From the NCBI RefSeq assembly GCF_030373185.1, contig NZ_JAUCZH010000004.1, positions 310,001-374,000 on the forward strand: a stretch of 64,000 bases of DNA, given 5' to 3'. This DNA comes from Tabrizicola sp. (GTDB lineage: Bacteria; Pseudomonadota; Alphaproteobacteria; Rhodobacterales; Rhodobacteraceae). The translations under genes were made by a program, and so were the position numbers. The notes beneath the pieces were generated by a model that saw only the letters and a list, made by a program, of their open reading frames with translations, did no database searches and was not told the DNA's origin. This document shows, piece after piece, positions 1-64,000 of this stretch (position 1 is the stretch's first letter; every line of letters starts with the position of its first letter).

Positions 1-2
1 TG

Positions 3-137
3 GCCAATCCTTACTGGACCCTTCACGCCGCCGTGGCGATGGGCGATGCTGCGACCGAATGGCCGTTGCCCTATCTGGCCGGGCGGGACCAGATGCGGCG
101 ACTGGCAGAGAAGACGGCAGAGGTGATCCGGGCATGA
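3..137 (+). CDS. C-terminal end of a flavin oxidoreductase / aryl-CoA monooxygenase-reductase (5' part outside window)
   Basis: Only the last 44 codons are visible, in the frame starting at base 3 and ending with TGA at 135-137. The peptide begins ANPYWTLHAAVAMGD, which resembles the C-terminal end of Old Yellow Enzyme-like halves found in 2-aminobenzoyl-CoA monooxygenase/reductase and in bifunctional salicylyl-CoA 5-hydroxylase/oxidoreductase proteins. It overlaps the next gene by four bases (ATGA), so it is translationally coupled to the SDR. The following genes fit the aerobic 2-aminobenzoyl-CoA pathway, which supports this assignment. The catalytic domains cannot be checked here. Confidence 0.6.
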   Translation, partial: ANPYWTLHAAVAMGDAATEWPLPYLAGRDQMRRLAEKTAEVIRA

Positions 138-877
138 CCATCGTGGGGCGGCGGGTGTTGGTGACAGGCGGCGGGTCGGGCGCGGGCGCGGACCTTGCGC
201 TGGGTTTTGCGCGTGCCGGTGCCGCCGAGGTGGTGATCTGTGGTCGCCGGGTGGCGGCACTGGAGGCGACCGCCGCACAGCACCCGGCCATCTGCGCGCT
301 GCCCTGCGACGTAACCGACGAAGCCTCGGTTCAGAGGCTTTTCGCGCAGGCCGGCCGGGTGGACATCGTCATTGCCAATGCCGGGCAGGCCGATTCAGCG
401 CCTTTCGCCAAGACCACGCTGGACCAGTGGAACGCGATGCTCGCGGTGAACCTGACCGGGGTCTTTCTGACCTTCCGCGAAGGCTTGCGGCAGTTTGACG
501 GCTGGGGGCGGCTTCTGGCCGTTGCCTCCACCGCCGGGCTGAAGGGCTATGCAAAGGTTGCCCCCTATGCCGCAGCCAAGCATGGCGTGATGGGGATAGT
601 GCGGTCCCTTGCGCTGGAAGTGGCCCGCGGGCCAGTCACCGTGAACGCGATATGCCCGGGGTTTCTGGACACTGAAATGACCGACCATTCCGTCAAGGTC
701 ATCGCGGAAAAGACTGGCCGCACGCTGGCCGAGGCCCGAGCAGCGCTGGAAGCGATCAGCCCGCAAAACCGGCTTTACCGCCCCGATGAGGTGACCTCGG
801 CGGCCCTGTGGCTGTGTTCGCCCGGGGCGGAAGGGGTGAACGGTCAGGGCATATCCATTTCGGGGGGGGAGACATGA
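134..877 (+). CDS. SDR family oxidoreductase, probable 3-hydroxyacyl-CoA dehydrogenase
   Basis: A 247-residue short-chain dehydrogenase. The cofactor motif TGGGSGAG is at about residues 11-18, NAG near 82-84, the catalytic Ser near 132 and YAAAK at about 145-149, so the full catalytic set is present. Length is normal for a classical SDR. The in-frame ORF extends upstream, but the ATG at 134 overlaps the preceding stop as ATGA and starts right before the Rossmann strand, so it is chosen. In the aryl-CoA cluster it would oxidise a 3-hydroxyacyl-CoA formed after ring cleavage; that role is inferred from neighbours. Confidence 0.85.
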   Translation: MTIVGRRVLVTGGGSGAGADLALGFARAGAAEVVICGRRVAALEATAAQHPAICALPCDVTDEASVQRLFAQAGRVDIVIANAGQADSAPFAKTTLDQWNAMLAVNLTGVFLTFREGLRQFDGWGRLLAVASTAGLKGYAKVAPYAAAKHGVMGIVRSLALEVARGPVTVNAICPGFLDTEMTDHSVKVIAEKTGRTLAEARAALEAISPQNRLYRPDEVTSAALWLCSPGAEGVNGQGISISGGET

Positions 878-1314
878 CGGACCCCGCCCCTCCTTCCAAG
901 CGCCGGCTCAAGATGTGGATCCGCCTTCTGGGTGTGACCCGGCAGGCCGAGAGCCACCTGCGCGAAGTCCTGCGCGTCCAGCATGAGACGACCCTGCCAC
1001 GTTTTGACGTGATGGCTGCCCTCTATCGTCGCCGCGATGGCGTGACGATGAGTGAGCTGTCGCGCATGCTGCTGGTCTCCAACGGCAATGCGACGACGGT
1101 CGTTGATCGGCTGGAAAAGGACGGGCTGGTCCGCCGCACCCCGTCCGAGACGGACAGGCGTACGGTATTTGTCGCGCTTACCCCCGCCGGGCTGTCCCAG
1201 TTCGAAGGTCTTGCCGCCGGGCATGAGGCAGAAGTGTCGAAGCTGTTTGCCAATCTCTCCGAGACGGATCTGGAAGCCCTGACCGATATCCTCAAGCGCA
1301 TGGGAGCCGCATGA
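874..1314 (+). CDS. MarR family transcriptional regulator
   Basis: A 146-residue MarR-type winged-helix protein. The helix-turn-helix region ([19 protein letters not shown]) is followed by the wing motif [11 protein letters not shown]...[10 protein letters not shown], at roughly residues 50-105. It starts in an ATGA overlap with the SDR and overlaps the hydratase start, so it is made from the catabolic operon itself. MarR proteins in aromatic-CoA clusters usually repress their operon and are released by the CoA thioester; here that ligand is an inference. The longer in-frame start at 808 lies inside the SDR and is rejected. Confidence 0.85.
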
Positions 1315-2126
1315 TGACCAAGCTTGAAGGGCTGAGGCCCGCGCATTTCCTTTGGGACGTGACCGACCGTGTCGCCACGATCCGGCTGAACCGGCCCGAC
1401 CGGAAGAACCCGCTGACCTTTGAAAGCTATGCAGAACTGCGCGACACCTTTCGCGCGCTGGTCTATGCGTCGGATGTGGATGTGGTGATCCTTGGTTCCA
1501 ACGGCGGCAACTTCTGCTCTGGCGGCGATGTGCATGACATCATCGGCCCATTGGTCGGGATGGAGATGAAGGAGCTTCTCGCCTTCACCCGGATGACCGG
1601 CGATCTGGTCAAGGCGATGATCGGCTGCGGCAAGCCGATCATCGCGGCGGTAGATGGCGTCTGCGTCGGAGCAGGCGCGATCATGGCAATGGCGTCAGAC
1701 CTGCGGCTGGCCAGCCCCGGGGCCAAATGCGCGTTCCTGTTCACCCGCGTCGGCCTTGCCGGCTGCGACATGGGGGCCTGTGCCATGCTGCCCCGGATCA
1801 TCGGGCAGGGTCGGGCGGCGGAACTGCTTTATACCGGCCGGGTGATGCGGGCCGAGGAAGGCGAACGCTGGGGTTTCTGGAACACGCTGCACGCGCCCGA
1901 GGCGCTGGACGAAGCGGCGATGGGGCTGGCCCGGCAACTGGCCTCCGGGCCGACCTTCGCGCATGGGATCACCAAGACCCAGATCAACCAGGAATGGAAC
2001 ATGGGGCTGGAGCAGGCGATCGAGGCCGAGGCGCAGGCGCAGGCCATCTGCATGCAGACCCGTGATTTCGAACGCGCCTATCGGGCCTTTGTGGCCAAGG
2101 AACAGCCGGCGTTTCAGGGGGACTGA
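1311..2126 (+). CDS. Enoyl-CoA hydratase/isomerase family protein
   Basis: A crotonase-fold protein of 270-271 residues (ATG at 1311 or the adjacent ATG at 1314). It shows the oxyanion-hole segments [13 protein letters not shown] and [17 protein letters not shown], typical of the CoA-binding crotonase core, and normal family length. It would hydrate an unsaturated CoA intermediate of the ring-cleavage product. The start overlaps the end of marR, so translation is coupled. The exact substrate cannot be told from sequence. Confidence 0.85.
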
Positions 2127-2156
2127 TGGCGAAGCGGGGGTTTCACACCCCCCAGT

Positions 2157-2191
2157 ACATTGGTTTCTCGAACCGATGGAGAAACCAATGT
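2157..2191. repeat. 13-bp perfect inverted repeat between hydratase and acyl-CoA dehydrogenase genes
   Basis: Arms ACATTGGTTTCTC (2157-2169) and its exact complement (2179-2191) flank a 9-nt spacer. A second smaller hairpin (GGGGG/CCCCC) lies just upstream, near 2136-2153. No T tract follows, so it is not an ordinary intrinsic terminator. It is the only sizeable gap in an operon otherwise joined by overlaps. It could be an operator, an mRNA-stabilising or attenuating hairpin, or a dispersed intergenic repeat. Confidence 0.7.
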
Positions 2192-2222
2192 GCTACCCGC
2201 AGGATATTTGTGGACAGATGAA

Positions 2223-3359
2223 ATGAGCGACAAGAGTTTCCTTGACTGGCCCTTCTTCGAACCACGCCACCGCGACCTTGCGGCGGCTCTGGATGCATGG
2301 TGTGCAGTGAACCTGCCGGTGGACCATGGCGATGTGGATGCCGCCTGCCGCAAGCTGGTGGCGATGCTGGGGCAGGGGGGCTGGCTGCGCCATTCCGGCG
2401 CGGGCGAGGGCGAGCGTCTGGATGTGCGCACCCTCTGCCTGATCCGCGAAACTCTTGCCCGGCATGATGGGCTGGCAGATTTTGCCTTTGCAATGCAGGG
2501 CCTTGGCATGGGGCCGGTCAGCCTGTTTGGCACGCCTGCACAGCGCGCGTGGCTGGACCGGACCCGGACCGGGACGGCGATCCCTGCCTTTGCGTTGACC
2601 GAACCCTTGTCGGGGTCCGACGTGGCTGCAACGGCAACCACCGCGACACGGGTGCAGGGCGGCTGGCTGATCGAGGGCGAAAAGACCTGGATTTCGAACG
2701 GCGGGATTGCCGATGTCTACATCGTCTTTGCCCGAACCGGAGAGGCGCCGGGCGCCAAGGGGCTGTCGGCTTTTCTGATGCCCGCCGATTCCCCCGGACT
2801 GGAGATTGCCGAGCGGCTGGAAGTGATCGCACCGCACCCGCTTGCCCGGCTGCGGCTGTCGGGGGTGGTGTTGCCCGAGGCGGCGCTGATCGGCAAGCCG
2901 GGGGAGGGGTTCAAGCTGGCGATGTCGGTGCTTGACGTGTTTCGGTCCACCGTAGGCGCGGCGGCGCTGGGCTTTGCTCGCCGTGCGTTGGACGAAGCTG
3001 TGGCCCGGGTCACATCACGGCGGATTCAGGGGCAGGCGCTGTCGGAACTTCAAATGGTGCAGGGGCATCTGGCCGACATGGCGCTGAAGATCGACGCGGC
3101 GGCGTTGCTGGTCTACCGTGCGGCATGGACCAAGGACAGTGGTGCCGCCCGTGTCACCCGTGAAGCGGCGATGGCCAAGCTTTATGCCACCGAGGCCGCG
3201 CAAGAGGTGATCGACATTGCCGTGCAACTGCATGGCGGTGAAGGGGTGCGGCATGGGTCCGTGGTGGAAAGCCTTTACCGTGAAATCCGTGCCTTGCGCA
3301 TCTATGAGGGGGCCAGTGACGTACAGCGTGTCGTCATCGCGCGGAGCTTGCTCGGATGA
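2223..3359 (+). CDS. Acyl-CoA dehydrogenase family protein
   Basis: A 378-residue acyl-CoA dehydrogenase. It contains [11 protein letters not shown] (flavin/substrate loop), WISNGG, and the C-terminal signature [10 protein letters not shown]...[19 protein letters not shown]. The catalytic base common in the family lies in the latter region. The ATG at 2223 (MSDKSFLDW) is preferred to the in-frame start at 2160, because the upstream codons run through the inverted repeat. It would introduce the double bond in beta-oxidation of the ring-opened CoA product. It ends in an ATGA overlap with the thioesterase. Confidence 0.85.
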
Positions 3360-3763
3360 GCTATTCCCGCCAGATCCGGGTGGAGTTCAACCACTGCGAC
3401 CCGGCAGGGATCGTCTTTTATCCTCGCTACTTCGAGATGACGAATTCGGTTTGCGAGAATTTCTTCCGCGAGATTGTGGGCTATTCCTATCATGCCATGA
3501 TGGCTGACGGCATCGGCGTGCCGACCGCCAGGATAGAGACGGATTTCCGTGCGCCGTCCCGGCTGGGCGACCTTCTGGACTGGGAACTGGTGATCGAGCG
3601 GCTTGGCGGCAAGTCCGCCACTTTCCGGCTTGAAGCGCGCTGTGATGGTCAGCATCGGCTGACCGCAAGGCTGACGCTTGTCTGGCTGTCGGCGGAAAGC
3701 CGGACAGCCCGCTGGCCCGACCCAATCCGCGCAGCACTGGCCGCGCATCTGGAGGACGCATGA
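3356..3763 (+). CDS. Acyl-CoA thioesterase, 4-hydroxybenzoyl-CoA thioesterase type
   Basis: A 135-residue hotdog-fold protein. The N-terminal motif [14 protein letters not shown] carries the catalytic Asp (about residue 15) in the position known for Pseudomonas-type 4-hydroxybenzoyl-CoA thioesterases. In hybrid aerobic aryl-CoA pathways such enzymes are thought to release CoA from dead-end or product thioesters. It overlaps both neighbours by four bases and so belongs to the operon. Confidence 0.85.
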
Positions 3764-4167
3764 CCGACACAACCCTGCAATTCCTGCACCCTTCCCACTG
3801 GAAGCCCGCGATCGGCTATTCCAATGGCGTCGCCGCGACCGGGCGGATGGTCTTTACCGGCGGGATCATTGGCTGGAATGCCCAGCAGGAATTCGAAACG
3901 GATGATTTCACGGGACAGGTCGAACAGGCGCTGCGGTCCATCGTCGAGGTGCTGGCCTGTGCCGGGGCGGGGCCGGAACATCTGGTCCGGCTGACCTGGT
4001 ATGTCACCGACAAGCGGGAATACCTCGCCAGCCTGAAAGAGCTTGGCCGCGTTTACAAGGCGGTGATCGGGCGGCATTATCCGGCGATGGCGCTGGTGCA
4101 GGTTGTCGCGCTGGTCGAAGACCGCGCCAAGGTCGAGATCGAGGCGACGGCGGTGATCCCCGCCTAG
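3760..4167 (+). CDS. RidA family (YjgF/YER057c/UK114) protein
   Basis: A 135-residue RidA-fold protein with the characteristic stretches VFTGGIIGWN, LVRLTWYVTDKREY and MALVQVVALVEDRAKVEIEATA. RidA members hydrolyse reactive imines or enamines. In a 2-aminobenzoyl-CoA operon an imine formed after ring reduction is a plausible substrate (inference). Its last four bases overlap the 3' end of the convergent CoA ligase. Confidence 0.85.
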   Translation: MTDTTLQFLHPSHWKPAIGYSNGVAATGRMVFTGGIIGWNAQQEFETDDFTGQVEQALRSIVEVLACAGAGPEHLVRLTWYVTDKREYLASLKELGRVYKAVIGRHYPAMALVQVVALVEDRAKVEIEATAVIPA

Positions 4168-5792
4168 ACTTTCCGAAGGCGAAACCGCTGGATCTTGCCG
4201 GTCTGGGTCTTGGGCAGGTTTTCGGCAAACACCACCCGGCGCGGATACTTGTAGGGCGCGATCACCTTCTTGACGTGATCCTGAAGCAGCTTGACCATCA
4301 GCGCATCGCCCGCATGCCCCGGGGCCAGCACGACATGGGCTTCCACGATCTGCCCACGATCCATATCCGGGGCGCCCACCACGGCGCATTCCAGAACGGC
4401 AGGATGGGACAAGAGCGCCGCCTCCACTTCTGGTCCGGCGATGTTGTACCCAGCGCTGATGATCATGTCATCGGACCGCGCGGCAAAATGGAAGCGGCCC
4501 TCTTCATCCTGCCAGAAACTGTCGCCGGTCAGGTTCCAGCCGTCCCGCACATACTGGCCCTGCCGGTCATCGGCCATATAGCGGCACCCGGTCGGGCCTC
4601 GGACGGCAAGGCGGCCAACCTCGCCACGCGGCAATTCGGCCATGTCAGGGCCGACGATCCGCGCCTCGTATCCTGTGACGGGCCTGCCGGTGCAGCCGGG
4701 GCGGTGGTCGTCAAAGCGGTTGGTCAGGAAGATGTGCAGCATCTCGGTCGCGCCGATCCCGTCCAGCATCGGCTTGCCGGTGCGGGTGATCCATTCGTCA
4801 TAGACCGGGGCGGGCAGGGTTTCGCCTGCGCTGACGGCGGCGCGCAGGCTGGACAGATCGGCCCCTTCCTCCATCGCCTTCAGCATCACCCGATAGGCAG
4901 TGGGCGCGGTGAAGCAGACCGTGGCCCTATGGTCCTGAATGATCTCGATCATGTTCGCCGGGCTCGCCTGTTCCAAAAGTGCCGCCGCAGCCCCGAAGCG
5001 CAGGGGAAAGACCGCAAGCCCGCCAAGTCCGAAAGTGAAGGCAAGCGGCGGAGAGCCGACAAAGATATCGTCGGGCGTCACGCCCAGCACTTCGCGCGCA
5101 TAGCCATCTGCGATGATCAGGAGATCCCGGTGGAAATGCATGGTGGCTTTCGGGTCGCCCGTGGTTCCCGAGGTAAAGCCCAAAAGCGCCACATCATCGC
5201 GTCCCGTCGGCGGTGGAACAAAACGCACGGGCTTGCGCAGGGCGATCCGGTCAAGTTCGGCGTCATGGTTCGCGGTGCCATCAAAGCCGACCACGGTCTG
5301 AAGAAAGCTGCTGCCTTTCTGGCAGGTGACCAATTCCTCCAGCAGCCGCGTATCGCAAAGCGCATGGGTGATTTTGGCCTTGTCGACAATCTTCGCCAGT
5401 TCCCCGGCCCGCAGCATGGGCATTGTGTTGACCACCACAGCCCCGGCCTTGGTTGCGGCAAGCCAGCACGCCACCATCGCCGGGTTGTTGGCTGACCGGA
5501 TCAGCACCCGGTTACCCGGCCTTACGCCATAGTCATCGACCAGTGCATGCGCGATGCGGTTGGACCAGTCGGTCAACTCCTTGTAGGTCCGGCTGCGGCC
5601 ATTGCCGATCAGCGCGACATGATCGCCAAAGCCGCGTTCGACCATCCGGTCGGTCAGTTCAACCGCGGCGTTCAGCCACTCGGGGTAGGCAAAGCCGTCA
5701 AGTCGCAGGTCTGGCCAGTTGCCGTCCGGGGGCAGGTTGTCCCGGGTAAAGCTGTCCACATGCCCACTGGGGCCAAGGGGGGCTGTCTGCAT
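4164..5792 (-). CDS. abmG: Benzoate-type CoA ligase, probable 2-aminobenzoate-CoA ligase
   Basis: A 542-residue AMP-forming acyl-CoA synthetase. The P-loop GFTSGTTGDPKATMHFH is at about residues 205-221, with LLDGIGATE-like and TGDSFWQDEEGRFHF motifs in the adenylation core and the catalytic Lys in the C-terminal KTQTGKIQRF. It would activate an aromatic acid to its CoA ester, the first step of the pathway encoded by the convergent operon at 1-4.2 kb. The combination of monooxygenase/reductase, SDR, hydratase, dehydrogenase, thioesterase and RidA points to 2-aminobenzoate; benzoate or salicylate remain possible. Length is normal. Confidence 0.75.
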   Translation of the reverse strand: MQTAPLGPSGHVDSFTRDNLPPDGNWPDLRLDGFAYPEWLNAAVELTDRMVERGFGDHVALIGNGRSRTYKELTDWSNRIAHALVDDYGVRPGNRVLIRSANNPAMVACWLAATKAGAVVVNTMPMLRAGELAKIVDKAKITHALCDTRLLEELVTCQKGSSFLQTVVGFDGTANHDAELDRIALRKPVRFVPPPTGRDDVALLGFTSGTTGDPKATMHFHRDLLIIADGYAREVLGVTPDDIFVGSPPLAFTFGLGGLAVFPLRFGAAAALLEQASPANMIEIIQDHRATVCFTAPTAYRVMLKAMEEGADLSSLRAAVSAGETLPAPVYDEWITRTGKPMLDGIGATEMLHIFLTNRFDDHRPGCTGRPVTGYEARIVGPDMAELPRGEVGRLAVRGPTGCRYMADDRQGQYVRDGWNLTGDSFWQDEEGRFHFAARSDDMIISAGYNIAGPEVEAALLSHPAVLECAVVGAPDMDRGQIVEAHVVLAPGHAGDALMVKLLQDHVKKVIAPYKYPRRVVFAENLPKTQTGKIQRFRLRKV

Positions 5793-6059
5793 CTGCGTTT
5801 GACCTGTGCTGCGGGATCGATCTCTTGCGCCAGCGGGCCAGTGTAGCCTGCAAAGGCAGGTAGGCCCAAAGGCTAAATTCGCCAGTCCGGGTAGCGTGCC
5901 AGTTCAGCACGATTGCCAGAGGCAACAGGCGCGCAACGACGCCTCTTGCAGGTATTGATCGCGGAGGCCGAAGCCGAGGTGAACCTTGGTGCGGAAGGGC
6001 AAGGTTCATGATGGATTGCCAGAGCCATCAGGCCAGCTGCACCGGGTTGCGCACCTGGA

Positions 6060-6473
6060 TCAGGCTTGCGCGGCGGCCAGGGCTGCATCCATCAAGGCCT
6101 TGATGTCTGCCTTCGAGGTGCCGGCAACGATCCGACCGATTTCCTGATCGCCTTTCAGGACTACAAGCGTCGACCGCCGCGGGATGCCAAGATTTCGGGC
6201 CAGATCACTGTCGGCGTGCTGATCCCAGTCTACGGTGATGAAGGTGATCATCTTGTCATAGCCGGGATTGGCGCGGCGCAGATCGGTGATCACCCGGTCC
6301 TGTGCGGCACAGGTCGAACACCAGTTGGTCCAGAAATCGAGAAAGACCACCTTTCCGGCGTCAAGTGCCTTTTCGGCAAGGCCCGGGGTGTAGAACACGC
6401 GGTCGGCGGCAAGGGCCGGCAAGGGCAGGATCAGGGCGGCACAGGAGGTGCCAAGGAAGGCGCGGCGGTTCAT
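6060..6473 (-). CDS. Periplasmic thioredoxin family protein
   Basis: A 137-residue secreted thioredoxin-like protein. The N-terminus NRRAFLGTSCAALILPLPALA is a signal peptide with a twin-arginine-like start. The active site WCSTC (Cys 52 and 55) follows the strand VVFLDFWTN, and a cis-Pro region RRSTLVVLKG is present. It lies 13 bases downstream of the CcdA-like gene on the same strand, which suggests the membrane protein passes electrons to it. The 267 bases between it and the CoA ligase start hold no gene I can support. Confidence 0.85.
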   Translation of the reverse strand: MNRRAFLGTSCAALILPLPALAADRVFYTPGLAEKALDAGKVVFLDFWTNWCSTCAAQDRVITDLRRANPGYDKMITFITVDWDQHADSDLARNLGIPRRSTLVVLKGDQEIGRIVAGTSKADIKALMDAALAAAQA

Positions 6474-6486
6474 GGGAAAAATCTCC

Positions 6487-7200
6487 TCAGATTGAAACGG
6501 ACAGGTCGACCAGCCAGGTGGGCAGGTTTTCGATCATCCAGGCGTCGATGACGTGGTTCACCCGGAACCAAAGGCCAAGGCCGATCAGGACGAAGGTGGC
6601 CCCCAGGATGGGTTTGGAACGTTCGGAAAAGGCCCGCATCCGGGCCATGTTGCGTCGCAACCATGCGCGTGCGCCATAGGCAAGGACCACGATCAGGGTC
6701 GATACCCCAAGCGCGAAGGCCACCATGATGGCCCCGGCGCGCAGCAGGTTCTCGCCTTGGCTGGCCATCGCGATGGCAGCGCCGAGGGTGGGGCCGATGC
6801 AGGGGCTCCAAACCCCGCCCAGAAGCATGCCGCCCAGCACCTGCCCGCCCAGCCCCCCCGTGGCAGTGGTGGTCATCCCCGCATCGGCGCGCGCCGCAAA
6901 CCCGGCGGTGACCAGCGCGAAACGACCGCCAAGGGCCGGGACCAGCATGACCGCGCCAAAGCCGATCATCAAGACCGCCGCCACCCGGCCGACCGTTTCC
7001 TCGCGCAGCCCAAGCGCCGGGCCAAGTGCCGCGACGCCGAGGCCCAGGACGACGAAGCTTAGGCTCATCCCGGCGGCAAGGGCCATGGGCGCGCGGCGGT
7101 CGGCTTGCAGGCTGGAGGCCAGGACGATCGGCAGCACCGGTAGGACGCAGGGGTTGATCAGCGTCAGAAGCCCCGCGAGATAGGCAAAGATCAGGTCCAT
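6487..7200 (-). CDS. CcdA/DsbD-type thiol-disulfide transmembrane electron carrier
   Basis: A 237-residue protein with about six hydrophobic segments. The conserved cysteines sit in NPCVLPVLP (Cys 18) and WSPCIGPTLG (Cys 134), the pair that shuttles reducing equivalents from cytoplasmic thioredoxin across the membrane in CcdA and DsbD. Its stop adjoins the end of the DUF3179 gene start-to-stop without a gap, and the thioredoxin-like gene follows. It is predicted to keep the periplasmic thioredoxin-like protein reduced. A role in cytochrome c maturation is possible, but no heme-ligation genes are nearby. Confidence 0.85.
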   Translation of the reverse strand: MDLIFAYLAGLLTLINPCVLPVLPIVLASSLQADRRAPMALAAGMSLSFVVLGLGVAALGPALGLREETVGRVAAVLMIGFGAVMLVPALGGRFALVTAGFAARADAGMTTTATGGLGGQVLGGMLLGGVWSPCIGPTLGAAIAMASQGENLLRAGAIMVAFALGVSTLIVVLAYGARAWLRRNMARMRAFSERSKPILGATFVLIGLGLWFRVNHVIDAWMIENLPTWLVDLSVSI

Positions 7201-8169
7201 TCAGTTGCCCAGCATCCAGAGGCCGTCAGGGTGAAAGGCATGAAAGGCGAAAGCGAAGGGGATGTCATGCACGACATCGCGCCCCGCCGCGTCGGTCACG
7301 CGAATGTTCCCGACCTCGCGCCCCCCGCCGATGGACCTGCTGTCCAGTGCCGAGGCCTGACCTTCCGACCAGCGCAGGACAAGACCGGTCTCGCGGATTT
7401 CGCGCGCCTTGGACAGGCGCGACAAGGGCCATGCGCGATTGCCGACGCGGACCACCCGTTCCAGCGGGTCTATGCCATGCGGTGGGTTCTCCCCGTCGTA
7501 AAGGAAGGGGCGCGAGGTGTCGTATCCGACATAGGGGTTGCTGCCGTAGTCTCGGGACCAGTCCGGCTCATCCATGACAAGCCCATCGGGGTGGGTCGCG
7601 CGAAAGGCCGCCCAGCTTTCCATCAGGGCGGGAAGCTGCGTCAGCTCGCGCCCGGCATGGGTGCCGACGACCCCCTGGCCAAGCGCCTGCTGCCACCAGC
7701 TTTCGGTTTCGCGGTCATACATGATCATGTCGGAATGGCGCAGAAGACCCGAGACGCCGAAGCTCAGCGTTCGCCCATTGACCCGGGGGTCGAACACCAT
7801 GCCGGTGTTGCACAGCGGGCAGAAGGTCACCAGCACTGGAACGCCGCCGATGCTGTCGTTCACGATCTCATGCCACATCAGATACCGGATCGGATAGGCG
7901 CGCGCAGGCTGGCCGGGCAGATCAACCGACATAACCGGTTCGCGGTCCTCCAGCCGGGTTTCCCTTGCTGCGTCAATGAACCTTGGGTCGCTGATCGCGG
8001 GGATGCCGTCTTTCGGCGGTCCGCCCGAGATGATCTCGTCAAGATCGATCTCTGCCCGGTCGAAATCCGTATCGGGCCAGTCGGCGGCAAAGGGATTGCG
8101 CGCTTGTGCCGCGACAGCCAACGGCCAAAGCAGTGCCACAGACGAAAGAAAGGCGCGCCGCCGCATCAT
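7201..8169 (-). CDS. DUF3179 domain-containing secreted protein
   Basis: A 322-residue protein with an N-terminal signal (RRRAFLSSVALLWPLAVAAQA). It has the family's hallmark TFCPLCNTGMVFD with a CxxC pair, plus RYLMWHEIVND, SGLLRHSDMIMYDRETESWW and GTHAG. The function of DUF3179 is not established. Here it is followed immediately by the CcdA-like and thioredoxin-like genes, so the CPLC cysteines are good candidates for the redox partner of that system (inference). It overlaps the end of the small membrane protein gene by four bases. Confidence 0.85.
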   Translation of the reverse strand: MMRRRAFLSSVALLWPLAVAAQARNPFAADWPDTDFDRAEIDLDEIISGGPPKDGIPAISDPRFIDAARETRLEDREPVMSVDLPGQPARAYPIRYLMWHEIVNDSIGGVPVLVTFCPLCNTGMVFDPRVNGRTLSFGVSGLLRHSDMIMYDRETESWWQQALGQGVVGTHAGRELTQLPALMESWAAFRATHPDGLVMDEPDWSRDYGSNPYVGYDTSRPFLYDGENPPHGIDPLERVVRVGNRAWPLSRLSKAREIRETGLVLRWSEGQASALDSRSIGGGREVGNIRVTDAAGRDVVHDIPFAFAFHAFHPDGLWMLGN

Positions 8170-8510
8170 TTCGCCAGTGCCAGTGTGGCGATGCCGGGCT
8201 TGCCCCTGCCGTCAAGCCTGAGACCCCCTGGCACCATGGCCACGGCAGCCAGAATGACGGCACTGCAGAGGACATGGATGTTCCAGGCCCAGGGATCGAC
8301 GAAAACCGGGACTGTTGCAGTCAGACCGGAAAGTCCTGACGCCAACATCAGCGTCACAAAGGCAACGAGCATGAGAACCGGCAGGTCATTCCTGAACGCG
8401 GCGTTCAGGTTCGATCGAACCGGGGCCAGCGCTCTTTTCAAGGCAGAGCCTACGCGCGGAGGTGGCCGCCCGGATGGCGCGCGTCCAGATGCAGCTTTCG
8501 TGTGGGGCAT
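8166..8510 (-). CDS. Small membrane protein of unknown function, first gene of the thiol-redox operon
   Basis: A 114-residue protein, with ATG at 8510 chosen because the longer in-frame extension runs through the divergent gene region. Residues 1-40 are basic and cytoplasmic-like; two hydrophobic segments follow (about 43-68 and 76-96). I do not recognise a family. It overlaps the DUF3179 start by four bases, so the four genes from 8510 down to 6060 form one transcription unit. Confidence 0.6.
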   Translation of the reverse strand: MPHTKAASGRAPSGRPPPRVGSALKRALAPVRSNLNAAFRNDLPVLMLVAFVTLMLASGLSGLTATVPVFVDPWAWNIHVLCSAVILAAVAMVPGGLRLDGRGKPGIATLALAK

Positions 8511-8564
8511 GTCATTCTCCGTGTCATGCAGGACGGCCCAGCGGATTGGATGATAACCACCCGT

Positions 8565-8597
8565 GTGACGAAATGTGGCATCTGTTGCATTTGTCAC
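8565..8597. promoter_or_regulatory. Imperfect inverted repeat in the divergent intergenic region
   Basis: GTGACGAAATG (8565-8575) and CATTTGTCAC (8588-8597) are complementary apart from one extra G. They lie between the divergent starts at 8510 and 8790, so they could be an operator for either side. No regulator gene is adjacent. The 279-base spacer has no other gene. Confidence 0.35.
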
Positions 8598-8789
8598 GAA
8601 CACTTGTCCGGCCGTGTACAGCGCTGGCGCACGGATATTTGACGACCGAATTCCAGTCATTCCGCCCCTTCCCGATTGCCCTGTCGCGCGGGACAGGTCA
8701 GGCATGGATCGTGAAATCGCGGCAAGTGCTGTTTCGATCGGGCCCGATGCTGGCCCGGTTCGCGCATTCGATGGCAGGAGAGTGCAGGT

Positions 8790-9569
8790 ATGGTAAAGAT
8801 TGCCATGAAAGGCGCAGGCATTGCGGTGCTGACCACGTTTGCGATGACAGTCAACGTGTCCGGGCAAGAGGCTTCGTTGCCTCAGCCGACAGGGGCCGAA
8901 TTTGCCAACATCACAGACCGCTATCCGCACAACATCATGGGAGGTTTGCACGCACATACGGACCTGATCGTCGACCTTCAGGCCTGCCTGGGGTGCGATG
9001 CGCTGCCTGATCGCTTGGCCATCAGGCTTCCAGACAACCTCGTGTTCGAAGATTTTGCGCCACGACTGGTGGATATGGACAACGACGGCCGCAACGAGAT
9101 TGTGGTCGTGGAAAGCGACCAGCAAAAGGGCGCGCGTCTTGCGCTTTGGGAGGTCATCATGGATCAGGGAAAAGCCAAGCTGGTCCGCGGCGCGGCCACG
9201 GAGTTCATCGGAACGAGATTTCGTTGGCTTGCGCCCATTGGTGCCGCAGATTTCGATGGGGATGGCGCGATCGAATTCGCCTATGTCGAGAAACCGCATC
9301 TTGACCGGATCCTGCGGCTTGTCCGCCGCGATGGAAGCCGCTTGCGGCAGGTCGCAAAGGTGAATGGGGTCACCAACCACGCCATCGGGCAGGAAGACGT
9401 CCAGAGCAGGATCGAAATCTGCAAGGATGGTCCGCAGATCATCGCGCTGGAGCCCGGGGGACGCAGAATGCTGGCGATCCGGTTTGATCTGCGGTCAGCC
9501 GAGGTGACAGACATCGGGGAGGCACCTGCGCGCCACCAGATTGGCGATGGCCAGTATTGTGACCCCTGA
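8790..9569 (+). CDS. Secreted VCBS/FG-GAP repeat-containing protein
   Basis: A 259-residue protein with a signal peptide (MKGAGIAVLTTFAMTVNVSGQ). Two calcium-binding-like repeat motifs are visible: DMDNDGRNEIVVVES and DFDGDGAIEFAYVEK, typical of VCBS/FG-GAP blades. There are cysteines near residues 66-69 (CLGC) and at the C-terminus, which could form disulfides. It is transcribed divergently from the thiol-redox operon. No enzymatic function can be assigned. Confidence 0.7.
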   Translation: MVKIAMKGAGIAVLTTFAMTVNVSGQEASLPQPTGAEFANITDRYPHNIMGGLHAHTDLIVDLQACLGCDALPDRLAIRLPDNLVFEDFAPRLVDMDNDGRNEIVVVESDQQKGARLALWEVIMDQGKAKLVRGAATEFIGTRFRWLAPIGAADFDGDGAIEFAYVEKPHLDRILRLVRRDGSRLRQVAKVNGVTNHAIGQEDVQSRIEICKDGPQIIALEPGGRRMLAIRFDLRSAEVTDIGEAPARHQIGDGQYCDP

Positions 9570-9766
9570 ACAGGCGTCCAACGGCTTTGTCAGGTCAGAG
9601 GCCGGACAGGCCCGAGACGCAAAAGCCGACAACGGCCAGCCTTGGCCCCACCAGCCTTCGCCCGACCAGCCTTTGCCAGCACGCTAACCGCGCGGACTGC
9701 CAGACTTGTGGCACACCACTCGCCACCTTCAGGCAGCACGGGGCCAGCGACGGTGCAGGTCGTCGA

Positions 9767-10460
9767 TTATGTTGGCACGGGTGTCTCGGGGCCGTGCGCG
9801 GTCAGATGAGGGTGATCGTTGGGCAGGTCAGGGTGGCCATGGGTCAGTTCCACAATGTCCGTTGCCGGCCAGATACGCAGGACGGCGATCACTCCAAGAG
9901 CCCCTGTATCAGCAAGTGTCAGTGCCGCGATGCCCAGCCCCGTTTCTGCTCCGGTCCAGCCGGCCAGCGGATAGGTCACCAGCCGGCAGGGATGCGACAA
10001 TGCGAATTGCGGGGCGAAGACGGCGCCTCGGTCTGCTTCGCGCGCCGAACGGTTGATGATCCGCCCGATCGGAGTCTGCGTCATTGAAAAGCCGAAGCCG
10101 ATCACGGCCCAAAGCGCGATCAGAGTGGAAAGCCCACCAACCAAAGGCACCAGTGCCACACCAGCAAACATCAGGGCCGCGCCGCCGATCATCACCGCGC
10201 GGTCCTCCTGCCTCACGAGGAGTTGTGGCAACAGGAACGCTGCCAGCATCGACCCCGCGCCGAAGCCGGCGAATGCCAGCGGAACAGATCTTTCGCCAAG
10301 CCCAAGCCGCGCCCGCACTGTCGCCCGCCAATTGCCAGGCAAGAAGCCCAGGCGCCACGGTAGCAAGACCACTGCCAAGCAGCGCCACCACCTCTGCGCC
10401 CAAGAGGAGGCGAAAGGTCGGGTCACGCAGGGTCTTGAGCCTCAAAAGCAGCCTGATCAC
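9767..10460 (-). pseudogene. MFS transporter remnant: internal deletion plus frameshift
   Basis: The 5' part, in the frame beginning at 10460, encodes RDPTFRLLLGAEVVALLGSG, a typical first MFS helix. The rest is in another frame: GSMLAAFLLPQLL, GGAALMFAGVALVPLVGG and IALWAVIGFGFSMTQTPIGR, which look like the C-terminal half of an MFS transporter. The switch falls near 10300-10330. Total length is about half that of a 12-helix transporter, so several helices are missing as well as the frame being broken. The divergent spacers on both sides hold nothing else I can support. Confidence 0.7.
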
Positions 10461-10535
10461 TGATTTGATCCAGAACGGATTGCCGGCGCAACCGGCCGCG
10501 ACGCAAGTGTCGCAAAGCTCTGGCCCAGCGAGTGC

Positions 10536-11069
10536 CTAGGCCGCTTTGACGTCGATCTTGCGTTCGTTCCGGATAGCGGTGGCTGACTTGGGCAAGCTGA
10601 CCTTCAGCACTCCTTTGTCGAACTTCGCCTCGATCTTGTCTGCGTCGACGTTGACCGGCACCCGGAATGACCGCTGGAATGTGCCGAAGCTGCGCTCGCT
10701 CAGGTGATAGTCCTCATCGTCTTCCACCCGCTCGGAAGATTTCTCACCTTTGATCGTGACCATGCCGTTCGACAGCCTGACCTCGATCTGATCGCTGGTC
10801 AGCCCGGGCAGTTCGGCTTGCAGTTCATATCCGCCATTACGCTCCACCAGATCCACAGGCGGAATCGTAAGCCCGAACTCGGGCCAGGACTGTGGAGTGA
10901 TGGCGGTTTTGCGCGGCCAGGCGCGCCGGAGGTCCGGCCAGTCGAAATCCGCCATCAGGCGGTCAATCTGGTGACGCAAGGACCGGATCGGTTCCCACTC
11001 TGCCGCCGCCGTGCCGATGGCTCGTGCGGGTTCGCGCTTCACTTCAACTTCGGTCTGTTTTTCGGCCAT
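10536..11069 (-). CDS. Hsp20/alpha-crystallin family small heat-shock protein
   Basis: A 177-residue small heat-shock protein. The alpha-crystallin domain spans about residues 70-165, with VDLVERNGGYELQAELPGL, IKGEKSSERVEDDEDYHLSERSFGTFQRSF and the closing FDKGVLKVSLPK motif. It would act as an ATP-independent holdase in the cytoplasm. The gene is preceded by an FNR/FixK-type box centred 73 bases upstream of the ATG, placing a class II start site about 30 bases before translation. Confidence 0.93.
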   Translation of the reverse strand: MAEKQTEVEVKREPARAIGTAAAEWEPIRSLRHQIDRLMADFDWPDLRRAWPRKTAITPQSWPEFGLTIPPVDLVERNGGYELQAELPGLTSDQIEVRLSNGMVTIKGEKSSERVEDDEDYHLSERSFGTFQRSFRVPVNVDADKIEAKFDKGVLKVSLPKSATAIRNERKIDVKAA

Positions 11070-11135
11070 CTCTCAGCTCCTTCTCTTGGCAGGTTCCAGA
11101 TGGATCATGAACACCACAGTCGTGCCGACAGATCA

Positions 11136-11149
11136 TTGACCGTCGTCAA
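11136..11149. promoter_or_regulatory. FNR/FixK-type box upstream of hsp20
   Basis: TTGACCGTCGTCAA, a TTGAC-N4-GTCAA dyad. Centred at 11142.5, it would place a class II start near 11101 on the minus strand, 32 bases upstream of the hsp20 ATG. Confidence 0.7.
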
Positions 11150-11157
11150 CAGCAGCA

Positions 11158-12000
11158 TCACCGGCCGCAATAACAGACACGGGCTTTCGTGTCCGGCACG
11201 GTGATTTCGGCGGCTCGCCTGGACTGCCCGGCAATCCCGCAGCGCATTCTGTCAAAGTGACCCCCGATCTGGCCGTGTGCGATCAGCTTCTCAAGATCAA
11301 CAATCCTGAAATGCGCCGGATCCCTGATCTCGATGATCCCTGCCTCGGAAAGTCTGTGGACAATTCGGCAGATCGATTCCACGGTGGTTGCCAACAGATC
11401 GGCGATATCCTTCCTTGGCAGCAGCACCGACAGGACTGCCGACCCGTCTGGCAGCGGCTGATAGGGCATGAAGGTGCTGGACAACGCCAGAAAGGCACAG
11501 AGCCTTTCCTCTGGACCAAGCGCGCCAAGCGACCACGTCAGCCAGTGCAGGCGATCAAGCTGACTTTGTTTCTGACGAAAGAGTTCGGCCCGCAGCAGGT
11601 CATTTTCAGCCAGCATCTTGTCAAACTTGCGCCGGTCAATCCGGCACAGGCTGCTTTGCGAAACGGTCTCGACGCTCAATCCCTCGCGGAACTCGCTTTC
11701 GATCCCGACGAATTCACCGGGCAGGAAAAGCGACAGGATCTGGCGGCGACCATCGTAGGAAAAGCGTTGCAGCCGCAGGATGCCCGATCTGACGAACCAG
11801 ACATCGTGGCTGCCGCCGCCGCCCGCGATCACTTCGCTGTCAGGCGAGCGTTCCTCGCGATGCCTTGGGTTGCCGCACATCAGGCCCTTGGCAAACGGAA
11901 GACTGCACCGAATGCCGGATGTCCTGCTTTGTGGCGCGTCACTGACCGAAGTCCAATCGTACTCGGCCAATCCGTCCGCTTCGACGACTTGCCGTTCCAT
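11158..12000 (-). CDS. Crp/Fnr family transcriptional regulator
   Basis: A 280-residue CRP/FNR protein. The sensor beta-barrel covers about residues 55-150 (VWFVRSGILRLQRF, LFLPGEFVG) and the HTH follows (LPRKDIADLLATTVESICRIVHRL). The recognition helix has E-x-x-C-R where FNR has E-x-x-S-R. Cysteines at 32, 42 and 119 resemble FNR positions, but the usual closely spaced N-terminal Cys trio is absent, so a standard [4Fe-4S] cluster is doubtful. The ATG at 12000 is preferred because a long G-run Shine-Dalgarno precedes it; the ORF extends 20 codons further. Confidence 0.85.
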   Translation of the reverse strand: MERQVVEADGLAEYDWTSVSDAPQSRTSGIRCSLPFAKGLMCGNPRHREERSPDSEVIAGGGGSHDVWFVRSGILRLQRFSYDGRRQILSLFLPGEFVGIESEFREGLSVETVSQSSLCRIDRRKFDKMLAENDLLRAELFRQKQSQLDRLHWLTWSLGALGPEERLCAFLALSSTFMPYQPLPDGSAVLSVLLPRKDIADLLATTVESICRIVHRLSEAGIIEIRDPAHFRIVDLEKLIAHGQIGGHFDRMRCGIAGQSRRAAEITVPDTKARVCYCGR

Positions 12001-12144
12001 ATTCCCCCCCGGGGTTCCTTCAAAACATTTGGGGCCGAGCGCAGCCCGCGCCGTCATCACGATTGTCTACAAATATGCACCAATAAAGACAGCGAATCAG
12101 ATATGATCCAAAATCAAGATGTCACCACTGAAGCGCGATGTGCA

Positions 12145-12158
12145 TTGATCAGCGTCAA
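12145..12158. promoter_or_regulatory. FNR/FixK-type box between the two CRP/FNR genes
   Basis: TTGATCAGCGTCAA (TTGAT-N4-GTCAA). On the plus strand a -10-like TAGTTT lies at 12180-12185, so a start near 12192 would put the box at about -41, the class II position, for the regulator starting at 12258. It could also serve the divergent regulator. Confidence 0.65.
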
Positions 12159-12257
12159 CGACAGGGCGAAAGGATGCTGTAGTTTTTTCTTGCGGATTTT
12201 ATTGGGCGGCCGCCATTGCAGGCATTCAGGGCACGTCCGAAAAGCGGAGTTTCACCT

Positions 12258-13019
12258 ATGCCGGAGCAAATGACGACAGCGCTTGCGCTGAAGGCTGCCG
12301 TCGGCCACGGCAATGGTCTGTTGACAAGGCTTCTGGAGGCCTTGCCGCCAGAAGTGGCGGCACAGCTTCTGTCTCAGGCTGTGCTGCGTTCTGTTGAGGT
12401 GGGCGAAACAATCATTGAGCGTGGCGTGCGGTCCGAGGATGTGGGCTATGTGCTGGATGGCATGCTGGCAATGGTCCAGACGCTGGATGACGACAAGAAG
12501 CATATCGTCGGGCTTCTGGTCCCGACCGATATCTATGGCCGCTTGTTCGATGGGCCGTCGAACTACCGGATCGAGGCATTGTCCGCCGCGCGCATCCTGT
12601 CCTTCCCGCGCAGAGTCTTCGAACAGGTTCTTCTGGACAACCCGGATGCTGAACGGCTGTTTCTGGTTCATCTGCTGGACGAAGTCGATGCGGCGCGGGA
12701 ATGGCTCATGCTGATCAGTGGCCGCAAGGCGGTAAATCGTCTTGCGTCCTTTCTGACCATTCTGGCACGGCGGTCAAAATACAAACGGACCGGCAGGCCA
12801 GCGCCGGTGCAGGTTCCCTTGACGCGCAAGGACATGGCACTTTATCTGGGCGCAAGGCCAGAGACGCTCAGCCGGGCTTTCCGTGTGCTTGAACGCAAGG
12901 GGATCCTCCGGATCGTCGACCCCTACCACTTTGAAATCCTGGATGAGGAAGCATTGATCGAGGCTTCCGGCGATGATCTGACGATCGAGAGCGACGACAA
13001 GGCCGGCACGCAGCGTTGA
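12258..13019 (+). CDS. Crp/Fnr family transcriptional regulator (FixK/Dnr-like, no N-terminal cysteines)
   Basis: A 253-residue regulator with a CRP-type sensor domain (about residues 20-130: GETIIERGVRSEDVGYVLDGMLAMVQ) and an HTH LTRKDMALYLGARPETLSRAFRVLERKGIL. The recognition helix ETLSR has the E-x-x-S-R pattern known to read TTGAY half-sites. No N-terminal Fe-S cysteines are present, as in FixK/Dnr-type proteins. The start at 12258 (MPEQMTT) is chosen over 12216. It is a good candidate for the protein that binds the boxes in this region (inference). Confidence 0.85.
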   Translation: MPEQMTTALALKAAVGHGNGLLTRLLEALPPEVAAQLLSQAVLRSVEVGETIIERGVRSEDVGYVLDGMLAMVQTLDDDKKHIVGLLVPTDIYGRLFDGPSNYRIEALSAARILSFPRRVFEQVLLDNPDAERLFLVHLLDEVDAAREWLMLISGRKAVNRLASFLTILARRSKYKRTGRPAPVQVPLTRKDMALYLGARPETLSRAFRVLERKGILRIVDPYHFEILDEEALIEASGDDLTIESDDKAGTQR

Positions 13020-13074
13020 AGCGGAGCCGACCGTTCCCCAATACCGATCCTGCCTGGGCCGCTTTTGAAGCGGG

Positions 13075-13088
13075 TTGACGGCGGTCAA
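13075..13088. promoter_or_regulatory. FNR/FixK-type box upstream of cfa
   Basis: TTGACGGCGGTCAA (TTGAC-N4-GTCAA). Centred at 13081.5, it predicts a class II start near 13123, 23 bases before the cfa ATG, whose own Shine-Dalgarno GGAGGGGG lies at about 13136-13143. Confidence 0.7.
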
Positions 13089-13145
13089 TGCCAAAGGATG
13101 CACACCGCCTCATGCTGATTGCTTCAGGCTTCAACGGAGGGGGCT

Positions 13146-14378
13146 ATGTGGGCCGCACTGTTCATTCGCTTCTTGGCCCGGATGATCCGGGTGGGGCATC
13201 TTGTGGTGTTTGTGGGTGATGGCCCGGAACGGGTGTTTGGTGATGGCAGCGGGCCAAAGGTCGTTGTGCGGATCAAGAACAGGTCCACCCTGCGGCGCCT
13301 GACAGTCGATCCAGAGCTGGCCTTGGGTGAATGCTACATGGAAGGGTCGCTTTCGATTGACGGCGATGATGTGCAAAGCCTGCTGGCGGTCGTGGTGCGC
13401 AACAGTGCGCAGGCGGATGCGCTAAGCCTTCCGGCCCGGATGTTTTCCGCCTTGCGCCACATCCGTCGGCGGCTGGATCAAGCCAACCCTGAAGCCCTCG
13501 CCCGACGCAATGTAGCGCATCACTATGATCTGACGCCGGCGATCTATGATCTTTTTCTGGATGCAGACAGGCAGTATTCCTGCGCCTATTTTACCGAGAA
13601 TGATATCCCGCTTGACGTGGCACAGGCTGCCAAGAAGGCCCATATCGCCCGTAAACTGCTGATTTCGCCGGGCATGCGAGTGCTTGATATCGGTTGTGGG
13701 TGGGGCGGAATGGCCCTGACGCTGGCCGGCGATCACGGGACGCGGGTGACCGGCATCACCCTGTCGCAAGAGCAACTGGCCATCGCCCGCGACCGCGCGA
13801 AGGCGGCCGGACTGGCTGACCGTGTGTCATTCGAACTGATGGACTACCGGGCGGTGCCTGGGCAGTTCGACCGGATCGTGTCAGTGGGGATGTTCGAGCA
13901 TGTTGGTGCGCCGAACTATGCCACCTACTTCAACGCGGTGCGCGACCTGCTTGCCAAAGATGGCGTGGCTCTGATCCATACAATCGGGCGTACCGCCCCG
14001 CCAAGCGCAACAAACCCCTGGATTGCAAGATACATTTTCCCCGGTGGCTATGTGCCGTCGCTTTCCGAAGTCGCCGAAGCGATTGAAGGTAGCGGCCTGC
14101 GGATCGGGGATATCGAATGCCTGCGCCTGCATTACGCGATGACCCTGCGCCGCTGGTTTGACCGTTTCAGCGCCAAGACCGACGTGGCTGCGGCGCTGAA
14201 GGACGAACGGTTCGTGCGGATGTGGCGCTATTATCTGGCGGCATCGGAACAGACATTCCGGCACGGCCCGCAGGATGTGTTCCAGTTCCAGCTTTGCCGC
14301 AGGCCGGATGCTGTGCCCATCACCCGGGACTATCTTTACCCGTCCCGGGATCAAAGGCTGGCACAAGCTGCGGAATAG
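13146..14378 (+). CDS. cfa: Cyclopropane-fatty-acyl-phospholipid synthase family methyltransferase
   Basis: A 410-residue SAM-dependent enzyme. The N-terminal lipid-binding part is followed by HHYDLTPAIYDLFLD and YSCAYF, then the SAM motif VLDIGCGWGGMALTLA and MFEHVGAPNYATYF, all typical of Cfa. It adds a methylene bridge to unsaturated phospholipid acyl chains, a common response to stationary phase, acid or low oxygen. The ATG at 13146 follows a strong Shine-Dalgarno, so it is preferred over 13119. An FNR-type box precedes it. Confidence 0.9.
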   Translation: MWAALFIRFLARMIRVGHLVVFVGDGPERVFGDGSGPKVVVRIKNRSTLRRLTVDPELALGECYMEGSLSIDGDDVQSLLAVVVRNSAQADALSLPARMFSALRHIRRRLDQANPEALARRNVAHHYDLTPAIYDLFLDADRQYSCAYFTENDIPLDVAQAAKKAHIARKLLISPGMRVLDIGCGWGGMALTLAGDHGTRVTGITLSQEQLAIARDRAKAAGLADRVSFELMDYRAVPGQFDRIVSVGMFEHVGAPNYATYFNAVRDLLAKDGVALIHTIGRTAPPSATNPWIARYIFPGGYVPSLSEVAEAIEGSGLRIGDIECLRLHYAMTLRRWFDRFSAKTDVAAALKDERFVRMWRYYLAASEQTFRHGPQDVFQFQLCRRPDAVPITRDYLYPSRDQRLAQAAE

Positions 14379-14395
14379 CTGCCTGACTGCTGGCG

Positions 14396-14740
14396 TTACA
14401 GTGGCACATCATCGTAGCGCCGAGCCGTTGGCGATCCGGCCATCCCGGAAGCCGCCGCCTTGCCCATCAGGTCCAGCATCTTGGCCGCCTCTGCGGCGTA
14501 TTGTTCCTGCGCGGCGGTAAAGAATGCGGCCTGAACCTTCTGCATCTCTTCCAGAGAGGTGCAGGCCAGCAGCGCTTGCTGGGTCTTGATATCCTGTTGC
14601 AGCCGATCCCAGACGAAGCGGACCGCTTCGGTTCCCATGTCCATCCAGACCTGAGCGGCAGCACTGCCAGCCATCATCGGAAAGCCGCTTCCGGCCAATC
14701 CTGACGGCTGTGCTTCGGTCTTGGGCTTTTTCGCGGGCAT
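14396..14740 (-). CDS. Phasin family protein
   Basis: A 114-residue helical protein rich in Ala, Met and Gln. The stretch VWMDMGTEAVRFVWDRLQQDIKTQQALLACTSLEEMQKVQAAFFTAAQEQYAAEAAKML resembles Phasin_2 proteins that coat polyhydroxyalkanoate granules. The N-terminus is Lys/Pro rich (PAKKPKTEAQP). AGGGAACC precedes the ATG as a likely ribosome site. It is convergent with cfa. No polyhydroxyalkanoate synthase is in the window. Confidence 0.75.
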   Translation of the reverse strand: MPAKKPKTEAQPSGLAGSGFPMMAGSAAAQVWMDMGTEAVRFVWDRLQQDIKTQQALLACTSLEEMQKVQAAFFTAAQEQYAAEAAKMLDLMGKAAASGMAGSPTARRYDDVPL

Positions 14741-14859
14741 TGCGGTTCCCTTTCTTTGGTGTTGTGAGCGGTGTTTCGATCGGGCAAGTGTCCGATCTTT
14801 GATATTGCACGATGGCGCAGCCAGAATCCACGGTAGCAGCCTGCTAGCGGCCAGTCAGG

Positions 14860-15840
14860 TCAGCGGCTCAGCCCGGTTGGATCAAGGATCGGGCTGATCG
14901 CACGCCCGCCGTGCATTCGGACAAGACATTGCCCGACCATCGGTGCCACGCTCAGCAGGCGAACGCGCGGGTCTGGGGCGGGGGGCGTGACCGGCCATGC
15001 CGTATCCGTGACGGTCAGCGACGCGATTGCCGGGCCAACGAGCCGCTCCAGCACCGCCGCGTCACAAAAGGCATGCGTCGCCAGAAGGTGAACCGAGCGC
15101 GCACCACGCAAGCGGCAGGCTTCCGCCGCGCGCAGCATCGTTTCGCCGCTTTCGATCATGTCATCGACGATCCAGACATCGTTACCGGCGACATCGCCGG
15201 CAAAGAGGTTGCCGCTTGTCACGCCGCCAGAGCGATGCTTCTCCACCAATGCAAAGCCGGCGGGCTTGCTGCGGACCATTTCAACCGCTTGCCGCAGCAA
15301 TTCGGCCCGCTTGGCGCCGCCGAGATCGGGCGACATGACGGTAACGGGGGCGTCTCCGGCGCGGTCAACCACTTCGGCCGAGAATAGCCGCAACGTGTCC
15401 AGATTGATTGTCCGGCAGCGAAATCCGTTCTGAAAGGCCGCAAGATTATGGACGTCGACAGTCACCAGGGCATCGGCGCCGATCGCTTCGAACAATTGCG
15501 CGACATAGCGCGAACTCACCGGATCACGCGCCTTGGTAACCCGATCCTTTCGCGCATAGGGCAGCCACGGCGTGACGGCCGTCACCCGTTCCGCGCCGTG
15601 ATCGCGGCAGGCCGCAATGAAGAACAGCATCCTTACAAGATGATCGTTCACCGACATCCCGTCCGTCGCATGCAGGGACGAGACGACGAAGACATCCTCA
15701 CCCCGGACGCTGACGAGAGGCCGCATCTTGTGTTGCCCGCCCGCAAAGGCGCGCGCTTCAAGCGCAGCCAGAGGATAGCCTGCAACATGAGCGATGTCGC
15801 GGCCAAGCGAATGGAAGGGGGTCAGGTCAAATATCTGCAT
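14860..15840 (-). CDS. Ribose-phosphate pyrophosphokinase family protein
   Basis: A 326-residue PRPP-synthetase-like protein with paired phosphoribosyltransferase folds. It shows KMRPLVSVRGEDVFVVSS, YARKDRVTKARDPVSSRYVAQLFEA, SPDLGGAKRAELL and the PRPP-binding loop WIVDDMIESGETMLRAAE. These are family hallmarks. It would transfer pyrophosphate from ATP to ribose 5-phosphate. Sequence and context suggest an accessory paralogue rather than the housekeeping prs. The ATG at 15840 (MQIFDLTPF) fits family starts. An FNR-type box lies only 36 bases upstream. Confidence 0.8.
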   Translation of the reverse strand: MQIFDLTPFHSLGRDIAHVAGYPLAALEARAFAGGQHKMRPLVSVRGEDVFVVSSLHATDGMSVNDHLVRMLFFIAACRDHGAERVTAVTPWLPYARKDRVTKARDPVSSRYVAQLFEAIGADALVTVDVHNLAAFQNGFRCRTINLDTLRLFSAEVVDRAGDAPVTVMSPDLGGAKRAELLRQAVEMVRSKPAGFALVEKHRSGGVTSGNLFAGDVAGNDVWIVDDMIESGETMLRAAEACRLRGARSVHLLATHAFCDAAVLERLVGPAIASLTVTDTAWPVTPPAPDPRVRLLSVAPMVGQCLVRMHGGRAISPILDPTGLSR

Positions 15841-15875
15841 GCAGGACAGTGTGACATGCTCTGCACGGCGCCACA

Positions 15876-15889
15876 TTGATCGTCGTCAA
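15876..15889. promoter_or_regulatory. FNR/FixK-type box between the prs-like and kinase-like genes
   Basis: TTGATCGTCGTCAA, flanked by ACA/TGT so that the symmetry extends outward. For the minus-strand prs-like gene a class II start would fall almost on the ATG; for the plus strand it would fall near 15924. It could serve either gene. Confidence 0.65.
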
Positions 15890-16115
15890 TGTGGGCTGGA
15901 TGGCCAGGGCAGACAGTGGCGGTCGCATTGGGTGCCAGCCCAGCCGGGGTTGCGGCAATCTGCAAGACGGGCAAGCAGGCCGTCAGAAAGGAATGCAGGA
16001 TGAAGCTGGCAGCGTCCAACCAGCCGAAGCGCCTTCGGCATGCCGAGCCAGGCTGGCCATGCTTTTCGCACAGGCCAGGCCGCCGCAGGGTCTGCCTTTT
16101 CTTGCCCGGCCTTTC

Positions 16116-17168
16116 ATGCGGTTCGTGGATGCAATGACTTTAGCGCCTGCCCGTGAAGAACCGATCCCGATTGCCGACAAGGTCGCCTTTCTTTCGGCCT
16201 TGCCCGGCGTTGTTCAGGTCATCGAGACACATATGGCCTTTGTGTTCCTGACCCATGATCTTGCGTTCAAGCTGAAGAAGCCGGTCAGCTTTGGCTACTT
16301 TGACCATCGAACCCTTTCCGCCCGAGCCAAGGCCTGCGCCGAAGAGGTGCGCTTGAACCGGGCGCTTGCGGGGGATGTCTATATCGGGACCGTGCCGCTT
16401 GTGCGGGTGGGAGGGGGCCTTGCGCTTGGCGGTGTGGGAGCGGTGGTGGACTGGCTGGTTCACATGCGTCGGCTGCCAGCCGGGCGGATGCTCGATACCT
16501 TGATCATGGCGACGGATCAGCCATCGCCGACGAAAGCCGAAATGGCCACCGTGGTGGAAGGCCTGGCACGGTTCTACCGCCAACAGCAGGAAACGCCGCC
16601 ACCAGCGGGACTTTACGCCGTGCATCTGCAACGTGAGCAGGCGGTCAATTCGGCCAACCTCCGTCAGATGTCAAAGTTCCTGCCAGATATTCCACCGGGA
16701 CTGGTCACTGACGATCTTGATCAACGCCTGGCACGGCTTTTGCCCCAGATTTCCGCGCGTGAGGCGGCGGGGTTGGTGGTGGAGGGGCATGGCGATCTGC
16801 GGCCAGAGCATGTCTGCCTGATCGACCCGCCAGTGATCTTCGACCGGGTGGAAACCGCACTTGAATTGCGGGTGACGGATATCTTTGACGAACTGGGCTA
16901 TCTTGCAGCCGAATGCACCCTTATGGGCCGTGCTGATCTCGGGAAATGCCTGATGAAAGGTATCAAGGACGCAGGCTTTGCGCCCCCGCCGCCAGCCCTT
17001 CAATCGACATATGCCATGTTCCGGCTGGTCACCCGGGCGCGGCTGGCACTGGATCACTTGCGCGATCCCGACCCGCGCACGCCTGGAAAATGGCCGGCAC
17101 GCGCCCGGCTTTACCTGACCGAGGCCATGCGGCTGTCACGGATCAGTTCCCGTCTGCGCGAGTTATGA
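16116..17168 (+). CDS. Aminoglycoside phosphotransferase-fold protein (COG2187-like)
   Basis: About 350 residues from the ATG at 16116; starts at 16134 or 16059 are also possible, and the ORF stays open back to 15876. Motifs IETHMAFVFLTHDLAFKLKKPVSFGYFD, CAEEVRLNRALAGDVYIGTVPL, VVEGHGDLRPEHVCL and IFDRVE match the COG2187 kinase-fold family. HGDLRPEH is the Brenner-type catalytic loop with its Asp. Members often carry a second P-loop domain; this one does not. The substrate is unknown. It may be read from the FNR-type box at 15876. Confidence 0.7.
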   Translation: MRFVDAMTLAPAREEPIPIADKVAFLSALPGVVQVIETHMAFVFLTHDLAFKLKKPVSFGYFDHRTLSARAKACAEEVRLNRALAGDVYIGTVPLVRVGGGLALGGVGAVVDWLVHMRRLPAGRMLDTLIMATDQPSPTKAEMATVVEGLARFYRQQQETPPPAGLYAVHLQREQAVNSANLRQMSKFLPDIPPGLVTDDLDQRLARLLPQISAREAAGLVVEGHGDLRPEHVCLIDPPVIFDRVETALELRVTDIFDELGYLAAECTLMGRADLGKCLMKGIKDAGFAPPPPALQSTYAMFRLVTRARLALDHLRDPDPRTPGKWPARARLYLTEAMRLSRISSRLREL

Positions 17169-17234
17169 TCTGGAACCGGACAGATTGCCCGCAGACCGTC
17201 GTCCCTGAGTCGCATTGATCAGGGCTTTGATCGG

Positions 17235-17705
17235 TCAAGGCAGGCCGGTTCCATCCCTCATCTCTTGCGAGACCACCTGTGCAAGCTCTTGCGTCGAGAG
17301 GTGCAAGAGGTTCTTTGGCACTTCGCGGACAACCAGGTCGGCCAGGCTTGGTGGCATGATCTGGCGCAGATAGCCCAGCATCTCATGTTCGGCAAAGACC
17401 GCGAGCTTGTCGAAGTCGCCGGCGCGACGGTGGCTCTCAAGCAGGGCGATGACCTCATGGATGAACTCGCGCCGGTCTTCGGCAACCGGGTCACTTGAAT
17501 AGGCCATGGCCGACCGTCGACCGGCGCCCTTGGAGGCGAACGAGCGCCCGGGTTTGTCCGACATTATGTCACGCAGATTTCGCGATTCCGCGCGCAGCAC
17601 CAGTTCGGAAGGCACATCGTCGCCGCGCGCGGAAAGCCCGCGCAGGATCCGACAGCGTGCAGCGTTCAAGACCAGCGCCCAAGTTACGGATGTTCCTCTT
17701 TTCAT
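17235..17705 (-). CDS. Host attachment family protein
   Basis: A 156-residue protein with an N-terminal TWALVLNAARCRILRGL and a C-terminal FDKLAVFAEHEMLGYLRQIMPPSLADLVVREVPKNLLHLSTQEL, as in proteins annotated as required for attachment to host cells. Their fold resembles the release-factor-like baeRF group. The ATG at 17705 is chosen because the extension to 17879 crosses a promoter-like region. The role here is not known. An FNR-type box lies 65-78 bases upstream and a TACAAT -10 candidate is at 17724-17729. Confidence 0.75.
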   Translation of the reverse strand: MKRGTSVTWALVLNAARCRILRGLSARGDDVPSELVLRAESRNLRDIMSDKPGRSFASKGAGRRSAMAYSSDPVAEDRREFIHEVIALLESHRRAGDFDKLAVFAEHEMLGYLRQIMPPSLADLVVREVPKNLLHLSTQELAQVVSQEMRDGTGLP

Positions 17706-17769
17706 GATCCAGCCGCGCCCCGTATTGTAAACCCTGTGAAAGGATCGCGCAGCTGTCGGGGGCGGCGCA

Positions 17770-17783
17770 TTGATCGTTGTCAA
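17770..17783. promoter_or_regulatory. FNR/FixK-type box upstream of the host attachment gene
   Basis: TTGATCGTTGTCAA (TTGAT-N4-GTCAA). With the minus-strand TACAAT hexamer at 17724-17729 the start would be near 17717, putting the box at about -60, the class I position. Confidence 0.65.
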
Positions 17784-17942
17784 CAAATGTCGGCTCGCAG
17801 GCTTTGCCCCTTTCCCTTCAGGCACGGGGTGAAAGCACCTGGACCCGGAATAGAAAGCGCCAGGGCCAGAAATCGGCACCTTGTGGCGGTCCGGGGGCGG
17901 CAGACTTGCGCTGGATTGTCGGGATGTTCCGACTGTCGTGGA

Positions 17943-18590
17943 TCAGCCGGTCCGTTCGACGGGTCCAAGGATCGCGCGGGCGACCTCCATCAGGTATTGC
18001 CAGTCGTCAACCTCGGCGCTTGCGACCTTGTGTTTCATGTCGATGGTCAGGAAGGAGTGTCCGTGAACGAATGACCAAAGAATATAGGCGCGACGCTGAA
18101 CGTCGGGATGCTGAGGTGCCAGCTCAAGACAGGCAGCGGCGGCTTCGACGACAACGCCAAAGCAGTTTTCGCCCTTTTTAAGAAGGTCAGGCGCATTCTC
18201 GTGACCTTCGGTCAGTCCGAAGACCAGCCGGAAGACCCCCGGCTCTGCCCGTGCAAAATTGACATAGGCCTGACCAACGGCGGCGACAGCTTCGAGCGAC
18301 CCGGTTGCATGTGCCGCGGCACCTGACCGCATGGCTGCGTGAAGCCGGTCCATCGCTTCGCTCACCACGCCGCGCAGAATCTCGTGACGGTCCTTGAAAT
18401 GCTTGTAGGGCGCGGCAGAGCTGACGCCCGCGCGCCTCGCCGCTTCGGCAACGGAAAACCCGTCCGGTCCGTGGGTTTCCACAAGGTCGCGCACCGCCGC
18501 GATCAACTGCGCGCGAAGGTCGCCGTGATGATACGCCGACTTCGGGGTCACCCTCGGTTCGGCGGGAGCGACTGTGGTCTTGTCGGCCAT
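17943..18590 (-). CDS. TetR/AcrR family transcriptional regulator
   Basis: A 215-residue TetR protein. The HTH spans about residues 25-70 (AAVRDLVETHGPDGFSVAEAARRAGVSSAAPYKHFKDRHEILRGVV), with a WHG-type ligand domain after it (FRLVFGLTEG, ILWSFVHGHSFLTID). It is divergent from the RND efflux genes, the usual arrangement for a local repressor. The binding-site candidate in the 343-base spacer is listed separately. Confidence 0.88.
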   Translation of the reverse strand: MADKTTVAPAEPRVTPKSAYHHGDLRAQLIAAVRDLVETHGPDGFSVAEAARRAGVSSAAPYKHFKDRHEILRGVVSEAMDRLHAAMRSGAAAHATGSLEAVAAVGQAYVNFARAEPGVFRLVFGLTEGHENAPDLLKKGENCFGVVVEAAAACLELAPQHPDVQRRAYILWSFVHGHSFLTIDMKHKVASAEVDDWQYLMEVARAILGPVERTG

Positions 18591-18871
18591 TTCGTCAGGT
18601 CTTTCCTTCGAGCAGGGCGCTGCTGACGTTTGGTCCAGCTAAAGTTAGCAATTCTTACATTCATTGGCAAGCAGACACACGCCATCTTCACCGATCAGAT
18701 GGTGCCATTCAAGACCGGTGACATTGCCGATCAGCCCAACGCCCTTCACCGCGTTCCGACGCCATTTCGCGGCCAGACCGATTTTGCCGAACCAAGGGCA
18801 TGCGCAAAGTCTGATCGGCTCGCGCGTGAGCGTCTTGAAAAGAGCATTTCCGCAATGGTCGATCTATCCGC
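18591..18871. other. AT-richer intergenic region between tetR and RND genes, no gene seen
   Basis: The stretch includes TAAAGTTAGCAATTCTTACA near 18643, which shares the GTTAG/CTTAC words found again at the RND promoter, so it may be a second binding site for the TetR protein. No supported coding sequence was found. Confidence 0.4.
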
Positions 18872-18904
18872 TTGCCAAAGTGAGCGATTCTAACTTATGT
18901 AAGT
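18872..18904 (+). promoter_or_regulatory. Candidate RND promoter with overlapping operator
   Basis: TTGCCA at 18872-18877 and TTATGT at 18895-18900 are 17 bases apart, a good sigma-70 layout. The inverted repeat ACTTA-TG-TAAGT (18893-18904) covers the -10, and related words (GTAACTAACTTCAC) follow. A repressor bound here would block the efflux genes. TetR is the obvious candidate. Confidence 0.5.
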
Positions 18905-18933
18905 GTAACTAACTTCACTGAAGGATCGACCCG

Positions 18934-20094
18934 ATGACCGACCCGGCAATCTTCGGCTTTCGACAGGCGCTCCGCCGGATCGGCACGGTTGGCATCACGC
19001 TGGCTTTCTTCGGCGCTGCCGGGTCCGCGGTGGTCGGGGGCCTTTCGGTCATCCCCGCGCAGACCGATGCTGCGACCGGAACCGTTGCGCCTCTGGTGCC
19101 TGTCGGGGTGACGGTGGTCGAATTCGCCCAAGGCTACACGGTCACTCGCCGGTTCATCGGCCAGATCGAGGCGGCGGCGCGTGCCGATCTGGGCTTCGAA
19201 CCGGGCGGGCGGATCACGCAACTGATTGCGGAAGAAGGCGATCTTGTCGCGGCGGGGACGGTACTTGCCCGGCTTGATACCAGCGCACTGATCCCCGAAC
19301 GAGCGGCACTTGAGGCAGAGCTTGCCGCTCTTGCCGCTGATGCCGAACTTGCCCGGCTGACATTGCAGCGCAATGACACGCTTGCCGACAAGGGTTTTCG
19401 GCCGGCCGCCTCGCAGGACGATGCCCGGCTGGCCTTGGCCCGGTCGGAAGCAGGGATGGCCGCAGTCCGCGCCCGGATCGCAGGTGTCGATGTGCAACTG
19501 GAAAAATCGGTTCTGCGGGCTCCATTCGCGGCCCGCATCGGCGCGCGGCTGGCAGATCCCGGGCAGACCGTGGCATCCGGGCAGACCGTCCTGGTGCTGT
19601 TTGACGCGTCCCCCGCCCGCGCACGGGTAGGGTTGCCGCCTGATCTGGCCGCACCTTTGCAACCAGGCGACAGCGTGATGATCGAAGTTGGAACAACGCG
19701 TCAAGCCGCCAAAGTCCGCCATATCCGGCCTGACCTTGATGCCAGCACCCGAAGCCGGTCCGTCATCCTGACCCTGCCGGCAGGGTCGGGCGAGGTGTTG
19801 GGTGACACCGTTGCATTGGTTTTGAACCAGAGGATCGAGGCCTTTGGTTTCTGGGTGCCGCTGTCTTCGCTGCGCGAAGGCGTGCGCGGCAGTTGGGCTG
19901 TCATGGCCGTGGAAACAACGCCCGAGGGTGATCGAACCCTGCCAGCGGCGGTTGAAGTGATCCACAGCGACGGCGCCCGTGTGTTCGTGCAAGGCGTACT
20001 GCCGCCCGGCGCCCGCATCATTGCAATAGCCCCCGACCGGGTGACCCCCGGGCAACTGGTGCTTGCCCAGCTTGCCACCGCCGGGCGGGAATGA
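18934..20094 (+). CDS. RND efflux periplasmic adaptor (HlyD/MFP family)
   Basis: A 386-residue membrane-fusion protein. There is an N-terminal hydrophobic anchor (about residues 17-40), then the biotinyl-lipoyl halves (IEAAARADLGFEPGGRITQLIAEEGDLVAAGTVLARLD and LRAPFAARIGARLADPGQTVASGQTVLVLFD) around a coiled-coil hairpin rich in Ala, Glu and Leu. It links the inner-membrane pump to an outer-membrane channel; no TolC-type gene is in the window. The end overlaps the permease start. Confidence 0.88.
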   Translation: MTDPAIFGFRQALRRIGTVGITLAFFGAAGSAVVGGLSVIPAQTDAATGTVAPLVPVGVTVVEFAQGYTVTRRFIGQIEAAARADLGFEPGGRITQLIAEEGDLVAAGTVLARLDTSALIPERAALEAELAALAADAELARLTLQRNDTLADKGFRPAASQDDARLALARSEAGMAAVRARIAGVDVQLEKSVLRAPFAARIGARLADPGQTVASGQTVLVLFDASPARARVGLPPDLAAPLQPGDSVMIEVGTTRQAAKVRHIRPDLDASTRSRSVILTLPAGSGEVLGDTVALVLNQRIEAFGFWVPLSSLREGVRGSWAVMAVETTPEGDRTLPAAVEVIHSDGARVFVQGVLPPGARIIAIAPDRVTPGQLVLAQLATAGRE

Positions 20095-23000
20095 TCGGGA
20101 TGGACACGCTGTTCTTTCGCCAACCGCGCCTTGTGATCCTTGCGCTTCTGGTCATCCTTTCGGCGGGGCTGTCGTCGCTGGTGTCCATCGGGCGTCAGGA
20201 AGACCCGACCATCACCAACATCTTCGCCACGATCACCACGGTCTTTCCGGGGGCAGATCCTGCGCGCATCGAGGCGCTGGTCACCGCCAAGATCGAGACC
20301 GAACTGCGGGCGATTCCCGAGATCGCAGAAGTATCGTCGACCTCGGCCACCGGTATTTCGGTGATCTCGGTCGAACTGATCGAAACGGTTTCGCCGGAAA
20401 CCATCGAGCAGATCTGGGCGCAGGTCCGCGACGCCGTCGCCGATGCGCAGCGGGAGTTTCCGGCTGGCGTGCTGGAACCCGACTTCGACAGTGACGGGGC
20501 AGGGGGCTATGCCGCGATCCTTGCCTTGACCTTGCCGGAAGGTTTCAGCCTGACGCGCGCCGCCCGCGAGGCCGAAGCGCTGGCCGACAGGCTGCGCCGG
20601 GTGTCGGGGACCAGCCTTGTGGACCTGCACGGGCTGCCCGAGGAAGAGGTGCTGGTCACATTGAACCCGGGCCGTATCGCCGCCCTTGGGTTGACGGCTG
20701 ATGCCGTTTCAGCCGCAATCCGCGCCGCCGATGCCAAGGTGCAGGCCGGTCGGCTTCGCGGCGAAGCAACCGACCTTGTGCTTGGGATCACAGGCGAGAT
20801 CACCTCGCTTGACCGACTGCGTGCCGTAGTGTTGCGCGAAGACGCTTCGGGACGGGTGACCCTGCTTGGCGATGTGGCAGAAATCTCGCGCGGCCCACGC
20901 CTGCCGCTGGCCGAGGCGGCTCTGTTTCAGGGCAAGCCTGCAATTCTGGTTTCGGCCAAGTTGAGCGCAGGCTTGCAGGTTGACCGCTGGATGGCCGGTA
21001 TCCGAGAGGCCGTGCAGGCGCAGGCCAGGGCGTTGCCATGGGGCCTGTCGATCGAGACGGTATTTGACCAAAGTCGCTATACGACCGAACGTCTGGCTGA
21101 GGTCGGGCTGAACATGGCCATCGGCGTGGCGCTGGTGGTGGTTGTGTTGTTCGTCACCCTTGGTGCGCGGTCGGCGCTGATCGTGGCAATGGTCCTTCCG
21201 GTGGTTTCGCTGGCCTCGGTCGCGACGCTCAACGCGCTTGCGGTCCCGATCCACCAAATGAGTGTGACGGGTCTGATCGTGGCGTTGGGTCTTTTGGTGG
21301 ACGCCGCAATCGTCATGACTGACGAGATAGGCAAGCGGCTTGGTGCGGGGCTGACACGGATCGATGCGGTGGCGGGGTCCGTCCGGCGACTGGCCATGCC
21401 GCTGGCGGCCTCCACTGTGACGACGATTCTTTCCTTTCTGCCGCTGTTGCTCCTGCCTGGTCCGGCGGGCGATTTCGTGGGCTCGATAGCGATTTCCGTG
21501 ATCGTCATGCTGGCGTGGTCTTTCGTTGTGGCGATCACCATCACCCCCGCCATTGCCGGGCGCTGGCTGCGTCAGGATGCCGATGGGCAAGTGCGCGACG
21601 GGATCCTGATGCGCGGTTTTCGTGCGCTTCTGACACTGTCGATGGCCAACCCCTTGCGGACCGTGGCACTGGCGCTGGTGTTGCCGGTTCTGGGGTTCCT
21701 TTCGTTGCCGGGTCTTACCCCACAGTTCTTCCCCGGCGTGGACCGCGACCAGTTCCATATCGAGGTGGATCTGCCACCCGGAACCGGCATCATCGAGACA
21801 TTGCGCATCGTGCGCGAAATTGACGCCCGCCTTGCCGCTGAGGCGGATCTGGTTGAGGTGGCCTGGGTGGTCGGCCGGTCCGCGCCCGCGTTCTACTACA
21901 ACATGGTAGGCGACCGGGATCAGGCACCGGCTTTCGCGCAGGCCCTGATCCGGACCGGATCGGCAACCGCCACCGAACGCATGCTCGCCCGATTGCAGGG
22001 CGATCTGCCGCCCGCCTTTCCCCAGGTACGCTTTGTGATCCGCGGGTTGACCCAGGGGCCGCCAGTCAACGCGCCGGTCGAACTGCGGCTGGTGGGCCAG
22101 AATATCGACGCATTGCGATTGGCGGGTGATGATCTGCGCAGGCTTCTGGCCGAAGCCCGCTCTGTAGCGATGGTGCGCACCGGGATTGCCGGCGGATCGC
22201 CCAGGCTGACGCTGGATGTGGATGAAGCGCGCGCCCGGCTTCTGGGGCTCGACCTTGGCCAGATCGCGCGGCAGTTGGAGGCTGGCCTCGAGGGGGTGAC
22301 CGGGGGGTCATTGCTGGAAGGGACCGAGGAACTGCCGGTCCGGGTCAGACTGGGGGCAGGTTTGCGGGGTGATCAGGTCGCCATAGGCGATCTGCCCCTT
22401 CTGCCACCGGGTGCGGCAGGCATGGCGGCGACCGGCCAGTATCCGGCAGTGCCACTGTCCGCGCTTGGCTCTCTGCGACTGGAGCCGTCGGAAAGCACGA
22501 TAACGCGACGCAACGGGGAACGGGTGAATAGCGTGCAGGCATTCCTGATGCCCGGCATCCTGCCCGCCGCGGCGCTGGCCGAGGCGATGGCGGTCCTTGA
22601 GGCTGCCAACTATAGCCCACCCGACGGTATCCGGCTGGAAACCGGAGGCGACAGTGACGCGCGCGACAGTACGGTGCAGGCATTGGTTGCCCCGCTGGGC
22701 CTGATCGTCACGCTTTCGATCGCCGTCGTGGTGATGACCTTCAACTCCTTTCGGCTGACCCTGATTGCCTTCCTGGTTGCGGGCCTGTCTGCGGGCCTGT
22801 CCATGCTGTCGCTGGCCGTATTCGGCTACCCGTTCGGGATCAACGCCATCATCGGGGTGATCGGATCCATCGGTGTATCCATAAACGCAGCCCTGATCGT
22901 GCTTTCTGGACTGCAAGGCGATGTGCGGGCGGCAGCAGGTGACCGCGCCGCGATGGTCGATGTGGTGGCAGGATCAGCCCGCCACATCATTTCGACCACT

Positions 23001-23291
23001 GTCACCACCTTTGGCGGCTTCCTGCCGCTGATCCTTGGCGGCGGCGGGTTCTGGCCCCCCTTCGCGATGTCGGTCGCCGGGGGTGTTGCCTTGTCGGTGA
23101 CGCTGGCCTTCGCCTTCACGCCGCAACTGTTTGCGCTGACCCTGTCGCGGCGCAAACCCGACGCAGCTTTCCGGGTTTCCGGTCAGACAGCACCCGGCAA
23201 GACGTCGCTCCACCTTGCGGGCGATCAACTGAACACCATGGCAAAGGGCCTCACATGGCTGGAAAGACCGCCACTCCCGAACACGGCCTAA
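20091..23291 (+). CDS. RND efflux transporter permease
   Basis: A 1066-residue AcrB/MexB-type proton-driven pump. The N-terminus FFRQPRLVILALLVILSAGLSSL is the first helix, followed by the porter region (IEALVTAKIETEL, STSATGISVISVELIE). The TM4 stretch QMSVTGLIVALGLLVDAAIVMTDEI includes the acidic residues of the proton relay. Two periplasmic repeats and a second six-helix block are visible, so length and organisation are normal. The start overlaps the adaptor (ATGATCGGG), and the last 37 bases overlap the next SDR gene. Substrate is not predictable. Confidence 0.9.
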   Translation: MIGMDTLFFRQPRLVILALLVILSAGLSSLVSIGRQEDPTITNIFATITTVFPGADPARIEALVTAKIETELRAIPEIAEVSSTSATGISVISVELIETVSPETIEQIWAQVRDAVADAQREFPAGVLEPDFDSDGAGGYAAILALTLPEGFSLTRAAREAEALADRLRRVSGTSLVDLHGLPEEEVLVTLNPGRIAALGLTADAVSAAIRAADAKVQAGRLRGEATDLVLGITGEITSLDRLRAVVLREDASGRVTLLGDVAEISRGPRLPLAEAALFQGKPAILVSAKLSAGLQVDRWMAGIREAVQAQARALPWGLSIETVFDQSRYTTERLAEVGLNMAIGVALVVVVLFVTLGARSALIVAMVLPVVSLASVATLNALAVPIHQMSVTGLIVALGLLVDAAIVMTDEIGKRLGAGLTRIDAVAGSVRRLAMPLAASTVTTILSFLPLLLLPGPAGDFVGSIAISVIVMLAWSFVVAITITPAIAGRWLRQDADGQVRDGILMRGFRALLTLSMANPLRTVALALVLPVLGFLSLPGLTPQFFPGVDRDQFHIEVDLPPGTGIIETLRIVREIDARLAAEADLVEVAWVVGRSAPAFYYNMVGDRDQAPAFAQALIRTGSATATERMLARLQGDLPPAFPQVRFVIRGLTQGPPVNAPVELRLVGQNIDALRLAGDDLRRLLAEARSVAMVRTGIAGGSPRLTLDVDEARARLLGLDLGQIARQLEAGLEGVTGGSLLEGTEELPVRVRLGAGLRGDQVAIGDLPLLPPGAAGMAATGQYPAVPLSALGSLRLEPSESTITRRNGERVNSVQAFLMPGILPAAALAEAMAVLEAANYSPPDGIRLETGGDSDARDSTVQALVAPLGLIVTLSIAVVVMTFNSFRLTLIAFLVAGLSAGLSMLSLAVFGYPFGINAIIGVIGSIGVSINAALIVLSGLQGDVRAAAGDRAAMVDVVAGSARHIISTTVTTFGGFLPLILGGGGFWPPFAMSVAGGVALSVTLAFAFTPQLFALTLSRRKPDAAFRVSGQTAPGKTSLHLAGDQLNTMAKGLTWLERPPLPNTA

Positions 23292-24103
23292 AGGATCGCT
23301 TTGGCCCGACGGCCCTTGTGACCGGCGCAAGTGATGGCATTGGCCGCGCCTTCGCCGCACGTCTGGCAGAGCAAGGGTTCGACCTTATCCTTGTCGCACG
23401 GCGCGAGGCGGCTTTGCAGGAAATTGCGCTGGACCTTGGCGCGAGGTTTGGCGTCGAGGTGAGGGTTCTGGCAATCGACCTGACCGAAACTGGGGCAGTC
23501 TCAACCTTGCTTTCCCGGACCGAGGATGCACCGGTCGGGATGGTGGTTGCGGCGGCTGGCTTCGGGTCGATCGGGCCGTTTCTGGAGCAAGACCCGGGCA
23601 GCGAACTTGGCATGATCGATCTCAATTGCAGGTCCGTTGTCGAATTGTCGCACGGGTTTGCCCAGCGGCTGGCAAGCAGGCGGCGCGGCGGGATTGTCCT
23701 GTTCAGCTCACTGGTCGGTTTCAACGGCGCACCCCTGTCGGCGACCTATGCCGCGACCAAGGGTTTCATGCAGAGTTTTGCCGAAGGGATCGCAGCAGAG
23801 CTGCACCCCCTTGGGGTAAGTGTGCTTTCGGTGGCCCCCGGCCCTGTCCACACCGGATTTGCTGCCCGCGCGGGCATGCGGATGGGGCAGGCCGCAACCC
23901 CCGATACCGTGGCGCAAGGCGCGTTGGCCGCGCTTGGCAGGCGCGGAACCGTTCGTCCTGGGTTTCAGGCCAAGTTCCTGGGCTGGTCATTGGCGATGTT
24001 GCCGCGTTGGGGGCGGGTGCGGGTGATGGGGCTTATCATGAAGGGGATGACGGGCAAGAAGCCCGCCCTGAATGTGGCTGCCACCAAGTCTGGCAGCCTG
24101 TGA
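23255..24103 (+). CDS. SDR family oxidoreductase (DltE/YqjQ-like)
   Basis: A 282-residue SDR with TGASDGIGRAFA (cofactor), AAAGFGSIG, and SSLVGFNGAPLSATYAATKGFMQSF (Ser, Tyr and Lys). Its start lies inside the end of the RND permease, so it is probably co-transcribed and coupled to it. The link between this reductase and efflux is not known; similar triplets may modify a lipid or the exported compound (inference). Confidence 0.8.
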   Translation: MAGKTATPEHGLKDRFGPTALVTGASDGIGRAFAARLAEQGFDLILVARREAALQEIALDLGARFGVEVRVLAIDLTETGAVSTLLSRTEDAPVGMVVAAAGFGSIGPFLEQDPGSELGMIDLNCRSVVELSHGFAQRLASRRRGGIVLFSSLVGFNGAPLSATYAATKGFMQSFAEGIAAELHPLGVSVLSVAPGPVHTGFAARAGMRMGQAATPDTVAQGALAALGRRGTVRPGFQAKFLGWSLAMLPRWGRVRVMGLIMKGMTGKKPALNVAATKSGSL

Positions 24104-24182
24104 CAAGGCCTGGATCCGACGGCATCTACCCGACCAGTCCACCTGTCGGGAACTTGCGTCGACCCGATCCCGAACCGGAAGA

Positions 24183-24848
24183 TCAGTCTGTTCCGGCGGT
24201 ATTGATCTCCTTGTAGGCGGCAAGCAGATCGTCGATGTCATCAAAGAACCGGATCCGGTGGCCTTCAAGCAGCAGTCCGCAGTCGCAATACTGCCTGATG
24301 GTGCTGGCGGAGTGAGAGATCATGACGATCTGGCTCCGCTCAAGCTTGCTTTTGAAGACTGCCTTGCTCTTCTTCTTGAAATCTTCATCCCCGACGGCAG
24401 TAACCTCGTCAATAAGATACATGTCAAAGTCGATCGCCATGCTGAGCCCAAAGGCAAGCCGGGCCTTCATCCCGCTTGAATAGGTCTTGATCGGCAATCG
24501 AAGCGACGCGCCAAGTTCGGCAAATTCCACCACGCTTTCGATCACCCGGTTGCTATCCTGACCGTATATCCTTGAAACGAAGCGGATGTTTTCGATACCG
24601 GTCATGCTGCCGTTGAAGCCGCCGGAAAATCCCAGCGGCCATGAAACGCGTGAAGTCCGCAGCACCCGGCCCTGATCCGGCGGCTCGATGCCCGCCATCA
24701 GGCGCATCATGGTGGACTTCCCGGCACCATTCCGGCCCATGATCCCGACGTTGCGACCTTCAGGAAACCGAAAGGAAAAATCCGACAGGATCGCCTTGCG
24801 CACACCCTTCAACCGATAGGATTTGGAGACGCGATCGAACAGAAGCAT
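24183..24848 (-). CDS. kpsT: Capsular polysaccharide ABC exporter, ATP-binding protein
   Basis: A 221-residue ATPase with Walker A GRNGAGKSTMM, signature YSSGMKARLAFGLSMAID and Walker B MYLIDEV. The short length and the SSGMKAR signature are typical of KpsT/Wzt-like exporters of group-2 capsules. It directly follows the permease (no gap) as the last gene of the kps operon. No terminator could be seen downstream. Confidence 0.9.
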   Translation of the reverse strand: MLLFDRVSKSYRLKGVRKAILSDFSFRFPEGRNVGIMGRNGAGKSTMMRLMAGIEPPDQGRVLRTSRVSWPLGFSGGFNGSMTGIENIRFVSRIYGQDSNRVIESVVEFAELGASLRLPIKTYSSGMKARLAFGLSMAIDFDMYLIDEVTAVGDEDFKKKSKAVFKSKLERSQIVMISHSASTIRQYCDCGLLLEGHRIRFFDDIDDLLAAYKEINTAGTD

Positions 24849-25631
24849 CTAGAACCGCGCACTTCTGAAAACCCGTTCTCCCAAAAGCCCGATGCACAGC
24901 ATGCCGGCGCCAAGCCCAACGGGATACCAGACGTTCAGCAGCGTCGTTCCATAATTCGGGTAATAGGCCCATCGAAACCACTCGATAAGGTGAAGTACCG
25001 GATTCCACTGAAGAAATTCGCGCGCCTGGGGTGGAAGCTGGCTGGGGACATAGAAAATGCCAGAGATGAAAAACAGCGGCCGTGTCAGCACCTTTTCGAC
25101 CTGTGTCCAGGTTTCCCACATCGAGGCGACCACGGCATTCAGCGTGCCGAACCCAATTCCAAGCAGTGACGCGGCAAGAAAGGCTATCACAACTTGATCC
25201 GGCCGCGCGGGAGGGGCTGCCAGACCCAAAAGCCACAGCCCGCCAAAGAAGGTGACCATGATCATGACATAGGTGGTTGAAATCAGGATTGCCCGTGCCA
25301 GAAGCGTGTCCACATCCTTAATGATCGGGTATGTCAGTAGGGCGCGGTTGGCGTCAAAGACAGTCATGAGCTTGTTTGAAAGCTCGTTGAAAAGTTGCAG
25401 CACAAGGATCCCGGTCGCAAAAAACAGGGCAAGGCTGGATCCGAAGGGTGGGTGACGGCCAACCATCGAAAACAGAAACACCAGCAGGGCCACGCTGACG
25501 GTCGGTGTGATGACTGCCCAGACGTAGCCGAAGGTTGACGTGCCGAAGGTGGCTCGGGTTTCCCGCAGGATCAGGCTGACAATCACGCGCACCTGAAGCG
25601 AAAGCAGTTCGGATGTGCTGATCAGTTTCAT
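24849..25631 (-). CDS. kpsM: Capsular polysaccharide ABC exporter, permease
   Basis: A 260-residue ABC-2 permease with about six hydrophobic segments, including VWAVITPTVSVALLVFLFSMV and the family-typical PLFFISGIFYVPSQLPPQ and WNPVLHLIEWFRWAYYPNY. It forms the inner-membrane channel with KpsT. It overlaps the end of the KpsE-like gene by four bases. Confidence 0.9.
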   Translation of the reverse strand: MKLISTSELLSLQVRVIVSLILRETRATFGTSTFGYVWAVITPTVSVALLVFLFSMVGRHPPFGSSLALFFATGILVLQLFNELSNKLMTVFDANRALLTYPIIKDVDTLLARAILISTTYVMIMVTFFGGLWLLGLAAPPARPDQVVIAFLAASLLGIGFGTLNAVVASMWETWTQVEKVLTRPLFFISGIFYVPSQLPPQAREFLQWNPVLHLIEWFRWAYYPNYGTTLLNVWYPVGLGAGMLCIGLLGERVFRSARF

Positions 25632-26836
25632 GTCAGGTGATCACGGACGGAATAGGTGACCAGGGTGCCGATGCCCCAAGCGACGACCAGCCCGAAAGCC
25701 GCCAGAAGCAGGTTTCGCAGACGGCGCGGGTATTCGGCCGCTTCGGCGATCTGAGGCCGCAAGTGGATTGCGAGGTATCGTTGCTGTCTGTCGGCATCCC
25801 TGCGCGCCTGTTCAAGGGAGACCAGTGCCGATGCATAGGCCTGCTGTGCCAGGCTGCGTTCGACCTCCAACGCCTCATAGCGTGCAAGTTGCTGCGTTAC
25901 GGCGCTGGTACCGGAAGGGCTGAGCATGTCATTGCCGATCGCCTGACGCCGCTCGTCGATCTGGGCGGATAATGCCTCGGCGTTGCGGCGCAAGGCGGCC
26001 AGGCTTGGCGCATTCTCGTCCAGGGTTTGGCGCAGCGCATCAATCCGGGCGTTCACGTCAATCAGGCGCGATTCCAGACTGGCAATAAGCTCAATTTCAA
26101 GTGCCGCACTTGCAGATGGGTTGACCGACTGCTCCACCGCACGGAAATCACGCACCGTGGCAAGCGCCTCGCGCAGACGGGTTTCCTGTAGCGCCACTTC
26201 TTCGCGGGCGAAACGCAAGGCATCCCGACGCGCGGTTTCGGACAGATCGTTCACGAGGGTCTGTGTCAGTGTCAGGACCAGCGCGGCAATGTCGCGTGCA
26301 TGCCCGGCAGAAAATGACTGAACCTCGAACTCGATGATGCCGGAGGCCGGATCGAACTGGGTCGTGATCCGACGGTTCCAGTAGGCTACGAAATCTTCGA
26401 TGGTTGCATCCGGGGAAAGCCTTGAAATGAAATCGATTTCGGGACCGGAATACGATTGGCGCAGTCCAAGATTCTGATCAAGCTGTTCCAGCAGGGCGCG
26501 GCTGCCAAGGTAGCTTAGAACGATATAGGAATCCGCCGTGGTGGAACCGGAACTGGGCAGACCGGTCAAGGCGCCGATCCCGTCCAGACCTGCGTTGGTA
26601 TCGATGCCGCGAATGGAAAATCCGGCCCTCGAGGCGAAACGATCAGTTGCGATGGTGCCAAAATGGACGGCCACCAAAGTCACAGGCAGCAGCACACAGA
26701 CCAGGAACGAAAGCCAGAAGTAGTGCCTGCCTCTCGGTGCCATGGGTTGGATGTCCGGCTCGCGGATGGCAGAGTTTCCAAGTGTCAGCACCTTTCCGCT
26801 GGCGGAAACTGCCTTTTCCTTCGGAACGGTTGTCAT
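25628..26836 (-). CDS. kpsE: Capsule export inner-membrane protein, KpsE/Wzz-like
   Basis: A 402-residue polysaccharide co-polymerase-type protein: a first hydrophobic segment (YFWLSFLVCVLLPVTLVAV), a long periplasmic coiled-coil region rich in Arg, Glu, Ala and Leu (about 170-360), and a C-terminal membrane helix LLLAAFGLVVAWGIGTLV. It couples the ABC exporter to the outer-membrane protein. The ATG at 26836 forms an ATGA overlap with kpsC; the 21-codon longer start lies inside kpsC and is rejected. Confidence 0.85.
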   Translation of the reverse strand: MTTVPKEKAVSASGKVLTLGNSAIREPDIQPMAPRGRHYFWLSFLVCVLLPVTLVAVHFGTIATDRFASRAGFSIRGIDTNAGLDGIGALTGLPSSGSTTADSYIVLSYLGSRALLEQLDQNLGLRQSYSGPEIDFISRLSPDATIEDFVAYWNRRITTQFDPASGIIEFEVQSFSAGHARDIAALVLTLTQTLVNDLSETARRDALRFAREEVALQETRLREALATVRDFRAVEQSVNPSASAALEIELIASLESRLIDVNARIDALRQTLDENAPSLAALRRNAEALSAQIDERRQAIGNDMLSPSGTSAVTQQLARYEALEVERSLAQQAYASALVSLEQARRDADRQQRYLAIHLRPQIAEAAEYPRRLRNLLLAAFGLVVAWGIGTLVTYSVRDHLT

Positions 26837-29034
26837 CGGGTGGATCCCTTGAGTTTCAGCCAGAACAGGAGTCCGGAGCGCAACACTTTCCGTCGCCAAT
26901 GGGGCGTTGATCGGCCCTCCCGCGACAGGGCAGCAAGCGCGTCCACGGCCTGCTCCGGTTCAATGAAACAGTTGGCCTGAAAGTCGAAATATCGCGGGTA
27001 GGCGATCAGCGCACCATGGACGAGTTCATCGATGGTCAGCCGCCTTTGCCGACGCGGGCAGGGAAGTCTGTCTTCCGTCAAACCCCAGCCGGCGTAGAAC
27101 GGCAGCCCGTGACACACGACCCGCGAACCTCTCAGCAAGGCCTCGAACCCCATGAGCGATGTCATGGTGTGAAGCTCGTCAACCTGAGATAGCAATTGCC
27201 CCGTCGAAACAGGCTCCGTCAGAATCTGATCGGCAAGCTGGCGCGCGATATCCTCATCCGCGCCCGGCTTTCGCAGACCGTTGACGACATCGGGATGCGG
27301 TTTGTAGACCAGAAAGGCGCTGGGTCGTTCCTTGCGAACGCGGCGAACAAGCTCCAGGTTCGTGGAGACCACCGGTGAGCCGGACCTTATCGACGCATCC
27401 GTCTCGACCTGGCCGACAACCAGCACGACCGGGGCCGTGGTGTCGGGGCGCATCCATGGGGCAGATCCGAGGTTGTATTTCGTGACATCAAGTTCAACGA
27501 TCCTGTCGCGCAAACGCCTTGCGCGATCACGGTCAACGTCATCGATCGAAAGGTTGGAAAGGATGTTTTCAAGACCCGATGGCCGGGTGGAATCGTAGTA
27601 GATTCCCACATCGTCAACCACCAGAGACAGCGGGCGAACAAGGTCCGCCCCAAGGCCGGAGGACCGAAGGAAGCCATCCTCAATCCGCAGCACCCCTTTT
27701 CCCGCTGCGGGTCGGCCCGCATCGGCATTGCCCCAGACCGCGATTGTCCGGCCCAAGGCAGATTGCCCGGCCAGCCAATTGCGATTGGCGAATGTGACAT
27801 GTGATCCCGACAGGAACCGTCTGATGAAGGGCCGCTTCCAGCGTGAAAAGCCAACCGCATGTACGGTTTGTGGGGTCTGCATGCGCAGGCGTCTTTGCAG
27901 TCCGACATGTTCGATGGAACGCTCCACCTCGCAGCGTCGCATCGTGACGGGGTCAATATAGCGCGGATATCTGACCAGAGCTGCATGGATAAGCTGTTCG
28001 ATCCCGGCAGGCTGTCGGCGATCCGGGGCGGGAAGTTCATCCTGCGTAAGACCCCAACCGGCATAGAAAGGCATGCCGAAAACGCGGACCGGCTTGCCCC
28101 ACAACAACGCCTCAAAGCCGACTTGCGAAGTAACGGTATAGACCGCATTGGCATTTTCGATCAGTCGAACCGGATGGCACGGGTCGGATATGACCAGAAT
28201 TCGCGGATCCATGCGCAGGGCTGCGATGTCAAAGTGGCCCGCATGCGCCCGCATCGCGCTATCCGGGTGAACCTTCACGACAATTGCCGTTCCGGGGTTT
28301 TCCGCTATTGCGGTCTGGAGCATTCTTGCGAAACTGCCGGCATCCGCCATGCCATGCCGAATGGAAGCATCGCCTCCGGTCTGGTCTACCACCAGTATGT
28401 ATTTCCCCGGCAGATCACCCGAAAATTCTGACCCGTTGTTGTATTTCGAAACGCGCTCCCGCCGCCACAAGTTGGCAATGTGACGGGCGCGATCCTGCTG
28501 TCGGGCCGAAAGCGGGGTCGGAATCGAACGCTCCAGCTCCGAAGCCTGAGAGGCGTCATAGTAGATCCCAACTCGGTCGAAAACCATCGACAGCGGTGGA
28601 TCAAATCGCGCAACTGACCGCAGGAATCCGTCTTCCAACAGAAGAAATCGCCCGGAAGTCCTGTGGCCAAGGTCGACGGCGCGTTGCCCGGACCATTTGC
28701 GGCCCCAGCCGATGAATTCACGCGCCCTTGGCCTTTGAAGCCGACTGTGAAAGCCGGGGCGCTTGCCGATCAGCGTTGCCAGCACCCGGTCTTCGGCCAG
28801 ATCAAGCGACGTGCAAAGTGCAGTTGGCTGGCTTGCTGTTCCGGCAAGGCAGCGCGAAAGCACGGCACGCAGCCACTGCGGCGCCTTGCGCCCTCGTCTG
28901 ACCCAGAGCGTGATCCAATGCATCATGCCACCGCCCCGCTTTGCAACGGGCAACGCACTTGCCTGTTTGCCTGCTGTCTTGCGGGGCCTTGCAGGGATTG
29001 AATGGTCGTCGAGCTGCGGTTCATGGCCAGACAT
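26833..29034 (-). CDS. kpsC: Capsular polysaccharide beta-Kdo transferase, two-module KpsC
   Basis: A 733-residue protein with two homologous halves. The first has LEDGFLRSVARFDPPLSMVFD and VYTVTSQVGFEALLWGKPVRVFGMPFYAGWGL; the second has IEDGFLRSSGLGADLVRPLSLVVD and MTSLMGFEALLRGSRVVCHGLPFYAGWGL. KpsC builds the poly-Kdo linker between lipid and capsule, using one module for each linkage. The start is uncertain: ATG at 29034, or the paired ATGs near 28926 (MMHWITLW). Confidence 0.88.
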   Translation of the reverse strand: MSGHEPQLDDHSIPARPRKTAGKQASALPVAKRGGGMMHWITLWVRRGRKAPQWLRAVLSRCLAGTASQPTALCTSLDLAEDRVLATLIGKRPGFHSRLQRPRAREFIGWGRKWSGQRAVDLGHRTSGRFLLLEDGFLRSVARFDPPLSMVFDRVGIYYDASQASELERSIPTPLSARQQDRARHIANLWRRERVSKYNNGSEFSGDLPGKYILVVDQTGGDASIRHGMADAGSFARMLQTAIAENPGTAIVVKVHPDSAMRAHAGHFDIAALRMDPRILVISDPCHPVRLIENANAVYTVTSQVGFEALLWGKPVRVFGMPFYAGWGLTQDELPAPDRRQPAGIEQLIHAALVRYPRYIDPVTMRRCEVERSIEHVGLQRRLRMQTPQTVHAVGFSRWKRPFIRRFLSGSHVTFANRNWLAGQSALGRTIAVWGNADAGRPAAGKGVLRIEDGFLRSSGLGADLVRPLSLVVDDVGIYYDSTRPSGLENILSNLSIDDVDRDRARRLRDRIVELDVTKYNLGSAPWMRPDTTAPVVLVVGQVETDASIRSGSPVVSTNLELVRRVRKERPSAFLVYKPHPDVVNGLRKPGADEDIARQLADQILTEPVSTGQLLSQVDELHTMTSLMGFEALLRGSRVVCHGLPFYAGWGLTEDRLPCPRRQRRLTIDELVHGALIAYPRYFDFQANCFIEPEQAVDALAALSREGRSTPHWRRKVLRSGLLFWLKLKGSTR

Positions 29035-29061
29035 TCCGAGCCATGGGACGAGGTTTCGGCA

Positions 29062-30441
29062 TTATTTTCCCGCCGCCTGCGCTGCGATGCTGCCACGAAA
29101 TCTTGCCGCCGCAGCGATTTGTCCGTGTTGTGCAAGAAACTCCATCTCTGGTCTGAGCGTTTCCCTGTCTTCCCGAAAATGACTGCCGCCGGCCCCTGAG
29201 ATGCGCTCTCCAGATGCGCTGACCTCTGGAAGCGTTGCAATTGGGTCAAAGCGTCGGACTGGTAGCGGATGCCTTTCCGTGCCGGTAACTTCAGCGGCAA
29301 GCCGTGTCATCATTGACTGGGCAACCATGATGGCTTCGTGTGGCGAAAATTGCCGCATTGTGTCAGGATGAAAGTATCTGGGATAGAGCACCAAAGCGCC
29401 TGCCAAGACCTGAATAGGGCTCAACTCTTGACGGCGTTTTGTCGACATCGGTATGTTGTGCCGATCATTTGTGAAGCCCCAGCCGCCATAAAAGGGCAGC
29501 CCGAAAAGATCCACCTGTTTCCCCCGAAGGGCCGCCTCGAAACCGGAAAAGGAAGTGATCGTATAGACATGATCCGCGATATCCAGAGTTTCATTCAGGC
29601 TCCACCTTTCGTCGACGATGTCGCAAAGATGCCGTACGGAATTCGGGTCTGAATAATGTTCCTTGGCTCTGACCAGGGTCTCGGGATGAGGTCTAAGCAG
29701 TATTCTTGCCGTGGGGTGTTCTGCTGCTGCAATTTCCACAAGATCATTGGCTGACAGGAACTTTTCTGCCCCGAACCTGATGGAAAGATCGTCCTCTACC
29801 TGCCCCAGGACCAGAACCACGCGCTCGCCGGGCCTGAGGTCCAACGCATCGCGCAAAGAACCACCACTGTCGGCGCGCAGGTATTTGGACAAACCGTTCC
29901 TGATTGCGATCGCGATTGTATGAGCATCGCCAATGATACTTGAATTGTTCAGAAAATCGGTTGAATTTAGAATGTGGTCCAGATCGCTTTGCTTTTGAGC
30001 GTCAAAGTGCATGGCCCTCTTGTCAAATACAAGTGAAAGTGGCTTTGTCTTTTCGATTCCAAGTCCGACTGACCGCAGGAACCCATCCTCGACATATGTC
30101 AGAGCTATACCATGATCGCGACAGATGTCCTGGACCATTGGCGGGAACTTGTAGGACCAGACGTAGACTTCCGGTCTGCAATAGAGCGGAATGGTTCTTA
30201 GCAATGCCTGTGGCGGTCTTGGCGAATGCCCCATGAAAATGACATTGTGACCAGGCAGAATCTCCCGCATCCAGGTCTTCCATTCCGAGAATCCAATCAG
30301 AATAGCCGTTGGTTTACCGGTCCGATATGAGGATGCGATTGCCCGTGTGTTGGGTGGAAGTTTCAGATTCTGGAGCCGCCGTTCAATGGCGTCCTTGAAG
30401 AAAAGTCCCGGTCGTTTTACCAGCTTTTTCAGCTTGCTCAT
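29062..30441 (-). CDS. Additional single-module KpsC-like glycosyltransferase
   Basis: A 459-residue Capsule_synth-family protein with one KpsC-type module: YVEDGFLRSVGLGIEKTKPLSLVFD, GQVEDDLSIRFGAEKF, LLRPHPETLVRAKEHY and TITSFSGFEAALRGKQVDLFGLPFYGGWG. It most resembles the C-terminal half of the neighbouring KpsC. It is set between kpsF and kpsC in the same operon, 27 bases upstream of kpsC. It may add a further Kdo-type sugar or work on a variant linker; this is inference. Confidence 0.75.
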   Translation of the reverse strand: MSKLKKLVKRPGLFFKDAIERRLQNLKLPPNTRAIASSYRTGKPTAILIGFSEWKTWMREILPGHNVIFMGHSPRPPQALLRTIPLYCRPEVYVWSYKFPPMVQDICRDHGIALTYVEDGFLRSVGLGIEKTKPLSLVFDKRAMHFDAQKQSDLDHILNSTDFLNNSSIIGDAHTIAIAIRNGLSKYLRADSGGSLRDALDLRPGERVVLVLGQVEDDLSIRFGAEKFLSANDLVEIAAAEHPTARILLRPHPETLVRAKEHYSDPNSVRHLCDIVDERWSLNETLDIADHVYTITSFSGFEAALRGKQVDLFGLPFYGGWGFTNDRHNIPMSTKRRQELSPIQVLAGALVLYPRYFHPDTMRQFSPHEAIMVAQSMMTRLAAEVTGTERHPLPVRRFDPIATLPEVSASGERISGAGGSHFREDRETLRPEMEFLAQHGQIAAAARFRGSIAAQAAGK

Positions 30442-30543
30442 TTGCGGGGATCCTTGTCGTCATGAGGTTGCGGGAAGCAGGCGTCATGACCTGCCATTCT
30501 CGTAGCCGACTTCATGGAGCAGGCATGCCTTCCGGTCGTTCGG

Positions 30544-31536
30544 TCATTTCCCCACCCCTGCGCGCAGGCAATCGTGGATGTGAAGCAGACCAATCAGTTT
30601 GCCGTCGTCGTCTGTCACGATCGTGCTGGTGATGCCGTTCGCGTTCATGAGGTTCAGAGCCTCTGCCGCCTTGAGATCTGGCCGGATCGTCAACGGCGGC
30701 CCGATGATCAGGTCTGCGGCGCGGCACGCCCACAGGCGCGCTGCATTGCGGCGCATGTCACCGTCGGTGATCAAGCCGATCGGTCTTCGGTTTTGACAGA
30801 CGATGGCCGTGCCAAAACCCTTGCGGGACATCTCGATCACGACTTCCTGCATGTCTGCGGTGGGCAGGACAACGGGAAGGGCTGCCCCCTTGTGCATCAG
30901 ATCTTCTGTCTTCAGCAGGCGCAGACCCAGTTTGCCGCCAGGATGATAGCGGCGGAAATCCTGAGGTCTGGTGCCGGACAGATGGCTGACGCCAACAGCG
31001 AGCGCGTCCCCAAGAGCCAGCGCGACCGTGGTCGACGCGGTCGGGGCCAACCCGTTCACACAGGCTTCGGCAATCTTGCCATGCGCGATGGCGATCTGGC
31101 TTGTCCTGCCAAGGGTGCTGGTCGATGTCGCGGTGATGCTGATGATGGGAATGGCATACTGGCGACAATAGGCCAGCAGATCAGACAGTTCCGCCGTCTC
31201 GCCCGAGTTGGAAAGGATGAGGACGACACTGTCGTCATGGATCATCCCCAGATCGCCATGGCTGGCTTCGGCGGCATGAAGGAATGCGGCTCGCTTTCCA
31301 AGAGAACTGAAGGTCGAAGCGATCTTTCGGGCGATGTGGCCGCTTTTGCCCACGCCTGAAACGATCAGCGGGCCCTTCGATTCAAAGATGATGCGGGCGG
31401 CGGCAGCAAGGCTGTCACTTGTCTGCTCGATCACCGAGCGGACGGCGTCGGCCTCGGTTAGCAGAACCTCTGTCAGGATGCGGGACAGCGAGGCACTGTC
31501 CATGAGTTTGTGTGGGTGAACGATCTGCAAGGTCAT
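30544..31536 (-). CDS. kpsF: Arabinose-5-phosphate isomerase, KpsF/GutQ family
   Basis: A 330-residue protein. The SIS domain comes first (GPLIVSGVGKSGHIARKIASTFSSLG, AASHGDLGMIHDDSVVLILSNSGET), followed by two CBS repeats (DLMHKGAALPVVLPTADMQEV and IIGPPLTIRPDLKAAEAL). It makes arabinose 5-phosphate for Kdo synthesis, the sugar used by KpsC and KpsS. The ATG at 31536 begins one base after the KpsD stop; the 88-codon longer ORF lies inside kpsD and is rejected. Confidence 0.9.
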   Translation of the reverse strand: MTLQIVHPHKLMDSASLSRILTEVLLTEADAVRSVIEQTSDSLAAAARIIFESKGPLIVSGVGKSGHIARKIASTFSSLGKRAAFLHAAEASHGDLGMIHDDSVVLILSNSGETAELSDLLAYCRQYAIPIISITATSTSTLGRTSQIAIAHGKIAEACVNGLAPTASTTVALALGDALAVGVSHLSGTRPQDFRRYHPGGKLGLRLLKTEDLMHKGAALPVVLPTADMQEVVIEMSRKGFGTAIVCQNRRPIGLITDGDMRRNAARLWACRAADLIIGPPLTIRPDLKAAEALNLMNANGITSTIVTDDDGKLIGLLHIHDCLRAGVGK

Positions 31537-31537
31537 G

Positions 31538-32671
31538 TCAGTCTCCGAGGTTAGTGGCCGTGGATGCCGAGCCGAGTATTGGTGACAGGATGATCGAGAC
31601 GAACTTCTGGAAATCGACAGCGTCCGCAGAGGCGACATAGGTGATGTCAGTCGGCTCCAGACGGAACATTCCGGCAAGAAGAAGCGTGTCTGGTCTGGAA
31701 AAGTCGAACCGGTAGGCAGTTGCGCGGAGGTCTTCCGGAAGGCCTCCGGCAGCGGCTGGACGAAACACGAACACCGCCCGCGCCTGTGCAATCCTGTCAT
31801 TCAGACCGCCGACTTCGGACAGCAGGTAGGCCAGATGGGCTTCTTCCAGCGGTATTTCGATGTTGCCCGGACGCTTGACCGCGCCGTACACCACAAAGCG
31901 CCGCGGAACATGGGCGATGCTGACGATGTCGCCTGGGAAAATGACAATGTTGCTGGCCGAATTTTCCAGAATGTCCGACAGAAGAACCGTCGCCGAGGAA
32001 GAGGCGCGCTGAACTGTGACGCTGACTTCCCAGTCAGCGTGCGACGTCCCGCCAGCTTGGGCGATCAGGTCAAGCAGCCTGATGCCACTTGATGCAATGA
32101 CCACCCGGCCGGGCGTTCCTACCGCGCCAAGAACGGTTGTCGCGCGGGATTGGGTTTCGGTGATTGCAACCGCGATTTCCGGCTCGATGGCCTGACCGCG
32201 GTAGCGTTCCAGAAGAACAGCGCGAAGCTGGGCCGTCGTCAGTCCCCTTGCGGTGATCGTGTTTGCATAAGGGGCGGTGATTTCTCCCGAATTGGACACA
32301 ACGGCATTCAGGACCGTTTCCCGGCGGCCAGCGCTGGCAAACAGGCCGTCTTCCGCCACTTCCCACAGCCTGATTTCAAGACGATCCCCGACCGCAATGA
32401 CTTCATCCGTCGTGCGCAGTCCCGGCCCGCGGAATGCCGCGGGAAAGCTGCGTCCACTGGCTGTTGCTGCTGGTAGCGTGGAGGCCGAAACATCAATGAT
32501 CCTGAACGGCAGCACATCGTCCGTGTCGGCGACAATGTCTGCGGCTGACTTGTCGATCGCTGCCGCACTTGGTCCGAATGCAGGCATCGTCGAGCAGCCG
32601 GCAAGGCCAAGCAACAGCGTGCCAAGTGTCAGCAGGGATCTTCCCCTCCGGGATCCGGGCAGTCGCGTCAT
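31538..32671 (-). CDS. kpsD: Polysaccharide export outer-membrane lipoprotein, KpsD/Wza-like
   Basis: A 377-residue lipoprotein with lipobox LLGLAGC (lipidated Cys 26). The Poly_export domain begins near residue 85 (EVIAVGDRLEIRLWEVAEDG), followed by SLBB-type segments (TVLGAVGTPGRVVIASSGIRLLDLIAQAGG and FVVYGAVKRPGNIEIP). It forms the outer-membrane exit of the capsule exporter. It overlaps the end of kpsS by four bases. Confidence 0.88.
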   Translation of the reverse strand: MTRLPGSRRGRSLLTLGTLLLGLAGCSTMPAFGPSAAAIDKSAADIVADTDDVLPFRIIDVSASTLPAATASGRSFPAAFRGPGLRTTDEVIAVGDRLEIRLWEVAEDGLFASAGRRETVLNAVVSNSGEITAPYANTITARGLTTAQLRAVLLERYRGQAIEPEIAVAITETQSRATTVLGAVGTPGRVVIASSGIRLLDLIAQAGGTSHADWEVSVTVQRASSSATVLLSDILENSASNIVIFPGDIVSIAHVPRRFVVYGAVKRPGNIEIPLEEAHLAYLLSEVGGLNDRIAQARAVFVFRPAAAGGLPEDLRATAYRFDFSRPDTLLLAGMFRLEPTDITYVASADAVDFQKFVSIILSPILGSASTATNLGD

Positions 32672-33948
32672 TGTTGCGCCCCTTTCCGTGCATAGGTCGG
32701 GGCGTGAAGCTGGGTGAGCCTTGCGATGATCCCGGCAATTGCAGTCTTGCGTCCGCTGGCAACATAGAAGTCCCCGGCAAGCAGGGTTTGAGCCTTCAGA
32801 TCAGCAAGAAAGGCATCGATCATGTCCCGCCGCTTGGCGTGACGGATCTTGAAGAATGCCTCGACGTCGGACTCGGTTTCGCCGGTGGTGACCACGCTGT
32901 CATGGCGGCAGACAGCATCGCCCAGAACCAGAACCGGAACGTCATGATGCAGCGCCGAAAACGCTGAGGTCGAGTTGATGACAACCATGCCGCTTGCATT
33001 GCGGGCAAGTTCGCCGATCCGACCGGTATTCAGGATCTGGACCCGGCTGCGGGAAAGGCCAAGCTCGTTTGCGCGATGCCGGATCCTGCGCCGGACGGAA
33101 GGGCCGTCACGGTCAAGCGGATGCAGCTTGAAAATGATACGCTGATTGGGGCCAGACCGCAGAATCGCCTGAAGGCAGGCATCGACAAGTCGCAGCGTAT
33201 TCCAGCCCCGCGATGCAAGCAGAAGCTGACTGTCAGTGGGAACCTGCAAAGGAACCAGCATATATCCGCGACGGGCGCGCAGGCGCCGAACCCGGGGGAG
33301 TTCCGTGACATTTGCGATCAACCGTCGAGTGATGTGGGCCAACCAACTTACCGCCAGGGTCAATGGCCGCTCTTTTGGCCGGTGAAACAACGCTTCGTCC
33401 GCAGCATCCGACAGCAGATCCCGGACCAGATAGTAAAGCGCGCCCCAAAGGCTCATGGTTGCGAAGGAGGGTGACCCGGCAGGGGACACGTCAGGGCAGG
33501 TGGGCCACGCGCCTGTCGCCCTGTGACGGGCAGTCCAATGGGCAAGTGCTGAATACTGGTTGTTGCCCCCGGTTTCGCAGGCAATGTAGCCAGACCTGAG
33601 GTAGCCTTCTTCAAGGCATATGGCATCAATCCCGAAGCAGCCTGCAATCCGGCGCGCAATTTCATGTAGCGGTCGACTGGATCCGAAAAGAACGATTGCA
33701 TCGGGCGTGTTGCGTGCAACCCTGAAGCGCAGCCATGTTTCCCAGGCGGCCAGGTCGCCAGAGAAGCGCAGGCAGCTTTCCCGGGCTGAAAAGACGCTGT
33801 CCCCGGCATTGAAGATGACCCGATCGACTGAATGGCCCTGCGCAACCAACGCGTCGTGCAATTCGGCAAAGAATGGCCCCACTGGCCCTTGCAGAAGCAT
33901 TATGTGTGAGTGCTCTTTCTGCATGATCCATTCACCGATCCTGGCCAT
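32668..33948 (-). CDS. kpsS: Capsular polysaccharide Kdo transferase, KpsS-like
   Basis: About 426 residues from the ATG at 33948 (MARIGEW); the ATG at 33927 (MQKEHSH) is an alternative and the ORF stays open into nasA. Motifs MLLQGPVGPFFAELHDAL, ICLEEGYLRSGYIACETGGNN, IFKLHPLDRDG and VVINSTSAFSALHHDVPVLVLG match KpsS, which adds the first Kdo to the lipid anchor. It is the first gene of the kps operon. The 194 bases up to nasA are AT-richer with a TATAAA word near 33967-33972, a possible -10 for the operon. Confidence 0.88.
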   Translation of the reverse strand: MARIGEWIMQKEHSHIMLLQGPVGPFFAELHDALVAQGHSVDRVIFNAGDSVFSARESCLRFSGDLAAWETWLRFRVARNTPDAIVLFGSSRPLHEIARRIAGCFGIDAICLEEGYLRSGYIACETGGNNQYSALAHWTARHRATGAWPTCPDVSPAGSPSFATMSLWGALYYLVRDLLSDAADEALFHRPKERPLTLAVSWLAHITRRLIANVTELPRVRRLRARRGYMLVPLQVPTDSQLLLASRGWNTLRLVDACLQAILRSGPNQRIIFKLHPLDRDGPSVRRRIRHRANELGLSRSRVQILNTGRIGELARNASGMVVINSTSAFSALHHDVPVLVLGDAVCRHDSVVTTGETESDVEAFFKIRHAKRRDMIDAFLADLKAQTLLAGDFYVASGRKTAIAGIIARLTQLHAPTYARKGAQQ

Positions 33949-34142
33949 TTTGGCCGCCCGTTTTTTATATTTCGGGGAATCAGAAGAACTGGTTAACCGC
34001 GCCCGGGATTCCAGGGCGTGAGAAAGCCATGGCCGAAGTTTATGCGGGATCTGGGGAAAGGGGCGGCCGTGTCGTGGCCGAGCCTGAATGGCCCCGGGCC
34101 AATACTTGCTTTCCTGTTCGGATGGACAACGATGCCGCGACC

Positions 34143-36809
34143 CTACTCGGCAGCCTCGCGGTGACGTTGATGATGCCTGGCGATAAGGGCGGCAAGTTCC
34201 GGGCGGCAAGAACCGCAGTTGGTTCCGGCACCAAGAGCGGCACCAAGGGCATCGACGCTGACCAATCCTTTGGTGGCAACGGCGTCAAGGATGGTGTTCT
34301 GCCCGACATTCAGGCAGGCGCAGATCGTGATGCCAGGGTCGGGCTGGTTGGAGCCGGGGCGACCGGCCAGGACCCCTTGACCCTGCGTCCCGATAAGGCC
34401 GGCAAGATGACCACGCGCCAGCAGCACCGGGTCGCGCGCCACGAACAGCGCGGCCCGAAGCCGTCCCTCCGTCACGACCGCAAAGCGATAGAGGCCGCGC
34501 GACGGATCCGACAGCGTGGTCGTCGGGGCAGAACCGCCAAACAGCGCCGTTGCCCATGTGCTCCAGTTGTCAGGCAGGCTGTGGCAGGCAAGCTCAAGCT
34601 GCACCCCGCCCGCCACCGGGGCCTTGGCCCAATAGGCGCAATCGGGGCGCGGGTCGCCGGTGGTGACGGCGAACCCATACCAGCGGGCCGCAAAAGGCCG
34701 GATCGACACCGGCGCGGATTTGCTGGCCGGTTGGCCGGAGACCGCATCGACCAGTCCCGGCACCAGAACGTCCACCCGCCCCGAAGGCGCGGTCTCGCCG
34801 GTCCAGTGCATCGGCGCAAAGGGATGGCCCGGGGCCACCCGGTCACTGATCATCACCCGCAGGATGGCGCGGCCCCGGGGGCTTTCCACCTCGGCCAGTG
34901 TTGCCGGGGCAAGGCCAAGGCGGTCAGCATCGCCCGGGTGTATCTCCAGATAGGGTTCGGCCAGATGCTGCGACAGGCGCGGTGTCATCCCGCTGCGGGT
35001 CATCGTGTGCCATTGGTCACGGACTCGCCCGGTGTTCAGCCGGAAGGGGTGGTCGGGCGTCAGGGCTTCCGGCAGGCGCGCGGTGACAGGAACCAGCCGT
35101 CCGCGCCCGCCCTGGGTATGAAACTGCCCATCACCAAAGAACCGCCCACCCTTCTGCGCGGCTTGCGGCCATATTACGGGGGCAAGGCCGTCGTAATCGG
35201 CGTCGACAAGATCCGAAATGTCAAAGTCGCTGCCCAAGGTGCCGGCCACACCCGAAAGGGCGGCATGTTCGGCAAATATCTCGGCAGGCCCCGCCCAGTC
35301 AAAGCCCGAAAACCCCATGCGCCGCGCCACCTGCGCCACCTGCCACCAGTCGGGCCGCGCCTGTCCCGGGGCGGGCAGGAAAGCTCGCTGGCGGCTGATC
35401 ATCCGCTCGGAATTGGTGACGGTGCCGTCCTTTTCGCCCCAACCCGTCGCGGGCAACTGCACATGTGCCAGCCGCGCTGTATCGGTCGTCGCCCAGAGGT
35501 CGCTGACCGCCACAAAGTCGCACGCCCGGATCGCCCGCGCCACCCGGGCTGCGTCCGGCATCGTCACGGCGGGATTGGTGTGCAGGATCCACAGCGCCTT
35601 GATCCGCCCCTCTTTGACCGCGCGGAACATGTCTACCGCCTTCAGCCCCGGCCTTTCGGCCATGGTGGGAGAGGCCCAGAAGCCCTGTACGGCGGCGCGG
35701 TGACTGGGGTTCTCGATCTCCAGATGGCAGGCGAGCATGTTGGCCAGCCCGCCCACCTCACGCCCGCCCATGGCATTCGGCTGGCCGGTGACTGAAAACG
35801 GCCCCATGCCGGGCTTGCCGATACGCCCGGTGGCAAGGTGGCAGTTCAGGATGGCGTTGACCTTGTCGGTGCCGGTGTCGGACTGGTTGATGCCTTGCGA
35901 ATAGACGGTGACCACCTTTTCGCTTGCGGCCCAAAGCGTCAGGAACCGCTCCAGATTGGCGGCGGACAGGCCGGTATCGCCGGGCATGCTGTGGCGCGCG
36001 GCGGCAAGGGCTACATCGATGCCGGTGACATGCGGGGCGAAATCCGCGCTCAGGCGGCCATTGTCGAAGAGATGGCAGAGGAGGAGGTTGAACAGATGCC
36101 CGTCCGCCCCGGGTGCCAACGCCAGATGCAGATCGGCGCCCTCACAAGTCGCGGTGCGGCGTGGATCGATGACGATGACCTTCGTCCCGCGCGCGGATTT
36201 GGCCGCCATCAGGCGCTGATGCAGGACGGGATGGCACCAGGCAAGGTTTGAGCCGACCAGCACAACAACATCGGCCAGTTCCAGATCCTCATATTGACCC
36301 GGCACGGTGTCCGACCCAAAGGCGCGGCGGTGGCCGGCGACGCTGGACGCCATGCAAAGCCGGGAATTGGTGTCAATGTTGGCCGAACCGATGAAACCCT
36401 TCATCAGCTTGTTCGCCACATAGTAATCTTCGGTCAGAAGCTGCCCCGAGACATAAAGCGCCACCGCATCCGGCCCGTGCTGCGCGATGGCGCCGGAAAA
36501 CCGCGTGGCGATCAGGTCAAGCGCCGTGTCCCATGACGCCTCGGCCCCTGCGATGCGGGGCGACAGCAACCTGCCGTCGGTCGAAAGCGTCTCACCCAGC
36601 GCAGCACCCTTGACGCAAAGCCGCCCCCGGTTGGCCGGATGGTCCGGGTCGCCCTTGATCGCAACTCCGCCTCTGCCGTCCGGGCTGGCCAGCACCCCGC
36701 AGCCGACCCCGCAATAGGGGCAGGTGGTGCGGATGGTCGCCTCCCCTCCGTCTTGTGGGGGGCGGGGCATTCCCCCGACGACGGGGGTGGGTGGCTTCAT
36801 CTGCTTCAT
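34143..36809 (-). CDS. nasA: Assimilatory nitrate reductase, molybdopterin catalytic subunit
   Basis: An 888-residue molybdoenzyme. An N-terminal [4Fe-4S] motif (TCPYCGVGCGV with the fourth Cys in GRLCVKG) is followed by the molybdopterin domains (MKGFIGSANIDTNSRLCMASS, GSNLAWCHPV, NGRV-like NTGRVRDQWHTMTRSG). The C-terminus has a BFD-type [2Fe-2S] domain (CACLNVGQNTI...GTNCGSCRPELAALI). It reduces nitrate to nitrite in the cytoplasm. It starts in an ATGA overlap with nirD and is the last gene of the nas operon. Confidence 0.92.
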   Translation of the reverse strand: MKQMKPPTPVVGGMPRPPQDGGEATIRTTCPYCGVGCGVLASPDGRGGVAIKGDPDHPANRGRLCVKGAALGETLSTDGRLLSPRIAGAEASWDTALDLIATRFSGAIAQHGPDAVALYVSGQLLTEDYYVANKLMKGFIGSANIDTNSRLCMASSVAGHRRAFGSDTVPGQYEDLELADVVVLVGSNLAWCHPVLHQRLMAAKSARGTKVIVIDPRRTATCEGADLHLALAPGADGHLFNLLLCHLFDNGRLSADFAPHVTGIDVALAAARHSMPGDTGLSAANLERFLTLWAASEKVVTVYSQGINQSDTGTDKVNAILNCHLATGRIGKPGMGPFSVTGQPNAMGGREVGGLANMLACHLEIENPSHRAAVQGFWASPTMAERPGLKAVDMFRAVKEGRIKALWILHTNPAVTMPDAARVARAIRACDFVAVSDLWATTDTARLAHVQLPATGWGEKDGTVTNSERMISRQRAFLPAPGQARPDWWQVAQVARRMGFSGFDWAGPAEIFAEHAALSGVAGTLGSDFDISDLVDADYDGLAPVIWPQAAQKGGRFFGDGQFHTQGGRGRLVPVTARLPEALTPDHPFRLNTGRVRDQWHTMTRSGMTPRLSQHLAEPYLEIHPGDADRLGLAPATLAEVESPRGRAILRVMISDRVAPGHPFAPMHWTGETAPSGRVDVLVPGLVDAVSGQPASKSAPVSIRPFAARWYGFAVTTGDPRPDCAYWAKAPVAGGVQLELACHSLPDNWSTWATALFGGSAPTTTLSDPSRGLYRFAVVTEGRLRAALFVARDPVLLARGHLAGLIGTQGQGVLAGRPGSNQPDPGITICACLNVGQNTILDAVATKGLVSVDALGAALGAGTNCGSCRPELAALIARHHQRHREAAE

Positions 36810-37141
36810 GCCGCAGATCGCCGGGCCATGAAATCGGAGTCCAGCAGCACCCGCCCGCCCTCATGCCGCATTGGAAAGGTGCGCACGGCCCCTTCATCTG
36901 CGCCCTGAGCCTGCCCGGTCGTCATGTCGAACACCCAGCCATGTAGCGGGCAGGTGACGGATGTGCCATGAACGATTCCTTCCGACAATGGCCCGCCCTT
37001 GTGGGGGCAACGGTCTTCAAGCGCGAACAACTGGTCATCTGCGGTGCGGAAGATGGCGATGCAGCCTGCGGGCGTCTTGACCACCCGGGCGCCTTGCCGG
37101 GGAATGTCCTCCAGCGCCGCGATGTCGATGAACGTGGTCAT
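36806..37141 (-). CDS. nirD: Assimilatory nitrite reductase small subunit, Rieske-type
   Basis: A 111-residue Rieske-fold protein with CPHKGGPLSEG and CPLHGW, so both the Cys and His ligands of a [2Fe-2S] centre are present; some NirD proteins lack these. The ATG at 37141 overlaps the nirB stop, hence the shorter start. It partners NirB in NADH-dependent reduction of nitrite to ammonia. Confidence 0.9.
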   Translation of the reverse strand: MTTFIDIAALEDIPRQGARVVKTPAGCIAIFRTADDQLFALEDRCPHKGGPLSEGIVHGTSVTCPLHGWVFDMTTGQAQGADEGAVRTFPMRHEGGRVLLDSDFMARRSAA

Positions 37142-39570
37142 TCTGCGGCCCTCAAAGTCAGGTCGGCAATCGGTGCCCATTCGGCGGGTGTGGCGGCGTG
37201 TTCGGCCCAAGGGTCCGTCTGATAAACCGACTGGCTGATCAGGAAGCGGTCATGAAGCGCGCGGCGGGTGGCGGGGTCTTCCACTTGCGCCCGGCACCAG
37301 TCGAGGCCTACCTTGGCCACCCATTTGTAGATGCGGTGCAGGTAGCGGGCGTTCTCGCGGTAAAGTTGGGTAAAGGCGGCGATGATCTCCATCACCTCGG
37401 CTTCGGTCGCGGCTTTGCAAAGGAATTCCGTCTCTTTGACGTCCATCCCCGCAGCGCCCGCAACGCTGATCTCGTAGCCACTGTCCACGCAGACGACACC
37501 AATATCCTTGCAGGTCGCCTCGGCGCAGTTCCTTGGGCAGCCCGACACGCCCAGCTTGACCTTGGCAGGCGTCCATGACCCCCAGAGGAGCTTTTCCAGC
37601 TTGATCCCCAAACCCGTGCTGTCTTGCGTGCCAAAGCGGCAGAATTCGGTGCCGACACAGGTTTTCACCGTGCGCAGCCCCTTGGCATAGGCGTGGCCAG
37701 AAACCATCCCGGCGGCATTGAGGTCAGACCAGATCGCGGGCAGGTCTTCCTTCTTCACGCCCAGAAGGTCGATCCGCTGGCCGCCGGTGACCTTGACCAT
37801 CGGCACGTTGTAGCGGTCCGCCGCGTCGGCAATCGCGCGCAACTCGGCCGGGCTGGTGACGCCGCCCCACATGCGCGGCACGACGGAATAGGTGCCGTCC
37901 TTCTGAATGTTGCCGTGGTTCCTTTCGTTGACAAGGCGCGACTGACGGTCGTCGGTGTATTCCGTCGGCCAGTCGGCGATCAGGTAGTAGTTCAGCGCCG
38001 GGCGGCACGAGGCGCAGCCGCCTACGGTCTTCCACCCCAATTCCTGCATCACCGCAGGGATGGATTTGAGGCCCATGGACTTGATCAGCCGCCGCACGTC
38101 CTCATGCGTGTGATCGGTGCATTTGCACATCGGCGGGTTGGCATTGGCGGTGAAGCCATCGCCAAGGGTCAGCGCCATGACCTGTTCCACCAGCCCCGTG
38201 CAGGTGCCGCAACTGGCGCTGGCCTTGGTGGCGCTGCGCACCGCGTCCAGCGTGGTGGCACCGCCTTCAATGGCGGTGATGATCTTGCCCTTGCAGACGC
38301 CGTTGCAACCACAGATTTCCGCCTCAGGCGGCAAGGCTGCAACGGCTGCCAAAGGGTTTGCGGTGACCCCCCCTGCGAAGGCGGGGCCGAAGATCAGGGT
38401 ATCGCGCATGTCCGACACATCGCGACCCTGCTTGATCAGATCGAAGAACCACGACCCATCGGCAGTATCGCCATACAGCACCGCGCCTATCAGACGCTCA
38501 CCCTCAAGGATCAACCGCTTGTAGACCCCCCGGCCCGGATCTCGGAACACGATATCCTCGCGCCCCGGGGCATCGGCGAAGTTGCCCGCGCTGAAAAGAT
38601 CAACCCCTGTGACCTTCAGCTTGGTCGCGGTCTGCACCGGCTGAAAGGCGGCATCCTGCCCCATCAGAGTCGCGGCCAGCACCTTCGCCTGATCGTAAAG
38701 TGGGGCGACAAGACCGAACAGCTGGTCGTCATGTTCCACACATTCCCCCAGCGCGAAGATCGCCGGGTCAGAGGTGCGAAGCTGGTCATCCACCGTGATC
38801 CCGCGCCCGACCTCCAGATGCGCGTCATTGGCAAGGCGGGTTTCGGGGCGGATGCCGACAGCCATGCAGACGAGGTCGGCGTCATAGATCGTGCCGTCTT
38901 CCAGCAGCACCGCCTCGACCTTGCCGTTGCCCAGAATGGCCTTGGTGGCCCCTTTGCAATGGATGCGGATGCCGCGCGCCTCCAGATCCTTTTGCAGAAG
39001 ATACCCCGCCGCCGGATCAAGCTGGCGCTCCATCAGGTGACCCATCAGGTGAATGACCGTCACCTCGGCCCCCCGCGCGGCCATCGCCGCCGCCGCCTCC
39101 AGCCCCAGCAGCCCGCCGCCGATCACCACCGCCTTCGACCCCGGCGCAGAGGCCGCGATCATCGCATTGGTATCCTCAAGGTCGCGGTAGGTGACCACAC
39201 CGGGCAAGTCACGCCCCGACACCGGGATCATGAACGGGGCCGAGCCTGTGGCGATCACCAGCGCGTCATAAGGCACGCCGCCCGCATTGGAATAGACCAC
39301 CCGGTCTTCCCGCTCGATCTTCACCACCGCCTCGCCAAACCGGCAATCGACGCCGTGTGCCGCATACCAGTCCGCGTCATGTGTGACGATCTGTTCATAG
39401 GTCTTTTCACCCGACAGCACTGGCGACAGCATCAGCCGGTTGTAATTGCCGCGCGGCTCGGCGTTGAACAGCGTCACCTCACCGTCAAACCCCGCCTGGA
39501 ACAGTTGCTCCAGCATCCGGCCCGAGGCCATGCCGGCGCCGATGACCACCAGTCTCTGCCGGGCGATCAT
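37138..39570 (-). CDS. nirB: Assimilatory nitrite reductase large subunit, NAD(P)H-dependent
   Basis: An 810-residue protein. There is an N-terminal FAD/NAD domain (VVIGAGMASGRMLEQLF, VVIGGGLLGLEAA), two BFD-like [2Fe-2S] regions (CGCNGVCKGKI...SCGTCTGL and MCKCTDHTHEDV...CASCRPAL), and then the siroheme/[4Fe-4S] part (CVGTEFCRFGTQDST and VSGCPRNCAEATCKD). All metal ligands expected for a six-electron nitrite reductase are present. It overlaps the ABC ATPase gene and nirD at either end. Confidence 0.93.
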   Translation of the reverse strand: MIARQRLVVIGAGMASGRMLEQLFQAGFDGEVTLFNAEPRGNYNRLMLSPVLSGEKTYEQIVTHDADWYAAHGVDCRFGEAVVKIEREDRVVYSNAGGVPYDALVIATGSAPFMIPVSGRDLPGVVTYRDLEDTNAMIAASAPGSKAVVIGGGLLGLEAAAAMAARGAEVTVIHLMGHLMERQLDPAAGYLLQKDLEARGIRIHCKGATKAILGNGKVEAVLLEDGTIYDADLVCMAVGIRPETRLANDAHLEVGRGITVDDQLRTSDPAIFALGECVEHDDQLFGLVAPLYDQAKVLAATLMGQDAAFQPVQTATKLKVTGVDLFSAGNFADAPGREDIVFRDPGRGVYKRLILEGERLIGAVLYGDTADGSWFFDLIKQGRDVSDMRDTLIFGPAFAGGVTANPLAAVAALPPEAEICGCNGVCKGKIITAIEGGATTLDAVRSATKASASCGTCTGLVEQVMALTLGDGFTANANPPMCKCTDHTHEDVRRLIKSMGLKSIPAVMQELGWKTVGGCASCRPALNYYLIADWPTEYTDDRQSRLVNERNHGNIQKDGTYSVVPRMWGGVTSPAELRAIADAADRYNVPMVKVTGGQRIDLLGVKKEDLPAIWSDLNAAGMVSGHAYAKGLRTVKTCVGTEFCRFGTQDSTGLGIKLEKLLWGSWTPAKVKLGVSGCPRNCAEATCKDIGVVCVDSGYEISVAGAAGMDVKETEFLCKAATEAEVMEIIAAFTQLYRENARYLHRIYKWVAKVGLDWCRAQVEDPATRRALHDRFLISQSVYQTDPWAEHAATPAEWAPIADLTLRAAE

Positions 39571-40361
39571 TCTGCCGCCTCCACGAACCGATGCCGCTCG
39601 TACAGGAACCGCAGCACCGCCTCCCGCGCACGGACGTAATCGGGGTTGGAGGCCAGCGCGATCCGGTCGCGCGGGCGGGGGATGGCGACGGGCAGAACCT
39701 CGCCGATGGTGGCGGCGGGGCCGTTGGTCATCATGACGATGCGGTCGGCCAGCAACACGGCCTCATCGACATCATGGGTGATCATGATCATCGTGTTGCC
39801 AAGGCGGGCATGGATATCCATCACCGCGTCCTGAAGATGCGCTCGGGTAAGTGCATCCAGCGCGCCGAAAGGCTCGTCCAAAAGCAGGATCTTCGGCTCC
39901 ATCGCCAGCGCCCGGGCAATGCCCACCCGCTGCCGCATCCCGCCTGAGATCTCTCCCGGCCGCAGACCAGCGGCATGGGTCATTTGGACAAGGTCCAGCG
40001 TCTGCATGATCCAGTCATGCCGTTCAGCCTTGGATTTCGAGCTTCCAAAGACCTTGGTCACCGCGAGCTTCACGTTGTCATAGACCGTCAGCCAGGGCAG
40101 CAGGCTGTGGTTCTGGAACACCACCGCGCGGTCAGGGCCGGGGGCGTTCACTTCGTGCCCCTCTAGCTTGATGCCACCGGTCGTCACCTCGGTCAGCCCG
40201 GCGATCAGGTTGAGAAGCGTGGACTTGCCGCATCCGGAATGGCCGATGATGCTGACGAACTCGCCCTTGCCGATCGTCAGGCGAATGTCGGACAGAACCT
40301 CGGTCACGCGGCCCTTGCCGGTGAAGCTTTTGCAGACCCGGTCGATTTGGAGATATTTCAT
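39567..40361 (-). CDS. nrtD: Nitrate ABC transporter ATP-binding protein
   Basis: A 264-residue ATPase with Walker A GHSGCGKSTLLNL, signature ISGGMRQRVGIARAL and Walker B ILLLDEPFGALDA, followed by ITHDVDEAVLLADRI. It belongs to the nitrate/sulfonate/taurine type and sits between nrtB and nirB in the nas operon. Regulatory NrtC-type fusion is absent. Confidence 0.88.
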   Translation of the reverse strand: MKYLQIDRVCKSFTGKGRVTEVLSDIRLTIGKGEFVSIIGHSGCGKSTLLNLIAGLTEVTTGGIKLEGHEVNAPGPDRAVVFQNHSLLPWLTVYDNVKLAVTKVFGSSKSKAERHDWIMQTLDLVQMTHAAGLRPGEISGGMRQRVGIARALAMEPKILLLDEPFGALDALTRAHLQDAVMDIHARLGNTMIMITHDVDEAVLLADRIVMMTNGPAATIGEVLPVAIPRPRDRIALASNPDYVRAREAVLRFLYERHRFVEAAE

Positions 40362-40370
40362 GGCCGCCCC

Positions 40371-41255
40371 CTATTCCGTCGTGCCGCGTGAGACGACGCG
40401 CCCGATCCAGCCAACCAGCCGATCAAGGACAAAGCCGGTCACGCCGATGTAGACCAGCGCCACGATGATGTCGGTCAGGCGGCTGGAGTTCCACGCGTCC
40501 CAGATGAAGAAGCCGATCCCCACACCGCCGGTCAGCATCTCGGCCGCGACGATGGCCAGCCATGAGAGACCGACCCCGATCCGCAGGCCGGAAAAGATGT
40601 AGGGCGCGGCGGAGGGCACCATGATCTTCCAGAAAAACTCGATCTGGTTCAGGCGCAGGACGGCGGCGACGTTGCGGTAATCCTGCGGAATGGCGCGCAC
40701 CCCGGCGGCGGTGTTGATGATGATCGGCCAGATCGCGGTGATGAAGATCACGAAGATCGCCGAGGGCCGGCTGTCCATGAAGGCGGCAAGGCTGATCGGC
40801 AACCATGCCAGCGGTGGCACGGTGCGCAGGACCTGAAAGATCGGGTCAAAGCCGCGCATCATCAGCGCCGACTGTCCAAGGATCGCGCCGACCAGCACCC
40901 CCACCACAGCAGCAAGGCCAAAGCCGTAAGCCACCCGTTCAAGCGAGGTCAGCACCCGCCAGCCCAGCCCTATGTCTTGGGTTCCATAGACGAAGAACGG
41001 GTCGACAATAAGGTCGCGGCTCTGGTCCCATACGTCGGTGGGGGCAGGCAGACCCGAAGTCCCGCCGGAAAAGGATACCTGCCAGATCAGCAGCAGCACA
41101 ATCAGCACGACAACGGGCGGTGCGATCCGTTCGGCGGCGAAGCGCCCGACAAGGGCAAGGCGCTGCGGGCGTTTGGCTGTCACCGGCAGGGACATCACCT
41201 GCGCCGCAGGTTTCGGCGCGGGGCCGGGAGTGGTCTTGAGGGCGGTTACTGACAT
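40371..41255 (-). CDS. nrtB: Nitrate ABC transporter permease
   Basis: A 294-residue permease of the nitrate/sulfonate type with about six membrane helices and the EAA-like loop region (YRNVAAVLRLNQIEFFWKIMVPSAAPYIFSGLRIGVGLSWLAIVAAEML). The ATG at 41255 is preferred, with AGGGGGTGGG as ribosome site; a GTG six bases upstream is possible. Confidence 0.88.
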   Translation of the reverse strand: MSVTALKTTPGPAPKPAAQVMSLPVTAKRPQRLALVGRFAAERIAPPVVVLIVLLLIWQVSFSGGTSGLPAPTDVWDQSRDLIVDPFFVYGTQDIGLGWRVLTSLERVAYGFGLAAVVGVLVGAILGQSALMMRGFDPIFQVLRTVPPLAWLPISLAAFMDSRPSAIFVIFITAIWPIIINTAAGVRAIPQDYRNVAAVLRLNQIEFFWKIMVPSAAPYIFSGLRIGVGLSWLAIVAAEMLTGGVGIGFFIWDAWNSSRLTDIIVALVYIGVTGFVLDRLVGWIGRVVSRGTTE

Positions 41256-41264
41256 GCCCACCCC

Positions 41265-42554
41265 CTATGCCATGGCCTTGATCGACAGGCTGTCGAGATA
41301 GGCATCGGGGCTGGCGGGATCGAAGGTCACGCCATCGAAGAAGGTCTCGACCCCGCGGCTGTCGCCAAAGCCGCTCGTGTCAAGACCAAGCCCCGCCGCC
41401 GCTTGCAGCCACAGGTCCGAGCGGTTGGTGCCGTCAACCAGCGCCTTGGTGTCAAGGTCACCCGGCAAATAGCCCCAACGCTTGTTTTCGGTGATGAACC
41501 AGCTGTCGAGCGACTTCCACGGATAAGAGGTCGCCCCATTCCGCCAGAACTTCATCGCCAGCGACGGGTCCGAGACAACCCTGCCGTTGCCATAGTTGAT
41601 TTCGCCCTTGATGCGGCCGCTGATGTCCTTCACCGGCACGTTGTACCATTGGCGGCGGCCGATGATTTCGGCCATCTCGTCCTTGTTGCCGGCGTCCTCG
41701 CACCAGATCTGCGCCTCCATCACCGCCATCATCAGGGCGATGGTCGCGTTCGGATTCGCGTCAACCCAGTCGGCGCGCATCCCCAGCACCTTTTCGGGGT
41801 GATGGGTCCAAAGCTCGCCCGTGGTGGCGGCGGTGAAGCCGATGCCCTGGTTCACAAGTTGCTCGTTCCACGGCTCGCCCACGCAGAAGGCCTCCATGTT
41901 GCCGACCTTCATGTTGGCCACCATCTGCGGCGGCGGCACGACGATCAGGTCAACATCCTTCGTGGGGTCGATCCCGCCGGCCGCCAGCCAGTAGCGCATC
42001 CACAGATCATGCGTGCCGCCGGGGAAGGTCATGGCGACCGGGATTTCGGCACCCGTGGAGCGCCTGGCGGCGAAGATCTCCTTCAGGGGCGAGCTGTCCA
42101 GGCCCACGCCGCTGTCGGCATAGGCTTGGGTAACGGACAGGCCCTGGCAATCCTCGTTCAGGCCCAGAAGCGTGTACATCGGCAGGGGTTGGTTGTTCTG
42201 CATCACCTTGCCGGTCGAATAGAGATGCACCTTCGGCCGCAGGATATGCCCGCCGTCGATCCCTCCATTGGCCGATCCAAGCGCCATGTTGTCGCGCGTG
42301 GCCCCCCAGCTTGCCTGTTTTTCCACCAGGACATCCGGCATGCCATGCCTGGCAAAGAAACCCTTTTCCAGGGCGATGATCAGGGGCGCGCTGTCGGTCA
42401 GCGCGATATAGCCCAGCTTGGTGCCGGTCACTTCGGGGGTTGCCGTGGCGGCCCAGGCGCCCCCAGGGAGCGCCAATTTTGCAGCGGCTGCGGTGGCGGC
42501 TACGCTGGCGGCGGTTCTCAGGAAGCTGCGGCGGGTCGGGTGGATCAGGGTCAT
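41265..42554 (-). CDS. nrtA: Nitrate ABC transporter substrate-binding protein
   Basis: A 429-residue protein with a twin-arginine signal (TRRSFLRTAASVAATAAAAKL). It contains LGYIALTDSAPLIIALEKGFFARHG, WGATRDNMALGSANGGIDGGHIL and GNMEAFCVGEPWNEQLV, typical of NrtA/CmpA nitrate or bicarbonate binders. The start at 42554 is chosen because the upstream ORF runs through the terminator hairpin. It is the first gene of the structural operon and follows a regulated leader. Confidence 0.9.
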   Translation of the reverse strand: MTLIHPTRRSFLRTAASVAATAAAAKLALPGGAWAATATPEVTGTKLGYIALTDSAPLIIALEKGFFARHGMPDVLVEKQASWGATRDNMALGSANGGIDGGHILRPKVHLYSTGKVMQNNQPLPMYTLLGLNEDCQGLSVTQAYADSGVGLDSSPLKEIFAARRSTGAEIPVAMTFPGGTHDLWMRYWLAAGGIDPTKDVDLIVVPPPQMVANMKVGNMEAFCVGEPWNEQLVNQGIGFTAATTGELWTHHPEKVLGMRADWVDANPNATIALMMAVMEAQIWCEDAGNKDEMAEIIGRRQWYNVPVKDISGRIKGEINYGNGRVVSDPSLAMKFWRNGATSYPWKSLDSWFITENKRWGYLPGDLDTKALVDGTNRSDLWLQAAAGLGLDTSGFGDSRGVETFFDGVTFDPASPDAYLDSLSIKAMA

Positions 42555-42616
42555 CCGGTATATCCTTTGGCAATTGCCTCGCGCAAACTGGCGAAGCGGG
42601 GCTGGGACAAAACGGC

Positions 42617-42662
42617 AAAAAGCCACCGCAATCTCTGGGCCAGAAGGCGCAGGATCGGTGGC
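42617..42662 (-). terminator. Intrinsic terminator in the nrtA leader
   Basis: Read on the minus strand, GCCACCG pairs with CGGTGGC, followed at once by TTTTT. The 27-nt loop can form an inner, slightly mismatched helix (CTGCGCC/GGCCCAG). It lies about 65 bases before the nrtA ATG, so it would stop transcription ahead of the operon unless relieved by NasT. Confidence 0.8.
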
Positions 42663-42681
42663 GTCATTGCCATGGAGGGGG

Positions 42682-42697
42682 ACCGCATCTTTGCGGT
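42682..42697 (-). promoter_or_regulatory. NasT (ANTAR) RNA-binding hairpin in the nrtA leader
   Basis: On the minus strand ACCGC-AAAGAT-GCGGT forms a 5-bp stem with a six-base loop having A at position 1 and G at position 4, the rule known for ANTAR targets. It is 20 bases upstream of the terminator stem. A weaker second candidate (AGC-AACGCC-GCT, also A1/G4) lies just before it, as expected for a two-hairpin ANTAR motif. Binding would favour antitermination. Confidence 0.75.
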
Positions 42698-42834
42698 AAT
42701 CTTGCAGGCCGCAGCGGCGTTGCTTGACCTTGTGCCAACGGTGCAGTCAGTGGGCTGTCCGGTCAAGCGCTGCATTGCAGTATCGCGCTTGCAGCATACC
42801 TTTTCCGCGCGCGCCCCGGCCTATGCCCAAAAGT

Positions 42835-44010
42835 TCAGCTTTTGTAGAAGGAAGGGTCAAAGGTTTGGCCATCATAGAAGGCGTCCGGGCCAAGAATCAT
42901 CTGCCCTTTCTCTGACGCGACGGCGGTCGGGTGGGCCATCGCACCTTCGATCCGAGCCGAGGCACCCGGCAGATCGGCCCCCGCACTGCGCAGGTGTTTG
43001 CGGTAAAGGTCGGTCCGGAAACAGCCCGAGGCCACTTGCATCGCCCATCCCACGTCCAGCCCGTGCAGGGTTGCGATCCGTTGCGCCAGGAGGGCTGCCA
43101 GACTGCGCCACGGAAAGTTCGCAGCCCCTTCATGAAAGCGTATGAATCCCGGATAATGCCGGACTTCGCCGGTCGTGCTGACGTGAAGGCGCCCCAGAAG
43201 CCCGCGCTCCGAGAGTTCGGGCGGCAGGTTCAGGTATTCGGGCCGTGACAGGATTTCGGCGGCCGTGCCGCGATTGTCCGGCCGGTCCAGCCAGCGGCAG
43301 GCCCGCCAGGCCGCGCGCATCAATCGGCCGGTTTCGTCCGGGCGGCCTTCGGCAAAATCGCGGGTCAGGACCAGACCCTTTTCCGGTGGTGAGGCCCAGA
43401 TTGCCCGCCCCGCCAGAAGCAAGGCACCAACGCCGGCTTCCACAGCGTAAGAGGCCCAGGGTTCGCCGACACAATATGCATCCACCTCTCCGGCAGCCAG
43501 GGCGTCGGCCATCAGGGGCGGGGGGACGGTGTGGATCGAGACCCCGGCGGCAAGCGATGTCCCCTCCAGCCAGCGCCGGACCAGTTCGGCCTGGGTCGAA
43601 AAGGGAAATGGCACGCCCACGCGCAACCGCCCCTTGGTCGCCGCGATCAGCGCGTCCCGCGCGGCAAGTGGGTCGTCAAAGGCAAAAGCGTGACCGGCGG
43701 CCCGCATGGCCCGGCCAAGGTCCGCGCTGACTGTGATGGCCTGCCCACCAACCGACAGCACCATGACCAGATCAAGGGCCGGGTATTTCGGCCCCAGCCC
43801 TAGCGTCTGGGCAATCGGCAAAGGCACGAGCATATGGGCCGCGTCGATCTGACCCATCCCCAGCATGTCCCGGCATTGCGCCCAGCTTTGCAGCCGGATC
43901 AGGTCCAGCCGCAGCCCTTCTTCGGCGGCAAAGCCAAGCTCTTGTGCGATGATCAGGGGGGCTGCGTCGGTCAGTGGCACATAGCCAAGGCGCAAGGGCT
44001 GAAGGCTCAT
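42835..44010 (-). CDS. nasS: NasS-like nitrate sensor protein
   Basis: A 391-residue NrtA-like protein without a signal peptide: LGYVPLTDAAPLIIAQELGFAAEEG, QIDAAHMLVPLPIA, GEVDAYCVGEPWASYAVE. The missing signal and the position directly after nasT mark it as the cytoplasmic sensor NasS rather than a transport protein. In Paracoccus and Azotobacter NasS holds NasT inactive until nitrate or nitrite binds. It overlaps nasT by four bases. Confidence 0.88.
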   Translation of the reverse strand: MSLQPLRLGYVPLTDAAPLIIAQELGFAAEEGLRLDLIRLQSWAQCRDMLGMGQIDAAHMLVPLPIAQTLGLGPKYPALDLVMVLSVGGQAITVSADLGRAMRAAGHAFAFDDPLAARDALIAATKGRLRVGVPFPFSTQAELVRRWLEGTSLAAGVSIHTVPPPLMADALAAGEVDAYCVGEPWASYAVEAGVGALLLAGRAIWASPPEKGLVLTRDFAEGRPDETGRLMRAAWRACRWLDRPDNRGTAAEILSRPEYLNLPPELSERGLLGRLHVSTTGEVRHYPGFIRFHEGAANFPWRSLAALLAQRIATLHGLDVGWAMQVASGCFRTDLYRKHLRSAGADLPGASARIEGAMAHPTAVASEKGQMILGPDAFYDGQTFDPSFYKS

Positions 44011-44588
44011 GTCAGAAGACCCGCCGCCATGACAAGTTGCTGCGCGATGTCGGCGACGCGGCGCTTCTGGTCCATCGCCGTCTTTCGCAAAAGGGCGTAT
44101 GCAGCCTCTTCGTCGATGCCGCGCGCCTTCATCAGGATAGCCTTGGCGCGGTCAATGATCTTGCGGTCTTCCAGTGCTGCCTTGGTGGCCGCCAGTTCCG
44201 CCCGCATCTTCTGGAACATGTGAAACCGGGCAATCGCCGCATCAAGGATCGGCTTGATCCGTTCAGGCTGAAGCCCGTCAACCACATAGGCCGACACCCC
44301 CGCCTCGATCGCGGCGCGGGTCATCTGTTCGTCCGACCGGTCAACGAACATCGCCACCGGGCGCTCCATCGGCCCTGACACCAGCGCCAGTTCCTCCAGC
44401 ACGTCGCGCGACGGGTCGGCCACGTCGATCAACACGATATCGGGCCTTTGTTCGGCAATCCGGCGCGCCAGGCCCGTGGCCTCGGAGATGACCGTGATGT
44501 CATGGTTGCCCGACGCCGCCAGCCCGTCAACAATGCGCAACGCGCGATTGCGGTCCCGCTCGACCACGATGATGGACAGCTTCGTCAT
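44007..44588 (-). CDS. nasT: NasT-like ANTAR antiterminator
   Basis: A 193-residue protein with a pseudo-receiver domain (KLSIIVVERDRNRALRIVDGL, PDIVLIDVADPSRD) and a C-terminal ANTAR domain (LEDRKIIDRAKAILMKARGIDEEAAYALLRKTAMDQKRRVADIAQQL). The ATG at 44588 is used; the ORF extends further without support. It is predicted to bind the leader hairpin upstream of nrtA. The 200-base spacer on its 5' side, towards the ATPase gene, has no gene. Confidence 0.9.
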   Translation of the reverse strand: MTKLSIIVVERDRNRALRIVDGLAASGNHDITVISEATGLARRIAEQRPDIVLIDVADPSRDVLEELALVSGPMERPVAMFVDRSDEQMTRAAIEAGVSAYVVDGLQPERIKPILDAAIARFHMFQKMRAELAATKAALEDRKIIDRAKAILMKARGIDEEAAYALLRKTAMDQKRRVADIAQQLVMAAGLLT

Positions 44589-44788
44589 CCAAGGCTCCTG
44601 CCCACCGACGAACGGCAGGATCGGCAGAATGTTCAAGCCGTGACCAGCGCATCCCGGAAACCGCCGGGGTCTTGGCCTGTTCTTTGAGCCATTCAGGAAA
44701 GATCGACCAATTTGCAGGCACCCGGTGTCTGGTGGCAAGGGCAGGCCATGTGTGACCTGCGCGCTGTGCCTGCGATCTGCCCCCAGCC

Positions 44789-47398
44789 TCAGTCTCGCAC
44801 CTGAAGCCCCAGACGGATCTGCTTTTCAATCTCGATGATCGCGAAGAAGGCGATACCGATGCCTACGATAAGCACCCCTTCTGCCAAGGGAACCGGGACA
44901 GTCCCAAGGATGTCTTGCAGGAATGGCACATAGGTCACGGCAAACTGCGCGGCGGTGATGACGATCACCACGGTCCAGACCTGCCTTGTGCCGCGCGCGG
45001 CGGCCCATGTCAGCGAGGTGCCATGGATGTTGCGGATGAAGAAGAGGTAGAAAATCTCCAGAACGACCAGCGTATTCATTGAGATGGTTTGCGCCAAAGC
45101 CAACGGGTAGCCGTTGCTGATGGCGTAGGTGAACATGCCAAACACGGCTGCCAGATACAGGAGTGACACCATCACCACATTCCAGACCAGCCCGCCCGAC
45201 AGGATCGGTGCATCGCGGCGGCGGGGCGGGCGGGCCATCGTGCCTTTTTCAGTCGGCTCGAAAGCCAGCGCGAGGCCAAGGGTGATGCCGGTGATCAGGT
45301 TGACCCACAGGATCTGCACCGCCGTCATCGGCAGGGACATGCCCGCAATCAGCGCCACGACGATCACGAGGGATTCCCCGGCATTGGTCGGCAAGGTCCA
45401 GCTGATCACCTTCTTGAGGTTATCATAGACCGTGCGGCCTTCACGCACGGCGGCGGCGATAGAGGCGAAGTTGTCATCGGCCAACACCAGATCGGCAGCT
45501 TCCTTGGCCGCCTCCGATCCTTTCAGCCCCATGGCGATACCCGCATCCGCGCGTTTCAGCGCGGGCGCATCATTCACCCCGTCGCCGGTCATGGCCACTG
45601 TCATCCCATTGGCCTGCAAGGCGGTGACAAGGCGCAGCTTGTCTTCCGGGCTGGTGCGGGCAAAGACATCGACGGACGTCACCTCCAGCGCCAGTTGCGC
45701 CTCGTCCAACTCGTCAAGGTCGGCACCGGTCAGCACGCGGTTCGGGTTTTCCAACCCGATCTGGGCGGCAATGGCGGCAGCGGTACCTGCATGATCGCCG
45801 GTGATCATCTTCACCCGGATACCCGCCGCCCGGCATTCGGCCACGGCCGCGATGGCCTCGGGGCGGGGGGGGTCGATCAGGCCGACAAGGCCAAGGAAGC
45901 TCAGGCTGCCGTCAAGCGTCTCGGCGTCAATCCTGCTGCCGGTCTCGGCCCGTTCGGCAAGGGCCAGCACACGCAGTCCGTGCTGCGCCATCGCCTCCGC
46001 CTGGGCATGCCACCGGGTAAGGTCAAGGCCGGCGCACATGCGCAGCACACGTTCCGGCGCGCCCTTGACATGGGTAAGGCGGCCCTCCGGCCCTTCGGTC
46101 ATGACCGCCATGAAACGGTGGCGGCTGTCAAAAGGAATGGCGTCCAGACGCTGTGCGGTGATGCCACGGGCAACCTTGCCCGCAAAGGCAAGCAGCGCAC
46201 CTTCCATCGGGTCACCCTCGACACTCCATTGCCCGTCCCTGTCGCGCAGGTCCGCGTCGTTGCAAAGTGCTGCCGCGCGGGCAAGACGGCCAAGGTCGCC
46301 GGCGGGGGTGATCTCGCCCTCCGGGGCGTAGCCTTCGCCCGAGATGGAAAAGCTGCCTTCTGGGGTTTCCGCTGCCGCAACAACCATTTCGTTGCGCGTC
46401 AGCGTGCCGGTCTTGTCGGTGCAGATGACCGAGACAGACCCGATCGTCTCGATCGCGGGCAGGCGGCGCACGATGGCATTGCGACGGGCCATGGCCTGCA
46501 CGCCGATGGCAAGCGTGATGGTCATCACGGCGGGCAGGCCTTCGGGAATGGCCGAGACGGCGATGGCGACCACGGTCATGAACAATGCGTCAAACGCCTC
46601 GTGTCCGACAAAGTAGCCCCATGCCAGGAGAAGGCCCGAGGCCAGGAGGATCAGAAACGAAAGCCAGCGCGCGAAATGATCCATCTGCGCGACAAGCGGG
46701 GTGGTCAACTGCTCCACCTCGGCCAGAAGCCCGCCGATCCGCCCGATTTCGGTGGCCCGCCCCGTGGCCACCACCACCCCCCGCGCGGTGCCTTGGGTGA
46801 CCAGCGTTCCCGACCACAGCATCGATTGGCGGTCACCAAGGGGCGCATTGGGGGCAACCGGCTTTGCACCCTTTTCGACCGGCACGGATTCCCCGGTCAG
46901 GATCGCCTCTTGCGCGAAAAGCCCCCGCGCTTCCAGCACCCGCAGGTCAGCGGGAACCTTGTCGCCCGCCTCCAAGAGCACGATGTCACCAGGGACGACG
47001 GCGGCCCCATCGACGGTCTGCCGCCTGCCATCGCGCAAGACCGTAGCGCGTGGGGCCAGCATGCTACGGATCGCGGCCATGGCTGTTTCGGCCTTGCCCT
47101 CTTGCACAAAGCCGATCACCGCATTGGCAAGGACCACGGCCAGAATGACCCCGGTATCGATCCAGTGTTGCAAGGCTGCGGTGACAACAGCGGCACCCAG
47201 AAGCACATAGATCAGGACATTGTTGAACTGCGCGACAAAGCGCAGAATCGGCCCGCGCGCATGGGCTTCGGGCAGCCGGTTCGGCCCGTGTCTGGCCAAG
47301 CGCTCCGCGGCCTCGGCCCCGGTCAGGCCATGGGCGCTTGCGCTTAGCTCCGCAAGACAATCGGCGCCGGGGCGGGCGTGGGGGTCGGTGATCTGCAT
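44789..47398 (-). CDS. Cation-transporting P-type ATPase (type II-like)
   Basis: An 869-residue ATPase. It has the actuator motif LTGESVPVEKG, TM4 SAIPEGLPAVMTITLAIG, the phosphorylation site CTDKTGTLTRNEMV, and hinge MTGDGVNDAPALKRADAGIAMG. About ten membrane helices are visible. TM6 reads LWVNLITGITLGLALAFEP, without the Asp common in Ca2+ pumps, so the ion is uncertain. It begins one base after the SDR gene on the same strand and is probably co-transcribed with it. Confidence 0.88.
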   Translation of the reverse strand: MQITDPHARPGADCLAELSASAHGLTGAEAAERLARHGPNRLPEAHARGPILRFVAQFNNVLIYVLLGAAVVTAALQHWIDTGVILAVVLANAVIGFVQEGKAETAMAAIRSMLAPRATVLRDGRRQTVDGAAVVPGDIVLLEAGDKVPADLRVLEARGLFAQEAILTGESVPVEKGAKPVAPNAPLGDRQSMLWSGTLVTQGTARGVVVATGRATEIGRIGGLLAEVEQLTTPLVAQMDHFARWLSFLILLASGLLLAWGYFVGHEAFDALFMTVVAIAVSAIPEGLPAVMTITLAIGVQAMARRNAIVRRLPAIETIGSVSVICTDKTGTLTRNEMVVAAAETPEGSFSISGEGYAPEGEITPAGDLGRLARAAALCNDADLRDRDGQWSVEGDPMEGALLAFAGKVARGITAQRLDAIPFDSRHRFMAVMTEGPEGRLTHVKGAPERVLRMCAGLDLTRWHAQAEAMAQHGLRVLALAERAETGSRIDAETLDGSLSFLGLVGLIDPPRPEAIAAVAECRAAGIRVKMITGDHAGTAAAIAAQIGLENPNRVLTGADLDELDEAQLALEVTSVDVFARTSPEDKLRLVTALQANGMTVAMTGDGVNDAPALKRADAGIAMGLKGSEAAKEAADLVLADDNFASIAAAVREGRTVYDNLKKVISWTLPTNAGESLVIVVALIAGMSLPMTAVQILWVNLITGITLGLALAFEPTEKGTMARPPRRRDAPILSGGLVWNVVMVSLLYLAAVFGMFTYAISNGYPLALAQTISMNTLVVLEIFYLFFIRNIHGTSLTWAAARGTRQVWTVVIVITAAQFAVTYVPFLQDILGTVPVPLAEGVLIVGIGIAFFAIIEIEKQIRLGLQVRD

Positions 47399-47399
47399 G

Positions 47400-48170
47400 T
47401 CAGCGCGCCGTGTAGCCCCCGTCGATCACGATCTCGGTCCCGGTGACGAACTTCGCCTCGTCCGAGGCAAGCCAGACCACGGCCCATGCAATGTCATCAG
47501 GTTCGCCCATGTGGCCGATCGGGTGGACCGACCCCGCCGCGACCTTCGCCGCCTCCAGATCGGGCGAGGTGGCGCGCAGGTGATTTTCCACCATCGGCGT
47601 CCAGATATAGCCGGGGTGGATGGAGTTTACCCGGATCTGTTCCGGCGCATAGGTCACGGCGTCGTTCTTCGTCATAAGCCGCACCGCGCCTTTCGAGGCG
47701 TGATAAGGGGCAAGGTTTCCTACGCCGATCAGCCCCGCGATGGACGACAGGTTGATGATTGACCCCTTGCCCGCCGCCCGCAGATGCGGGATGGCGTGCT
47801 TGGTTCCGAACATCACGCCTTTGACGTTGACTGCCTGCACCCGGTCCCAATCAGCTTCACTGACCTCATCCGTCGGCTTCGGACTGCCAGAGATCCCAGC
47901 GTTGTTCACCATGACATGCAAGCCGCCGAACTGCGCGGCGGCAGCGTCGATGGCGGCCTTCATCGCCGCTTCATCCGCCACATCGACGGCCCAGAACGCC
48001 ACCTTGTGACCTTTGGCTGCAAGGCTCGCTGCAAGGGCGCGGCCCTCCTGTTCCAGCAGGTCGAGGACTGCGACACTGGCACCTTCTTCGGCCATCCGTT
48101 CCACACATGCCCGGCCGATTCCAACCGCGCCTCCGGTGACGATGGCGGTCTTGTCTGCAAGTCTGTTCAT
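47400..48170 (-). CDS. SDR family oxidoreductase
   Basis: A 256-residue classical SDR with TGGAVGIGRAC, NNAGISGSP, SSIAGLIGVGNLAPYHASKGA (Ser, Tyr, Lys) and C-terminal VTGTEIVIDGGYTAR. AAGGAGG lies nine bases before the ATG at 48170. Substrate unknown; its placement between an antiporter and an ion ATPase is unusual. The in-frame extension to 48488 lies inside kefB and is rejected. Confidence 0.85.
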   Translation of the reverse strand: MNRLADKTAIVTGGAVGIGRACVERMAEEGASVAVLDLLEQEGRALAASLAAKGHKVAFWAVDVADEAAMKAAIDAAAAQFGGLHVMVNNAGISGSPKPTDEVSEADWDRVQAVNVKGVMFGTKHAIPHLRAAGKGSIINLSSIAGLIGVGNLAPYHASKGAVRLMTKNDAVTYAPEQIRVNSIHPGYIWTPMVENHLRATSPDLEAAKVAAGSVHPIGHMGEPDDIAWAVVWLASDEAKFVTGTEIVIDGGYTAR

Positions 48171-48205
48171 CTGTGCCTCCTTGAGTTTGGGTTCGTGGCG
48201 TGCTG

Positions 48206-49927
48206 TCACGCCGGCATGCGGCCCTCGGCCGCGATTTCCGGAATTTCGGTGCGTTCTTCGGCCTTGGCGCCGGTCAGAAGTTCGACGGCCCGGTCGGCGG
48301 CATCCTGAAACGGCTCCAGCACCATGTCGGCGCCAGATCGGAACAGGGTGTCGGTCTCGGCTGCGCTGTGCGAGGCCGCCGCGACGCGCCCGGTAAAGCC
48401 TGATGCCCGGACAAGCTGGATCAGGGTCCGGCGGGCGTCTTCGTGGCTGAGGCCCGTTGGATGGATCGGCACGGTCGATACCAGCCATTTGGCGTCACGA
48501 AGCGGCAGTTCGGCAACGAATTCCGGGTCGGTCGCATCGCCGAATTCCGCTTCCAGTCCCAGTTCGCGCCACCGTTTCACGGCTTGCGGGTTGAAATCGA
48601 CCCCCAGCACCTGAACCCCGCGCTTTTTCAGCCGCATCCCGATGGCGGTGCCAAAGCGACCCAACCCGAACAGGATGATGCTGAAACCGCGTCCCTTGTG
48701 GCTGCCCGCCTCGGACGGCTCACGCGGGGTGCCTTCGCGTTCGAAGACGCCAAGGAGGGGCTCGAACAGGGCGTAGAGGTGGTGGGAAAAGGTGATCATG
48801 TAGGTCGATGCCGCGATCGTCACGAGACCGACCATGGTGACAAGCCCCAATGCATCATCCGCAACATGGCCAAGGCTGACACCCATGGCGATGAAGATCA
48901 GGGAAAACTCGCTGATCTGCGCCACGGTCAGCCCGGCCAGAAACCCGGTGCGCTTGCGGTAGCCCATGGCCCCCATGATTGCCAGAACGATCAATGGGTT
49001 GCCGATCAGCACGAAGATCGAGAATATCACCGCCCCGGTCACATGCGTACCCAGCAGCGACAGGTCCAGCGTGGCCCCCAGAGCGATGAAGAAAAACAGC
49101 AGCAGAAAGTCGCGCAACGGGGCCAGCCGCGCCGCGATGGTCTCGCGGTAAGAGGTAGAGGCCAGCGCGATCCCGGCCATCAGGCCCCCCACCTCTTTGC
49201 CCAGACCCACGGCGTCGCCCAGGGCGGCAAACATCGCCGCCAATGCTATGGCGAAGATCACCAGAAGCTCTGGCGCGCGGGCCAGCCGCTCGGTCAGGGG
49301 GTTGGCGACATAGCGCACAAACAGGACTACCCCCGCCACCATGGCCAGCCCCGAAACCAGCACCGACAGCACCGACCCGCCGCCATGCCCGCCGCCATTG
49401 CCCACGTCCGCCGCGCCGATCCCGATGGCCGACAGCACGATCATCGCCAGGACCACCACCAGATCCTGCACGATCAGGAACCCCAGCGCGATCTGGCCAT
49501 GCAGCGCGTCAATCTCGCGTTTGTCCGACAGAAGTTTGACGATGATGATGGTTGATGAAAACGTCAACGCCACCGCGACATACAGGCTGGTAACATGTCC
49601 AAGTCCCAGCCCCAGGCCGATCAGATAGCCAAAAAAGGCGGTGAAGATGACCTGACCCAGCCCGGTCAGCACCGAAACTGCGCCCAGCGACCGGATCAAC
49701 TTCACGTCCAGCTTGATCCCGACAAGAAACAGCAAGACCGCAATGCCCAGTTCCGACAAAAGGTCGATCTGGGCATCCGAATGCACGACATCCAGAACGG
49801 AAGGCCCGGCAATGAGGCCGACGGCGATGAAACTGACGATCAGGGGCTGGCGCAAAAGCGTGCCGACCAACCCGATCCCGGCCGCCATGACCAGCAGGAT
49901 TGAAACCTCGGCAAAGGAGGTCATCAT
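48206..49927 (-). CDS. KefB-like monovalent cation:proton antiporter with TrkA-N domain
   Basis: A 573-residue CPA2 antiporter. About twelve membrane helices (FSSTIIIVKLLSDKREID, GKEVGGLMAGIALAS) are followed by a C-terminal NAD-binding RCK domain (ILFGLGRFGTAIGMRLKKRGVQVLGVDFNP). It would exchange K+ (or Na+) for protons under redox or nucleotide control. It overlaps the small HTH gene by four bases and sits in an FNR-box operon. Confidence 0.88.
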   Translation of the reverse strand: MMTSFAEVSILLVMAAGIGLVGTLLRQPLIVSFIAVGLIAGPSVLDVVHSDAQIDLLSELGIAVLLFLVGIKLDVKLIRSLGAVSVLTGLGQVIFTAFFGYLIGLGLGLGHVTSLYVAVALTFSSTIIIVKLLSDKREIDALHGQIALGFLIVQDLVVVLAMIVLSAIGIGAADVGNGGGHGGGSVLSVLVSGLAMVAGVVLFVRYVANPLTERLARAPELLVIFAIALAAMFAALGDAVGLGKEVGGLMAGIALASTSYRETIAARLAPLRDFLLLFFFIALGATLDLSLLGTHVTGAVIFSIFVLIGNPLIVLAIMGAMGYRKRTGFLAGLTVAQISEFSLIFIAMGVSLGHVADDALGLVTMVGLVTIAASTYMITFSHHLYALFEPLLGVFEREGTPREPSEAGSHKGRGFSIILFGLGRFGTAIGMRLKKRGVQVLGVDFNPQAVKRWRELGLEAEFGDATDPEFVAELPLRDAKWLVSTVPIHPTGLSHEDARRTLIQLVRASGFTGRVAAASHSAAETDTLFRSGADMVLEPFQDAADRAVELLTGAKAEERTEIPEIAAEGRMPA

Positions 49928-50157
49928 CGGCAGTCCTTTCGCGGCGGAGCATCGGCCTGACGGGGCAGGGGTGCCACGCGGGGTGTGGTCTGGTGGTGTT
50001 CAAGGAAACGCTCCAGATCCGGGTCCGCGATCCGCCAGCCCTTGCCGATGTCAATCGCGCGCAACTCGCCCAGCTTGATCCAATGCCGCACGGTGGCTTC
50101 GGCGACCTTCAGGCGGTCGGCGACTTCCTTTACGGTCTGATACTGTGCGTTCGGCAT
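49924..50157 (-). CDS. Small excisionase-type helix-turn-helix protein
   Basis: A 77-residue protein whose core YQTVKEVADRLKVAEATVRHWIKLGELRAIDIGKGWRIADPDLERFL is a MerR/Xis-like winged helix (HTH_17). The C-terminus is Pro/Arg rich. It is translationally coupled to the KefB-like gene. No phage genes are adjacent, so a regulatory role for the antiporter operon is more likely than excision (inference). Confidence 0.8.
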   Translation of the reverse strand: MPNAQYQTVKEVADRLKVAEATVRHWIKLGELRAIDIGKGWRIADPDLERFLEHHQTTPRVAPLPRQADAPPRKDCR

Positions 50158-50187
50158 CGAATGGTCACTCTCAGGCTAATTCGGTGC

Positions 50188-50228
50188 AGTATAGCGACCG
50201 GTGCTGCGAGTGGATTGATCCTGATCAA
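50188..50228 (-). promoter_or_regulatory. FNR-box promoter of the HTH-kefB operon
   Basis: A perfect FNR dyad TTGATCCTGATCAA occupies 50215-50228. On the minus strand TATACT lies at 50188-50193, giving a start near 50181, 41 bases from the box centre: the standard class II layout. The ATG at 50157 follows about 24 bases later. Confidence 0.8.
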
Positions 50229-50312
50229 TCCCGTTGCGAACGGCACCGGGTTCGGCTGACATCCAACCGGGCAGGGCAGGGCAGGGCGGCACCGGCCCTG
50301 ATTGATGTCCGA

Positions 50313-52808
50313 TCAAAGGTCCAGCGCCTTGGCGTCAAGGCCGCGCCTTTCGGCGCTTTCAAGGACGGCGGACCGCACATCCTGATTGCGCTTCAAGAGC
50401 TTGCGAAACCGTGGCTCGTCCAGAACCAGCAATGTCGTGTGGCTGATCGCGGTGGCCTGGGTGCGGCGGGTTTGGCGGCTGAGCAGGGCAAGTTGGCCAA
50501 ACATCTCGCCCCTGCCCAGCCGGAACCGCTGCCCGGCAGTATCGATCTCGACCGCGCCCGAGGCGATGAAGCTGACTTCGCGCGGCAGGTCGCCCTTGCG
50601 CAACAGCACGTCGCCGGGCTGAACGTAACGCGTGCGCAATGCGGCCGCAAGTTGCTTGCGGCTTTCGTCGTCCATCTGGGTGAACAGCGGAAACTGTCGC
50701 ACCAGTTCATCTTTCTGGACCGCCAGATCAAGCGGTGGCCTTGCCTCGGCTGTCCGGCGTTTTCCGGCCAGTTCCTGCTTCAGCGTGGTGTGAAGTTCCT
50801 TGCCGATGATCCCGTCGGCCAGCAGGACATCATACTCGCGTTCCTCGATCCGCAGCGAAGTGCGCCGCAGGAAGCGCCGCTCGATCTCTTCAGCATAGCC
50901 GGGATATTGCAGCCGCAACCCGTCCAGCGCGGACTGGATCTGGTCTTCGCGCCGCCGCAGCAGTTCATGCAAAAGGTCGGCCACCCGGCGGCCATGGATG
51001 CGGCGGATCTTGGCGTCGATGTAGCCGTGCAGATCGCGCAGGATCAGCCGCAGGTTCAGAAGGATCTCGAACCGGTCTGCCGCAAGGCTGGCCAGCATGC
51101 CCGAAAGGCGCAACCGGTTGTGCAGGAAGTTGGCAAAGCGATACCTGCGCCCCTGGGCAAGGCTCAACCGCCCCGAGGCGCGATATTCCTCGCGCCCGCC
51201 GGCCCGGGTGCGTTCGATCAGCCGGTCAGCGTCTGACAGCATCTGTTCGGCAAGCCGGGTGGAAATCAGCTGTTCGCGGAAGGCGTCAAGGATCATGTCA
51301 CGCTCCCGCCCCGCCAGTGCCACAAGCCCAAGCGTGATCCGGTCGCGGTCTGGAATGTCGTCCGCCGCCTCGGCCTTCTGCATCGCGCCATCCAGTCGCG
51401 CGGCAAAGCGCTTTGCCTCTGACCGGACGATGTCATGCGTCAGGTCATGGTTCTTGGCGGTTTCAGCCACTTCTTCGCGCACGTTTTGGAGCGCGACGGC
51501 GATCACCTGTTCCGAAAGCGCCCGGTCAAGCGGGGCCAGCCGGTCCAGCCCCAGAATCGAGATCACCCAGCGGAGCGTCGTTCCCTGCACCAACAGTGTG
51601 AACAGGGTGAAGCCAGTGGCGAGAATTCCGACCTCACGCTTCACATCGGCGGGGACGCGGAAATTTTCCGATACCGCCAGCGCCAGTGCCAGCGTGACCG
51701 CCCCGCGCAAGCCCCCCCACAGGATCGCCACCCGGTAGGGCCGGTCAACCCGTGGCGACAGGCGCAGCGCCGTCAAGAGCGGCAGGACCGCGTAAAGAAT
51801 GAACAACCGCGCGACAGTGGCGGCCACGACGACGACCCCGATCAGGAACACATCATAAATCCGCACATCTGCCAGCAGGCGCGGCACCAGAAGTGCCGCC
51901 AGAAGGAAGATCAGCGCCCCGGCCCAATGCGCCAGCACATCCCAGACCTCGCGCAGGTTGGTCCAGTTGGTCGGCGACATGCGCCCGGGGCCAAGATAAT
52001 TCAGCGTCATCCCGGCCATTACCACAGCGATGACACCCGAGACGCCCAGAAGCTGATCGCCGACCAGATAGGCCACATAGGGCAGCGCTACGCTGAGCGA
52101 GATTTGCGCCAAGGGATATCGGCCAAGCCAGGACAGCACGCCAAGGCAGAGCCGCCCGAGGAACCAGCCTGTAGCAATGCCGCCGAAGATCAGGGTGGGA
52201 AAGCCGATCAGCGCATCTCTCAGCGTCGGATTGGGAACCCCCAGCATCACAAAGGTCAGGAAAAAGCCGAACAGCGCGATGGCGGCGGCATCGTTCAACA
52301 GGCTTTCGCCCTCGACGATACGGGTCAGGCGTTGCGGGGCGGCGATGTTGCGAAAGATCGACACGACTGCCGATGGATCGGTCGTCGCCACGATGGATCC
52401 AAGCAGCAGGCAGGCAACCAGCGACAGGTTGGTGAAGGGTTGCAGTGCAAGGCCGATGGCAAAGGTGGCGACCACGACAGCAACCACCGCCATGACCAGA
52501 ATAGGCACCCAGTCTTCGGCCATGCGCCGCAGGTTTAGGCCCAGCGCCACCTGAAACAGCAGCGTTGGCAAGAGGACATAAAGAAAGACATTCGCCCGGA
52601 TGCTGAACTCGAAGGCATCCACCGCAGGGCCAATTTCGGAAACGCTCTGCCCGTAACGGACAAGATAGGCCCCCACGATCCCGATCAGGGTGCCAAGGAT
52701 CGCAAGCACCACCGTATAGGGCAGCCGGGACCAATCGGCCAAAGGCTCGCTCAGGCTGATCACGATGAACAGCGCGGCAACTATGCCGACAAGGGTAATC
52801 ACATCCAT
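50313..52808 (-). CDS. Na+/H+ antiporter (CPA1) with C-terminal cyclic-nucleotide-binding domain
   Basis: An 831-residue protein. About twelve helices include VACLLLGSIVATTDPSAVVSIFR and GESLLNDAAAIALFGF, the hallmarks of NhaP/SOS1-type exchangers. A long cytoplasmic helical region follows, then a cNMP-binding barrel (FTQMDDESRKQLAAALRTRYVQPGDVLLRKGDLPREVSFIASGAVEI, GRGEMFGQLALLSRQTRRTQATA). The ATG at 52808 precedes the first helix; the longer frame is rejected. It may be gated by a nucleotide or by membrane stress. Confidence 0.88.
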   Translation of the reverse strand: MDVITLVGIVAALFIVISLSEPLADWSRLPYTVVLAILGTLIGIVGAYLVRYGQSVSEIGPAVDAFEFSIRANVFLYVLLPTLLFQVALGLNLRRMAEDWVPILVMAVVAVVVATFAIGLALQPFTNLSLVACLLLGSIVATTDPSAVVSIFRNIAAPQRLTRIVEGESLLNDAAAIALFGFFLTFVMLGVPNPTLRDALIGFPTLIFGGIATGWFLGRLCLGVLSWLGRYPLAQISLSVALPYVAYLVGDQLLGVSGVIAVVMAGMTLNYLGPGRMSPTNWTNLREVWDVLAHWAGALIFLLAALLVPRLLADVRIYDVFLIGVVVVAATVARLFILYAVLPLLTALRLSPRVDRPYRVAILWGGLRGAVTLALALAVSENFRVPADVKREVGILATGFTLFTLLVQGTTLRWVISILGLDRLAPLDRALSEQVIAVALQNVREEVAETAKNHDLTHDIVRSEAKRFAARLDGAMQKAEAADDIPDRDRITLGLVALAGRERDMILDAFREQLISTRLAEQMLSDADRLIERTRAGGREEYRASGRLSLAQGRRYRFANFLHNRLRLSGMLASLAADRFEILLNLRLILRDLHGYIDAKIRRIHGRRVADLLHELLRRREDQIQSALDGLRLQYPGYAEEIERRFLRRTSLRIEEREYDVLLADGIIGKELHTTLKQELAGKRRTAEARPPLDLAVQKDELVRQFPLFTQMDDESRKQLAAALRTRYVQPGDVLLRKGDLPREVSFIASGAVEIDTAGQRFRLGRGEMFGQLALLSRQTRRTQATAISHTTLLVLDEPRFRKLLKRNQDVRSAVLESAERRGLDAKALDL

Positions 52809-53379
52809 ACTGTGGCCGTCTGCCGCGAATGGCGGCGCAACTGTAAGATTTCTTCGAAAAGCCATGTAGTTATCAGGCGCTTCCGGGGGTGCGTCAACAA
52901 CTCCGGGTATTTTTCGGTCCGGTGGGCAAGGACCGGTGGCCAACGTGCTGGTGCAACGGCCTGAAAACTGTGCATCCCTGTTGTTGTCTGTGAACGGTCA
53001 GGTGGTGCCGCTGTTCGGTTGCGCGCGCAACGCATCAAAGGGGGCATCAAGTCTTTTGGTCAACCGTTCAAGGGACCGCCGGGGGAAGCCTTGCGCACGC
53101 GTCCCCACTTCAGAACTTCGGGCCAGCCGGGGGGGGTAGGTCATTCTTCGTGAACCTCACCCATCGGACCGCTGTGGTAACTGGCCTGTCATAATTGGGT
53201 AGAAAAAAGGTTGCACGGTTCGCCCCGTCATCACGGGCTGAAGCTGGGGCAGGGGGCGACGGCAACCGCAAGGGGGGCTTTGGTTCGTCGCGGCCCGACC
53301 GCCAGGGCTTTTCCTTGCCGCCCTTGTTCCCGTGAGTTCCGGGGGCAACCGGCGACCCATGGGGGATTTCTGGTGGAAA
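52809..53379. other. Gene-free stretch left of the island
   Basis: I see no supported gene here. Short ORFs exist on both strands, for instance a Pro/Lys-rich one at 53110-53451, but they lack recognisable motifs or start signals. Base composition is mixed, with G-runs near 53130 and a change to AT-rich sequence at the right end. Confidence 0.4.
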
Positions 53380-53405
53380 TGAAATTGAACTTTCATTCAA
53401 TTTCA
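53380..53405. repeat. 10-bp perfect inverted repeat next to the left attachment site
   Basis: TGAAATTGAA (53380-53389) and TTCAATTTCA (53396-53405) flank the six-base loop CTTTCA. It is AT-rich in a GC-rich chromosome and lies 19 bases left of the tRNA-end repeat. It may be an operator, recombination-related, or a hairpin at the old island border. Confidence 0.6.
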
Positions 53406-53423
53406 ACATCTTAACTAGATAAA

Positions 53424-53438
53424 GTGGCGGAGAGACAG
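53424..53438. repeat. Left attachment-site copy of the tRNA-Ser 3' end
   Basis: GTGGCGGAGAGACAG is identical to 63583-63597, the 3' end of tRNA-Ser(CGA) plus one flanking base. An inverted partial copy, CTCCGCCA, lies at 53453-53460 and pairs with TGGCGGAG at 53425-53432. An integrase fragment begins 156 bases to the right. This is the expected layout of one end of a tRNA-integrated element. Confidence 0.7.
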
Positions 53439-53593
53439 TCCGCCAATTCACACTCCGCCAGTGTCCACAGAGGTAAATAAGTATCTGTTTTAAATTAATA
53501 TAATTTTTTATCGGTACTGTACCTGTCCAACCATGTGCGCCATCATCCCCACCTTAAGGTGGGGACAAAGGTGGGGACAGATTCGTGGCGTGC

Positions 53594-53758
53594 GTGCAGA
53601 ACAAGCTCACCGATGTGGCATGCAGAGCAGCGAAAGAACCGGGCCGACTGAGCGACGGTGGGGGGCTCTATCTTGTGGTCAAGCCAAGCGGGACGAAGTC
53701 TTGGGTCTTCATGTGGAGGAAAGACGGTCGCAGCCGAGAAATGGGGCTTTCCGGCTGA
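53594..53758 (+). pseudogene. N-terminal fragment of a P4-type tyrosine integrase
   Basis: From a GTG at 53594 the frame reads KLTDVACRAAKEPGRLSDGG, then a Tyr-Leu-Val-Val core with KPSGTKSWVFMWRKDGR, stopping at 53756-53758. This is the arm-binding domain (DUF4102 type) of phage-like integrases. The central and catalytic domains (R...HxxR...Y) are absent. The frame breaks at EMGL, where family members continue GSYG. A direct repeat of GGTGGGGACA precedes it. The helicase frame takes over at the break. Confidence 0.8.
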
Positions 53759-55470
53759 CCGAAAGCGGCATCTACATCGAGCATTTCGGGGTGCGGCGTG
53801 AGAAGGCACGGGACGGCAGCGAAAGGCTGGTCACTGCGCCCTTCGTGGACCGCGACGAGTACCTGGCTGGCATGGACTGGAAGCGGAAGGTCCACGCCGA
53901 GCACGAAACAAAGCTGATCGAATCCTACAGCTATGAACGGCAGGAGGGGCGCCTGCTGACCGGCCTCGCCGAAAAGCTGACTCCGCATGTCACCCTTAAA
54001 CCCCGCCCGGTCGACACGATTTATGACCGAATCGTCGAGATGAAGCAGGTCGACGACTTCTCGAAGCTGATCGGAACCTTCCTGCGCAAGTTCAAGAGCG
54101 GCGGCTACAGCCTGCAGGATTGCGAGACCAAGTCCGACCGGATGAAGCTGGGCAAACGAGCCCGGGCCTTCCTCGACGTCTTCGCGCCGGTCTTCGAGGA
54201 ATACCAGAAACGCCTAGAGGGCCGGATCGACTTCGAGGATATGACCCTGCGCGCCGCGCGCTATGTGGAAACCGGCCGCTATGTCAGCACGTTCCGGCAC
54301 ATCCTGGTCGACGAGTTCCAGGACATCTCGCAAAGCCGGGCCCGGCTGGTGAAGGCGCTGAAGGCCCAGCATCCGGATGTGCGCGTCTTTGCCGTGGGTG
54401 ACGACTGGCAATCGATCTTCCGCTTCGCTGGATCCGACATCCACCTGATGCGCCATTTCGGGCGGGAGTTTGGCGGCAGCTTCGATGGTGAGGCAGGCGT
54501 ACACCGAACCGTCGACCTCGGTCGCACCTTCCGTTCTGTCGACCAGATTGCCTTTGCCGCCCGGACCTTCGTCCTGCGGAACCCTGCCCAGATCCAAAAG
54601 CAGATCGTCCCGGCCGGGACCGCGAGCGAGCCGGCGATCAGGGTTGTCACAGTGTCCAAAGGTGAGGACGCGGGGAAACTCAACGAGGCGCTTGCCGCCT
54701 TGTCAGCGGCTGTGGTGCCGGAGGCAAAACCCGCGCCGGTGCTGATCCTCGGCTGTTACCGTTTCATCGAGCCGGACATGCAGGGTCTGCGGCGCCGGTT
54801 CCCGCGGCTGAAAATCACCTTCAAAACCATCCATGCCTCCAAGGGGCTGGAAGCCGACCACGTCATCCTGCTGAACGCCGACAGCGGGCGCACAGGGTTC
54901 CCGTCAGAGATCGTCGATGACCCCCTCCTGTCTCTGGTGTCCCCGGAGGAGGAGGCATACCAGAACGCCGAAGAACGCCGAGTCATGTATGTCGCGATGA
55001 CCCGCGCCCGCCACACCCTGACGATCCTTGCCTCGAATGCCCGGCCGTCGTCATTCGTCACCGAGCTTCGCAAAGACCCTGCCTACGGGATCTCGACAGC
55101 CCCCGGAGCTGAACCCGAAGCTCACGTCTGCGGCGAATGTGGCGGGCGATTGCTGGGCGTGACCGGGCAGGATGGCCGCATCTGGTATCGGTGCGAGCAT
55201 GTCCAGCATTGCGGAAACCTGCTGCCCGCTTGCCCGTCCTGCGGAACAGCCCTGCCACGCCTTGCCGAGGGGACGAGCGAGGCTCGATGTGGGTGCGGTG
55301 CCAGCTATCCGACTTGCCCTGACTGCGAAGATGGCTGGCTGGTCGAACGCAGCGGCAGCTTCGGCAAGTTCCTCGGCTGCATCCGCTATCCTGCATGCCT
55401 CGGGAAATCGAAGGTGGCGAAAGGTACTAGAGCACCGAATGTGCCTGTGCTGAGATCTAAGAAAGCCTAA
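53746..55470 (+). pseudogene. 5'-truncated UvrD/HelD-type helicase with C-terminal zinc ribbons
   Basis: About 575 residues of an SF1 helicase. Walker B VDEFQDIS, motif III GDDWQSIFRFAGSD, TFRS, TIHASKGLEADHVI and RRVMYVAMTRAR are present, as are Cys-rich C-terminal fingers (CGECGGRLLG, CPSCG, CPDCEDGWLVERSGSFGKFLGC). The N-terminal half with Walker A (GKT) is missing; homology begins at about FRLTESGIYIEHFG, where the integrase fragment ends. An ATG at 53533 keeps the frame open, but its first 70 residues are integrase sequence read out of frame. It should not hydrolyse ATP. Confidence 0.75.
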
Positions 55471-55698
55471 GGGACAAGCCACCGTAACTGTCCAAGTGGA
55501 TCAGCTTCCGGCCCATTGCTGCCTGTCGGGCTGGCCGCCACGCTGCAATGCCGCTTCCGCGAACCGGTCACTGAGGCATGCAAGTGTAGCAACAAGCGCA
55601 GGTGTCAGTGAAGATGGGCAAGACTTTTCAAGATGAAGACGGACCGAGGGTCTACCGATCAGAATATGCGACGGAGAAATCGCTGCCCTGCAGCGACC

Positions 55699-56301
55699 TC
55701 ACCCCAAGGCAAGACCAGCCGCAATCGCCCACATGGTTGCGCCCACACCAACCTCCAGCCAGACCCATGCCGCGGCCTTAGCAAACACCGGCGCCAACAA
55801 CCGCGCCCCAAAGCCCAGCGCGGTGAAAAAGCTGAACGATCCCAGTGCCGCCGCCGCCGCAAAAACCCATTCATGCGGCGCATATTGCGTCGAGATCGAC
55901 CCCATCAGCACCACCGTATCCAGATAGACATGTGGATTGGCCCAGGTCAGCATCAGACACGTCACTAGAACTCGGCCCAAGGGGGCCGCCCCGTCCGGGG
56001 CTGGCCGCAACGCCACGCCACCGCGCAGGGCCGCGCGAAACCGCAAAGCCCCATAAACCACCAGAAACGCCACCCCCGCCCAGCGCATCGCATCCGGCAC
56101 CCAAGGCCAGGCCGCTGACACGACGCCGAACCCGGCCACCCCCGCCGCGATCAGAAAAGCATCCGACACGGCACAAGCTGCCACCACCCAGCCCACATGT
56201 TCGCGGCGCAATCCCTGCCGCAACACAAAGGCGTTCTGCGCCCCGATGGCGAGGATCAGGCTGAGTGAAACGACATATCCCTGCACCGCCGCTTCAAGCA
56301 T
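55699..56301 (-). CDS. LysE/ArgO family amino-acid exporter
   Basis: A 200-residue membrane protein with five to six helices. The N-terminal LSLILAIGAQNAFVLRQGL and TWANPHVYLDTVVLMG motifs are diagnostic for LysE/ArgO exporters of basic amino acids. Its start overlaps the ACT-domain gene by eight bases. An ArgP-like regulator, the usual partner, is 3.3 kb away on the same island. The 228 bases to its right, towards the helicase fragment, hold nothing clear. Confidence 0.88.
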   Translation of the reverse strand: MLEAAVQGYVVSLSLILAIGAQNAFVLRQGLRREHVGWVVAACAVSDAFLIAAGVAGFGVVSAAWPWVPDAMRWAGVAFLVVYGALRFRAALRGGVALRPAPDGAAPLGRVLVTCLMLTWANPHVYLDTVVLMGSISTQYAPHEWVFAAAAALGSFSFFTALGFGARLLAPVFAKAAAWVWLEVGVGATMWAIAAGLALG

Positions 56302-56641
56302 CCAACAGCCGTCGCAGCACAGCCACAGAATCCTCGCGCCGGCCCCAATGCACGAAGATGTGGTCGTGGTGGTAGCCCGCGATCACCTTGCAGCTGATCC
56401 CATCGGCCGACAAAGCTTCCACGAATGCCGCCGTCAGCCTCACGGCCGCCAGATCGCTCGACCTCGCCAGGCTGATCCGCGCCCACGGCTCCGACATCAA
56501 TCCCGCCGCCTCCAATGCGGCCAATGGGGCAACGACCGTCAGCCCCTCGGCTTCGGTCAAAGTCGCAAAGGGCGCAAAAGGCAGCTGACCACCCGGCCAA
56601 ACTGCATAGCCGTACGGCGCTCCGTCTAGCTGAGGTTCCAT
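56294..56641 (-). CDS. ACT domain-containing protein
   Basis: A 115-residue protein with a C-terminal ACT-like fold (LTAAFVEALSADGISCKVIAGYHHDHIFVHWGRREDSVAVLRRL). ACT domains bind amino acids. The pairing with lysE suggests a sensing or auxiliary role in amino-acid export. The ATG at 56641 is used; a TTG two codons upstream is possible. Confidence 0.75.
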   Translation of the reverse strand: MEPQLDGAPYGYAVWPGGQLPFAPFATLTEAEGLTVVAPLAALEAAGLMSEPWARISLARSSDLAAVRLTAAFVEALSADGISCKVIAGYHHDHIFVHWGRREDSVAVLRRLLDA

Positions 56642-56643
56642 AG

Positions 56644-57009
56644 TCAACCCGCCCCGAGAATATCAGTGACGCATTTGATTTTAAGGCATAATTTAGAATG
56701 CCGGAGCGAATACAACTTGATTTCCCCCTTTCGCTTTGCCTGCATCAACCCGCCCAGCCGAAGACGGGCCAAATGATAGTTGATTACTGTCTGGTTCGAT
56801 CCCAAGAGCGCATGAAGCTCAGTGATTGACCGCGCGCCGGCCGTCAAATAGCACAAGGTCATCAGCCGAGCTTCATGAGACAAAGACTTCAGGACTGCCG
56901 CCGCGTTGGTAGCCGACCTTGCCGTTCGATCGGTCGTAATTTCAGCCGTTCCGTCATTGTCGGCGAAACAGAGCCGGGTTGTAGAGGCTCGATTAAGATA
57001 AATGGACAT
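56644..57009 (-). CDS. ArsR-type winged-helix regulator
   Basis: A 121-residue protein with an ArsR-like HTH: KSLSHEARLMTLCYLTAGARSITELHALLGSNQTVINYHLARLRLGGLMQAKRKG. The N-terminus is polar and lacks obvious metal-binding Cys clusters; a few Cys are scattered. It lies immediately upstream of the ACT-lysE pair on the same strand and may control it. Confidence 0.75.
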   Translation of the reverse strand: MSIYLNRASTTRLCFADNDGTAEITTDRTARSATNAAAVLKSLSHEARLMTLCYLTAGARSITELHALLGSNQTVINYHLARLRLGGLMQAKRKGEIKLYSLRHSKLCLKIKCVTDILGAG

Positions 57010-57134
57010 CGGGAAGGTACCTTTGGCTGCTCGCCCTCATCGCATCTAAGTGAGCGGCGAGCAATATCTTGCTCGGATGCCGCACCACTGAATACCGAGA
57101 AGTGAGCTGCTGCCGCCTCTGTTGTACAACCCAT

Positions 57135-57548
57135 ATGATGGATTCATCTCGTGAATCCAGCGGGCTAGCTGGGCTGCGTGAGCGGCGGCCCCCCGCCTAC
57201 AAGACCAGGAACTGGCCGGCCTATGAAAACGCGTTCAATCGCTGTGGTTCGCTGACGATCTGGTTCGATCCCGCCTTCACCTGGGAGGCCACTTCCACTG
57301 GCAAACGTGGTCGCCAGCCTGACGACAGCGATGCTGCCATCCTGACCTGCCTTACGATGAAAGTGCTGTTCGGCATGGCGCAAAGGCAGACGACGGGGTT
57401 TGTCGAAAGCCTCCTCGGGTTGATCGGTCTGGACTGGGCGGCGCCTAACTTCAGCACACTGGAGCCGTCGCCAGAGGACCTTGAAGGTAAACATTCCCTA
57501 CCGTGGGTCAGGCAGCCCAATGCACCTGCTAGTCGACAGCACAGCCGA
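57135..57548 (+). pseudogene. IS5 family transposase fragment, frameshifted and truncated
   Basis: The frame from 57135 gives YKTRNWPAYENAFNRCGSLT, IWFDPAFTWEA and MKVLFGMAQRQTTGFVESLL, the N-terminal part of IS5/IS903-type transposases. An extra G near 57462 shifts the frame; the downstream frame reads SRRQRTLKVNIPYRGSGSPMHLLVDST and then stops matching. The DDE catalytic part after the first Asp is missing. Two small IRs, GATTCA/TGAATC (57141-57157), lie at the start. Confidence 0.75.
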
Positions 57549-57564
57549 TCATTCGCTTTCGCGC

Positions 57565-57759
57565 TTAGCTTGCCAGTCTCAGCTGAACCGGCCGGGCTTC
57601 CGCAGCGACGACCTTTTGTCTTAGATAGCGAACACGCCGTTCGTGTTCCACGAACGCGATCTCCGAGTTCTGTCCGGCGCGAACCGAGACAATGGACTGC
57701 AGAAAATCCTCGTAGATCTGGATTTTGAGCATGTCGATTTCCTGTTGCGATACTTTCAT
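57565..57759 (-). CDS. Small hypothetical protein
   Basis: A 64-residue helical, charged protein (MKVSQQEIDMLKIQIYEDFL...). GAAGG lies about ten bases before the ATG at 57759. I do not recognise it. Codon use is less GC-biased than the chromosome, as for other island genes. It could be a real accessory gene or chance. Confidence 0.3.
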   Translation of the reverse strand: MKVSQQEIDMLKIQIYEDFLQSIVSVRAGQNSEIAFVEHERRVRYLRQKVVAAEARPVQLRLAS

Positions 57760-57768
57760 CTTGGACAA

Positions 57769-58462
57769 ACCTTCGAAGCTAGGACTTCTCTGGTTTTGTG
57801 GTCAAAGATGGCAAAATCTTGGCGTTGCAAACGCTGTCCGATACCAAGATTCGAGCTTGGGGTTGTCGGTGGTCAACGTCTCCGCGGTGCTGTGCTAGTC
57901 AGAATGGCACGTCGCGGCTCAAAGACTGGACATGACAACCGCCACCGGGACACGGACACCTCCAGAAGAGTTGTCTGCTGCCGTTCGCATGACGGTTCGC
58001 GAACGGCAGCTAGTCGAAGTTGCACAGCCTGGTCAAGTTACTATGCAACCATATGCTTATAAAGAATTTTCTCTGCAACACGCCCCAGCGCTACGCTGCG
58101 CTGAATTCACTCTTGAACACGAAGCTCTTGCCCGCGAAGGGGATTAACACGGCAAGAACTCGCTTTACGACCAGATAGGCACTACACACGATTCACTCAC
58201 TACAATTATAAATTTATACACCTAATGCACGATTAGCAATCCTTATATTGCTCGATACTGTAAACGGTTTGTTCGCGATACGGCACAAATAATGATTCCC
58301 AGATTTGACCCTTACGGGTGCGCCGGCGGCGTATTGTTGCCATTTCGGCATCGCTTCCGCAGTGCAGGCACCAAGAATCGTCCTTCTGTTTCCGTGCGAG
58401 AGTCGCATCGCCGCCGGACGCAAACCGAAGAATCATTGCGATGCGAGGCTCCAGCCAAATCC
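57769..58462. other. AT-richer stretch with no convincing gene
   Basis: Several small ORFs are open (for example 57932-58147 on the plus strand, and a Cys-containing one at 58233-58436 on the minus), but none shows a recognised motif. Sequence around 58190-58270 is notably AT-rich. It probably consists of degraded mobile DNA. Confidence 0.4.
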
Positions 58463-59383
58463 TTACAGGGATGCATCCATCGGCTGCTCGACGGCCCTGA
58501 GATCAATCCGACTTACGGCCGCGGGCAAGCGGCGGTAGCTCGGGTCCTGGCTCAGCTTTTGGTGGGCCTTATGCAGGTGCCGTGCCGGAATCTGCGGGAA
58601 GAGATGATGTACAAGGTGATAGGAGTCGTTGCGCGGAAAGAAGATGAGCCGCACCAGCGTTGGTGCCAGCACATTGCGCGAGGCTTCGATCTCGTCTTTC
58701 GCGCCTACCAGACCGGCATGATCCAGGCAGTCCGTCCAAAAGTTCAGCGTCGGATAGATGTAGAACAGCGGCAGAATGACGAAGGCGAGCGTTGCCATTG
58801 GTTCAAGCAGCAGGAAGATCGCCATCGCACCGAGGAGCGCAAGCTTGAAGCCGTGGAACAGTCGGCCATCCTCAGCCGAGAGGTTGATGCTGGTGTAGAG
58901 CGGCAAGTGTCGCCCGGTCAGTGGGACGAAGACATGGCGCAGGACCGTCCGCGGGGTGATCGGGTCATGCAGCCCTAACTTTTCGATCAGGCCGAATTCT
59001 GCGTCATGTTCGTAATCTCCGTTGTGGGCATGGTGCGACAGATGGTCGTCACGGTACTTGCGGAAGGATTTCAGCAGGAGCGCGGCGCAAAACCGCCCGA
59101 TCGTCACATTGTCCGACCGGTCTTCGGCGAAGGTTGCATGGCTGCATTCATGAACGATGTTGTTGATGCCCCGCAGACGGGTGCCGATAAAGGTCGCCGT
59201 GGCGATCGCGCCTGCCACAGTCCAACCTGAAAACGGAAGCGACAGTAGGTAGCTACCCAAGAGGATTGATGCGAGGATGAGGCCGACGTATCCGGCAACA
59301 ATCAACCATGCGTCCATCCTGCGATAGCGTTCCAGACCCAGGAACGGCCGAATATATTTTCTTCTCAAAACCCGACCGGACAT
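58463..59383 (-). CDS. Fatty acid desaturase family protein
   Basis: A 306-residue membrane desaturase with three histidine boxes: HECSH, HLSHHAHNGD and HLVHH. Hydrophobic segments surround them (AWLIVAGYVGLILASILLGSYL, LALLGAMAIFLLLEPMATLAFVILPLFYIY). It would introduce double bonds into acyl chains, or hydroxylate or desaturate a related substrate. It is divergent from the LysR-type gene, which may control it. The diiron site appears complete. Confidence 0.85.
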   Translation of the reverse strand: MSGRVLRRKYIRPFLGLERYRRMDAWLIVAGYVGLILASILLGSYLLSLPFSGWTVAGAIATATFIGTRLRGINNIVHECSHATFAEDRSDNVTIGRFCAALLLKSFRKYRDDHLSHHAHNGDYEHDAEFGLIEKLGLHDPITPRTVLRHVFVPLTGRHLPLYTSINLSAEDGRLFHGFKLALLGAMAIFLLLEPMATLAFVILPLFYIYPTLNFWTDCLDHAGLVGAKDEIEASRNVLAPTLVRLIFFPRNDSYHLVHHLFPQIPARHLHKAHQKLSQDPSYRRLPAAVSRIDLRAVEQPMDASL

Positions 59384-59547
59384 GCTTCCCCCCTCATTGT
59401 TGCCTTAACTCTACCCAAATTGCTGAACAAACTAAAGACTTTCGGCTCATTGTTCACCTCTATGCTACCGTACATGAGCACAGCTTATGCAAGATCAGCC
59501 CTCGCCTTTACGTTTCTTGGACTTCTGCTTTATAGTGCATTGTGGAG

Positions 59548-59564
59548 CATAAGCGCTTCTTATG
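59548..59564. promoter_or_regulatory. LysR-type operator candidate in the desaturase-lysR spacer
   Basis: CATAAG-CGCTT-CTTATG, a perfect 6-bp dyad with five-base spacer, ends 13 bases before the LysR ATG. It fits a LysR-type box (T-N11-A) and could mediate autoregulation. GCTTATGC appears again about 60 bases upstream. Confidence 0.5.
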
Positions 59565-59577
59565 TTTGGGGGCAACG

Positions 59578-60498
59578 ATGTCACGCTATGACTATGATTC
59601 ACTGACGATCCTCGCGGCTGTCATCCGCGAAGGAAGCTTCGAAGCAGCGGCAAAGTCGATGAAGGTGACGCAATCTGCGGTCAGTCAGAGAATCAAGCAG
59701 TTAGAGGAAAAGGTTGGTGTGGTGCTTATCGCGCGTGGCAGGCCGTGCGTCCCGACTGAGGCCGGCTTGCAGTTCTTCCGTCATTTCGAACAGGTGGGTC
59801 TTCTGCAGCAGGAACTGGCCGGGCGGATGCGCGCGCTGGTTGGCGGCGAGGAGGGCGTTGCCGCCACGGTCCGCATCGGGGTAAACAACGATAGTCTGGC
59901 AACCTGGTTTCCAAAACTGATCAAGTTGGCAACTAAGGAACTTGGCATCCTCTTCGACATTCTTCCCGACGATCAGGAGTACACGGAATCCAGCCTCAGA
60001 TCCGGGGACGCCCTCGCCGTGATCACCACGCTGGAGACCCCTGTTCAGGGCTGCAAGATCATCTCGCTGGGGTCGATGGAGTACGTAGCCGTTGCGTCGC
60101 CCGAACTGTACCAGACCCACTTTGCAGACGGCGTTTCTCTCGAGGCCCTGCGGAACTGCATCTCTGTGGCGTTCAATCGCAAGGACACGATCCAGGATCA
60201 GTGGATGACGACTTGCTTTGGGGCAACGGTTCCGCTCTCCATCCACTATGTTCCTTCGTATGAGGGATACCTTTCATGCTGTCTGAACGGCGCAGGTTGG
60301 GGCCTGGTGCCAAGCATCGCCGGCAACCCCTTCATCGAGCGTGGTGAACTGGTAGAGCTTAGCCCTGGACAGAAGGTCAGCATCGCGTTGCACTGGCAGG
60401 CCGCCATGCAGTCGAGCGAGATCCTCAGCCGCCTTGGCAATCTGGTACTGGAAGTCGCACGCGAGCATCTCGTCCCCGACAGTTTCCGTCCGAATTGA
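59578..60498 (+). CDS. LysR family regulator, ArgP/LysG-like
   Basis: A 306-residue LysR protein: an N-terminal HTH (LAAVIREGSFEAAAKSMKVTQSAVSQRIKQLEEKVG) and the ArgP-typical VVLIARGRPCVPTEAG, followed by a substrate-binding domain. ArgP/LysG activates lysE/argO in response to Lys or Arg. Here the adjacent divergent gene is a desaturase and lysE is 3.3 kb away. GGGGG precedes the ATG at 59578; the longer frame is rejected. Confidence 0.85.
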   Translation: MSRYDYDSLTILAAVIREGSFEAAAKSMKVTQSAVSQRIKQLEEKVGVVLIARGRPCVPTEAGLQFFRHFEQVGLLQQELAGRMRALVGGEEGVAATVRIGVNNDSLATWFPKLIKLATKELGILFDILPDDQEYTESSLRSGDALAVITTLETPVQGCKIISLGSMEYVAVASPELYQTHFADGVSLEALRNCISVAFNRKDTIQDQWMTTCFGATVPLSIHYVPSYEGYLSCCLNGAGWGLVPSIAGNPFIERGELVELSPGQKVSIALHWQAAMQSSEILSRLGNLVLEVAREHLVPDSFRPN

Positions 60499-60670
60499 TC
60501 TGATTGGGCCGATAGTCGAAAAACTTCGCACCCTGTCGAAGTCGGGGCAGGGTGATCGCTGCACCGCCTTATGACCCCTTCGCCGACGCATTGAAGCCAT
60601 ATTGATCCTCAAAATCAACCCGATTGGGCATTCTGCCGTTGGTTGGATGGTTTGTGAGGAGAGAACGCAT

Positions 60671-61039
60671 GTGACTTCTGCATTGGCAAATCGAGGTAGC
60701 GGCTTTCGTCCGCAGCCTGTCGATCCCACACCATTGCGTCCGGCTTTGCGCGCCGCGATGGATACAGATGGGGTGCCGGCTGTCGCGCTGCTCAGCTTTG
60801 GGGCCCAAGAGCAACTCGTGCTGAGGGTTCTGGTCGAGCGATTTGGCGGCGAGGTGACGGGTGGCGTATTGACCCGGCACTTGACCCAAAAGTCGGGCAG
60901 GACGCAATCCGCCCTCGGACCCAGATTGATCGATGTTCTGCAGAGCCTTCACCGGTTTGGAGCCCTAAGTCTTGAGGCCAACGGCGAAAACGACTTCATC
61001 GTCAGGCTCTTGCCTGGAGGAGCAACGCTATACGTTTGA
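60671..61039 (+). CDS. Hypothetical protein
   Basis: 122 residues from a GTG at 60671 preceded by GAGGAGA. The C-terminal stretch AQEQLVLRVLVERFGGEVTGGVL and LGPRLIDVLQSLHRFGALSL looks like a folded helical domain, but I recognise no family. It lies between lysR and the recombinase fragment. It could be a small DNA-binding or helper protein. Confidence 0.4.
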   Translation: MTSALANRGSGFRPQPVDPTPLRPALRAAMDTDGVPAVALLSFGAQEQLVLRVLVERFGGEVTGGVLTRHLTQKSGRTQSALGPRLIDVLQSLHRFGALSLEANGENDFIVRLLPGGATLYV

Positions 61040-61153
61040 CCTTTCGGAGAAGGCTTTCCGGGCCCGCTGCCCTGTCACAATCAAAGGCCCTCTGAAAACA
61101 TCCGGCCGAAGGTCAGCCTGGCAATCCATTCGCAGTCTCGCGGTAGCCGAAGC

Positions 61154-61975
61154 GAATATGTCCCGCTCGGGTACGATGTGAAGGACCGCAAGCTCGTGGT
61201 GAATGAAGACGAGGCTGCCACCGTGCGGGGCATCTTCGAGAGGTTCGTCGAGGTCGGATCAGCGACCGTGCTGGCCCGTGAACTGCGCCGCAAAGGGCTC
61301 CGCAACAAGCAGGGCACGTTGGTCGACAAGGGATATCTCTACAGAGTGCTGGTGAACCGCGTTTATCGCGGCGACGCCGTCCACAAGGGCAAGGCCTATC
61401 CCGGCGAACATCAGGCCATCATCGACGAGCAGCTGTGGGATCAGGTCCATGCCATCTTGCGGCAGAACCCGCGAAAGCGCGCCAACAACACCCGCGCACA
61501 GGCGCCTGCATTGCTCAAGGGTCTGATCTTTACGGCCACGGGCGCCGCCATGACCCCGAGCAGCACGAAGAAGGGCGCGCGGCGATACCGGTACTACGTC
61601 TCGATGGACGTCATCAAGAATCGCGAACCCAGCGACGCGGGCATCCCGCGCCGCCTTCCTGCCGACCTCGTGGAAGCGGCTGTGGTGACCGAGTTGCGGC
61701 GGGTGATGCGCGCGCCGTCGATCACGGCACAGGTCATTGCCCACTTGGCGCGCGAGGGTCACGCCTTCGCCGAGGCCGACGTGATCTCCGCGCTGCAGAC
61801 GTTCGATGACGTCTGGGGCCAGCTGTTCCCTGCAGAGCAGACCCGGATCGTGCAGTTGCTGGTGCGCCGGGTCACCGTGACGTCTGAGGGGCTGGTGATC
61901 GATGTCCGGACCGACGGCGTCTCGGGCGTCATGCGCGACATGATGGCGCCACGAAAGAAGGTGGCGGCGGAATGA
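61154..61975 (+). pseudogene. C-terminal part of a large serine recombinase
   Basis: The frame reads YVPLGYDVKDRKLVVNEDEA, then IFERFVEVGSATVLARELRRKG, the Recombinase domain, then a linker (NTRAQAPALLKGLIFTATG with KKGARRYRYYVSMDV) and a helical C-terminus. The N-terminal catalytic domain with the nucleophilic Ser is absent upstream, where the frame shows no family match. A GTG at 61178 could still allow translation of 265 residues. It overlaps the next gene's ATG. Confidence 0.75.
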
Positions 61976-62355
61976 TGAAACCCGACGAGTCCATCCAGAT
62001 CTTCGTGCCGCTCAAGGTCCGCAAGCAGAACGGGCGGCCGAAGATCATGCCGCCCTCGACGTATCTGCCCAGCGAAGACCGGACACAGGATCCGCATATC
62101 CTGCGCGCCATCGGCAGGGCGTGGGGCTGGCGGCGGCGCATGGAGGCTGGCGAATTCAACACGGTCACCGATCTGGCGAAAGCCGTCGGGCTGGCCGAAC
62201 GCCATGTCAGCCGACAGCTGCGGCTGGCTTATCTCGCGCCGGGGGTCCTCAAGCGCTTGGTCTACAAGCGCGAGGTGCCCGCCGTGACCCTGTTGAAACT
62301 GACCGATGTCGCGGCCCTGCCATGGCACGAACAGCCGGAGCGGGTGTTCGACTGA
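61972..62355 (+). CDS. Recombinase-associated protein with helix-turn-helix-like region
   Basis: A 127-residue basic protein. The segment GEFNTVTDLAKAVGLAERHVSRQLRLAYLAPGVLKRLV resembles a DNA-binding helix-turn-helix. It starts in the ATGA of the recombinase fragment and is therefore its former operon partner. Such genes commonly follow serine recombinases in Rhodobacterales elements. Its precise role is not known. Confidence 0.65.
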   Translation: MMKPDESIQIFVPLKVRKQNGRPKIMPPSTYLPSEDRTQDPHILRAIGRAWGWRRRMEAGEFNTVTDLAKAVGLAERHVSRQLRLAYLAPGVLKRLVYKREVPAVTLLKLTDVAALPWHEQPERVFD

Positions 62356-62358
62356 GGC

Positions 62359-63195
62359 TCAGTGAAAGCTCGCCTGAAACGTCGTCGCGGTCAGGGAGAC
62401 ATGCGCGTCCAGCGGCGGATGCAACTCGAACGCCTTAGGCTCGCGTGAGAAGTTCCAAAGCCGGAACAGACGCCATTCCGACCTGCGCTCCTCGGCCACG
62501 GCCAGTTCGTTGCGGGTGATGTGGAAGGGCGTGCGCTCCCATCCGTTCGTCGTCTTGACCTCGATCAGCCGGGCGAGCCCGTCCGGGGCGAAACTCGCGA
62601 TGTCGTAGCCCGCGCCATCGCCATCCTCCTCCGACACCCAGCGTACCTTGCGCGCCAGATCGTCCCGTCCTGCCGAGCGCAGAGACGCCCGTTCATGCGC
62701 CAGCACACGTTCCTCTCCCGCGCGGCCGAGGGCCCGGTTGCGCTCGTCCCGGCCCGCCACGTCGAACTTGCGGGCGATGTGCAGCATCTGGTCCAGTTCC
62801 TGCGGCGGCGGCTGGTTCGACAGCGTCGGCGGCGGTCCGATCCAGATCTGCGCTGCCTCGCGCAGGCCAGCACCGGGTTGCAGCCCCGGTTGGCGCCCGA
62901 GCCAGGCCGGGTTCAGCGCCAGCCATCGCGCCACGGCATCCACCAAGGTCATCTGGAAATTGAACGCAGGCTTGTAGCCGGGGATCCAGTCTTCGCCGAG
63001 CCCCTTCAGAACCGCGCTGATGTTCTGGTGCTTGAACTCGACGGACCCCTCGGACCGGTCGTTCAGCAGCGGCAGCAGCGCGCGGCGATGCTTGGCCTTG
63101 CTGTAGCGGCGCGCGGAGATGTCGTCGGCCAGCATCGCGAAGTAATCCGCGACGATCAGGTCGTTCTCTTCATCCGTCCAGGGCCCGTTCGACAT
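62359..63195 (-). CDS. DUF3883 domain protein, PD-(D/E)XK nuclease-like
   Basis: A 278-residue protein. The C-terminal part has GRAGEERVLAHERASL, GYDIASFAPDGLARLIEVKTTNGWERTPFHITRNELAVAEE and FRLWNF, typical of DUF3883 and Mrr-like nuclease folds (E, D and E-x-K). The N-terminal half has TDEENDLIVADYFAML and SVEFKHQNISAVLKGLG, seen in restriction-related proteins. It could be a defence nuclease; no methylase partner is near. Confidence 0.75.
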   Translation of the reverse strand: MSNGPWTDEENDLIVADYFAMLADDISARRYSKAKHRRALLPLLNDRSEGSVEFKHQNISAVLKGLGEDWIPGYKPAFNFQMTLVDAVARWLALNPAWLGRQPGLQPGAGLREAAQIWIGPPPTLSNQPPPQELDQMLHIARKFDVAGRDERNRALGRAGEERVLAHERASLRSAGRDDLARKVRWVSEEDGDGAGYDIASFAPDGLARLIEVKTTNGWERTPFHITRNELAVAEERRSEWRLFRLWNFSREPKAFELHPPLDAHVSLTATTFQASFH

Positions 63196-63530
63196 TGCGC
63201 CAGGCTATGGGCACGAAGTGTGTTTGTCATCAGAGACTTCCGGCAGGGTTCTGGCTCGCTTCGGACGCTTCCGCCGGACTTCGGGATCGGCCGCCACGGA
63301 GCCGTCTTTCTGGCCGCCCTGCGCCTTCGTGTCCGTCTCTGTCACCGGATTAACTCGCGAACGGGACGACCCCATGAGCGCGGCAACCCATTGGAGTTTC
63401 AAGGATGTTTCACGCCGTCCCGTGACAGTCGAGGGGCGCTCGAAGAGAGACGCAGGCCATTCGGAGACCCATTCCGCGTCAAGCGCCCAGTCTCCGAAGG
63501 GCGGATGGACCTGCCAACGCCCTTTGAAAC
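63196..63530. other. Gap between the DUF3883 gene and tRNA-Ser
   Basis: No convincing gene. A minus-strand frame (63205-63651) runs through the terminator and the tRNA, so it cannot be a complete gene; its C-terminal part (GDWALDAEWVSEWPASLFE) might be a fragment of something cut by integration. Confidence 0.35.
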
Positions 63531-63558
63531 AAAAAGAAAAAAGGCCCCAATCGGGGCC
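63531..63558 (-). terminator. Intrinsic terminator downstream of tRNA-Ser
   Basis: On the minus strand GGCCCC-GATT-GGGGCC is followed by TTTTTTCTTTTT. It begins 25 bases after the tRNA 3' end and fits as its terminator. Confidence 0.85.
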
Positions 63559-63582
63559 CCTGGACGAATTCAGTATCTGAAT

Positions 63583-63597
63583 GTGGCGGAGAGACAG
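63583..63597. repeat. Right attachment-site copy within the tRNA-Ser 3' end
   Basis: GTGGCGGAGAGACAG, identical to 53424-53438. It covers the acceptor end including the encoded CCA, so the tRNA stays intact after integration. Confidence 0.7.
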
Positions 63598-63673
63598 GGA
63601 TTCGAACCCTGGGTCGGCGCAAACCGACAACGGTTTTCGAGACCGCCGCATTCGACCACTCTGCCACCTCTCC
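63584..63673 (-). tRNA. tRNA-Ser (anticodon CGA)
   Basis: A 90-nt class II tRNA. The acceptor stem GGAGAGG/TCTCTCC, discriminator G and encoded CCA are visible. The anticodon loop CTCGAAA gives CGA, decoding UCG. A long variable arm (TTGTCGGTTTGCGCCGAC) and TTCGAATC of the T loop confirm serine type. Confidence 0.95.
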
Positions 63674-63863
63674 GCGCTTCAGGGGTCGTCTGTGGGCGGC
63701 GATGTAGCCGGGTGCCGCGCAATGCGCAAGGGCCAATCCGTGCGCCGCAGCCCGGCCAGTCGCAAGGTTGTGCATTTCCGGTCCTTGGCAAGGCACGGCG
63801 AAGGGTCTACCTCTTTGAAGTCTGTCGGAACTGCTGGGTCGGAAACCATTGAAAGGGTTCACT

Positions 63864-64000
63864 ATGCTGTTGCCCCGTTTGTGCGTCGCTGCCCTGCTTG
63901 GGCTGACCCTGACCCTGTCTGGGCAGGCCGTGAGGGCCGAGGCAACCGATACCCGGGTCATCAGCGCGTCGGTGTCCGAACTGGCAGAGGTGATGCAACT
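63864..64000 (+). CDS. Secreted protein, 5' part only
   Basis: The first 45 codons at the window edge. A signal peptide (LPRLCVAALLGLTLTLSGQAVRA) is followed by EATDTRVISASVSELAEVMQL. The tail looks like the start of a DUF2059-type protein, but this is weak. GAAAGGG lies about eight bases before the ATG. Confidence 0.55.
   Translation, partial: MLLPRLCVAALLGLTLTLSGQAVRAEATDTRVISASVSELAEVMQ

Follow-up and report, generated by a model that had tools for sequence, protein, structure and literature searches.

Attachment sites at the 3′ ends of tRNA genes are usually credited to tyrosine-type integrases. For tyrosine phages, 15-bp repeats at tRNA-Ser genes have already been published, including in the available text of a study of Paracoccus virome prophages (PMC6536676); among serine phages, that text gives a site for one only, vB_PamS_Pami6 (tRNA-Met). 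The integrase of Listeria LI (A118 family) acts on an attP and an attB with a common core and an outer motif displaced by 5 bp, as described in the accessible portion of PMC3783163. The Acidithiobacillus phage AcaML1 (JX507079) has an attB listed as 'srrA' with 10-bp repeats in the available part of its description (PMC3826726). We take this entry for ssrA, the tmRNA gene, that is, an RNA gene with a short repeat; that part of the description does not take up the case of an RNA gene targeted by a serine recombinase. PMC8627217 includes six Mesorhizobium serine-recombinase elements in a set of elements located at tRNAs and elsewhere, and its available text leaves the site of these six unstated. 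These could be prior cases, and the TIGER/Islander 2025 resource, going by its citation in the accessible text of PMC12884075, may hold such cases too.

We analyzed a window of 64,000 nucleotides from Tabrizicola sp. (contig NZ_JAUCZH010000004.1; genome G000, 3.6 Mb, 96% complete). The first-pass annotation had described an exact 15-bp repeat in it, with the right copy at the 3′ end of a tRNA-Ser, and this was borne out. The 15-mer GTGGCGGAGAGACAG lies at 53424-53438 and again at 63583-63597, with exactly two copies in the genome and none for the reversed-pattern control. The right copy consists of the 3′ end of tRNA-Ser(CGA) (63584..63673, minus strand, predicted by ARAGORN) plus one base, and holds the 7-bp core TGGCGGA at 63584-63590. 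The T-loop motif TCGAACC lies beside it at 63602-63608, corresponding to +19..+25 counted from the core start. The longest exact tRNA match within 30 kb to the left of the tRNA is 15 bp, a length reached in 2/200 Markov shuffles and therefore, by itself, about a 1% event. A chance origin is nevertheless unlikely, because the 15-mer is placed exactly at the tRNA 3′ end and an integrase fragment adjoins it. Judged by the Islander-type criteria, the tRNA gene is intact, the fragment of its 3′ end displaced to 53424 has the orientation of the copy at 63583, and the locus carries an integrase, here as an N-terminal fragment (PF13356).

This fragment, placed by the first-pass annotation just inside the left copy, is indeed present there. 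The stretch 53570-53758 matches Arm-DNA-bind_3 (PF13356) with E=2.1e-11 over profile positions 1-49 of 83, and the remaining P4-type tyrosine integrase sequence (53606..53755, plus strand) reads towards the tRNA. Apparently intact counterparts of this left end were found at tRNA-Ser(CGA) in same-genus G019 and in Paracoccus lutimaris, where a 14-bp tRNA fragment is followed by a P4-type integrase gene directed back at the tRNA. The architecture around the left copy recurs in G019 and L130; in L130, AlpA is present as well, together with an AAA protein that matches the NrS-1 polymerase weakly. The flank outside the island (53297..53423) is homologous to G003:C14 from the same genus (77-78% identity); the G003 stretch likewise ends at TGGCGGA, where it abuts a serine-prophage left arm, with other mobile DNA beyond. 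Together, the G003 flank and the two counterparts support the earlier proposals that the tRNA 3′ end served a tyrosine-integrase island as its attachment site and that 53424 is an element boundary. On sequence grounds, we assign the left end of the block to such an island, with the displaced tRNA-Ser 3′ fragment at 53424..53438 as its outer att site.

DNA searches of 61 relatives, 394 family genomes (about one genome per genus, two candidates scored per genome) and 32 genus genomes turned up no left flank running straight into an intact tRNA-Ser. The only long flank match was that in G003, whose core is followed by a different mobile element; the remaining matches in the family and genus searches were short (25-47 bases). 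In G022, the antiporter gene left of 53424 is located downstream of tRNA-Ser(CGA) at a distance of 42 kb and in unchanged orientation, whereas it is 344 kb away in G007, and its neighbor genes in G007 are found on a different contig in G000.

Between the repeats, the mosaic of fragments and accessory genes described in the first-pass annotation could be confirmed. It begins with a UvrD-type helicase at 53757..55470 (plus strand), the end of an open frame at 53533-55470 with helicase domains from about 54028; the N-terminal part is lost, and the profile match begins at position 135 of 271. Accessory genes at 55699..60498 encode a LysE exporter, an ACT-domain protein, an HTH regulator (scoring below Pfam's cut-off), a piece of a DDE transposase, a fatty-acid desaturase and a LysR regulator, and may belong to either of the elements discussed here. 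A 5′-truncated serine recombinase and a NO VEIN-C (NOV_C) protein complete the mosaic, and no phage structural genes were seen within the block.

The right 2.4 kb has a different affiliation. The recombinase at 61157..61975 (plus strand) retains its C-terminal part only, starting near residue 151-171 and running to 442 of 442, and has lost the resolvase catalytic domain. It is followed by a small gene without a Pfam match (61972..62355, plus strand), whose relative in L106 matches phrog_14161 'recombinase'. On the minus strand, 62359..63195 encodes a full-length NO VEIN-C/DUF3883-like protein that matches the PADLOC profile PDLC05008 with 434 bits (protein residues 1-277 of 278, profile 1-279 of 280). 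We regard this gene as a candidate defense gene of family PDC-S36, PADLOC-DB taking in both known and candidate systems. The non-coding stretch at 63196..63582 carries a terminator-like hairpin and ends in ATTCAGTATCTGAATG against the core. The whole module, 61157-63583, shows 91-97% identity in 27 other loci (L098-L124); a DNA search of a phage collection gave no match. In L106 (Paracoccus indicus) the recombinase is intact, with PF00239, PF07508 and, scoring under its curated cut-off, PF13408, and is accompanied by terminase large and small subunits, a head protease and a GTA_TIM tail protein. This comparison identifies 61157-63583 as the tRNA-side end of a serine-recombinase prophage.

The first-pass annotation had proposed one integration followed by decay, which is unsupported, since the right 2.4 kb derives from this different family; at least two integrations must therefore be stacked. 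A single tyrosine-integrase island, with everything between the 15-mers, the serine module included, as cargo or later insertions, would account for the matching 15-bp ends and for the integrase fragment inside one of them. However, where the module match reaches its end in other loci, 18 of 25 adjoin an intact tRNA-Ser of another isoacceptor (GGA, TGA or GCT), which argues that the module's position is set by its own attachment end, and P. lutimaris stacks both kinds of element in the reverse order. We thus consider a single island very unlikely. It is highly probable, in our view, that two or more decayed, unrelated elements are stacked in the block, having used the same tRNA-Ser(CGA) with different chemistry, the island first and then the prophage. 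Alternatively, tRNA-Ser loci could have recombined homologously and so brought the module to this tRNA without integration in the lineage. The 3′ parts common to tRNA-Ser genes would permit this, as would a related module at tRNA-Ser(GGA) in same-genus G026, whose NOV_C protein is 95% identical. Such a transfer is unneeded, as elements of the prophage family are present at all four tRNA-Ser isoacceptors, and we regard it as unlikely, though the lost left arm leaves some room for it in G000.

To the integrations of relatives we turned for the target of the prophage. The 3′ flanks of 80 recombinase loci contain 42 tRNA-Ser, five tRNA-Gly and one tRNA-Arg, all facing the recombinase, and one tRNA-Ala facing away; the 5′ flanks of the same loci contain a single tRNA. 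The tRNA-Arg used as a target shares the end TCCGCCA, the reverse complement of the core, which is identical in all tRNA-Ser genes examined. The serine-type integrase of this family thus appears to aim at the 3′ end common to tRNA-Ser genes. Counting against this, the available 3′ flank is devoid of a tRNA in 32 of the 80 loci; in 23 of these it spans at least 8.5 kb. In some of the 32 loci, insertion of another element at the end accounts for the absence; in others it does not. A tmRNA or other RNA was considered as the target at L103, L116 and L123 and rejected, as an Rfam search found none there. On the recombinase tree the tRNA-Gly users form one clade (100/100), while the tRNA-Ser users, counting against the rule, do not (two changes).

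The phage left arm was located through GGCGGA with shared DNA after it and unshared DNA before it. The pattern TGGCGGA-N16-TCGAACCTTCTC gave 32 matches in 26 of 125 genomes (reversed control 0), all with a single spacing although 4-28 was permitted; the 32 arms are related and therefore not independent. TCGAACC is at +19..25 in the consensus of 43 tRNAs and at +24..30 in 10 phage left arms, so that its distance from the core is exactly 5 bp shorter in the tRNA. By this alignment we interpret the offset as the attP/attB geometry of large serine integrases, matching the attB/attP shift in the available text of Rutherford 2013; the relatives thus show both a short common core and an outer motif 5 bp nearer in attB. 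Counting against the reading, YGAA begins at offset 12 in 27 of 40 distinct right arms (L130 excluded), not in all, and no conserved motif was seen on the chromosomal side of the junctions. In its favor, what lies next to one and the same element end varies between genomes: in some it is a tRNA, in others a phage left arm. In the G034 tandem, the first 40 bases are common to the two elements and the inner element finishes in the 7-bp core; counting against the pattern, the left-arm motif is missing from this junction at its usual spacing. A common boundary near -43 kb in the extended-locus comparison was tried as the prophage left end and rejected as not being the phage end. G482, which resembled an empty site, was likewise rejected, since its sequence continues into what appears, from its translation, to be another phage gene, and Cereibacter-type relatives and G019 yielded no shared far flank.

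Tyrosine-type elements also occur at tRNA-Ser genes, including those in the available text of PMC6536676, and elements are stacked there, as would be expected if another integrase or a general insertion hotspot placed the prophages and the serine recombinase were a passenger. Against this, the tRNA type tracks the recombinase tree, the core is just 7 bp, the arms and the 5-bp shift fit serine-integrase sites, and no other integrase was found among the five scanned L106 genes nearest the tRNA. A passenger role is accordingly improbable to a high degree.

The sequences themselves show where the ends lie, the core of seven bases with its spacing, which genes are broken and how elements are stacked in relatives; we infer the following order of events in G000, with the recombinase as catalyst. 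First, a P4-type tyrosine-integrase island would have inserted through a core some 15 bp long; the tRNA fragment that it displaced would be the copy at 53424, next to the island's integrase gene, of which the N-terminus alone remains. Later, a serine-recombinase prophage would have inserted at the regenerated tRNA 3′ end, its surviving part being the tRNA-side end 61157-63583; as its left arm is absent from G000, this step is deduced from relatives. The family recombinase would join the phage site to the last seven tRNA bases, TCCGCCA, and since the phage brings the same seven bases, the tRNA would stay whole at any isoacceptor. It probably reads the T-loop sequence TCGAACC.

If this is true, serine-recombinase prophages gain an attachment site, where the available text of the Paracoccus virome paper (PMC6536676) placed only one, and wherever a tRNA-Ser gene ends in TCCGCCA it should be possible to predict that site. 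The enzyme, with several natural attB sites in each genome, would become a candidate tool, and the recognition rule could be tested directly through the T-loop spacing. tRNA-Ser loci would gather mosaics such as the G000 block through repeated use of one regenerated end by integrases of two classes.

The left end resembles P4-type islands and satellites at tRNA genes in having an Arm-DNA-bind_3 integrase and some 15 bp of tRNA 3′ end, but differs in that the integrase gene lies at the tRNA-distal end, directed at the tRNA, with the N-terminus alone retained in G000. The prophage family shares the common core and the 5-bp outer-motif shift with large serine integrases such as that of Listeria LI, as far as the accessible account of the latter goes. 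Unlike these, it targets an RNA gene end, the conserved part of attB is the tRNA half only, and a separate small gene follows the recombinase. The Paracoccus virome study (PMC6536676), in its available text, likewise describes siphoprophages with serine recombinases in Paracoccus, and its 11 unplaced prophages are candidate users of the recombinase studied here. In AcaML1, the recombinase is 52% identical over 96% of the query, and the following gene (127 aa) is annotated 'site specific recombinase small subunit', corresponding to ours in its place; the phage's target, as we read it, is the tmRNA rather than tRNA-Ser, and the phage body differs. Taking these systems together, we think it reasonably likely that a two-gene serine integrase family (recombinase and small partner, with DUF2924) evolved general RNA-gene targeting, with clades that read the 3′ end of tRNA-Ser whatever the isoacceptor, of a tRNA-Arg sharing that end, of tRNA-Gly(GCC) and, via AcaML1, of tmRNA. 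The near-universal T-loop would then be the outer motif, giving several equivalent sites per host and tandem prophages, and the slot between integrase and tRNA would be an anti-phage defense locus.

The tRNA-Ser(CGA) gene (63584-63673) lies on the minus strand, so that its 3' end points left, into the block. The first-pass annotation had reported a 15-bp repeat at 53424 and 63583. The match is indeed exact, and the genome assembly (G000, 96% complete) has just these two copies; a match of at least 15 bp was reached in 2 of 200 Markov shuffles of the 30 kb left of the tRNA. The integrase fragment that it had placed just inside the left copy was recovered as well: 53570-53758 codes for positions 1-49 of the 83 that make up the arm-binding domain in P4-type tyrosine integrases, after which the reading frame stops and a helicase piece follows in a different frame. 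The stretch to the left of the repeat (53297-53423) recurs in G003, a genome of the same genus, where it likewise ends at TGGCGGA (the tRNA-Ser end TCCGCCA on the other strand) with different mobile DNA beyond, so that 53424 is an element boundary. This flank was not found joined directly to the tRNA in 61 relatives, 394 family genomes (about one per genus, two candidates scored in each) or 32 genus genomes. In G019, also of the genus, a 14-bp tRNA fragment, TGGCGGAGAGACAG, lies 5.8 kb downstream of tRNA-Ser(CGA). After it comes a gene for a 431-aa integrase that has the three Pfam domains typical of these enzymes; the gene points back to the tRNA. Locus L130 (Paracoccus lutimaris) has the order 14-bp fragment, 454-aa integrase of the same kind, AlpA gene, AAA-protein gene, tRNA-Ser(CGA). 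Both may be models of the former left end in G000.

Within the block, genes for a LysE-type exporter on the minus strand and a LysR-type regulator on the plus strand are divergent and 3.2 kb apart (55699-60498), with an ACT protein, an HTH regulator, a transposase piece and a desaturase between them; the two are possibly a once adjoining pair parted by insertions. Elsewhere in the window, an RND efflux system and the Na/H antiporter, about 1.2 kb apart in genome G007, are separated by some 27 kb (23300-50300) carrying capsule synthesis, molybdopterin and nitrite/sulphite reductase genes, a P-type ATPase and a second exchanger.

At the right end, DNA from 61157 toward the tRNA recurs at 91-97% identity in 27 loci (L098-L124) among the best 80 of 115 found with the recombinase fragment, some of them from one genome. 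The hosts are Paracoccus, Rhodovulum, Marivita, Roseicyclus, Jiella, Roseibium and others, including some MAGs. In L106 (Paracoccus indicus) the module forms one end of a prophage that measures at least about 43 kb. This prophage carries genes for terminase, head and tail, a DUF2924 gene, and a complete recombinase gene with a small gene after it, and much of its DNA is common to other loci. The prophage regions of L098 (Paracoccus luteus) and L106 also have DNA in common at their far, left end, and it includes a type I restriction gene and one of GmrSD type. The G000 recombinase retains about residue 151-171 to 442, so the catalytic domain is absent, and no second, full copy was found in this assembly (96% complete). 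Recombinase copies in MAGs labelled Burkholderiaceae (L103, 99%), Kuenenia (L138, 58%) and Acidobacteria (L152, 64%) cluster with alphaproteobacterial ones, which may be mis-binning or transfer.

The match reached the tRNA-side end in 25 loci, namely 24 of the 27 (L104, L110 and L120 fall short) and L130. An intact tRNA-Ser 3' end directly adjoins it in 18 of these, with anticodon GGA, TGA or GCT (CGA in G000). The remaining seven run on with TGGCGG and then different DNA: a prophage left arm (L103, L116, L123), a 14-bp tRNA fragment (L121, L130) or a stretch of unclear kind (L112, L124). Genome G034 carries, stacked at tRNA-Ser(GGA), two elements whose first 40 bases are alike; they lie 24,778 bp from each other, and TCCGCCA is all that the junction has in common with the tRNA. 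The phage left arm was then identified at junctions of L103, L116, L120, L123, L135, G003, G022 and others. One and the same element end adjoins a tRNA in part of the genomes and, in others, TGGCGGA followed by a left arm; we interpret these as the two states of the site, occupied and unoccupied, viewed through stacked elements. Among 125 genomes around Paracoccus, the open-gap pattern TGGCGGA-N(4 to 28)-TCGAACCTTCTC gave 32 matches in 26 genomes, all with a gap of 16, and the reversed-pattern control gave none; since the 32 arms are related, they are not 32 independent tests. Counted from where the core starts, TCGAACC occupies +19 to +25 in a consensus of the 43 tRNAs adjoining elements, and it or a one- to three-base variant occupies +24 to +30 in ten phage arms, chosen among those from the junction and left-arm searches. 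Rutherford et al. 2013 (PMC3783163) describe an outer zinc-domain motif that in attB lies 5 bp closer to the centre than it does in attP. For the other arm 40 distinct sequences were compared (L130 excluded), of which 27 have YGAA beginning at offset 12.

A tRNA scan of all 80 loci (best 80 of 115) placed 42 tRNA-Ser genes (GGA 21, TGA 12, GCT 5, CGA 4), five tRNA-Gly(GCC) and one tRNA-Arg(ACG) on the recombinase 3' side, every one with its 3' end toward the recombinase. One tRNA-Ala lay there in the opposite orientation, and one tRNA-Phe on the 5' side. No tRNA was within reach in 32 of the 80, 23 of which had at least 8.5 kb of flank. The TCCGCCA end is present in 47 of 48 distinct tRNA-Ser entries of the fetched loci (one is without a readable end), and the tRNA-Arg used in L133 also ends this way. 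In a tree of 79 recombinases, whose bootstrap had not settled, the Gly users group together as a single clade with 100/100 support; the Ser users do not (two changes). Five loci of a Roseomonas/Acetobacteraceae clade (L164, L166, L172, L174, L176) carry the same recombinase family at tRNA-Gly(GCC), abutting TGGAGCGGGCGAAGG. In G000 a contig ends 459 bases past tRNA-Ser(TGA) (C4:558583-559040), and this nearby end may reflect another repeated element.

The gene content between recombinase and tRNA differs between loci. In 16 such intervals, G000 included, 12 of 19 large proteins, chosen by size and non-randomly, had a PADLOC match at 1e-3; two are weak (L127, L159) and one is a generic helicase (L147). 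The others include Dsr1, Gabija A and B, type I restriction, Cas9, PDC-S49 and PDC-M65B, and the G000 match is PDC-S36. Beyond the tRNA, one of ten large ORFs drawn from 14 listed had a match.

Among insertions at a tRNA end that is regenerated, the most recent would adjoin the tRNA, so that in G000 the tyrosine island would be the older element, inserted first, and the serine prophage the younger, with most of both lost afterwards. In L130 the stacking order of the two element kinds is opposite.

We found no description of tRNA-Ser targeting by this recombinase family in the literature searched, whose coverage was limited; island databases could hold cases. Serine-integrase prophages are a known kind. 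In the available part of the Paracoccus virome study (PMC6536676), the largest serine cluster has no site given and one serine phage is placed at tRNA-Met. For a related phage, AcaML1, PMC3826726 lists 'srrA' as attB, with 10-bp repeats.
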